Positions 1-32,152 of a stretch of 32,152 bases of DNA are shown here, piece after piece; within the stretch, counting starts at the first letter, position 1; each line of letters begins with the position of its first letter. Origin of the DNA: Lentimicrobiaceae bacterium (GTDB lineage: Bacteria; Bacteroidota; Bacteroidia; Bacteroidales; UBA4417); the NCBI GenBank assembly GCA_028697555.1, contig JAQVEX010000029.1, positions 1 to 32,152 of the forward strand, given 5' to 3'. The notes under the pieces are model-generated. The model did no database searches, was not told the DNA's origin, and saw nothing but the letters and a program-made list of their open reading frames with translations. A program made the translations under genes and the position numbers.

Positions 1-687
1 TGCAAAGTACAAAAGTGTTTGCTTTAGGTCGGCAAATGAAACATTTTTGTCGATGTATAATCCTTCAACTTGATGGAAAAAGCAGTGTGCTCGCATTGAT
101 ATTGCTTCGTTTCGGTAAACTCTGCCAGGAAAAATAGCTCTAATAGGCAGATTGCCTTTTTCCATAACTCTAACCTGTACACTCGACGTATGAGTGCGTA
201 GAACGGTATCGGGATTGCCGTCTATGAAAAAAGTATCTTGCATATCTCTGGCAGGGTGCTCCTTTGGGAAGTTAAGAGCTGTAAACACGTGCCAATCGTC
301 TTCTATTTCAGGACCTTCTTCTACGGTAAAGCCTATGTGCGAAAAAATTTCAATAATACGGTCTTTCACAATCGATAATGGATGTTGCGAACCATTATGG
401 GTGTTTAGCGAAGGCATGCTCAAATCGAGATTTGCAACTTGTTTTTTAACACCTGATGACAAGTTTTTGTTGGCATCATATTTTTGCTGAGCCGTCTTTT
501 TCAGTAAATTAATAACCTGTCCGTATTCTTTTTTATCGTCCTTAGATAAGTTTTTAAAATCTTCAAAAATAAGAGTAACAGAACCTTTTTTGCCTAAAAA
601 CTCCAAACGAAAGCGCTCTAGATCGTCGGCATTATTGATTTGAAATTCGTTTACTTCTTTTGATATTTTTTCGATTAAGTTTTTCAT
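1..687 (-). CDS. pheS: Phenylalanine--tRNA ligase alpha subunit (partial, 3' end outside window)
   Basis: This is the N-terminal 229 residues of the alpha subunit of the cytoplasmic phenylalanyl-tRNA synthetase, which forms an alpha2-beta2 enzyme that charges tRNA-Phe. The gene runs off the left edge of the window, so the C-terminal part of the catalytic domain is missing. The ATG at 685-687 gives a start MKNLIEKISKEV, followed by the usual N-terminal coiled-coil region (about residues 1-85). The class II core then begins with the family signatures HPLS, EEGPEIE and FNFPKEHPARD-like (here ALNFPKEHPARDMQDTFF), then LRTHTSSVQ and PGRVYRNE (motif 2 region). The reading frame stays open to base 1. 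It lies 70 bp downstream of a prolyl isomerase gene on the same strand. The identification is very secure from these motifs. Confidence 0.95.
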   Translation of the reverse strand, partial: MKNLIEKISKEVNEFQINNADDLERFRLEFLGKKGSVTLIFEDFKNLSKDDKKEYGQVINLLKKTAQQKYDANKNLSSGVKKQVANLDLSMPSLNTHNGSQHPLSIVKDRIIEIFSHIGFTVEEGPEIEDDWHVFTALNFPKEHPARDMQDTFFIDGNPDTVLRTHTSSVQVRVMEKGNLPIRAIFPGRVYRNEAISMRAHCFFHQVEGLYIDKNVSFADLKQTLLYFA

Positions 688-757
688 ATGTCAGTGTTTT
701 AATTGCTTTGTGCAAAACGTGAGTTTGCACTGTGTAGCCATATGTCGTTTGTTATAA

Positions 758-1390
758 TTATTTTATAATCGACACGGTCATTTTTATATCATTTTCGGGT
801 TTATCTCCACGTAAAGTCTTAACTGCAGCGATTTTGTCAACTACATCAAGTCCGCTAATAACTTCTCCAAAAACTGTATAGTTATAGTCTAAATGTGGCG
901 TTCCGCCTATGGTTGAATATATTTCTTTTTGTTCGGCTGTGTATTGTTTACCGTGATAAGCTTCAAATTGCGTCAATTGTTCGGGTGGAACAACTTTACC
1001 TTGCACAATATAAAATTGCGAGCCCGAAGATTTTCGTTCCGGATTAACGTAATCTGCCATACGTGCAGCTGCCAATGCTCCTTTTTTGTGTATATATTTT
1101 GAATTAAACTCGGCAGGCACTAAGTAGTCAACTTCAGCTTGACCTGCAGGCGCTCCGCCACCTTGAACCATAAATTCCTTTATTACTCGGTGAAATATTG
1201 AGCCGTTGTAAAATCCTTGTTCGGCAAGTTTTACAAAGTTATCTCTATGCTGAGGAGTATCATCGTACAGTAAAACTGTTATATCGCCCAATGTTGTTTT
1301 TATTAGTACCTTAGTCCCTTTCTGAGCTTGTGCTGTGTTCATGTTTAGTATTGTTATTAAAATTATTATTAAGGTTGTTAAATTCTTCAT
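758..1390 (-). CDS. Cyclophilin-type peptidyl-prolyl cis-trans isomerase, exported
   Basis: A 210-residue periplasmic prolyl isomerase of the cyclophilin family, which speeds cis-trans isomerisation of proline bonds during folding of exported proteins. Residues 1-22 look like a cleavable signal peptide (basic start, hydrophobic stretch, AQA end). The cyclophilin domain fills the rest. FHRVIKEFMVQGG (about 66-78) carries the catalytic Arg and the Phe, Met and Gln of the active site. The stretch around GSQFYIVQG and the C-terminal YTVFGEVISGLDVVD are the other conserved blocks. It is followed by pheS and preceded by a paralogous lipoprotein cyclophilin. A TAnnTTTG-type -7 element lies 44-51 bp upstream of the start, so it probably has its own promoter. 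No active-site residue appears to be missing. Confidence 0.93.
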   Translation of the reverse strand: MKNLTTLIIILITILNMNTAQAQKGTKVLIKTTLGDITVLLYDDTPQHRDNFVKLAEQGFYNGSIFHRVIKEFMVQGGGAPAGQAEVDYLVPAEFNSKYIHKKGALAAARMADYVNPERKSSGSQFYIVQGKVVPPEQLTQFEAYHGKQYTAEQKEIYSTIGGTPHLDYNYTVFGEVISGLDVVDKIAAVKTLRGDKPENDIKMTVSIIK

Positions 1391-1433
1391 CTGTCTGTGT
1401 TTTTATGCTTTATAAATTATTTCAATTCGGCGG

Positions 1434-1441
1434 CAAAAGTA
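1434..1441 (-). promoter_or_regulatory. Putative -7 promoter element for the exported cyclophilin gene
   Basis: The minus strand reads TACTTTTG, a full match to the Bacteroidota -7 consensus TAnnTTTG, ending 43 bp upstream of the ATG at 1390. I see no clear -33 TTG at normal spacing. In AT-rich DNA this motif also occurs by chance. Confidence 0.5.
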
Positions 1442-1469
1442 TCTAATTTGTTGGTGTTTGCGAAATTTT

Positions 1470-2294
1470 CTAATTTATTATTTTAATTTTCATTTTTATT
1501 TCTTTCAAAGGCTGGTCAGCGTTATTGGTAGGCTGCTTGGCAATACTATCAACAACTTCCATTCCACTAATAACTTCTCCAAACACAGTATATTCGCCGT
1601 CAAGATGCGGAGCACCGCCAATGTTTGTATATGCGTCGCGTTGATATTGGTTTAGCTTAAAAGGTTTCATCTTCATATATCTAACCTCAATAGCATCTTT
1701 GTATTTTATGAGAAGTTTGTTTATTGCATCTAAATTGTTTTCTTCGACAGCCTTTTTAAATATGTTCAAGTCTTCTTCTCTTCCTTCTTCATTAATAAGC
1801 GCTGTAAAGATATTTTGTTTGGTATATCTTTCGTATTGCAATTCCATATCGGTAAGCTGATTATTAGTATATTTTGTGCCCTGAACTATGTAAAACTGCG
1901 TAGCCGATGAGGCTTTCGTGGGGTTAATTTCGTCGGGCATACGAGCAGCGGCAAGCGCTCCGCGTTTATGGATGTACGTGGGGTAAACTTCAAACGGTAC
2001 GGTTTTGTTTTCAAGTGAATCGATTACTTGCTGATCGGTAAAATTTTTGTTGTTTTCGAGTTCTCCGCCCTGAATCATAAATTTTTCAATAATTCTGTGG
2101 AATGTAGCATCGTCGTAGACGCCGGCTTCAATCATCTCGATAAAGTTTTGTTTATGCACAATTGTGCTGTCGTATAATTGAATAATTATTGAACCGTATT
2201 CGGTGTCAATTCTAACTTTGCTTTTTTGTTCATCTTTTTTACAGCTTACTGCTATTATGAGCAATGATGCGACTAATAAAATTACTTTTTTCAT
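1470..2294 (-). CDS. Cyclophilin-type peptidyl-prolyl isomerase, lipoprotein with internal insertion
   Basis: A 274-residue cyclophilin-family prolyl isomerase anchored as a lipoprotein. The N-terminus has a hydrophobic stretch ending in the lipobox IAVSC with Cys18 as the lipidation site. The active-site block FHRIIEKFMIQGG is at about 65-77, the ATQFYIVQG block at about 131-139, and YTVFGEVISGMEVVD at about 235-249. Compared with the neighbouring 210-residue paralogue it carries about 50 extra residues (roughly 160-212), a charged, probably helical insertion placed just before the GGAPHLD loop. It starts 12 bp after the end of thymidine kinase and is probably co-transcribed with it. The two adjacent cyclophilins share many short identical stretches and look like an old tandem duplication. 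What the insertion does is unknown. Confidence 0.92.
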   Translation of the reverse strand: MKKVILLVASLLIIAVSCKKDEQKSKVRIDTEYGSIIIQLYDSTIVHKQNFIEMIEAGVYDDATFHRIIEKFMIQGGELENNKNFTDQQVIDSLENKTVPFEVYPTYIHKRGALAAARMPDEINPTKASSATQFYIVQGTKYTNNQLTDMELQYERYTKQNIFTALINEEGREEDLNIFKKAVEENNLDAINKLLIKYKDAIEVRYMKMKPFKLNQYQRDAYTNIGGAPHLDGEYTVFGEVISGMEVVDSIAKQPTNNADQPLKEIKMKIKIIN

Positions 2295-2306
2295 ATGTTA
2301 ATATTT

Positions 2307-2891
2307 TTAATGTTTACTTTGAATAGCCTTGTTGTAACAGCTTCTACACAATGGTTCGTACGATTCTTTTTCGCCTAATACAACAAGTTTATCGTTACTA
2401 ATTTTTCTATATGAATGAAGAGCGATGTCTCCGCAACGCACACATATTGCCTGAACTTTGGTAACAAACTCGGCTTGAGCCATAAGTGTGGGCATAGGAC
2501 CAAAAGGTTTTCCCATAAAATCCATGTCTAAACCTGCAATAATAACTCTTTTTCCGCTATCGGCAATTTGTTTGCATATTACCGGCAGGTCGCTATCAAA
2601 AAATTGAGCTTCGTCAATACCAACAACATCTACATCATCAACGTAAAACAATATTTGCGCCGAATTACTTATAGGTATTGATTTAATACTGTTTTGGTCG
2701 TGCGATACCACACTGTCTTCTTCGTAGCGAGTATCAACTGCGGGTTTAAAAATTTCTATTCTCTGACGTGCAATTTTTGCTCTTTTCAAACGCCTGAGCA
2801 ATTCTTCCGTCTTGCCCGAAAACATTGACCCGGCAATCACTTCTATCCATCCCTTTTTGGGGTCAGTATTATTTGATTTTTCAATAAACAT
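2307..2891 (-). CDS. tdk: Thymidine kinase (type II)
   Basis: A 194-residue cytoplasmic thymidine kinase of the TK1-like (type II) family, which phosphorylates thymidine to dTMP in pyrimidine salvage. Visible motifs are the P-loop [10 protein letters not shown] (about 21-30), the Walker B-like DEAQFF (about 92-97), and a C-terminal zinc ribbon with CVRC (about 150-153) and CRSC (about 182-185). The length is normal for the family. The ATG at 2891 follows a TAnnTTTG element by 31 bp. The downstream cyclophilin lipoprotein gene begins 12 bp after the stop, so the two are probably one transcript. On the other side a divergent plus-strand gene starts at 2982. Confidence 0.96.
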
Positions 2892-2922
2892 GAATTAATT
2901 ATAAGGATTTATTATTTTTATG

Positions 2923-2930
2923 CAAATTTA
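2923..2930 (-). promoter_or_regulatory. Putative -7 promoter element for tdk
   Basis: The minus strand reads TAAATTTG, matching TAnnTTTG, 31 bp before the tdk ATG. It lies in the 90-bp divergent region between tdk and the plus-strand gene at 2982. No convincing -33 element is visible. Confidence 0.45.
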
Positions 2931-2981
2931 GTGTATTATTCACAAATTGTTTCTTTTAAGTTTAATTTTTAGTTAAAATTT

Positions 2982-3941
2982 ATGAATACCGAATTGAAAT
3001 CTTTACTCCAAAAGGGCGACAGCATTATAAGGAGCGTTGTCGAAAGGTATAATAACTTAGATGTTTTGAATGATGAAACCGCCGTTATGGAAATAGATAT
3101 TATGCAAGATGATATTAAGCAACTTTATCTGACTTTTAAACAAATAAGTTATCACTTGTACCGAGATTATGACAGCAAAAATTTAGCGAATATTGCCCCC
3201 AACGGCAACATAGCCGATTCGGTTATTAAGTCGGATAGTAATTTTGTTGAAGAGACGAACAATGTTAGTGAATATACTGACGATACAGATATTTCTGATG
3301 AAAATTCTTATAATTACGATGAGCCTATTGATTATGAACAGGAAGTTGAAAGCGACCACGATATTAATTCAGAGATAGAAGAAAAATTTGCCGGCGAAAA
3401 TTTATTTTCTGCCGCAGGCGTTGATATAGATAATTACGAAATTGTGGAAAAACGAGATACTACACGTTCGGACAGCGAAAAAAAGTATTTGCAAAATAAC
3501 GCCGAACATATTGCTACTCAAGACCAAGAGCAGGGCAGAGCATCAAATTTTGCGGAAACTACTGATATTAAGCCAAAAAATAATAATGAGTCAAATATGC
3601 ATAATGAGAATCTGACGATAGGAGAAACCTTTACTAATAATGAAGTCTCAATTAATGACACAATAAAAGATATAAACGAGCAACAATACTCATTCCGACC
3701 CAAACTTAATCCTATCTCCAATTTGTCGGAGGCTATTAACTTGAACGAAAAATTTACATTTATAGCCGATTTGTTCGAAGGAAACGAGCAAGCCTACGAC
3801 GAAGCGATAAAAAGATTAGAAAGAGCCGTAAATTACGACGAGGCAATGTGGATACTCGATTCAATGCGTAAGCCCCACTGGAGCGAAAATATTGAAACGG
3901 CACACTTGCTTAAAGACTTTGTTCATCGTAGGTATATTTAG
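2982..3941 (+). CDS. Acidic hypothetical protein with a conserved-looking C-terminal helical domain
   Basis: A 319-residue protein that I cannot assign to a named family. It has no signal peptide or membrane segment and should be cytoplasmic. Three parts are visible. An N-terminal segment (about 1-65) is predicted helical. A long low-complexity linker (about 66-235) is rich in Asp, Glu, Asn and Ser and is probably disordered. A compact C-terminal segment (about 240-319) begins near NPISNLSEAINLNEKFTFI and continues through LFEGNEQAYDEAIKRLE to a basic end. C-terminal segments of this flavour (LNEKFxFIxxLFxGN) recur in uncharacterised Bacteroidota proteins as far as I recall, so the C-terminus is probably the functional module. 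The gene stands alone, divergent from tdk and convergent with the sialidase. The ATG at 2982 is the only good start. The function is unknown. Confidence 0.8.
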   Translation: MNTELKSLLQKGDSIIRSVVERYNNLDVLNDETAVMEIDIMQDDIKQLYLTFKQISYHLYRDYDSKNLANIAPNGNIADSVIKSDSNFVEETNNVSEYTDDTDISDENSYNYDEPIDYEQEVESDHDINSEIEEKFAGENLFSAAGVDIDNYEIVEKRDTTRSDSEKKYLQNNAEHIATQDQEQGRASNFAETTDIKPKNNNESNMHNENLTIGETFTNNEVSINDTIKDINEQQYSFRPKLNPISNLSEAINLNEKFTFIADLFEGNEQAYDEAIKRLERAVNYDEAMWILDSMRKPHWSENIETAHLLKDFVHRRYI

Positions 3942-3970
3942 TTTCAGTACTATTAGATAAAATCTTGAAG

Positions 3971-4060
3971 TTGGAGTTGCGGGTTGCGAGTTGCGAGTTG
4001 TGTTTTTTTTGCAATTAATAATTAACAATGAATAATTATCAATTATTAATTACTGACTGA
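3971..4060. repeat. Two adjacent 7-bp-period arrays
   Basis: The first array (3971-4001) is built of GCGGGTT/GCGAGTT-like heptamers. The second (4012-4060) is seven AT-rich heptamers in perfect register, such as CAATTAA, TAATTAA, CAATGAA and TAATTAT. In the second, 4013-4023 is the exact reverse complement of 4041-4051, so it can form an 11-bp hairpin. The arrays begin about 30 bp after the stop of the upstream plus-strand gene. Confidence 0.75.
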
Positions 4061-4166
4061 GTGTCTGCGATTTTGTTTAACTATTTTGCAATTAATAGAC
4101 TTTACTCTTTTCGTTTTGATGACGTGTCACATTAAGGAACAGCAATAGCCGAAAATTTAGCTTTTA

Positions 4167-4305
4167 AAGGATGGCATACATTTCTTCTGAATGTAGTTCG
4201 AAATAAATCCTTAGTGAGAACGGGAAGTTCCGAGCTTGCTCGGAAATCACCCGCACGAACTTAGGATTTATGAGAACGTAATTCAGAAAAGAAATGTCAG
4301 CCTTG
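4167..4305. repeat. Large imperfect palindrome (about 139 bp)
   Basis: The left half from about 4167 is the near reverse complement of the right half ending at about 4305. Outer arms pair as CATTTCTT-CTGAAT (4179-4192) with ATTCAGAAAAGAAATG (4281-4296). Middle arms pair around ATAAATCC (4203-4210) and GGATTTAT (4264-4271). The centre is a perfect hairpin TTCCGAG-CTTG-CTCGGAA (4228-4245). There is no ORF. This could be a REP- or MITE-like element, or the gene of a structured RNA. I have the impression that similar sequences recur in Bacteroidota genomes, but I cannot check this. Confidence 0.65.
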
Positions 4306-4314
4306 ACTTTTTGG

Positions 4315-4338
4315 TTCTTTTGTGTCAAGACAAAAGAA
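4315..4338. other. Small hairpin next to the large palindrome
   Basis: TTCTTTTG (4315-4322) and CAAAAGAA (4331-4338) form an 8-bp stem around an 8-nt loop. It begins 9 bp after the large palindrome and is probably part of the same element. Confidence 0.5.
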
Positions 4339-4404
4339 CATATAAAAAAGAATAGAAACTATAAAGCTAAATTTTGTCACAATTCCATATTTTGGGACAC
4401 AAAA

Positions 4405-4458
4405 GCTAATAGCCAATGGCTAATAGCCAACAGCCAATAGCTAACAGCTAACAGCTAC
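4405..4458. repeat. 7-bp-period array (GCTAACA-type)
   Basis: Seven complete heptamers and a partial one in unbroken register: GCTAATA, GCCAATG, GCTAATA, GCCAACA, GCCAATA, GCTAACA, GCTAACA, GCTAC. It lies about 40 bp beyond the stop of the sialidase gene, in its 3' untranslated region. Confidence 0.8.
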
Positions 4459-4497
4459 TTTATTACTTGCAAATTCTCACTTGTGCAGAGCTTACCA

Positions 4498-5595
4498 CTA
4501 TTTTGAATAAAAATCTTTATTAATAGTTACGAATTGAATCTTTGTATAATCGTCTTTTTCGTATAATATTCCTAAATTACCGTTTTTAAGGACTGTTGCC
4601 GATGAGTACGCTGCCGAGCCTTCGTATATAGTTTTTTCTTCATTCCAAGTCTCACCCTTATCATAGCTGGTTTTCAGCGTCAAGTTTTTTCTATTATTTT
4701 TGGAGTTAGCGTTGACAAATACAAGCACGTCGGGGAATTCATTTTTATAAAATGAAGCATAGTTAAAGAATGCGGCGTTGCAACCTGGGTCGGTTAGTGC
4801 AGTATCGGCTACCGAAGTCCATGTTCTGCCTTTATTTGTTGAGGTATGTATATAACGGTATCCTGCGTTATTTATACGACTGTTTATCAGTAGAGTTCCG
4901 TCGTTAAGTTCAGCCACTTTCGATTCGTCGCCGGGTAAAATTGCGCTGCTTATAAGTTCCCAATTTTCTCCGAAATCGTAGCTGCCAAACAAGAACAAAC
5001 CCGTATTAAGATTAACTATTGTGTGCATCAGTGTTCCATCTTTGCACTGAATGCCTCTTCCGGAAGTTACAAATTTAAAGTGGTAATTCCAGCCTACCCA
5101 ACTTAGTTGGTCTGTAACATCAACAGGTTCCGACCATGTTTGGCAATTATCTGTGCTTTTCACGTACATAAATCGGTATTTATTGGGATAATTTATCAAA
5201 TCCATGTAGTTATAAAAAACAAATACCACATTGTTTACTTTATCAATAATAATACTTGGGTCGGAGGCAGATGTTCCGTATTCGTAATCGACTAAGGTTT
5301 CCATTTCTGTCCATGTTTGACCGTTATCGTGGCTTTTTCTGATAACCAAATTAATGTCTTTGCAATGTCTCAAGTCGCCGCAGCTTTCAACGCGTTGGTC
5401 GCAAACAGCTATGAGAAGTCCATTCGGAAGACAATCTATAGCCGGAATACGGTAACATGATACATTAGGGTCTGAAATGTTATCGAATAATGTAATATCT
5501 ACTTCTACTTTTTCTGCTTGATGGTTATTGTTGTTACAACCGGCAAAAATGAGTATTAGTAAGCTGATAATGATTAAGGGAATTGATTTTTTCAT
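4498..5595 (-). CDS. nanH: Exo-alpha-sialidase (GH33 type), lipoprotein
   Basis: A 365-residue sialidase that should release terminal sialic acid from glycoconjugates. The hydrophobic N-terminus ends in FAGC with Cys20 as lipidation site, so it is probably membrane-anchored and facing out. The YRIP motif carries the first catalytic arginine (Arg49). Five Asp-box repeats are visible at about 88-95, 147-154, 205-212, 252-259 and 310-317 (for example SHDNGQTW and SYDKGETW). The block ESKVAELNDG has the catalytic Glu (about 229), Arg240 and Arg302 fit the other two triad arginines, Tyr330 in AAYSSA fits the nucleophile, and LGILYE (about 341-346) is the usual C-terminal block. The catalytic set looks complete. 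No other sialic-acid utilisation gene is nearby, and both sides are repeat-rich. The assignment to GH33 is from motifs. Confidence 0.93.
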   Translation of the reverse strand: MKKSIPLIIISLLILIFAGCNNNNHQAEKVEVDITLFDNISDPNVSCYRIPAIDCLPNGLLIAVCDQRVESCGDLRHCKDINLVIRKSHDNGQTWTEMETLVDYEYGTSASDPSIIIDKVNNVVFVFYNYMDLINYPNKYRFMYVKSTDNCQTWSEPVDVTDQLSWVGWNYHFKFVTSGRGIQCKDGTLMHTIVNLNTGLFLFGSYDFGENWELISSAILPGDESKVAELNDGTLLINSRINNAGYRYIHTSTNKGRTWTSVADTALTDPGCNAAFFNYASFYKNEFPDVLVFVNANSKNNRKNLTLKTSYDKGETWNEEKTIYEGSAAYSSATVLKNGNLGILYEKDDYTKIQFVTINKDFYSK

Positions 5596-5816
5596 GATGT
5601 ATTTTTTATTTGACGTTTAAATTGATTGTTGTGTTACGTGTTGTCCCGAAGTTTCGGGATGTTACGGGTTAGTTCTTAGTTTTGAGTTCTGAGTATCGAG
5701 TATCGAGTTCTGAGTTCTGAGTTCTGAGTTCTGTCCCGAAGTTTCGGGAGAGTTCTGAGTTCTGAGTTTACAAACTCCTAACTCCTAACTCCCAACTCCT
5801 AACTCCTAACTATCTC
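5596..5816. repeat. Intergenic 7-bp-period array with embedded TCCCGAA hairpins
   Basis: The 301-bp gap upstream of the sialidase and downstream of exbD holds no gene. From about 5631 to 5816 it is a heptamer array: GTTACGT-like units, then repeated GAGTTCT/GAGTATC units, then inverted AACTCCT units. The GAGTT cores of the left half pair with the AACTC cores of the right half, giving a long imperfect hairpin in which about five of every seven positions match. Two perfect 7-bp hairpins TCCCGAA-GT-TTCGGGA (5644-5659 and 5734-5749) are embedded in it. The sialidase promoter should lie at the left of this gap but I do not see a clear TAnnTTTG. Confidence 0.75.
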
Positions 5817-5825
5817 ATAATGACA

Positions 5826-5869
5826 AAAACCTGTTTCAGCAATCAATATCTGCAACCGAAACAGGTTTT
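5826..5869 (-). terminator. Terminator-like hairpin after the exbB-exbD operon
   Basis: AAAACCTGTTTC (5826-5837) pairs perfectly with GAAACAGGTTTT (5858-5869) around a 20-nt loop. It lies 28 bp beyond the stop of the last exbD gene, and on the minus strand the stem ends in a T run. A rho-independent-type terminator is the natural reading. Confidence 0.7.
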
Positions 5870-5896
5870 GTTAATTAGTTAAAACAAAAGGAGCAT

Positions 5897-6367
5897 CTAG
5901 CTATTAGCCGATTTTCCTTTTTTTCTAGTAGAGTACGTAATTTTAAATGCTCCGACCTTTCTAAGCTCCTGTTTTATATCAGTTACTATACCCATTTTTG
6001 TACTAGCGTCAACTTTAAGCGATGTAGTAAGTAACGGACGGTCTGATTCAGGTCTTGCTTGGCGTTCGGCTACAATAAACGAACTTATGTCGCCAACAGT
6101 AGCAAAAGCATCATTTAGCTGTATCCTAGATTCAGTACCAAGTTGGGTTCTGACAGGTTTTCCAACATATATGAAGCTTACCAACGATTTTCTTTCAAGT
6201 TTCTGAACTTCAGTTGCTTGCGGTGGAGTAACTCTAACTATAAGAGATACTTCACGCATTGTTGTAATAACCATGAAAAAAAACAGCAGCATAAAAATAA
6301 TGTCTGACATCGATGCCATGTTCAGTTCGGGAACTGATCTTTCTTCTTTATCTTTAAATTTTGACAT
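5897..6367 (-). CDS. exbD: ExbD/TolR-family biopolymer transport protein (second copy)
   Basis: A 156-residue inner membrane protein of the ExbD/TolR family, part of the proton-driven ExbB-ExbD motor that energises TonB-dependent outer membrane transport. A short cytoplasmic N-terminus precedes one membrane segment (about 20-40) that carries the conserved proton-pathway Asp in MASMSDIIFMLLFFFM. The rest is a periplasmic domain. It is the last gene of a four-gene operon (exbB, small membrane protein, two exbD genes). It starts 2 bp after the preceding exbD and is followed by a terminator-like hairpin. Two divergent ExbD copies may form mixed dimers in the motor. TolR is an alternative name, but no tolA, tolB or pal gene is near. 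Confidence 0.93.
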   Translation of the reverse strand: MSKFKDKEERSVPELNMASMSDIIFMLLFFFMVITTMREVSLIVRVTPPQATEVQKLERKSLVSFIYVGKPVRTQLGTESRIQLNDAFATVGDISSFIVAERQARPESDRPLLTTSLKVDASTKMGIVTDIKQELRKVGAFKITYSTRKKGKSANS

Positions 6368-6369
6368 AA

Positions 6370-6951
6370 TTAATCTCCTATATTTTCAGGTTCAGCTTCG
6401 GAAATAGCTACCGGAATAGCTTTACTTATAGCATTTATATACGTTTCGTTTGTAAGATCGGCGTACTTAACACCGTACATTCTTTTAGATAGGTCGTCTC
6501 TGAGTTCATTTATCGCTGCCGTTAATTCATTTTGTACTTGAATGTAGGCATCGTATGAAGTACCGCGGTCATTTTTAAGCGATATTACACCTTTTGATAC
6601 TTTTACAGTACCCAACCCAGGGATTTCTTCCTCAACTTTTTCGGGAAAATCACTTCTATCGGTAGGATTACTTAAAAATTGCTTGGCGGTTTCTTTCAAG
6701 TCTCTAACGGTCATTACTTGATTTTGTACAAGCAATAAGTCGTTCTTATTGATAAAAACTTTCAGAACGTTTCTTTCCTTAATATCCATGTCTGGCGGCG
6801 GATTGTTCGGGTCTAATGGAGGGGGAAGCCTTCTCATAATACCGGTATCCGTGTCAATACTAGATGTAATAAGGAAGAAAGTAAGCAAAAGGAATGTTAT
6901 ATCCGACATTGACCCCGTATTTAAACCTGGTGTTTTTCGTTTGTTTGACAT
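6370..6951 (-). CDS. exbD: ExbD/TolR-family biopolymer transport protein (first copy)
   Basis: A 193-residue ExbD-family protein. The N-terminal segment GLNTGSMSDITFLLLTFFLI holds the membrane helix with the conserved Asp. A proline-rich stretch (MRRLPPPLDPNNPPP, about 39-53) follows the helix and would span the periplasm next to it, then a longer periplasmic domain. It is about 40 residues longer than the copy downstream. The spacing of 2 bp to that copy and 14 bp to the small membrane protein upstream shows a tight operon. It should work with the ExbB homologue encoded at 7305-8120. Confidence 0.93.
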   Translation of the reverse strand: MSNKRKTPGLNTGSMSDITFLLLTFFLITSSIDTDTGIMRRLPPPLDPNNPPPDMDIKERNVLKVFINKNDLLLVQNQVMTVRDLKETAKQFLSNPTDRSDFPEKVEEEIPGLGTVKVSKGVISLKNDRGTSYDAYIQVQNELTAAINELRDDLSKRMYGVKYADLTNETYINAISKAIPVAISEAEPENIGD

Positions 6952-6965
6952 TTGTTATTCCTTTC

Positions 6966-7298
6966 TTATTTTTTAAATAATTTTACAGTTGCACTAACCA
7001 ATGTTAATACTAATAGTGCCACACCAATAATGTACGTGGTGATTAATCCGGCACTTATTATTTTAACTTGTTGCGGAGAGACACCATATTTGTCGTAAAA
7101 ATCTCCTGATTCTGCAGGCGAAAATACATATGCAATAATAACAATAGCTAACATTATTCCTACTCCAATTAGCGCAGGTCTTGAGCCTTTAGTATTGGTA
7201 ATTATACCTTTTACGGCGAAAACCAATAATAGGACAATAGCAGCAACTAAAGCTATATATGCTATGTACAAGCCAATATTAATAAATATATCTGCCAT
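6966..7298 (-). CDS. Small three-helix membrane protein in the exbB-exbD operon
   Basis: A 110-residue integral membrane protein with three likely transmembrane helices (about 6-29, 41-62 and 82-105) and a short basic C-terminus. I do not recognise a named family. It lies 6 bp after exbB and 14 bp before the first exbD, so it is certainly in the same operon. A gene of this size between exbB and exbD is, to my recollection, a common arrangement in Bacteroidota, which suggests an accessory subunit of the motor or an assembly factor. That role is inference only. Confidence 0.85.
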   Translation of the reverse strand: MADIFINIGLYIAYIALVAAIVLLLVFAVKGIITNTKGSRPALIGVGIMLAIVIIAYVFSPAESGDFYDKYGVSPQQVKIISAGLITTYIIGVALLVLTLVSATVKLFKK

Positions 7299-7304
7299 AG
7301 TCTA

Positions 7305-8120
7305 TTAGTTTTTAGCGTTTTTGTTTCTTACTAAAATGTCCATAAATGTGATTGATGCGTCTTCCATATCTGCAACTATACTATCAATTTTGGATATAAT
7401 ATAGTTGTAGAAAACTTGTAGGATGATAGCAACAATAAGACCGAACACTGTGGTAATAAGAGCAATTTTCATACCTCCTGCTACAATTGTAGGCGAAATA
7501 TCGCCGGCAATTTCAATAGCGTCGAAAGCTTGAACCATACCAACAACTGTTCCCAAGAAACCCAAACTTGGCGAAATTGCGATAAACAATCCAATCCAAG
7601 ATAAGTTCTTTTCCAATTTAGCTATTTGAACTCCACCGTAAGAAACGATTGCTTTTTCAACGTTTTCTAAACCTTCGTTGTAGCGGTCTAGACCTTGGAA
7701 CATGATAGAAGCAACAGGTCCGCGTGAATCTCTACATAGTTCTTTTGCATCGGTGATACCATTTTCTTGAATTCTTTTTTCAACATTAACCAATAATTTG
7801 TCGGGGTTAACGTCAGCAAGATTAAGATAAATAATACGTTCGATACACAGTGCCAAACCAAATATTAAACATAAAAGGATTGGTGTCATAAATGTAGGTC
7901 CACCTTCAATAAATCTGTTTTTTAACATTTGGTGAAATGATTCATTTTTTACTGGTGGTGCCAACGGATCTGCAGTTGCGTCTGTTACTTGTTGCTCAGC
8001 TGCAACAGCCTCGGTTGCTGTTGTGTCGGGAGCTTCGGTAGCTTCCTGAGCAAATGAAATGTTTGTCATACCGATGTTTAGCATTAATGCTAAAGACAGA
8101 AAAGCGATTACTTTTTTCAT
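7305..8120 (-). CDS. exbB: MotA/TolQ/ExbB proton channel family protein with signal peptide
   Basis: A 271-residue ExbB-family protein, the channel-forming subunit of the proton motor that drives TonB-dependent transport. It starts with what looks like a cleavable signal peptide (about 1-24, ending SFAQ), then an Ala/Thr/Glu-rich periplasmic stretch (about 25-55). The first core helix is at about 78-96 (MTPILLCLIFGLALCIERII), a cytoplasmic domain follows, and the paired helices come after it. The family signature SPSLGFLGTVVGMVQAF (about 179-195) and the following GGMKIALITTVFGLIVAII helix are clear. The added N-terminal signal peptide is typical of Bacteroidota ExbB proteins. It is the first gene of the operon. 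No clear TAnnTTTG lies just upstream. Confidence 0.94.
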   Translation of the reverse strand: MKKVIAFLSLALMLNIGMTNISFAQEATEAPDTTATEAVAAEQQVTDATADPLAPPVKNESFHQMLKNRFIEGGPTFMTPILLCLIFGLALCIERIIYLNLADVNPDKLLVNVEKRIQENGITDAKELCRDSRGPVASIMFQGLDRYNEGLENVEKAIVSYGGVQIAKLEKNLSWIGLFIAISPSLGFLGTVVGMVQAFDAIEIAGDISPTIVAGGMKIALITTVFGLIVAIILQVFYNYIISKIDSIVADMEDASITFMDILVRNKNAKN

Positions 8121-8225
8121 AAGTTGAATGTTAAATTGATTTGTTAATTTATTTTACTTTGTTTGATTTAATTTTATTTTTATTTGTTTTAGTTTTGTTT
8201 CATTTTTTGAATTTGTAGCGAGAGG

Positions 8226-8313
8226 CGGAGAGAATGGGATTCGAACCCATGATACGCTTTCGGCATATACACACTTTCCAGGCGTGCGCCTTCAACCACT
8301 CGGCCATCTCTCC
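8226..8313 (-). tRNA. tRNA-Ser (anticodon GGA)
   Basis: The minus strand folds as an 88-nt class II tRNA. The acceptor 5' strand GGAGAGA (8313-8307) pairs with TCTCTCC (8233-8227) and the discriminator is G (8226). The anticodon arm GCCTGGAAAGTGT-like region carries GGA in the loop. A long variable arm (TGCCGAAAGCGTA) and a T arm with GGTTCGAATCC follow. The 3' CCA is not encoded (CCT follows). It reads UCC and, through wobble, UCU codons. It sits between exbB and rplY on their strand. Confidence 0.95.
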
Positions 8314-8341
8314 TATTTCACTCAAATTGACTGCTAAAATA

Positions 8342-8349
8342 CAAAATTA
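8342..8349 (-). promoter_or_regulatory. Putative -7 promoter element for tRNA-Ser
   Basis: The minus strand reads TAATTTTG, matching TAnnTTTG, 28 bp before the mature 5' end of tRNA-Ser and 35 bp after the rplY stop. Confidence 0.4.
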
Positions 8350-8384
8350 TTCTAATTGACAATATTTTCTCAATAAATTTTTTA

Positions 8385-9014
8385 TTATTCTTTATGTTCT
8401 TCGGCTGGTGCATCTCCTCCTTCGCTTTCAGCTTCGTCTTCACCTTCTGCTCCTTCAGGTGTTTCTTCCACAACTCTAGTTACGCTCACCGAAACAACTT
8501 GTGCCGATTTTTTATCAAGCAATTCTAAGTTATCAACTTTAACTTCCGATACTCTTATCGAGTCGTTTATGTTTAGTTTTGAAATATCAATGGTGATAAC
8601 TTCCGGTATGTCATTAATTAAACCTTTTACCAATAGTTTGCGGAATGATTTTTTTAGTTTTCCACCTTTTAATACTCCGGGTGAGTTTCCGGTAAGGCTC
8701 ACAGGAACGCTAACTTTAATAGGTTTATCTGCAAAGCATTCTAAAAAATCGACGTGCAAGATATTATCGGTAACAGGGTGGTACTGAACCTCCTGGATAA
8801 TAGCTTGTAATTTTTTGCCTTCTACATCTAAATCAACTAAGTATGGATATGCCGAAAATACAATTTTCGTCAAATCTTTTTCGCTGAGTGTGATGTGCAA
8901 TTCTTCTTTACCTCCATACACTACGCAAGGTATTCTACCTTCTTTGCGTTGTTGTTTGGCATCTTTTTTCCCTACGTTTGCTCTTAGCAAACCGCTCATA
9001 GATGTTCTTTTCAT
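8385..9014 (-). CDS. rplY: 50S ribosomal protein L25/general stress protein Ctc
   Basis: A 209-residue L25 of the long CTC/TL5 type, which binds 5S rRNA in the large ribosomal subunit. The N-terminal L25 domain (about 1-90) shows RKEGRIPCVVYGG and the block IIQEVQYHPVTDNILHVDFLE. The TL5-like C-terminal beta domain follows (about 95-180), and the protein ends in a Glu/Ala-rich acidic tail (about 181-209). The frame is open a further 28 codons to 9098, but that part overlaps the end of prs and does not look like L25. MKRTSMSGLLRANVG at 9014 gives the normal N-terminus and leaves a 19-bp gap after the prs stop. rplY and prs are very probably co-transcribed. Confidence 0.94.
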   Translation of the reverse strand: MKRTSMSGLLRANVGKKDAKQQRKEGRIPCVVYGGKEELHITLSEKDLTKIVFSAYPYLVDLDVEGKKLQAIIQEVQYHPVTDNILHVDFLECFADKPIKVSVPVSLTGNSPGVLKGGKLKKSFRKLLVKGLINDIPEVITIDISKLNINDSIRVSEVKVDNLELLDKKSAQVVSVSVTRVVEETPEGAEGEDEAESEGGDAPAEEHKE

Positions 9015-9033
9015 TGTTTGTGTTTGTTTAGTG

Positions 9034-9969
9034 TTATTTAATTTTAAATATTGATGAAATTGATTCGTAATTATGTGCTCGTTTAATAACTTCGGCAAGT
9101 AGTGGTGCCGTGCTTAATACCGTAATTTTGTCCGATTTTTTTGCAAGCGGAATGGTGTCGGTTACAACTACTTGTGTAAAAGCCGAATTTTCAATTCTTT
9201 CGTATGCATCGCCCGATAATATTGGGTGTGTACAAAATCCTCTCACACTGTTTGCTCCTTTTTTCATAATCAAATCGGCGGCTCTTGTTATAGTTCCGGC
9301 TGTATCTATTATGTCGTCTAATAGTATTACGTCTTTACCATTAACATCACCAATAAGTTCCATGTTTTCAATTTGATTAGCCTTTGTTCTTTGTTTATAG
9401 CAAATTACAAAAGGAATATTGAAGGCTTTAGCGTACGATGCTGCTCTTCTTGTTCCGCCTGTATCAGGCGAAGCAAACACCATGTTAGGTAGATTTAACG
9501 ATTTTATATATGGTAAAAATATTGACGAAGCATACAAGTGGTCGACTGGTAGGTCGAAAAAGCCCTGTATTTGGTCAGCATGTAAGTCTATGGTTATTAT
9601 TCTGTTAACTCCCGAAGCCGATAACAAGTTGGCTAATAATTTTGCCGATATTGGCACTCGGGGTTTGTCTTTTCTATCCTGCCTTGCGAAACCGAAGTAG
9701 GGTATAACTGCCGTAATTTGTCTTGCCGATGCTCTGCGTGCGGCATCTATCATCAGCAGTAGCTCTAGCATGTTTTCTGCAGGTGGGAAGGTGCTTTGTA
9801 CAAGGTATGTATCAACACCACGAAGGTTTTCTTCAAATGAGACGCTAAATTCGCCGTCGCTAAATACGGTAACTTGGGCTTTGCCCAATTCTTGTCCGTA
9901 TGCTGCAGCTATATCTTCTGCAAGATATTTAGTTGCTCTGCCCGAAAATATTTTTACTTCTTTTCGCAT
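9034..9969 (-). CDS. prs: Ribose-phosphate pyrophosphokinase (PRPP synthetase)
   Basis: A 311-residue cytoplasmic PRPP synthetase, which makes 5-phosphoribosyl diphosphate from ribose 5-phosphate and ATP for nucleotide, histidine and tryptophan synthesis. Visible motifs are FSDGE near residue 37, the FARQDRKDKPR flexible-loop region (about 96-106), the catalytic-site stretch DLHADQIQGFF, SPDTGGTRRA, and the PRPP-binding loop VILLDDIIDTAGTI (about 215-228). Length and motif order are those of class I enzymes. The ATG at 9969 is preceded by a TAnnTTTG element at 10009-10016. rplY follows 19 bp later, a pairing also familiar from other bacteria. Confidence 0.97.
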   Translation of the reverse strand: MRKEVKIFSGRATKYLAEDIAAAYGQELGKAQVTVFSDGEFSVSFEENLRGVDTYLVQSTFPPAENMLELLLMIDAARRASARQITAVIPYFGFARQDRKDKPRVPISAKLLANLLSASGVNRIITIDLHADQIQGFFDLPVDHLYASSIFLPYIKSLNLPNMVFASPDTGGTRRAASYAKAFNIPFVICYKQRTKANQIENMELIGDVNGKDVILLDDIIDTAGTITRAADLIMKKGANSVRGFCTHPILSGDAYERIENSAFTQVVVTDTIPLAKKSDKITVLSTAPLLAEVIKRAHNYESISSIFKIK

Positions 9970-10008
9970 TACAAATAATTTATGTATTTGTTATATATTT
10001 TGTTTTTG

Positions 10009-10016
10009 CAAATGTA
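10009..10016 (-). promoter_or_regulatory. Putative -7 promoter element for prs-rplY
   Basis: The minus strand reads TACATTTG, matching TAnnTTTG, 39 bp before the prs ATG. No obvious -33 element is present. Confidence 0.5.
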
Positions 10017-10063
10017 TAAAAATATTCGTTATTTGAGTATTAATTTTACATATTTAAACAAGT

Positions 10064-10090
10064 AAAGCAACGGCTTATCACCGTTGCTTT
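10064..10090 (-). terminator. Terminator hairpin after tRNA-Cys
   Basis: AAAGCAACGG (10064-10073) pairs perfectly with CCGTTGCTTT (10081-10090) around a 7-nt loop. It begins 2 bp beyond the 3' end of tRNA-Cys on the minus strand and stands upstream of the prs promoter, so it should separate the two transcripts. Confidence 0.75.
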
Positions 10091-10092
10091 AG

Positions 10093-10163
10093 AGGTTTCG
10101 AGCGGATTCGAACCGCTGTAAACGGTTTTGCAGACCGCTGCCTAGCCACTCGGCCACGAAACC
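10093..10163 (-). tRNA. tRNA-Cys (anticodon GCA)
   Basis: A 71-nt tRNA on the minus strand. Acceptor GGTTTCG (10163-10157) pairs with CGAAACC (10100-10094). The discriminator base is U (10093), the known identity element for tRNA-Cys. The anticodon arm CGGTCTGCAAAACCG carries GCA. The T arm contains GGTTCGAATCC. No 3' CCA is encoded. It is followed directly by a strong terminator hairpin and preceded by a TAnnTTTG element. Confidence 0.96.
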
Positions 10164-10172
10164 TTTTTTTTG

Positions 10173-10180
10173 CAAATGTA
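10173..10180 (-). promoter_or_regulatory. Putative -7 promoter element for tRNA-Cys
   Basis: The minus strand reads TACATTTG, matching TAnnTTTG, 9 bp before the mature 5' end. That spacing fits a -7 element closely. Confidence 0.55.
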
Positions 10181-10223
10181 ATACTTTTTTTCTATTAGGC
10201 ATATTTTTGTTAATATTTATTTT

Positions 10224-10429
10224 GGTGTTACGGGTTATCCCGAAGTTTCGGGACGTGGTGCGGGTTGCGGGTTACGGGTTGCGTGGTGCGGGTTGCGGGT
10301 TGCGTGGTGCGGGTTAGTTCTGAAGTTTCGGGATGTTGCGGGTTAGTTCTGAGTCAGGAGTTCTGAGTTATGAGTTCTGAGTTCCGAGTTTCAAAACTCC
10401 TGACTCGAAACTCAAAACTCGAAACTTCG
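10224..10429. repeat. Long 7-bp-period array with TCCCGAA hairpin and inverted right end
   Basis: The 318-bp gap between tRNA-Cys and the gene at 10482 holds no coding sequence. Most of it is a heptamer array. Units run from GCGGGTT/ACGGGTT/GCGTGGT on the left to GAGTTCT/GAGTTAT in the middle and to inverted ACTCGAA/ACTCAAA at the right. The right-hand units pair with the GAGTT units. A perfect TCCCGAA-GT-TTCGGGA hairpin lies at 10238-10253, and a copy with one mismatch at about 10319-10334. The array ends about 50 bp beyond the stop of the minus-strand gene. Confidence 0.75.
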
Positions 10430-10481
10430 TTTTTCACTCTAATATCCTTAAATATGTTAGCTGTTTATTAGCGTTCTATCA

Positions 10482-11903
10482 TTAATTCGTAGCTTCCAAA
10501 ACCGCCCAAATCAGTTGCTTTGTACTTCCTTGACTTTCGGTATTGTCGTTTATAAGTGCGTACAATTTTCCGTTATTTACAATAACTTTTGTGGGAAATA
10601 CAAACTCGTCAATTCTTCTTACAAAATTTACCTTACCTGTTTCAACATTAACGGAATACACACTTAAAATGCCGTTTCTGTCAATATGTGTTGAATAAAC
10701 ATTGTTGTTTTCTTCATCAAAAAGTATTTCAAAGTTTTTATTGCCTTGTTGAACCAAATCGGTTTTGTGGCTTTTAATTAATTTTCCCTTGTGATTAAAT
10801 ACCTGTATTTCATTTAGTAACGTTGAAATGAAATAAATTTTACCATTGATTTCGAAAATAGGGTTTAGGTTCTTTTTAACATATTGTTTTTTGAAGAGTT
10901 TGCCCATCATAGACTCACTGAACATATTATTATATTCTTTTAAGTAGTCGTATTTTAGCTTCGATGCAATTTTTTTACTAACTTCCGCTGCAGCAATGTC
11001 ACTATTGGTTAATGCAACATATTCTTCTTCTTGTATATACTGAATTTGTCTGTTAAAGACTTCGTCCAAATGTTTTTCCTCAAGCTCTCTTATGATAATA
11101 GCCAAGTTTTCTTCGTCGGTTGCGTGGCACAGTGCTTTTAGTTCTTTGGTTTTCAAATTATGTTGAATATATACAAGAGTTTGTCCGAAGTTTTTGTAAT
11201 ATGGTGTATAAAGATTATCGCTATTGATTATTAGGACATTTCTCAGTACTTCGTTAAATTTTTTAAGCGGCGTACCGTATAAAATTTTTAATTCGTTGTT
11301 TTTAAATCCCAATTGGTAGGAAGAATCGCTACTTAAAAGGTGTATATTGCCGAAACAATCTTTAAACGTATTTTTCATTTTATTGCTAACTCTGAGTACC
11401 GACAAGGTGTCGAAGTTTGGCGCAGGAGTTAGAACGTAGCACATTTTTTTGTTTGCTTTTGTGCCTAAAATATAAATAAGTCCGTTGCTAAAGTTGAAGT
11501 CGGAAACGTAAAAATTTAACTCTTTTCTTATTTTATTTATTTTGCTCAAATCTTCTGATGTAACGGTAACGGGAGACAAGCTTCCAACAGAAGAAGTAAG
11601 TGTTATTATTAAATTTTCGTGGTCTTTTACTTCTTTCAGAAGAATAGACTTAGTTTCAAAAGCTACGCAACTGAACTCCAATGTTGCGTTGGGAGATATT
11701 TTGATTTCAAATTCGCCGTTTTTATTTGTTGTAGTTCCAATTTTGTATTCATGACTGTAAATATTAACATCTTGAATAGGAACTCCATCTTTATTAACAA
11801 CTTTTCCGCTATACGTTTTAACGTGAACCTGTGCTTCGCAGTAGTTGTTCGTAATACCAATAAACACAAGTATAATTATTGTTATTTTGAAAAATAGTTT
11901 CAT
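10482..11903 (-). CDS. Exported protein with CarboxypepD_reg-like N-terminal domain, function unknown
   Basis: A 473-residue exported protein. Residues 1-24 form a signal peptide. A CarboxypepD_reg-like beta-sandwich follows (about 28-105), with the typical GKVVNKDGVPIQDVNIYS start and the NKNGEFEI turn. In Bacteroidota this domain usually sits at the N-terminus of TonB-dependent receptors, but here no plug or barrel follows. The remaining 360 residues contain repeated stretches of the type GKIYFISTLLNEIQVFNHKG and GKLYALINDN, which look like propeller blades of a six-bladed type. That fold is inference. It is likely periplasmic or surface-exposed. It stands alone, with a possible long leader containing a (CT)20 tract upstream and a repeat array downstream. 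Confidence 0.82.
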   Translation of the reverse strand: MKLFFKITIIILVFIGITNNYCEAQVHVKTYSGKVVNKDGVPIQDVNIYSHEYKIGTTTNKNGEFEIKISPNATLEFSCVAFETKSILLKEVKDHENLIITLTSSVGSLSPVTVTSEDLSKINKIRKELNFYVSDFNFSNGLIYILGTKANKKMCYVLTPAPNFDTLSVLRVSNKMKNTFKDCFGNIHLLSSDSSYQLGFKNNELKILYGTPLKKFNEVLRNVLIINSDNLYTPYYKNFGQTLVYIQHNLKTKELKALCHATDEENLAIIIRELEEKHLDEVFNRQIQYIQEEEYVALTNSDIAAAEVSKKIASKLKYDYLKEYNNMFSESMMGKLFKKQYVKKNLNPIFEINGKIYFISTLLNEIQVFNHKGKLIKSHKTDLVQQGNKNFEILFDEENNNVYSTHIDRNGILSVYSVNVETGKVNFVRRIDEFVFPTKVIVNNGKLYALINDNTESQGSTKQLIWAVLEATN

Positions 11904-12119
11904 AATGATATTTTTATATTAGGGTTAATATAAACTGTTGATATAGAGTGTGTGAAGTACTTTCGCAATAATAATTTAGTAGAACTGATAAAGGTGTTAA
12001 AGTTGTCGCTATATTTTGAACCGCAATAAGTAGCTGAATTATAACTGAGCTCTTGTATATTTGAATTTATGTAAAACGGATATAGGATTTGAGGTTTGAA
12101 TAAAGAAATAGTTAAAACA

Positions 12120-12164
<45 letters not shown>

Positions 12165-12271
12165 ATAATCGAGAGCTTTAAGAGTTTTGTTTTTTGCTAA
12201 AAACAAAGACATTATTTTACTGTAGGATAACATTTTAAAACAATATTGTTAATAGATTGTTTTTAACACTA

Positions 12272-12279
12272 CAAATATA
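12272..12279 (-). promoter_or_regulatory. Putative -7 promoter element, long leader to the gene at 10482-11903
   Basis: The minus strand reads TATATTTG, matching TAnnTTTG. It is the nearest such match upstream of the ATG at 11903. If used, the transcript would carry a leader of about 360 nt that includes the (GA)20 tract. Confidence 0.35.
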
Positions 12280-12314
12280 ATAATATTTTATAAAAAAAAG
12301 GTTTTTAAAATATT

Positions 12315-12338
12315 TGATGAGATATATTTGCCTCATCA
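12315..12338 (-). terminator. Weak hairpin overlapping the stop of the receptor gene
   Basis: TGATGAG (12315-12321) pairs with CTCATCA (12332-12338) around a 10-nt loop, and the minus strand then runs into an A/T-rich stretch. The stem overlaps the stop codon. It is a weak terminator candidate. Confidence 0.3.
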
Positions 12339-14765
12339 TTTATAGTCTCTTGTTCCTCTGTCACCGTGCAAAATATTATACCTTAACGAGAAGTAAAATG
12401 TTCGCTTATATGCCGAACCAGAATATTGGTAATCGGTTTTTACGCCAAAAATCTCGGAAGTTGAGCCCCTACCAATCATTTCGTCAAAAACGTTTGAAAC
12501 GCCTAACGAAACAAATAATTTATTTTTCAAAAAGTATCTGCTTACGTAAGCTGATGAATTAAGCCACGGTTTGTAATAGCCGTTATATGTTGTCAGCTTT
12601 GAATTGTAGCGAGCGTAGAAAGATAAATAATAAGTGTTTTTTATTCTGTAATCGATGTTACCTTTAATGTAATAACCGTACTGACTGTGCTCGTAGTTGA
12701 CAAAAGGCAGTTCAAATTCCTGTGCTAAATCGGTGAGCGATTTTATGTTGTAATAATTATTAAAGATACTTGACGATAAAGAAAAACTTAAATTTTGTCT
12801 CGCTTTGTACCAAAATGCAAGGTCAACGCCAAAATTCTTTTTAATTGCAACATTCATGGGTTTTGAAATATAAATTAGTGAGCTTACAGGTATAGAAACC
12901 GTTTCGGAATGATTGTCGGTGTAGTTGTAAAAACACTCTACCGATGCGTTTAATTTTTCGGTATTGTAGTTATATCCTAAGTAAACGGAATAAAAATCGG
13001 TGGGTAAAAGACCAGAATTACCCGACTGCCAATAATATATGTTTTTCTTATCTATAAAATCGCACAAATCATTAAAATACGGCATTTCGGCAGTCTTTGA
13101 CAAAGTTAATTTTATATCTTGTTTTTCGTTAATGCTATATGTAAATGTGAATGAAGGTAAAATGCGAAAATAAGTCTTGGATAAATCGATTATAGTATCC
13201 GAATTATCTGTGTTGTATCTGTAATATTTTCCGTTTATTTTTTTACAACTTAAACCAATGCCTCCGTCAAGTTTCCATTTTTTCAATTCCGTCCCGAAGC
13301 GAAATGATAAATCGTGTTTTTGGTTAGCATATATGGCAAATTGGCTTTCAGGCAATGAAATTATATCAAAAATATAATGTTCGTTAGCCGAAGAATCTTG
13401 TAATGATAAATACAGATTGTACGAAATGTTAAAACGTGTTTTTGGGGTTATTGAATGATTGTAAAAAAAGTTTGAATAAATGTTTTTAGAGAAAAACTTA
13501 CCGTTGTTTTTAAAATTATATACGCTGTCGATTTGTTGAGTGTTCAGATGATTAAAATCGTATTCCGAAAAATTATTACTTGACCCGTTATACCTGTTTA
13601 TGTGTACATACGATTTAAAATAAGTATCGAGTGTATCAAATTTATGTTTGAACGAAATTGTAAATCCGTTATAATCTTGTTTATCGGTGTAGTTGCTGTT
13701 ATTATCGTATTTATTCAGTAATAAGTTGTTTGCCGACTTTTCTTCTCTAAAAGCAGTATTGCCGTTTCCGTCGGGTTTTGAGAAATACAGACCGTATGTG
13801 GCATATAAAGTTGTATTGTCGGAAGGTTTATAATAAACACCTGCATTATTGTAGTTTAGTCTGTTTATATTTTGACGGTAGGATATAAATTCCTGAAAAT
13901 TTTGTCCGTTCTGATTATTTATATCTTTTTGAGTGGTCGAATTGGTATAATTAAAGTTGTAATCGTAAGAAGAATTTATAAAAAATGTAAGACTTTTTAT
14001 TTTGTAGTTTAAGTTGAGATAATTTTTCGTACTTGAAATTTTCTTAAAATCTTGTGTGTTTATTGTAGAAGAAACAGAGCCGCTTATACCATCGACGGTT
14101 TCGGTTTTCATTAATATGTTTATAATTCCTCCACGTCCGTCTCCGCCGGTATTCATTGCTAAGTCGATTAACTCTATTTTTTTTACTTTATCGACGGGTA
14201 TCATTTCCAATTTAGGATAAACGTACTTCATCAGCAGGTCATCAACGTAGATAGTTGCTTCAGCACCTTTAAAATACACCGAGCCATCTTCATCGACAAC
14301 AACACCCGGCAATGTTTTTAGCAAATCGAGTATTGTTCTTGCCGATTTTGCTTGTATATTGCCTACACTGAAAACTTTTCTGTCGAATTTTTGTTGCATG
14401 TACGGTCTGCTAGCTGTTACTTGCGTTTCGCTTAATTGATATATTATCGGCGAAAGCTCAATTACACCGAAATCGTGTTTGTTGGAGTTTTTTTCATCAT
14501 CAAAAAATACGGTTTTTTCTTTATAACCAATGTTGGATATAACTAGTTTATAGTTGTCGGGCTTATTAAAAGAACAAGCAAACTCACCTTTTTCATCACT
14601 CAGCGTCCCTGTAATTGTCGAATCGTTATGATTTTTGATAACGATTGTGGAATAAGGTACAGGTTTTTTGTTAATGCTATCCGTAATTATGCCTTGTATT
14701 TGCAATGTTTGAGATAATAATACAATAGGCAGAAACAATAAGATAAAAACAATTATTTTTTTCAT
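12336..14765 (-). CDS. TonB-dependent-receptor-like outer membrane beta-barrel protein
   Basis: An 809-residue outer membrane protein. Residues 1-18 are a signal peptide. A CarboxypepD_reg domain follows (about 22-105, with IQGIITDSINKKPVPYSTI and the DEKGEF turn). Next comes a plug-like domain (about 115-225) with VTASRPYMQQK, ILDLLKTLPGVVVDEDGSVYFKG and GGDGRGGIINILMKT. A long Tyr/Asn-rich barrel with many alternating strands makes up the rest, in the style of the outer membrane beta-barrel family that shares the TonB-receptor plug. No SusD partner, no glycan enzyme and no metal-uptake gene is adjacent, so the ligand cannot be guessed. A TAnnTTTG element lies 18 bp upstream of the ATG. The ExbB-ExbD operon in this window could supply the energy. 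Confidence 0.9.
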   Translation of the reverse strand: MKKIIVFILLFLPIVLLSQTLQIQGIITDSINKKPVPYSTIVIKNHNDSTITGTLSDEKGEFACSFNKPDNYKLVISNIGYKEKTVFFDDEKNSNKHDFGVIELSPIIYQLSETQVTASRPYMQQKFDRKVFSVGNIQAKSARTILDLLKTLPGVVVDEDGSVYFKGAEATIYVDDLLMKYVYPKLEMIPVDKVKKIELIDLAMNTGGDGRGGIINILMKTETVDGISGSVSSTINTQDFKKISSTKNYLNLNYKIKSLTFFINSSYDYNFNYTNSTTQKDINNQNGQNFQEFISYRQNINRLNYNNAGVYYKPSDNTTLYATYGLYFSKPDGNGNTAFREEKSANNLLLNKYDNNSNYTDKQDYNGFTISFKHKFDTLDTYFKSYVHINRYNGSSNNFSEYDFNHLNTQQIDSVYNFKNNGKFFSKNIYSNFFYNHSITPKTRFNISYNLYLSLQDSSANEHYIFDIISLPESQFAIYANQKHDLSFRFGTELKKWKLDGGIGLSCKKINGKYYRYNTDNSDTIIDLSKTYFRILPSFTFTYSINEKQDIKLTLSKTAEMPYFNDLCDFIDKKNIYYWQSGNSGLLPTDFYSVYLGYNYNTEKLNASVECFYNYTDNHSETVSIPVSSLIYISKPMNVAIKKNFGVDLAFWYKARQNLSFSLSSSIFNNYYNIKSLTDLAQEFELPFVNYEHSQYGYYIKGNIDYRIKNTYYLSFYARYNSKLTTYNGYYKPWLNSSAYVSRYFLKNKLFVSLGVSNVFDEMIGRGSTSEIFGVKTDYQYSGSAYKRTFYFSLRYNILHGDRGTRDYK

Positions 14766-14783
14766 ATTCTCGCTTTTATCCTA

Positions 14784-14791
14784 CAAATATA
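14784..14791 (-). promoter_or_regulatory. Putative -7 promoter element for the receptor gene
   Basis: The minus strand reads TATATTTG, matching TAnnTTTG, 18 bp before the ATG at 14765. The predicted leader is short. Confidence 0.5.
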
Positions 14792-14842
14792 GTGCTTTTT
14801 TCAAATAAATTTGTTTTCCAAAATTAGAAATTATTGGTTGGT

Positions 14843-14950
14843 GGTACGTGTTGCGTGTTGCGAGTTGCGTGGCAATTAGCAATTAACAATTAACTAAGTT
14901 TAGCCTTTAGCCAATAGCTAACGGCTAACGGCTAATGGCTAACAGCTAAC
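14843..14950. repeat. 7-bp-period array whose unit changes in register
   Basis: Fifteen heptamers and three further bases without a break in register: GGTACGT, then GTTGCGT-type units, then AACAATT-type, then TTTAGCC twice, then AACGGCT/AATGGCT/AACAGCT. The array ends one base before the stop codon of lptC. The unit changes completely along the array while the 7-base spacing is kept. Confidence 0.85.
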
Positions 14951-14951
14951 T

Positions 14952-15515
14952 TCACTTATCATCAATATAAAAGCTGCCGGTAACATTATGTATTATCCAT
15001 TTGTTAAGATGGTCGTCGGCTTTCATACCTCTACCCATAATAATTTTGTCGGGTTCGGTAATTTTTACAAATTCGTCGGTGTATATGGTTCCTTTATTTT
15101 GGTCCCAAAACAAATTTTCGGTATTAAGTTGAATATTTTTCTTGTAGTTATTAATTTGCACGTCGCCTTTGGCTTGCATAAGTTTTTGGTTTTCCCAGCT
15201 TATGCCGTATTTGGCTCTAATTTGAGTTTCTTTGCTGTTAAGCGAATCGTAGGTAACAACAACAAAGCCTTTGGGGAGTTCGGTATAAGGGTTTGTTTCC
15301 GACTGAAACGTAAGCATTTGTGCGCCCGACAACTCCATTGACAGTTTTCCGTTTTTTGTTTCTCTGATGTGGATAGAATCGACGGAGATGGTGGGAATAG
15401 AGTCTTGTGCTGTAATTTTAATAATAGTATTTATATCGTTTTTACACGAAAAAAATATGGTTGCTGCCAAAACAGCAACCATAATTCCGTATGATTTATT
15501 AAAATTTGCAGACAT
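14952..15515 (-). CDS. lptC: LPS export ABC transporter periplasmic protein LptC
   Basis: A 187-residue LptC-family protein, which in the Lpt machine passes lipopolysaccharide from the inner-membrane ABC transporter to LptA. The N-terminal hydrophobic stretch ends in FFSC (Cys24), so it may be a lipoprotein, as is common for Bacteroidota LptC, rather than membrane-spanning. The beta-jellyroll-like body shows the family pattern: a GAQMLTF segment, KGFVVVTYDS, RAKYGISWENQKLMQAKGDVQI, NTENLFWDQNKGTIYTDEFVKI and the GRGMKAD near the end. It is the last gene of the coaX - outer membrane protein - TPR - lptC set and starts 12 bp after the TPR gene. It is followed directly by a 7-bp-period repeat array. 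Confidence 0.88.
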   Translation of the reverse strand: MSANFNKSYGIMVAVLAATIFFSCKNDINTIIKITAQDSIPTISVDSIHIRETKNGKLSMELSGAQMLTFQSETNPYTELPKGFVVVTYDSLNSKETQIRAKYGISWENQKLMQAKGDVQINNYKKNIQLNTENLFWDQNKGTIYTDEFVKITEPDKIIMGRGMKADDHLNKWIIHNVTGSFYIDDK

Positions 15516-15527
15516 TTGTCAGTTTAG

Positions 15528-16883
15528 TTATCTAGAAGCTCTAACTGTTGTGGTTTCACCTATCCAGCATCCAACATTGTATCTGCTACCTTCATCTACT
15601 ACGTTAAAGAATAATCTTTCTCTGGTTGGGAAGTATGCCGAGTATAGCGAAATCTTTTTGTTAGCTTCTTCTGTAACTTCAGGGTCAACGCTTTTAGCTT
15701 TAACGTACTTATCGACTGCTGCCCAGTAAACGGCTCTTTCGTCTATTTCGGTTTCGCCTTTACACATTGCGGCGCTAGCTGCGTACATATCGCCAATCAT
15801 TATGTAATATTTACCGGCATTTGGGTTAAGTTTTAAAGCGTTGTTAAGGTGGTTTCGAGCACTTGAGTAGTTTTTAGTATCAATTTTTATAGCAGCTAAG
15901 CTAACGTAAGCATTTTCTTGCAATTCAGGTGTTAAGCCGTTAATTGATTCTAAAAAGTACGCTTCGGCTTTTTCGTAATCTTTTTCTCTCATCATAAGTT
16001 TACCCATTAGGTATGCCGAAGTGGGCGTTGGTTTAAGTTTGTGTAATTGTTCGGTTGCAAGCAAAAACAGTTCGCTGTCGGTACAATTTTTTCTGTCTAA
16101 CATAAAAGTTATTTTCTTTAAAGCAGTAGTATCATTCATTGCTTGGTCGAATTTTTTGCTATATATACTGATAAGGTGTTCGCAAGTTGCAAACGGCTCA
16201 AAAACACTTTCTATCAATGCCTTCATGTTTTTCCAATTGTCCAAGTCGGAGCTATTGTTTTTAGTGCATTCGGCAATATTAGTTTCGGCAATGTCGCTAA
16301 GTTGATCGTATGCGTTAAGTAGCGAGTCGGGTGGAAAAATGTTGCCGGCTACCATTGCGTTAACGTGCAAGAAGTAGTTGGAAGCGACGACAGGGTCAAC
16401 ATTAAGTTGTTCCAAATCAACCGATTTGCGAAGATATTCATAAACTTTCATAGTGTCGGTTGGACGAAGGTTCATAAGGTCTAATGCCTGACGACCTCTT
16501 ATAAGTCCTTCGCGACTTCTGCTGTCGTGTCCGAAATGCTCAATACGTTTGTCGTACACCATCATAAGTGTGTCTATCCATGCGTTTCTGTCGTTAATAT
16601 CAGTTGCTAAGCCAATTCTGTGAGTAACAATTCTAACTCCGTGAATATAGCTATTTTGGCTAGCTGCAGGACAGCCGGCTATAACTTTGCTCCAATACGG
16701 ATATGCATCCTTATAATTGCCTTGTTTGTAAAATTCCGAATAAAGAGAAATGTTTTGTATACATTGTATACTGTCTTCTCCATATTTTTTTACGGTTTGG
16801 GCAGATAAATTTGAAATTGACGATAGTGCAGTTGCTAATATAACTGCCGCGATTGTCATTACTTTTATTTTTCTAATTTTCAT
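15528..16883 (-). CDS. Exported tetratricopeptide-repeat protein
   Basis: A 451-residue protein with an N-terminal signal peptide (about 1-29, ending LSAQ) and TPR-type helical repeats. The clearest repeats are at about 285-360 (PTSAYLMGKLMMREKDYEKA and the following YSSARNHLNNALKLNPNAGKYY). A first TPR-like unit is near 45-65 (YSEFYKQGNYKDAYPYWSK). TPR proteins act as protein-binding scaffolds, and this one should be periplasmic. It lies between a beta-barrel protein gene and lptC, an order I recall as conserved in Bacteroidota, which suggests a role in outer membrane biogenesis. The exact role is unknown. Confidence 0.86.
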   Translation of the reverse strand: MKIRKIKVMTIAAVILATALSSISNLSAQTVKKYGEDSIQCIQNISLYSEFYKQGNYKDAYPYWSKVIAGCPAASQNSYIHGVRIVTHRIGLATDINDRNAWIDTLMMVYDKRIEHFGHDSRSREGLIRGRQALDLMNLRPTDTMKVYEYLRKSVDLEQLNVDPVVASNYFLHVNAMVAGNIFPPDSLLNAYDQLSDIAETNIAECTKNNSSDLDNWKNMKALIESVFEPFATCEHLISIYSKKFDQAMNDTTALKKITFMLDRKNCTDSELFLLATEQLHKLKPTPTSAYLMGKLMMREKDYEKAEAYFLESINGLTPELQENAYVSLAAIKIDTKNYSSARNHLNNALKLNPNAGKYYIMIGDMYAASAAMCKGETEIDERAVYWAAVDKYVKAKSVDPEVTEEANKKISLYSAYFPTRERLFFNVVDEGSRYNVGCWIGETTTVRASR

Positions 16884-16938
16884 GAGTACTATTTTTATTG
16901 ATTTTCGTTATGTTTATTTTTCGAGTTTTTTTATCCGT

Positions 16939-18210
16939 TTAAAAATATTTTGGTTTAATAAACCATCTTTCTTGCAATGCAGCTCCTAAAGTAAATTTTA
17001 CGTAGCTGTCTCTAATCAATCCGTTATTTTCTGTTCCTAATCCACCTGCTTCAATAGCAATATTGATTGTAGATTTCGTCTTCCTCATCGGTAAACCAAC
17101 CCCAAAACTTATGCCAAATTTGTTAATTCTTTTATTGTTAACATAAAGGTAACCTAATTCGTAGTTGGCTCCAAATCGGTAGTATGTGCGGTCGAAGTAC
17201 TTTCCTACATCAATTTTTGAAGGTCTGTATTGTGCACCTACCGAAAAATCGTAAGAGTTTTTTAGTAATTCGGGTTTATCTAAGAATACAAATTCCGACC
17301 ATTTTTGATATAGTACGTTTGCAGTTACAAACCAACGTGTTGAACTTCCGAAAGCAAGACCTGCTCCAATATTTTGGGGTAATTTTATAAGTTTTTTCTG
17401 ACTAACTGAGTAAAATACAGTATCGTGAATGTTTTCTAAAAAATTGTAAACCAAATGCTCGGATGATGATTTTATATCAACCGAAGGAGAGTATTTTACA
17501 CCTAGTTGTACGTACTTATCGCGGTTCAGATTTAGTCGATATTGCAAACCGAATTCGGGGAAGAGTTTTGAAACTCCTATGCTGATATTGTCAGCCGTAT
17601 TCATATATCCGACAGAGTCGGGAAAACTTATTGCTTTTGAGTTTTCAATTTTGCCGAAGTAGTAATTCAGGTTGAAACCTATAGATAAATTTTTAAAAAG
17701 TTTAAAACCGCTACCCAAATATGCTTGGCTAATTCCACCATCGCCGACGTAAACATGTTTTTCTTTACCTACATTTTCGGTAATTATCTGTTCTGTAATA
17801 TTATATCCTATTCCTGAATACGGCAGTACTCCCAAACTGAATTTCCACCATTTTGTTACCGGAAAACCGAAGTTAATATTTGATATGGAACCCGACATAT
17901 AACTTTTTGATTGAGTTTGATTTGACAACTTGCCTTTGCGTAAGTGAAATCCTGCGTCGATAACAAAGCTGTTGGAGTCGAATGCGGTATAACTTGCCGG
18001 ATTAATATGGTTTATAAAGTACGGACTGCTTAAAGCAATAGGTGTTCCACCGGTAGCCATTGTTGCCTGATGTGTGTTTTTGTACAATGTGCCCATGCCA
18101 TAAACGGAATACGGACTTGTAAATACTTGCGATTCTACTGTCGACGAAAACAATAGCATCAGCGACAGTAACAATATTGGGCTTATTATGTTTGTTTTAA
18201 TTGATTTCAA
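16939..18210 (-). CDS. Putative outer membrane beta-barrel protein (TTG start)
   Basis: A 423-residue protein with a signal peptide (about 1-27, ending VESQ) and a body of alternating hydrophobic strands with many Tyr, Gly and aromatic residues, typical of an outer membrane barrel. The N-terminal SPYSVYGMGTLYKN and GGTPIALSSPYFINHINPAS resemble the FadL/OmpP1/PorV-like proteins of Bacteroidota. That family link is tentative. The start must be the TTG at 18210: an in-frame TAA lies 18 bp upstream with no ATG in between, and TTG gives a good signal peptide. The start overlaps the end of coaX by 14 bp, so translation is probably coupled. The TPR gene follows after 55 bp. Confidence 0.83.
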   Translation of the reverse strand: MKSIKTNIISPILLLSLMLLFSSTVESQVFTSPYSVYGMGTLYKNTHQATMATGGTPIALSSPYFINHINPASYTAFDSNSFVIDAGFHLRKGKLSNQTQSKSYMSGSISNINFGFPVTKWWKFSLGVLPYSGIGYNITEQIITENVGKEKHVYVGDGGISQAYLGSGFKLFKNLSIGFNLNYYFGKIENSKAISFPDSVGYMNTADNISIGVSKLFPEFGLQYRLNLNRDKYVQLGVKYSPSVDIKSSSEHLVYNFLENIHDTVFYSVSQKKLIKLPQNIGAGLAFGSSTRWFVTANVLYQKWSEFVFLDKPELLKNSYDFSVGAQYRPSKIDVGKYFDRTYYRFGANYELGYLYVNNKRINKFGISFGVGLPMRKTKSTINIAIEAGGLGTENNGLIRDSYVKFTLGAALQERWFIKPKYF

Positions 18211-18943
18211 GATTGTAATTGAGTATTATGTTAAGTCCTTCTAATATTATGTTTGGTGCGACAAAGGTTTTGAAATTAAGATTGTTGTCGAAAAATCTGT
18301 AATTTCCGCCCGATAGTATAATCTTAACGTCGTCGAACATTTCTCTGTAGCTTTTAATAGTGCCTTCAACTTCGCGTAAAATTCCGTTTAGCACTCCCGA
18401 TGTAATTGAGTTGTATGTTGAGTTTCCAATAAGTTCGGTATTGCCAATATATTCGATAAACGGTAATTTGTCGGTAAAATAATGCAATGATTTATAACGC
18501 ATTAAAATCCCGGGAGATATTGCTCCGCCAATGTATACGCCTTCGGCTGTAATAAAATCGTATTTTAGAGCCGTACCCGAATCGATGTTGAGCAGGTTGT
18601 TGCCCGGAAAGCGATGAGCCGCACCAACGGCAATGGCTCTACGGTCTAATCCTAATGTTTCGGGACTGCTATATTGAATTTTTATTGGTAAAGGTGTGTC
18701 GCTGTTGAAATTAACAACGTGATATTTATCGTTAAGGTATTTAGCAACTGCCTTTGGATAGTCTTTAACATACGAAACAATACAGGAAAACTCTTTGTCG
18801 TAGTTTTTACAAAACGATTTTATCTTTTCAAGATTAATATCTTCAAAAAGGTTGAAATCGGTAAGTATATTATTTTGGTACGCAGCTATTTTTGTATAGC
18901 TGTTTCCTATATCTATGACTATGTTTTTACTACTATCGGACAT
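18197..18943 (-). CDS. coaX: Type III pantothenate kinase
   Basis: A 248-residue pantothenate kinase of the CoaX (ASKHA) family, the first step of coenzyme A synthesis. The phosphate-binding DIGNSYTK (about 11-18), the block LGLDRRAIAVGAAHRFPG, NIDSGTALKYDFI and YIGGAISPGILMR are diagnostic. An upstream in-frame TTG at 18964 would add seven residues. It overlaps the TAnnTTTG element at 18962-18969, and the family usually begins just before DIGN, so the ATG at 18943 is preferred. It leads an operon with an outer membrane protein, a TPR protein and lptC. CoaX has no evident functional link to them. Confidence 0.93.
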   Translation of the reverse strand: MSDSSKNIVIDIGNSYTKIAAYQNNILTDFNLFEDINLEKIKSFCKNYDKEFSCIVSYVKDYPKAVAKYLNDKYHVVNFNSDTPLPIKIQYSSPETLGLDRRAIAVGAAHRFPGNNLLNIDSGTALKYDFITAEGVYIGGAISPGILMRYKSLHYFTDKLPFIEYIGNTELIGNSTYNSITSGVLNGILREVEGTIKSYREMFDDVKIILSGGNYRFFDNNLNFKTFVAPNIILEGLNIILNYNLEIN

Positions 18944-18961
18944 TATAAATTTATAATTGAG

Positions 18962-18969
18962 CAAAAGTA
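18962..18969 (-). promoter_or_regulatory. Putative -7 promoter element for the coaX operon
   Basis: The minus strand reads TACTTTTG, matching TAnnTTTG, 18 bp before the ATG at 18943. Its position argues against the upstream TTG at 18964 as a start. Confidence 0.55.
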
Positions 18970-19046
18970 CAAAAATAATAGAAAGAACGTAACTTAATAT
19001 TGAAATATATGTTAAAGATTTCTGTAACTCAAGTCTGTTAGTGTTT

Positions 19047-19664
19047 TTAGTGTAGTTTGTTGGAAATAAGGTTAATAAATTCGGAGCGAGTTTTTTCTAC
19101 CATAAATACTCCTGTAAAGTCGGAAGTTGTGGTTACCGAATTTTGTTTTTGAATGCCGCGCATACTCATGCACATGTGTTGTGCTTCAATTACTACGGCA
19201 ACTCCAAGTGGGTCTAATGTTTTGTGAATAACTTCTTTAATTTGTCTTGTAAGTCGTTCTTGAACTTGTAATCGGCGAGCCAAAGCATCTACCACACGTG
19301 GAATTTTACTAAGTCCTACTATCTTTCCGTTAGGAATGTAGGCAACGTGAGCTTTTCCGAAAAAAGGCAGCATATGGTGTTCGCACAACGAGTATATCTC
19401 GATATCTTTAACTATAACCATTTGTTTGTAGTCTTCTTCAAAGAGTGCCGATTTTAAAATTGTTTCGGGGTCAAGTTCGTAGCCGTGAGTTAGAAATTTT
19501 ATTGCTTTTGAAGTCCTTTCGGGTGTGAGCAACAAACCGTCTCTTTCGGGCTGTTCGCCTATTAATCGTATTATTTCTTTATAGTGGTACGATAGCTTTT
19601 CAATGGTCTCGGGGTCGTACAAGCCGTTGCTATCTATGCTGTTGTTTCTTATGTAGTTGTCCAT
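19047..19664 (-). CDS. folE: GTP cyclohydrolase I
   Basis: A 205-residue GTP cyclohydrolase I (FolE type), which converts GTP to 7,8-dihydroneopterin triphosphate for folate or, through QueD, queuosine synthesis. The zinc and active-site residues are present: Cys94 and His96-His97 in [10 protein letters not shown], and His163 and Cys165 in [37 protein letters not shown] and the C-terminal [14 protein letters not shown] are typical. Length fits. It starts 29 bp after the AtpI-like gene and may share its transcript. The ATG at 19664 gives an N-terminus a little longer than the conserved core, as is usual. Confidence 0.96.
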
Positions 19665-19693
19665 TTTTATATTACAAATATCGAAATGATTTT

Positions 19694-20089
19694 TTACTGA
19701 TTATTATCTGAAGGGAGTTTGCTTATTATCATCAACCAATATATTTCGTAAAACAGGTATATGAAGTAAACTATTAAAAAGTCAATTGCAAACGACTTAA
19801 CTTGTTGCCTAACCGCCAGAGCGTATATTCCTATAAGCGACAGAATAACAAACGGCTTAAGCATAGTAAGTATTAAAAATTTTCTGATAAAGTGTTGATG
19901 AGATTTATTTTTCGATTTCCTTAGGCTTACAAGTATGTACAACGTAATTAAACACATAAGGGTGGGCATAACCCAAAATAATGAGTGTACAAAATACGGT
20001 GCAACAAAATATACAATGAGTCCTAAAATATATACTATTGCAGTAAATATTAATATGTTGATGTAAATATTGCTTTTAATTCTAGTCAT
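19694..20089 (-). CDS. Four-helix membrane protein, AtpI-like
   Basis: A 131-residue integral membrane protein with four likely helices (about 9-29, 34-53, 69-88 and 97-120) and a charged loop [17 protein letters not shown] between helices two and three. Size, topology and position right after atpZ fit the AtpI-like small protein that precedes atpB in ATP synthase operons of many Bacteroidota. Here folE follows instead of atpB. The sequence itself has no motif I can use as proof, so the name rests on topology and context. Confidence 0.7.
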
Positions 20090-20195
20090 TTTAACTTAAA
20101 AAATAATTTTCAAAAGTAATAATTTATTCAAAATAACCAATTTTAGTCTATTGGTAAACTCAATTTGCTACCTTAGTATTTTATTAAACAGGAAT

Positions 20196-20411
20196 TTACA
20201 ATAAATCTTTAACGCCAATGTATATGGCAGCTGCAACTGCAAAAAGAGTTAGGCTTACGGTAAATATCGGGAAGTTTATATTAAGCCACTTGTCTAATTT
20301 TATTCCTGCAAAGCATCCTATGCCAATAATAATTATCATTTGCAGTGCCAAACTTGAGTATTTTGCGTAATAAAAAAGGGGTCTTTTATTTTTACTGTCC
20401 TTTTGTTTCAT
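20196..20411 (-). CDS. atpZ: AtpZ/AtpI family small membrane protein
   Basis: A 71-residue protein with two membrane helices (about 12-32 and 42-63) separated by KLDKWLNINFP. This is the pattern of the AtpZ (ATPase gene 1) family, in which GxKLDxxL and a following Pro sit between two Gly-rich helices. In other bacteria AtpZ and AtpI together form a calcium/magnesium channel or assembly factor for the ATP synthase. The frame is open further to 20507, but the extra residues overlap bactofilin and lack any family resemblance. The ATG at 20411 (MKQKDSKNKRPLFYY) is the natural start and overlaps the bactofilin stop by 20 bp. Confidence 0.85.
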   Translation of the reverse strand: MKQKDSKNKRPLFYYAKYSSLALQMIIIIGIGCFAGIKLDKWLNINFPIFTVSLTLFAVAAAIYIGVKDLL

Positions 20412-20790
20412 TATCGGGCTCTTTTTTACTATTACCCATGCTGCATCTGCCGTTGAATATGGCTCCGTTTTCAATAGCGAGTTTGTTGGTAAAAATATCG
20501 CCTTCAATAACCGACGTCGAGCGCAAGTTTATAAGCTCTTCAATAGAAACGTTACCTTCTATAGTACCCAAAATTTCGGCATTTCTGCAATTCAAAGCAC
20601 CTTTAATACTTCCACTAACTCCAACTATCACTTTGCCATTGGAGTTAATTTCTCCATTTATTTTTCCATCTATCCTAAGGTCGCCTTTGGTTCTTATTTC
20701 GCCTTCAATTACCGTATCTTTGCCAACAAGGTTCATCGACTGAAGCGTCCTATCTTCAGCTTCATTAGTATTAGTGTTTTTTCTGCTCAT
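20392..20790 (-). CDS. Bactofilin (polymer-forming cytoskeletal protein)
   Basis: A 132-residue bactofilin, a protein that polymerises without nucleotide into filaments used as scaffolds at the inner face of the membrane. The right-handed beta-helix core (about 20-118) is visible as a run of short repeats with GxIxGxI spacing: DTVIEGEIRTKGDLRIDGKI, NGKVIVGVSGSIKGALNC, AEILGTIEGNVSI and TSVIEGDIFTNKLAI. The N-terminal tail is polar. It starts 5 bp after the SprE/PorW lipoprotein gene and overlaps atpZ by 20 bp, so the three are one operon. Confidence 0.92.
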   Translation of the reverse strand: MSRKNTNTNEAEDRTLQSMNLVGKDTVIEGEIRTKGDLRIDGKINGEINSNGKVIVGVSGSIKGALNCRNAEILGTIEGNVSIEELINLRSTSVIEGDIFTNKLAIENGAIFNGRCSMGNSKKEPDNETKGQ

Positions 20791-20795
20791 AGTTT

Positions 20796-23516
20796 TTATG
20801 GTTTGTAATATTTTTTAAAGAAGTTCATATAGCCGTTGTACTGCTTCTCTCGATAAAAAATAGGATAATTTTCCATTGATATAACTAATTTCAGGTTGTT
20901 GGTATTATTCAGCATTCCCATAACGTAGTCGTCTTGACCAATTGCGTGGTAGTAATCCATAGCAGCTTTGGAGTTTCTAAAACTTGTAACCGTAACCATA
21001 TGATAACCACCATCTATAACTATTGAGTTTATTGTAAGGCTTGATTTGCTGAACGATTTGGTGTTAAAGTCGGATACTCTGTTTTTTAGAGCGTTAATAT
21101 TTACGACATTTTCGTCGGCTATAATGATGTAGAAGTGAGTTTGCTCTAAATTGACCTTATAAATTTTTGGCACTGTGGTGTCGGCAGTTGAGCCGAATGC
21201 AGGTTGCAATAGGCTACCGCTTTGGGCAACGCTGGGTTGTGTGGTGCTTGATGTTTCGGGTGCAGTAGTTGCTGTTTGCGGTCCTTTGTGAATTTCCAAT
21301 GTTTCTCTTGCCAATTGAGCAACAGGGTGAGTTGGATATTTTTTCACCAAGTTTTCAAACGATGCTATAAGCGAGTCTACAGACTGCAACTCGCCTTTTG
21401 CCACAGCATTAAGGTACATAAAACGCGGGGTTAGGTCAGGATTGTCGGAATTAACCAATCCTTGATTTGTGTATAGTTCTAATAGCTTATACTGCTTAGC
21501 TTCGTATGCTCTAAAGGCATCTTGATAAAGCAAATTCTCTTTATTCTTTTTAGCAAGAAGTTCTTTGTTGTAATCAGGATTTCTGATTATTTCGGCATAA
21601 TCGGAGTCGGGATAATTTCTCAAAACCAAACTTCTGTACTTTCTTATTAGCTCGTCGTTTTTAGTTTCTATACCGATTAAGTACAGCTGATAGTATATTG
21701 TAAGCAGGTCTTCTTTTTCGGGAAAACGTTCTATGTAGTTTTCAAACGATGCTACCGAGTTGTCTATATCGTCCAAACCGTCTTTATATATATATCCTAA
21801 ATTTATAGTAGCTTTAGCTATTTTATTGTTGGAGATTTCTAATTTTTCGGGCGTATTAGGCAGTTGAGCCAAATATGTTTCGGGATTAAGCGGATCGGTG
21901 GAAACCTGAGCGGTTTTGCCACGTTCCTTGCTTATCGAGTCGCCTTCTATGGGCTCACTACCAACGCCGATTTCGCTGTCAAACGAAACTAAAACGTCTT
22001 TATTTGTAAGTCGCCAATTATCTTCCAACTTTCGTCTTCCCCATTTGCGTGTAAATTCCGAAAAGCCCATACTTAGAGCCGAAGGATTGTAAAAATACCA
22101 TGAGCTTCCGCTTTGTCCCGTAACATCAATGCCTGCGCGGTTGCCAAGGTCGGGAATGCTACGCATCATTTCGTTTTCAATTCTAATTCTTTCTTCTTCT
22201 TCCTGTCTGCGACGTTCATCTGCCTTGTATTTTTCTATAATTTTTGCAATAATTGCGTCTCTTTCTTTTTCGGGAAGTTTGGCAATTCTTTGCAAGCTGT
22301 CTTCGTGCTGAACAATTTTCAGATTTTCAACCAACTCGGTAAGCGTATGAGTTTTTACACTGATTTCCTTATAGTTTGGGTGCTCTTTTGGTAGCGATTG
22401 TAGGGCTGTATCGTAGTATAAAGCCGATTCGGTATAATTTTCTTTTGCAAAGTAAATGTCGGCAAGTTGTAATGCCGAAGCCGATTTTTGGTAATTGTTT
22501 TTAACGCTGGCAGCAACCGATTTTCGCAAATAGTCAATAATCAGAGAGTCGTGCGATTTATTTGTTATCGAAAGTTCGGCAAGTGCGTGATATATTTGGT
22601 CTCTATAGTCCTTGTTTTTCACATCTTTGAGCATCTTTTTAAGCTGTTTTTCCAAATTGGCAAAGTTTCCGGTAGATTTATCGAAAGACTGTGCCATATT
22701 GATGCGAGCATTAAAAATCATTTCGTAAGGTGCCGAACTTTTTACAACTTTTTGATAAAACTTTGTGGCTTCGGCGTATTTTTTTTCATTTTGAGCAATT
22801 TGTCCGCTAATGAAATTAAGTCGTGCCGCCATTTTACCCCTACGGTTGACTTGTAGAGCCTCTCTCAGATAAACTTTTGCCAAATCGTAGCTTTCGGTTT
22901 TCAAATAAAAATCGGCAAACACAAGGGGTATTTGTCTTTGTATTTTAAAGCGCTGCTTGCCTTTAAGCAATTCTGTTTCAATAAGATTAAGCTGCATTAC
23001 GGTTTCATCGTATTTTTTTTGCTCAATAAAAACTTTTGCTTTCCATAATTGGGAAACAAATCCTGCTTCGCTATTCGGAAACTGAGTAATGATGTAATCT
23101 AAAGTTTTTAGCGTATTAGCGTAATCTTGCTTGTAAAATTGCGCTCTGGCTATCAGCAAATAGCAATCGTCTATCCATTTGTTGTACTCTTTGCCATCGA
23201 AGTAAAGCGAGTGTTTTGGAATTGCTTTTTGTCCTTTTTCAATGGCTCTCTCCATTTGCGGATATATTTTTCGAGCTGCATCGGCACTGCCGTAGTAATA
23301 AACAGGTAAAACCAAGTTGTAATTCTCCAAAATATTATCGTTCAGCACTTTTTTACCTTCTTTAAAGCTCTCTTCGCCGTTCCAATATACATTATAATGG
23401 GTGGTTAGGTTATGATATGCTCTTGTAAAAGTAGTGTTTTTTTTGGTCGAACAACCTGAAATAAATAGTGCTACTACAACAAGTAGGTATATGTTATGTA
23501 GTTTTTGTCTTTTCAA
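20796..23516 (-). CDS. sprE: SprE/PorW-type TPR lipoprotein of type IX secretion and gliding
   Basis: A 906-residue lipoprotein. The signal peptide ends in FISGC with Cys22 as lipidation site. The mature N-terminus CSTKKNT followed by AYHNLTTHYNVYWNGEESF is the signature of SprE (Flavobacterium) and PorW (Porphyromonas), outer-membrane lipoproteins needed for type IX secretion. TPR-type repeats fill about 100-400 and again about 560-730. A charged helical stretch rich in Arg, Glu and Lys lies near 420-450 (IAKIIEKYKADERRRQEEEE). A Thr/Ser-rich linker is at about 745-775, and a folded C-terminal domain follows (about 785-906). Neighbours are bactofilin and atpZ on the same strand. No type IX core gene or CTD-bearing substrate is in the window. 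Confidence 0.9.
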   Translation of the reverse strand: MKRQKLHNIYLLVVVALFISGCSTKKNTTFTRAYHNLTTHYNVYWNGEESFKEGKKVLNDNILENYNLVLPVYYYGSADAARKIYPQMERAIEKGQKAIPKHSLYFDGKEYNKWIDDCYLLIARAQFYKQDYANTLKTLDYIITQFPNSEAGFVSQLWKAKVFIEQKKYDETVMQLNLIETELLKGKQRFKIQRQIPLVFADFYLKTESYDLAKVYLREALQVNRRGKMAARLNFISGQIAQNEKKYAEATKFYQKVVKSSAPYEMIFNARINMAQSFDKSTGNFANLEKQLKKMLKDVKNKDYRDQIYHALAELSITNKSHDSLIIDYLRKSVAASVKNNYQKSASALQLADIYFAKENYTESALYYDTALQSLPKEHPNYKEISVKTHTLTELVENLKIVQHEDSLQRIAKLPEKERDAIIAKIIEKYKADERRRQEEEERIRIENEMMRSIPDLGNRAGIDVTGQSGSSWYFYNPSALSMGFSEFTRKWGRRKLEDNWRLTNKDVLVSFDSEIGVGSEPIEGDSISKERGKTAQVSTDPLNPETYLAQLPNTPEKLEISNNKIAKATINLGYIYKDGLDDIDNSVASFENYIERFPEKEDLLTIYYQLYLIGIETKNDELIRKYRSLVLRNYPDSDYAEIIRNPDYNKELLAKKNKENLLYQDAFRAYEAKQYKLLELYTNQGLVNSDNPDLTPRFMYLNAVAKGELQSVDSLIASFENLVKKYPTHPVAQLARETLEIHKGPQTATTAPETSSTTQPSVAQSGSLLQPAFGSTADTTVPKIYKVNLEQTHFYIIIADENVVNINALKNRVSDFNTKSFSKSSLTINSIVIDGGYHMVTVTSFRNSKAAMDYYHAIGQDDYVMGMLNNTNNLKLVISMENYPIFYREKQYNGYMNFFKKYYKP

Positions 23517-23590
23517 AAGTTGAAGTTTTTAATTACAAAATACGCTTGCAATAAATTATAGTTTACTCAATCTATTTAACTTTAATTTTG

Positions 23591-23598
23591 CAAAGATA
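23591..23598 (-). promoter_or_regulatory. Putative -7 promoter element for sprE operon
   Basis: The minus strand reads TATCTTTG, matching TAnnTTTG, 74 bp before the sprE ATG in the 250-bp divergent region shared with mutS2. Confidence 0.4.
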
Positions 23599-23736
23599 TT
23601 GTTTTTGTCGGAATATTTTAACAGATATTTTCATTAAAACTTTCGAGTATCTCAAAGCCGATTTCCAAATTCAAGTTTTTATTTTTGTTCAAATTTAATT
23701 CAATTGTATGCGAATTTAAAAATCAGTAGCTTTTTG

Positions 23737-23744
23737 TACTTTTG
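23737..23744 (+). promoter_or_regulatory. Putative -7 promoter element for mutS2
   Basis: The plus strand reads TACTTTTG, matching TAnnTTTG, 22 bp before the TTG start at 23767. A transcript would begin near 23751 and carry a leader of about 16 nt. Confidence 0.5.
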
Positions 23745-23766
23745 CAATTGATAATTAACAAAGATT

Positions 23767-26217
23767 TTGAGCATTTACAAAAATAACAATAAGGGAGTAG
23801 AAACAAAAGTCGGGTTTGGTAGCGTAAAAGACATGATAAACGGCTTTTGCAAAGGTGATATTGGCAAAAATTTAGTTGCCGAAATGCAATTTATTACTGA
23901 CCCAACTGAGCTCAACAATTTACTTCAAACAACTTTTGAGATTAAATCCCTAATACAGCAAGGAAATTTTCCTTCTATGCAGGAATATTTTTCTTTAGAT
24001 GAAACCTTAGATTTATTAGCGGTTGAAGGTACATATTTAGAGACTGAGCAATTAGTCGTTTTCAGAAACAACTATCAAATTTACACTGATTTTTTCTTGT
24101 ATTTATCGAAAGTAGATGCAGAAAAGTTTCCGCTCATAACAAGTTTAAATTCCAACAATTATATTGATGAAGACATTATTCAGCTCATATCCGAAGTTAT
24201 CAATGATTTTGGAGAAGTAAGAGACGATGCTTCCGAATTGTTGAGGGAAATACGTGCTGAGCTTTCAAAATCGAATCAGAAGATAGAAAATACAATGCAA
24301 CGTTGCTTGAAGCAGTCGGTTAGCAGTGGAATATTGCCCTCGGATACCGAAATTGTCATCAGAAATGGTATATCGGTTATCCCAATAAAAAGTGCCAATA
24401 AGCGACAAATAAAAGGTTTGGTAATAGATGAGTCTTCCACGGGACAGACTTCCTATATTCAGCCTTTTGAAGTTATTGAAGCAATTAACAGGAAAAAGGA
24501 ATTGGGACTTGCCGAAAGACGCGAAATTGTTAAAATTCTGATACAGCTGACAAGCAAGTTGCGACCGCATTTCAGACATTTTAAAGATTCTACGCACTTT
24601 TTAGGAAAATTAGATTTTGTAATTGCTAAGGCAAAGTTTTCAATAGACAATAATTGCAATTTGCCGCAGCTCACCGACCAACCTATCGTTGATTGGAAAA
24701 ACGCCAAGCATCCCTTATTAAATATATCGCTAAAAAAACAAGGCAAAAAAATTGTGCCTTCTAGCATTAAAATCACATGCGATGATAGGATAATCGTGCT
24801 GTCGGGACCAAATGCCGGTGGCAAATCGGTTACACTTAAAACTTTGGGTTTGTTGCAATATATGTTGCAATGTGGAATTTTAATTCCTGTTGATGATGGC
24901 AGCGTAGCCGGAATTTTCGAACATATTTTTATTGATATTGGCGACCATCAATCTATTGAAAATGATTTGAGTACCTATTCAAGTCATTTGTTGCACATAA
25001 AACAACTGTTAGAGATAGCCAACGAAAAAACATTGTTTTTAATTGATGAGTTCGGCTCCGGAACCGACCCGCAATCTGGTGGGGCAATTGCCGAAGCGGT
25101 TTTGGAACAACTCAATTCGGTTAAAGCTAAGGGATTGGTTACAACTCACTATTCAAATCTGAAGAAAATGGCTTACGAACAAGATGGGTTTGTTAATGCT
25201 GCCATGCTTTTCGATATGCAATTAATAAAACCGCTGTACAAGCTCAACATAGGCAATGCAGGCAGCTCTTTTGCTTTTGAAATAGCCGCTTCTATTGATT
25301 TTCCGACAAACGTAATTGAAAAAGCGTCGGGTAAGGTTGGGTATTCTCATCTTAATTTTGAAAGAGAGTTGCAAAACTTAGATGCTGAGAAGGATAAAAT
25401 TATTCAGCAAAAGAAACAAATCGCTGAAGCCGACAAAACTCTCAATCAACTTGTTGAAAAGTACGAAACGCAAATCAAAGAGCTTAACGATAGCAAGCAA
25501 GCCGAATTGAAAAAAGCTTACAAAGAAGCGCAAGACATTATTAATAATGCAAACAGAATAATTGAAAATACGGTTAAAAACATCAAGGAAACTAAGGCTA
25601 ACAAAGAAAATATTAAAAAGCAACGCGAGATTGTAAAACAATTTAAAGATGAAGTTGCAGAAAAAAACAAAGAACTTTCTGACGTAAAGTTAAAATCAAA
25701 GTCAAAAAGCAAGAAAAAATCTGCTGATATAGTACCTATTATTGCAGGTGCAGAAGTTGTTGTGGGTAGCATGGTTAAACTTCCCGATTCAAATATGGTA
25801 GGCGAAGTTGTAAACATCAATCAAAATGAAGCTCTGATAGCTTTCGATAATCTTAAAATGAAAGCAAACATAAATCAGTTGCAGGTTGTGCATCCAAAAT
25901 ACAAGGGTACTACACAGCAACAAGGCGGTTCCGCAAGTTTGGGCACATTTTCCTTAAGTCAAAAATCTGAGCAATTTAAGTCGGGCATAGACATAAGGGG
26001 AAAAAATGCGCAAGAAGCTACCGATATTGTTGAAAAGTATTTGCAAGAAGCAAGTATGTTGCACGTGTACAGTGTGGAAATACTTCACGGCAAAGGCGAT
26101 GGAATACTAAGGAATGTTATTCGCCAAATGTTGTTAAAAAATAAATTGGTAAAAAGTTTTGAAGAAGCACCTATAGAAATGGGTGGCAGCGGAATAACGA
26201 TTGTTAATCTTTATTAA
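23767..26217 (+). CDS. mutS2: Endonuclease MutS2 / Smr-domain DNA and ribosome-associated ATPase (TTG start)
   Basis: An 816-residue MutS2. In different bacteria MutS2 suppresses homologous recombination or splits collided ribosomes. The MutS-like core and clamp region (about 1-330) precede the ATPase: Walker A SGPNAGGKSVTLKT (about 345-358) and Walker B LFLIDEFGSGTDP (about 423-435), followed by VTTHYSNLK. A long Lys/Glu-rich coiled coil with a KSKSKSKKK patch (about 540-655) leads to a KOW/SH3-like segment and the C-terminal Smr domain with GIDIRG (about 739-744) and HGKGDGILR (about 774-782). TTG at 23767 is chosen because an in-frame TAA lies 15 bp upstream with no ATG. The stop is 4 bp from that of the convergent gene. 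Confidence 0.95.
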   Translation: MSIYKNNNKGVETKVGFGSVKDMINGFCKGDIGKNLVAEMQFITDPTELNNLLQTTFEIKSLIQQGNFPSMQEYFSLDETLDLLAVEGTYLETEQLVVFRNNYQIYTDFFLYLSKVDAEKFPLITSLNSNNYIDEDIIQLISEVINDFGEVRDDASELLREIRAELSKSNQKIENTMQRCLKQSVSSGILPSDTEIVIRNGISVIPIKSANKRQIKGLVIDESSTGQTSYIQPFEVIEAINRKKELGLAERREIVKILIQLTSKLRPHFRHFKDSTHFLGKLDFVIAKAKFSIDNNCNLPQLTDQPIVDWKNAKHPLLNISLKKQGKKIVPSSIKITCDDRIIVLSGPNAGGKSVTLKTLGLLQYMLQCGILIPVDDGSVAGIFEHIFIDIGDHQSIENDLSTYSSHLLHIKQLLEIANEKTLFLIDEFGSGTDPQSGGAIAEAVLEQLNSVKAKGLVTTHYSNLKKMAYEQDGFVNAAMLFDMQLIKPLYKLNIGNAGSSFAFEIAASIDFPTNVIEKASGKVGYSHLNFERELQNLDAEKDKIIQQKKQIAEADKTLNQLVEKYETQIKELNDSKQAELKKAYKEAQDIINNANRIIENTVKNIKETKANKENIKKQREIVKQFKDEVAEKNKELSDVKLKSKSKSKKKSADIVPIIAGAEVVVGSMVKLPDSNMVGEVVNINQNEALIAFDNLKMKANINQLQVVHPKYKGTTQQQGGSASLGTFSLSQKSEQFKSGIDIRGKNAQEATDIVEKYLQEASMLHVYSVEILHGKGDGILRNVIRQMLLKNKLVKSFEEAPIEMGGSGITIVNLY

Positions 26218-26221
26218 AAAA

Positions 26222-26575
26222 TTAAAGTAAGGCGATATTTTTTCTGTCCTTGTAAGGAAGCTTAGCCATTACGCAATTGTACGATTGCTTAATCCACAAA
26301 AGTAAAGTTTCGTCGTCAATGCTGCCATCAATTTTTACAGTATTCCAATGTTTTTTGTTCAAATGAAATCCTGGGGAAACGGCTTCGTACATTTCTCGCT
26401 GATTTACAATAAGTTCAGGAGTGTTTTTTATTGATATGGCAAATTCTTTTTCTAAATCTGTTAATAAAAATATTTTGTTAAAAATTTTAAAAACCAAAAC
26501 TTCGTCATCAAAAGGAAAGCCTTCTGTAACGTGGGGTAGGGAAAGACAAAAATCTCTAAGTTCTTCAATATTCAT
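26222..26575 (-). CDS. MmcQ/YjbR family protein
   Basis: A 117-residue protein of the MmcQ/YjbR family, small cytoplasmic proteins with a CyaY-like or double-wing fold and possible DNA binding, whose role is not settled. Diagnostic parts are the N-terminal NIEELRDFCLSLPHVTEGFPF (in part), the central VLVFKIFNKIFLL, and GFHLNKKHWNTVKID near residue 73-87. Length is normal. It is a single gene, convergent with mutS2 (4 bp between stops) and divergent from the carboxyltransferase gene. Confidence 0.9.
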   Translation of the reverse strand: MNIEELRDFCLSLPHVTEGFPFDDEVLVFKIFNKIFLLTDLEKEFAISIKNTPELIVNQREMYEAVSPGFHLNKKHWNTVKIDGSIDDETLLLWIKQSYNCVMAKLPYKDRKNIALL

Positions 26576-26648
26576 AAAAAAAACATTTCTTGTTTGATGA
26601 TTTATAAAAAATTGCTATTATTGTAAATTAATTTGAAAAATAACTGAC

Positions 26649-26656
26649 CAAAAATA
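26649..26656 (-). promoter_or_regulatory. Putative -7 promoter element for the MmcQ/YjbR gene
   Basis: The minus strand reads TATTTTTG, matching TAnnTTTG, 73 bp before the ATG at 26575. The stretch is very AT-rich, so chance is a real alternative. Confidence 0.3.
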
Positions 26657-26679
26657 TAAATAATTTAAAAACAAAAACT

Positions 26680-28227
26680 ATGGCAACAAATTCAAAATCA
26701 GTAGATTTAAAAAGAAGAATGCAAGCTGCCTTAAAGGGCGGTGGAACTAAGGCTATTGAAAAACAAAAAGCTACAGGAAAGCTAACTGCCAGAGAACGTA
26801 TTCAGGCGTTATTAGACCCCAAATCATTTTACGAATATGATTTATTTGTAAGCCACGCTTCAACCGACTTCGACATGAGCGACAAATATTTGCCAGGCGA
26901 CGGTGTAATTACAGGAACAGGAACCATAAACGGTTTTCCGGTTTGTATTTTTGCACAAGACTTTACTGTTGCCGGCGGCTCTCTTGGTTTTGCTCACGCA
27001 AAAAAGATAACCAAAATTATGGATCACGCCATGAAACTTAAAGTACCTTTAATTGGTATTAACGATTCGGGTGGAGCGCGTATTCAAGAGGGCGTTAACT
27101 CACTTGCAGGTTACGGCGAAATTTTTTATCGCAATACGCAAGCATCGGGAGTTATACCACAAATTTCGGTAATTTTAGGACCTTGTGCAGGCGGCGCTGT
27201 GTACAGCCCGGCTCTTACCGATTTTGTTTTTGTGGTTGATAAAATTTCAAAAATGTTTATCACGGGACCCGAAGTTATTAAAACAGTATTGGGCGAAGAA
27301 ATTTCAATGGAAGAATTAGGCGGAGCCAGAGTGCAAGCGGAAACTACAGGTAACGCTCACTTCTTTGCAGAAAACGAATTTCAATGTTTTGAGCAGATAA
27401 AAAAATTATTCAGCTATATTCCGTGGAATAACACTAAAAAAGCTGATGTTTTTCCTAAAAAAGCACCCAGAACAAAACATTTTGACCTTTCTAAAATTTT
27501 CCCAAATAATCCACGTCAGCCCTACGATGTTAAAGATATCATTAGAGCCATAAGCGACGATTCAGAATTTTTAGAAGTTCACGAACATTTTGCAGCAAAT
27601 ATAGTTGTTGGATTTGGCAGAATTAACGGTATGACAGTTGGTTTTGTAGCCAATCAGCCACTTGTGCTTGCAGGCGTTCTCGACGTTGATTCCAGCGATA
27701 AAGCAGGACGTTTTATTCGCTACTGCGATGCATTTAATATTCCTTTGGTTACTTTCGTAGATTTACCTGGTTATCTTCCTGGCGTCGACCAAGAGCATGC
27801 CGGCGTTATCCGTCACGGGGCAAAAATTTTGTACGCGTACAGCGAGGCAACAGTGCCAAAAATCACTATCATCACACGTAAAGCATATGGTGGTGGTTAT
27901 ATTGCTATGTGTTCTAGCCACTTGCGTGCAGATTTCGTATTTGCGTGGCCCTCAGCTGAAATTGCGGTTATGGGACCCGAAGGAGCAGCTAATATTATTT
28001 TCAGAAATGAAATTAGAGAAGCGGAAAATCCCGAAGAAGTTAGAAAAGAAAAGATTAAAGAATATAAAGAAAAATTTGCTAATCCATACGTGGCTGCTGC
28101 ATACGGTTATGTTGATGCAGTTATAAACCCTGAGGAAACAAGAGAAATGATTATACATGCTTTAGATATTTCGAAAGATAAAAAGGTTGAGACTCCTGCT
28201 AAAAAGCACGGCATTCCGCCATTTTAG
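26680..28227 (+). CDS. Acyl-CoA carboxylase carboxyltransferase subunit (propionyl-CoA carboxylase beta / methylmalonyl-CoA decarboxylase alpha type)
   Basis: A 515-residue carboxyltransferase of the crotonase-fold family that moves CO2 between biotin and an acyl-CoA, most likely propionyl-CoA/methylmalonyl-CoA. The N-terminal half shows KLTARERIQALLD (about 29-41), FAQDFTVAGGSLGFAHAKKI and the acyl-CoA oxyanion region NDSGGARIQEGVNSLAGYGEIF. The C-terminal half shows VDLPGYLPGVDQEHAGVIRHGAK and TRKAYGGGYIAMCS. The end KKHGIPPF is typical. A biotin carrier gene follows after 54 bp. Family resemblance cannot separate an ATP-driven carboxylase from a sodium-pumping decarboxylase. The missing partner subunits would decide and are not in this window. 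Confidence 0.93.
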   Translation: MATNSKSVDLKRRMQAALKGGGTKAIEKQKATGKLTARERIQALLDPKSFYEYDLFVSHASTDFDMSDKYLPGDGVITGTGTINGFPVCIFAQDFTVAGGSLGFAHAKKITKIMDHAMKLKVPLIGINDSGGARIQEGVNSLAGYGEIFYRNTQASGVIPQISVILGPCAGGAVYSPALTDFVFVVDKISKMFITGPEVIKTVLGEEISMEELGGARVQAETTGNAHFFAENEFQCFEQIKKLFSYIPWNNTKKADVFPKKAPRTKHFDLSKIFPNNPRQPYDVKDIIRAISDDSEFLEVHEHFAANIVVGFGRINGMTVGFVANQPLVLAGVLDVDSSDKAGRFIRYCDAFNIPLVTFVDLPGYLPGVDQEHAGVIRHGAKILYAYSEATVPKITIITRKAYGGGYIAMCSSHLRADFVFAWPSAEIAVMGPEGAANIIFRNEIREAENPEEVRKEKIKEYKEKFANPYVAAAYGYVDAVINPEETREMIIHALDISKDKKVETPAKKHGIPPF

Positions 28228-28281
28228 TATTTCAGTTTTTGTGATTTTATTTTTATTAACTGTAATTTTAAAATTTGAAAT

Positions 28282-28854
28282 ATGGAAAAAGATAATACTA
28301 AAATAAATAAGGACACTAGCGCTAAAGAACAGCCGACAAAGGGTAGAGAACCTGTAAAGGCTAAGACGACTGCAAAAGCCAAAGAGCCGGCTAAGACTGT
28401 TAAAACTGAAGCAACAGCTAAAACGGTAAAAGCAAGTGCAAAAGTTGAAAAGGCAGTTCCGGTGGCTAAAGAAAAAGAGCCTGTTAAAAAAACTGTTGAG
28501 CCTGTCGTAGCAGCAAAACCGGCTGAAAAAGTCGAAAAATCCGAAGAGCCAAGCTACAAAACACTTCTGATAGGTGATGTTAGATACAGAACGCTTTTTA
28601 CCAATAAGTTTTTAAACCGCAAAAAATATGTTGCAAAAGACCCAAACGAGGTTTTTTCTAACATTCCCGGAACGGTTAAAAATGTTTATGTAAAAAAGGG
28701 TCAAAGAATTAAAAAAGGCGATCCGGTTGTAGACATGGAAGCAATGAAGATGGTAAACACAATTTTCTCACCCGACAATGGTAAGATTAAAGAAATTTGT
28801 GTCAAAGTGAACGAAAAAGTTCCTAAAAACGCCAAGCTGTTCTCTATTGAGTGA
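28282..28854 (+). CDS. Biotin carboxyl carrier protein with Ala/Lys-rich linker
   Basis: A 190-residue biotin carrier partner of the carboxyltransferase just upstream. Residues 1-95 are a low-complexity linker rich in Lys, Ala, Glu, Pro and Thr with repeats such as KAKEPAKT and KEKEPVKKT. A short segment SYKTLLIGDVRYRTLFTNKF (about 93-112) may dock onto the carboxyltransferase. The C-terminal biotinyl domain (about 115-190) has VDMEAMKMVN, with Lys156 as the biotinylation site, and the usual KGDPV and PKNAKLFSIE. The stop codon TGA lies at the left edge of a 7-bp-period repeat array. Confidence 0.93.
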   Translation: MEKDNTKINKDTSAKEQPTKGREPVKAKTTAKAKEPAKTVKTEATAKTVKASAKVEKAVPVAKEKEPVKKTVEPVVAAKPAEKVEKSEEPSYKTLLIGDVRYRTLFTNKFLNRKKYVAKDPNEVFSNIPGTVKNVYVKKGQRIKKGDPVVDMEAMKMVNTIFSPDNGKIKEICVKVNEKVPKNAKLFSIE

Positions 28855-28913
28855 TGGGTGATGGGTGGCGGGTGTTGGGTGGCGAGTCTCTTCACTCATC
28901 ACCCTTCACTCAC
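28849..28913. repeat. 7-bp-period array forming a hairpin between two convergent genes
   Basis: Nine heptamers in register from 28851: GTGATGG twice, GTGGCGG, GTGTTGG, GTGGCGA, GTCTCTT, CACTCAT, CACCCTT, CACTCAC. The 19-nt arm 28849-28867 matches the reverse complement of 28893-28911 at 17 positions, so the array folds into a long hairpin. It contains the stop codon of the biotin carrier gene (28852-28854) and of the four-helix-bundle gene (28910-28912). A bidirectional terminator is a likely role. Confidence 0.8.
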
Positions 28914-29269
28914 TTGATTTTTGCTTCTAATTTTTTGATTAGATTTATCAGTTGTTTTCTGGTTACCACAATTAATTCTAAAATGTCATCTATCGATCGT
29001 ATATATTTTTGTCTATAAGCTATGTATATTTGAGTTTCTAATTCAGCTATGGAACCAAGGGAGACATAACAAAACTGAATATATTCTTTTGTGTTCTTTC
29101 TATTAAACCCTTCTGCAATATTAGATGGAATAGAAACAGCACATCTTCTTATTTGAGATGTTAGAGAGAAAAGTTCATCCTTAGGGAACTGTTTAGTTAA
29201 TACATATATTTTATCAACTAAATCCATTGCGTTGTTCCAAACATCCATGTCTTTAAATGAAAGTATCAT
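28910..29269 (-). CDS. Four-helix-bundle protein (S23 / 23S rRNA intervening-sequence family)
   Basis: A 119-residue protein of the four-helix-bundle family first seen in intervening sequences of 23S rRNA genes, related to the Avd accessory protein of diversity-generating retroelements. The family pattern is clear: SFKDMDVWNNAMDLVDKIY at the start, FPKDELFSLTSQIRRCAVSI, PSNIAEGFNRKNTKEYIQF and GSIAELETQIYIA. The frame is open to a GTG at 29335, but those added residues are partly encoded by the repeat array. MILSFKD at 29269 gives the normal length. Its molecular role is unknown. It is bracketed by two repeat arrays that share a 24-bp near-identical segment. Confidence 0.9.
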   Translation of the reverse strand: MILSFKDMDVWNNAMDLVDKIYVLTKQFPKDELFSLTSQIRRCAVSIPSNIAEGFNRKNTKEYIQFCYVSLGSIAELETQIYIAYRQKYIRSIDDILELIVVTRKQLINLIKKLEAKIK

Positions 29270-29304
29270 AATTTTGTTTTTTATTCGGTGGTCTGTGATT
29301 TTTA

Positions 29305-29353
29305 GTGGCAAGTCTCTGCACTCATCACTCATCACTCATCACTCATCACCAAC
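29305..29353. repeat. 7-bp-period array (CACTCAT-type) overlapping the end of engB
   Basis: Seven heptamers in register: GTGGCAA, GTCTCTG, CACTCAT four times, CACCAAC. The first 24 bases match 28879-28902 in the array on the other side of the four-helix-bundle gene at 22 positions. The stop codon of engB (29339-29341) and its last few codons (GDE and the preceding residues) lie in the array. Confidence 0.8.
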
Positions 29354-29944
29354 CACCATTATTAATTGTTCAATATAAGCATATAACTCATCTATCCCAA
29401 TATTTTTATTGGCTGATGTTACAAAAATAGGAGGAAGGGATTCCCAGTCTTCCAAAAGTTTTTTCTTATACTCCGATAGGTTGTTTTCGTATATTTTTTT
29501 GGAAAGTTTGTCGCGTTTAGTGAAAACTATACAAAACGGTATGCCGTTTTTGCCAAGCCAGTCGATAAATTGCAGGTCAACGTCAAGTGGCAAATGTCTT
29601 AAATCAATGAGCAAAAACAAGCATAAAAGGTTATTCCTTTTGATTAAATAATTTTTTATTACGTTTTCCCAATCTTTACGTTTGCTTTTTGCAACCTTAG
29701 CATAGCCGTAGCCAGGCAAATCTACTAAATGCCAACTCTCATTTATTAAAAAGAAGTTTAGATGTTGAGTTTTGCCTGGGGTCGACGATGTTTTGGCTAA
29801 GCCTTTTATTCCGGTAAGTTGATTTATCAACGAAGATTTGCCCACATTCGACCTGCCGAAAAATGCAAATTCCGGTATATTGGCTGTTGGGCAGGTTTTT
29901 AAACTAACCGCCGACTTAACAAATGTTGCGCTGGTAATACTCAC
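29339..29944 (-). CDS. engB: Ribosome biogenesis GTP-binding protein EngB (YsxC/YihA)
   Basis: A 201-residue TRAFAC-class GTPase needed for assembly of the large ribosomal subunit. The G1 loop is GRSNVGKSS (about 30-38), a conserved Thr-rich switch I region with KTSSTPGKTQ follows (about 51-60), G3 is DLPGYG (about 75-80), G4 TKRDK is near 142 and G5 TSANK near 175. Length and motif order are those of EngB. It lies 4 bp after the GlsB-like gene, so it is probably in one transcript with it. The last codons are formed by a repeat array, but the length is normal. Confidence 0.96.
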   Translation of the reverse strand: MSITSATFVKSAVSLKTCPTANIPEFAFFGRSNVGKSSLINQLTGIKGLAKTSSTPGKTQHLNFFLINESWHLVDLPGYGYAKVAKSKRKDWENVIKNYLIKRNNLLCLFLLIDLRHLPLDVDLQFIDWLGKNGIPFCIVFTKRDKLSKKIYENNLSEYKKKLLEDWESLPPIFVTSANKNIGIDELYAYIEQLIMVVGDE

Positions 29945-29948
29945 TTTT

Positions 29949-30887
29949 TTATTTATTCTTGTTTACAACAAGGTCAATGTATCTTTCTTTTTTCTCTTCC
30001 TTTACATCATCTATTAACATCAATATTCCCGACTCTTCAACATCGCCAAATTCCTTGTTTAAAGATGTTCCGAAAAACAACATAGTATCCGACAAATTCA
30101 TATAGGCATTGACAAGTGGCGGTATGTGAGTTTCTTGTTTTCTGACTTCTTTGTTTAAAATTTTATAGTCGTCGTCGTAATTATCGGCATTGAATATTTT
30201 TTCGTATTCGGAAGCATCGCCGAAATATGTCAAAGGTTCGTGCGGAACAACTAACTTTTCTTTGTCGCCAAAGTGTTTGTTCAAGAAAAACAGTATAAGG
30301 TCTCTGGCGTATTTATCGTACGATAAGTACATAGTAATTTTGCCGAAAAAGTATTTTATTTCAGGTTTCGAGAAAACCAAAGCACCCAATCCGTCCCAAA
30401 TATTATCCAACGCAAATATACCTTTACGTGGATTATTTTGTGGCTGATAATCAGGCTGAACAAACGACCTGCCCAACTCAATTGTGTAGGGTAAATAATT
30501 AGCAATAAATTCCTTTGAAAAATCGAAAAGATGAGCCGTAGGAGTTGAAACATTTCCGGCTTCGTTAATTTCAAGTTCGTGTCCTTCAATGTATCTGTAG
30601 CCACCAATAATTTCTTTTTCGGTAGGATCCCACACAATTAGTTGTTTGAACGGATTTTTTGGCGATAAATCAAACTCATCTAAGTCTATTTCTTTTCCTG
30701 TACCACCACCGGCATCTCTAAACGTTACTTCTCTAAGTCTGCCTATCTCTTTAAGGGTATTAGGAGCATTGTGGCAATCTATCACATGAACTTGTCTGTT
30801 AGCTTTAAAAGTTCTACATAGCAATGTAGATTCTGTAAGTTCTTTTTCAATAAGTGATTTTTCTATCGGAGGAATTATTTCTTTCAT
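29949..30887 (-). CDS. glsB: GNAT-family N-acyltransferase, OlsB/GlsB-like
   Basis: A 312-residue acyltransferase of the OlsB-type GNAT family. In Bacteroides GlsB transfers a hydroxy fatty acid to the amino group of glycine, the first step of glycine lipid synthesis. The block EIGRLREVTFRDAGGGTG (about 49-66) followed by EIDLDEFD is typical of these proteins, and IVWDPTEKEIIGGYRYI and ELGRSFVQPDYQ are further GNAT/OlsB blocks. The frame allows an ATG at 30923, 6 bp after the upstream gene. MKEIIPPIEKSLIEKELT at 30887 matches my memory of the family start better. The upstream gene encodes a PlsC-like O-acyltransferase, the expected GlsA partner. The substrate is inferred from family and context. 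Confidence 0.82.
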   Translation of the reverse strand: MKEIIPPIEKSLIEKELTESTLLCRTFKANRQVHVIDCHNAPNTLKEIGRLREVTFRDAGGGTGKEIDLDEFDLSPKNPFKQLIVWDPTEKEIIGGYRYIEGHELEINEAGNVSTPTAHLFDFSKEFIANYLPYTIELGRSFVQPDYQPQNNPRKGIFALDNIWDGLGALVFSKPEIKYFFGKITMYLSYDKYARDLILFFLNKHFGDKEKLVVPHEPLTYFGDASEYEKIFNADNYDDDYKILNKEVRKQETHIPPLVNAYMNLSDTMLFFGTSLNKEFGDVEESGILMLIDDVKEEKKERYIDLVVNKNK

Positions 30888-30929
30888 TGTCGTATTGTTT
30901 ATCGTTATGTGGTAAATTTCCAATGCAAA

Positions 30930-31793
30930 TTACGGTATAAATTTACCATCGGGGTTATTTTTTAAGCTATATACAAATTCTTTTACCTTTTGAGCCCATT
31001 CATTATCATTGTACCTGTTATCAAATGTAGTGTACGGTATTGGCGAGCCAAAAGTAATTGAAAAATGCTTACCTTTTTGTTTATACATTTCGTCGGGCAA
31101 ATATATCATTTCAATATTAGCTTTAATACCTAATTTCTTTCTCATCGAAGCTATATTGTAAAACTTTTTGGAATTAACCGCATCTATGTAGCAAGGGATA
31201 ACATCTCGCTTGTGGGTAACGGCTTTTTTAATAAAAGTTTTCTTCCATTGCAAGTCGCAAATAATCTTATTTTGTTTTCTTGAGCATATGCCGGCAGGGA
31301 AGTACAAAATAGTTTTGTCGGAAGCAAAAGTGTCTTCTATGCTTTTTATGTTGTCTTTGTTGCTTCCGTGCTTGTTTATGGGAATAAACAACTCGCTAAG
31401 GTTATCTAAATTCATAAGCAAGTCGTTGACCGGAAAAACAATGTTTTTGTTTTTTTTGCCGACAACCCATAGCAAGGCTATGCCATCTAAGCCGCCCAAA
31501 GGGTGATTGCCGGCTATAATGTAGCGTTCGTTGGCTTTTATATTGTCAATTCCGTAATAATCAACCTCAGCTCCAAATTCGGTAATTATGGCATTCACAA
31601 AGTCGTGACCATGCAAATGCTTATTTCGCGATATAAAATCGTTTATTTCGTCCTGATGTATTATTTTTTTCAACCTATTGACTACAAATTTTGGTAGCCA
31701 TTTGTGCAAAGTAGGCGATTTAGATAGTATAACTTCGTCAACATCAATAAGTTTAGACTCGTTTTGTGTTTTTATTTCATTATCTATTGCCAT
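30930..31793 (-). CDS. glsA: PlsC-like O-acyltransferase, GlsA-like
   Basis: A 287-residue acyltransferase of the PlsC type. In Bacteroides GlsA adds the second acyl chain to an N-acyl glycine made by GlsB. The active-site block is NHPLGGLDG (near residue 95-103), in which His and Asp are separated by five residues instead of the usual four, a form I recall from Bacteroidota members. The second block is FPAGICSRK (near 170), the glycerol-phosphate-site analogue. An upstream in-frame TTG at 31811 overlaps the TAnnTTTG element at 31809-31816, so the ATG at 31793 is the start. The gene leads the operon glsA-glsB-engB. A general 1-acylglycerol-phosphate acyltransferase is the alternative. Confidence 0.82.
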   Translation of the reverse strand: MAIDNEIKTQNESKLIDVDEVILSKSPTLHKWLPKFVVNRLKKIIHQDEINDFISRNKHLHGHDFVNAIITEFGAEVDYYGIDNIKANERYIIAGNHPLGGLDGIALLWVVGKKNKNIVFPVNDLLMNLDNLSELFIPINKHGSNKDNIKSIEDTFASDKTILYFPAGICSRKQNKIICDLQWKKTFIKKAVTHKRDVIPCYIDAVNSKKFYNIASMRKKLGIKANIEMIYLPDEMYKQKGKHFSITFGSPIPYTTFDNRYNDNEWAQKVKEFVYSLKNNPDGKFIP

Positions 31794-31808
31794 GGTTAAA
31801 CTTTTTTG

Positions 31809-31816
31809 CAAAGTTA
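31809..31816 (-). promoter_or_regulatory. Putative -7 promoter element for the glsA-glsB-engB operon
   Basis: The minus strand reads TAACTTTG, matching TAnnTTTG, 15 bp before the ATG at 31793. It excludes the upstream TTG as a sensible start. Confidence 0.5.
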
Positions 31817-32011
31817 AATAAAAATTATATAAGTAAATTTTGTGTAATTAATTTCAAAATTAAAAGATGAAAAATTCCACTTTGTTTTATGTAATCTTTA
31901 TCAAAATATCATTTTAATATTATATATAAATTAAAAAATACCACTTTTCATTAATTTCGATAAAAATCTGTGTTAAACACCTGTATTTACACCATAAAAT
32001 CGCATAAAAAA

Positions 32012-32046
32012 TCCCAAATTAGAGAATTTCTCTAATAATTATGGGA
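32012..32046. other. Palindromic stem-loop in the right-hand intergenic region
   Basis: ATTAGAGA (32018-32025) pairs with TCTCTAAT (32029-32036), and the flanking TCCCA (32012-32016) pairs with TGGGA (32042-32046). It may be a terminator or a protein-binding operator. I cannot tell which. Confidence 0.45.
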
Positions 32047-32121
32047 AAATGTTTTTCGTTGCAATAGCTGATTTGATAAGGGCTCACTGCGTTGTTAATA
32101 AAAAAATAGTGTAGAAAAGTG

Positions 32122-32129
32122 TAAATTTG
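32122..32129 (+). promoter_or_regulatory. Possible -7 promoter element reading out of the window
   Basis: The plus strand reads TAAATTTG, matching TAnnTTTG, about 23 bp from the right edge. It would serve a plus-strand gene beyond the window. Confidence 0.25.
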
Positions 32130-32152
32130 TGGGATATTGTTGTAATTTTACC

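Follow-up and report, generated by a model that had tools for sequence, protein, structure and literature searches.

Background

The intervening sequences (IVSs) found in some 23S rRNA genes are among the closest described counterparts of the locus reported here. The 23S IVS of Coxiella has a 28-bp terminal stem and, immediately before its S23 ORF, two to three tandem GACAGAT heptamers, RNase III cleaves at the first repeat, and the heptamer copy number varies among strains (PMC4990558); a pentameric Xanthomonas structure of the protein is cited in the same paper. Heptamer arrays have also been described in their own right. The GGGAATC arrays of Xanthomonas lie mostly right after an ORF (28 nt on average), form 70-75 convergent inverted pairs and are stated to be generally unassociated with mobile elements (PMC4692102). 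Other heptameric repeats are GGGGATT in Nostoc (PMC4692102), TAACTGA in Beggiatoaceae (PMC4679880) and the heptanucleotide elements of Geobacter metallireducens (PMC2700814), and the published heptamer repeats have largely been read as regulatory or quadruplex sequences (PMC4692102, PMC4679880, PMC2700814). In the portion of the literature that was searched, no paper connects four-helix-bundle (4HB) genes to heptamer arrays other than those of rRNA IVSs.

Here we describe a 4HB gene of the S23 family that is bracketed by heptamer arrays in a spacer between protein-coding genes. With a probability of about 0.8, we regard it as part of a mobile unit with heptamer-array terminal inverted repeats that inserts in operons and would be an intercistronic relative of the 23S IVS.

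The 4HB locus and its arrays

The window, that is the whole stretch of DNA analysed, comprises 32,152 nt of a Lentimicrobiaceae genome (GCA_028697555.1, contig JAQVEX010000029.1). The features of the locus are as follows.

28282..28854, + strand: biotin carboxyl carrier (BCCP, Biotin_lipoyl; Pfam PF00364) gene, convergent neighbour
28849..28914: array unit on the 3' side of the 4HB gene (on the sense strand, C-rich terminal arm)
28910..29269, - strand: 4HB (S23 / 23S rRNA intervening-sequence protein) gene, 119 aa, MILSFKDMDVW...
29287..29357: array unit on the 5' side of the 4HB gene (on the sense strand, the G-rich terminal arm is (GTGATGA)4, followed by a GAGACT loop and a short C-rich arm)
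29339..29944, - strand: engB/ysxC (TIGR03598, 229 bits), upstream host gene, co-directional with the element

The encoded protein matches PF05635 (E=7.9e-36; 122.9 bits, curated cut-off 33.8) and TIGR02436 (121.4 bits, curated cut-off 24), both above the cut-offs, which agrees with its assignment to the S23/IVS family by an earlier reading of the sequence alone; its PDB relatives by profile are 2GSC and 2RLD. That sequence-only reading had also noticed two near-identical segments enclosing one gene, and the pair at 28879-28902 (GTGGCGAGTCTCTTCACTCATCAC) and 29305-29328 (GTGGCAAGTCTCTGCACTCATCAC) was indeed found to be identical at 22/24 positions and 426 bp apart. It extends to 34 nt at 88%, and an additional inverted pair of 27 nt (81%) is present at the locus. 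The earlier description was right in position and partial in content, as both copies lie in the middle of palindromes with a 7-bp period, each made up of a G-rich arm, a GAGACT-type loop and a C-rich arm; the 4HB gene is therefore flanked by direct as well as inverted repeats.

On the + strand, the unit at 28849..28914 consists of the G-rich arm GTGATGGGTGATGGGTGGCGGGTGTTGGGTGG (about 28851-28884), the loop CGAGTCTCTT and the C-rich arm CACTCATCACCCTTCACTCAC, and the BCCP gene takes its stop codon, TGA (28852-28854), from this unit. The end of engB (..MVVGDE*, the last codons and the stop) falls inside the unit at 29287..29357, in which TRF reported 29319-29349 with period 7 and 100% identity. 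Read on the gene strand, (GTGATGA)4 opens the unit before the gene, and repeats of the CACCCAT type close the one after it, so that the outer arms are complementary. The locus is the engB-BCCP spacer and not a 23S rRNA gene, and no rRNA was detected in an Rfam scan of 26000-32152; Rfam searches with the hairpin returned chance microRNA-like matches alone, all sub-threshold. Elsewhere in the window, a perfect (CT)20 dinucleotide run occupies 12123-12162.

Heptamer arrays in the source genome

In 20 sampled stretches of the source genome (G000), 53 period-7 arrays were found in 432 kb, compared with 0-1 at each of the other periods between 4 and 20, multiples of 7 excepted. The array structure is far beyond chance and is no local accident. 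Ordinary genes of this genome had arrays on some side in 74 of 295 cases and on both sides in 6 of 295, and five of the seven 4HB genes were array-flanked on both sides as judged by eye (three as judged by the strict detector). The sequence-only reading had suggested looking in the genome for further 4HB genes flanked by the same arrays; array-flanked ones are present, and each of the five has its own heptamer (GTGATTx, GTGATGA, AGTCGGA, GAGTTCT and GTGCGTG).

Arrays without a gene are also present in the window.

5671..5811: solo inverted pair of heptamer arrays (GAGTTCT.. / AACTCCT..), of a sequence type like the element ends
3969-4052, 4404-4457, 10254-10426 and 14847-14950: more solo arrays

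Solo arrays are unusually dense in this small genome (2.3 Mb) and use several different words. The array density is 1.5 per 10 kb, compared with about 0.2 in congeners with genomes of 3.6-6.2 Mb. Among the 15 congeners and other Bacteroidales, arrays are generally rare (about 0.2 per 10 kb), yet they are frequent beside 4HB genes, and about 0.2 Mb from genomes lacking 4HB genes contained none. Across 28 genomes, array density did not correlate significantly by rank with 4HB gene number (rho 0.22, p 0.25). The solo arrays are probably gene-less derivatives, either internal deletions or decayed copies.

GIY-YIG genes, a family of small, mobile-looking genes, served as the control in the same genomes; arrays were found at 0/30 of their loci and at 16/34 4HB loci (p=5e-6). 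At the GIY-YIG loci (L301-L330), which include tandem copies, the inverted-flank scores were somewhat raised (17.2, n=17), and these genes may have their own kind of ends.

4HB loci across phyla

The best 80 relatives among 84,980 species genomes gave 78 usable loci. The loci of this survey and of the larger set below do not sample the family at random, having been selected for their likeness to Bacteroidales proteins. These 80 come from Bacteroidota, Proteobacteria, Planctomycetota, cyanobacteria, Acidobacteriota, Gemmatimonadota, Patescibacteria, archaea and others. A period-7 array was located within 300 bp of the gene at 30 of the 78 loci, and larger control stretches at a distance of 1.1-1.7 kb gave 4; period-8 arrays were found at 7 loci, and arrays with periods of 4-6 or 10-12 at none. 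In a set of 129 4HB loci from many phyla, strict 7-mer arrays were nearby in 52 and 7- or 8-mer arrays in 70, more than half of the loci being array-less by the strict detector, and the arrays contain 56 distinct heptamers. The flavobacterial loci L094 and L097, among others, have period-8 arms (AGGTTATGGAGTTATG..) that move with the gene between genera. None of the 4HB loci has a conserved 16S/23S motif. Purifying selection acts on the protein (dN/dS 0.02-0.20 for family members), and the element contains this single ORF, which is non-catalytic.

The two arms differ in composition and match each other. Over the 129 loci, G and C make up.34 and.14, respectively, of the arm before the gene, and.13 and.31 of the arm after it. 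The upstream flank, compared with the reverse complement of the downstream flank, scored 21.4 within a locus and 12.2 (sd 2.9) against other loci, with 28 of 78 loci above the 99th percentile; a separate comparison of flanks gave 24.8 for own and 13.3 for swapped pairs. Among orthologs, own arms paired with a score of 19.3 and arms of different orthologs with 13.0, which indicates that the arms coevolve. In 12 non-orthologous pairs with at least 65% protein identity the arms are similar (score 22 vs 10), and half of these pairs reach an arm score of at least 22, compared with 0.6% of other pairs. The arms and the gene thus travel together, to unrelated sites, and the arms then diverge quickly. 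The effect is confined to pairs above 65% identity; over all pairs, array similarity and protein identity showed no global correlation. Array copy number varies between orthologs and strains (L337 vs L341).

When folded as RNA, the element is closed by a stem, with z values of -3.5 for the window, -5.1 for the Bosea locus and -6.2 for the Thiohalocapsa locus. The duplex energies of the sense and antisense strands do not differ, and as both strands fold equally well, folding cannot separate RNA from DNA.

Placement in operons

Between co-directional genes, 95 elements were sense and 5 antisense according to a simple ORF caller, and at least one of the five is a caller error (L155, between carA and carB). 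The arrays start at a median of 5.5 nt past the upstream stop and end at a median of 17 nt ahead of the downstream start. Host gene pairs verified by profile are nuoC/nuoD (Bosea), accB/accC (Rhodanobacter), ahcY/metF, dnaB/recR and pglZ/brxL; the annotated plasmid sites are beside traM-like, integrase, trb, AAA-ATPase/parB and cas6/cas4 genes, all sense. The sense bias may be due to selection rather than to the mechanism.

Some of the host operons serve in defence: pglZ-4HB-brxL (BREX) was found in Thiohalocapsa (L142), and cas6-4HB-cas4 in Anabaena (L353) and, with different arms, in Pseudanabaena galeata (L357). In the cas6-cas4 spacer of Dolichospermum (L354), which is 99% identical here to that of Anabaena sp. 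90 (L353), another palindromic insert (GTAGGTTGGGTTGACGC..GTTGGGTTGCG..CCCAACCTAC) stands where L353 has array, 4HB gene and array.

Filled and empty sites on plasmids

The 4HB family was found on 43 of 72,556 plasmids, mostly of heterocystous cyanobacteria, and in 0 of 50,697 phage records. Filled alleles on Trichormus and Scytonema plasmids could be aligned with empty alleles on Aulosira and Tolypothrix plasmids that are 97-98% identical. The Trichormus and Aulosira plasmids differ by exactly 428 bp, corresponding to a 423-bp element, which begins AAATCAGAATTCAG and ends CTGAGTTCTTCTTT, and a 5-bp duplication of GTAAT, in which a stop codon is contained. The empty allele reads AAAAAGTAATTAACAAAT and the filled allele AAAAAGTAAT / AAATCAGAATTCAGAAGTCAG ... 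gene ... CTGACTCCTGAGTTCTTCTTT / GTAATTAACAAAT. A piece of about 420 bp of this element occurs alone at other sites with 78-83% identity. At L335, compared with L347/L348, the element is located within a TAATG stop-start overlap and both genes are whole. Target duplications of 6-7 bp (TTCTAA and TACTAAG) are probable at two more sites, so the duplication is clear at one site and probable at two, and its length varies; at the traM and integrase sites, a short stretch of spacer was replaced. One further copy (L349) is decayed.

Mobility is well supported. Comparison of loci shows that the unit consists of arms and gene, that it is recent at many sites, that clean insertions occur, with at least one target duplication, that its orientation is sense, that its arms are complementary and coevolve, and that its protein is under purifying selection.

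A serious rival to an element with a transcript-linked step is DNA-only transposition of the MITE kind, in which a transposase or integrase from another locus would use the arms as terminal inverted repeats, the 4HB gene would be cargo, there would be no RNA stage, and the sense bias would result from selection against operon disruption. The terminal inverted repeats, the clean-ended 5-bp duplication with the two probable ones, and the existence of gene-less derivatives are all in line with it. On the other hand, 56 distinct heptamers and no conserved end sequence would be difficult for a sequence-specific transposase, nearly all insertions are sense, and the target duplication is not of constant length. 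We consider this explanation possible, with the odds somewhat against it.

Filled and empty sites in congeners

In all 15 congeners the gene order around engB, BCCP and carboxylase is kept, and the engB-BCCP gap contains neither a 4HB gene nor an array, measuring about 50-200 bp in the congeners vs about 490 bp in the source genome. The sequence-only reading had taken the gene for a possible cassette that can be lost, and a movable cassette that can be absent is supported: the 15 congeners lack the gene at this site, and 5/7 4HB genes in the source genome are array-flanked, contrary to the refuting condition which that reading had set. A sister copy in the source genome (L001), 79% identical in protein to the window copy, has related arms and other neighbours, which means that one copy, if not both, moved in the source lineage. 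Presence also varies at other sites: L085 and L086 were found in G003 only, being missing from other genomes and even from G013, a sister with 90.6% identity; L076 and L078 are confined to G003 and G013, and L075 is missing in G003.

The same reading had proposed that a heptamer array was there first, and that the gene entered it with duplication of the array or can be lost by recombination. Short solo palindromic arrays in the gene-less alleles of the L085 site (G007, G009 and G013), and a short ATTACGA array in Pseudanabaena ABRG5-3 where a relative has array, gene and array, could be taken in its favour. The solo arrays of the L085 site are of other heptamers, from which it follows that array and gene histories are not always identical, and at some sites the gene may have been lost with a solo array staying behind. 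Nevertheless, the single-array, gene-less allele foreseen for the engB-BCCP site was seen in none of the 15 congeners, the empty plasmid alleles (L339, L340, L347, L348 and L344) are array-free, and the arms travel with the gene; in the plasmid pair of 97-98% identity, the inserted unit has the arrays as its termini. We therefore regard prior arrays as an unlikely origin.

It is similarly improbable that the element is a domesticated regulator, with hairpins and protein kept for regulating the host operon. Such a role would suit the strong purifying selection and the fixation of some copies in one place across genera (ortholog clusters, and L007/L080/L091, which have no arrays), but the host operons have no common function, most sites are sporadic and element-less alleles are common. 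L007, L080 and L091 (in G000, G013 and G003) are a divergent array-less 4HB gene ahead of the same downstream gene (MTKIRAFQGLLPPVE.. and close relatives), a copy apparently vertically kept and domesticated. At L087 (G003), a long array of CATTGAACCCTTGAACGCGAAG-type repeats lies downstream of the 4HB gene. Replication slippage around an ordinary small operon gene, with no mobility, would account for the varying copy number (L337 vs L341, and the Coxiella strains; PMC4990558), but is refuted for most copies here and highly improbable overall, given the precise filled and empty alleles, the mutual complementarity of the two sides, the 0/30 control loci with an array and the spread over unrelated operons.

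Proposed mechanism and significance

Returning to the mobile S23-gene unit, we propose an element of about 0.4-0.5 kb composed of a heptamer-array arm, the S23/four-helix-bundle gene and a complementary heptamer-array arm. It would insert between operon genes in sense, directly past the upstream stop and before the ribosome-binding site of the next gene, a placement that would leave the host genes intact and have the element transcribed and translated with them. The arms would pair in RNA (and in single-stranded DNA) to form a long stem, with the gene in its loop. The pentameric protein may bind the heptamer arms or the stem, with a role in mobility or stability, and by analogy with the rRNA IVS, RNase III may cut the stem. 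The catalytic step would be supplied in trans and, in view of the sense bias, is rather more likely to be coupled to transcription or to have an RNA stage than to be neither.

Extended further, the elements could represent a widespread class with transcript- or RNA-coupled insertion at stop-codon/spacer junctions of operons, carrying a 4HB pentamer and mutually complementary heptamer ends that are free to change, and could be the source of 23S IVSs and of the arrays of Bacteroidota, cyanobacteria and xanthomonads; we advance this tentatively, at somewhat short of an even chance. It would join two open questions, the nature of the S23 protein and 23S IVS and the origin of over-represented 7-bp repeats, in one testable hypothesis. 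The clean filled and empty alleles in culturable cyanobacteria (Trichormus ATCC 29413, Tolypothrix and Nostoc) offer an experimental entry. As the elements stand in core (nuo, acc) and defence (pglZ-brxL of BREX, cas6-cas4) operons with the genes unbroken, annotators may take the small 4HB gene for an operon member.

Comparison with known systems

An attC/integron cassette was rejected, with one gene per site, no integrase and no attC-like recombination site seen; a CRISPR-like array and terminator-only hairpins were likewise rejected. The Avd protein of diversity-generating retroelements, the partner of reverse transcriptase, is a distant four-helix-bundle homolog (bAvd 6e-6, DivGenRetAVD 1e-5), but the DivGenRetAVD score of 25.8 bits is far below the cut-off of 80, and neither a reverse transcriptase nor template/variable repeats were recognised at the window locus. 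REP/RAYT systems resemble the element in having dispersed palindromes and a bracketed gene; here, however, the bracketed gene encodes a pentameric four-helix bundle and not a Y1 (TnpA_REP) transposase.

Like MITEs, the element is short, intergenic and without transposase, with terminal inverted repeats; a target duplication, also typical of MITEs, is clear in the Trichormus and Scytonema plasmids and probable at two other sites. MITEs are defined by no coding capacity and by derivation from a known autonomous transposon, whereas the element has a conserved, selected gene of 119 aa, tandem-array ends without conserved sequence, and strict sense orientation.

The published heptamer arrays are 7-bp tandem arrays and mostly intergenic, as the element arms are, but no four-helix-bundle gene has been linked to them. 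On the basis of one genome group and the cyanobacterial plasmids, we propose that they are solo ends or derivatives of 4HB elements.

A close likeness is to the 23S rRNA IVSs with an S23 ORF in Coxiella, Leptospira and Brucella (PMC4990558). In both, the ends are complementary and form a stem whose loop holds a gene of one protein family, the length is about 0.43 kb, tandem heptamers stand directly before the ORF, and the unit belongs to the host transcript. The element differs in that its hosts are protein-coding operons and its site a stop-codon/spacer junction instead of an rRNA helix, and in having long heptamer arms with their own word at each locus, clean empty sites and, clearly at one site, a target duplication.
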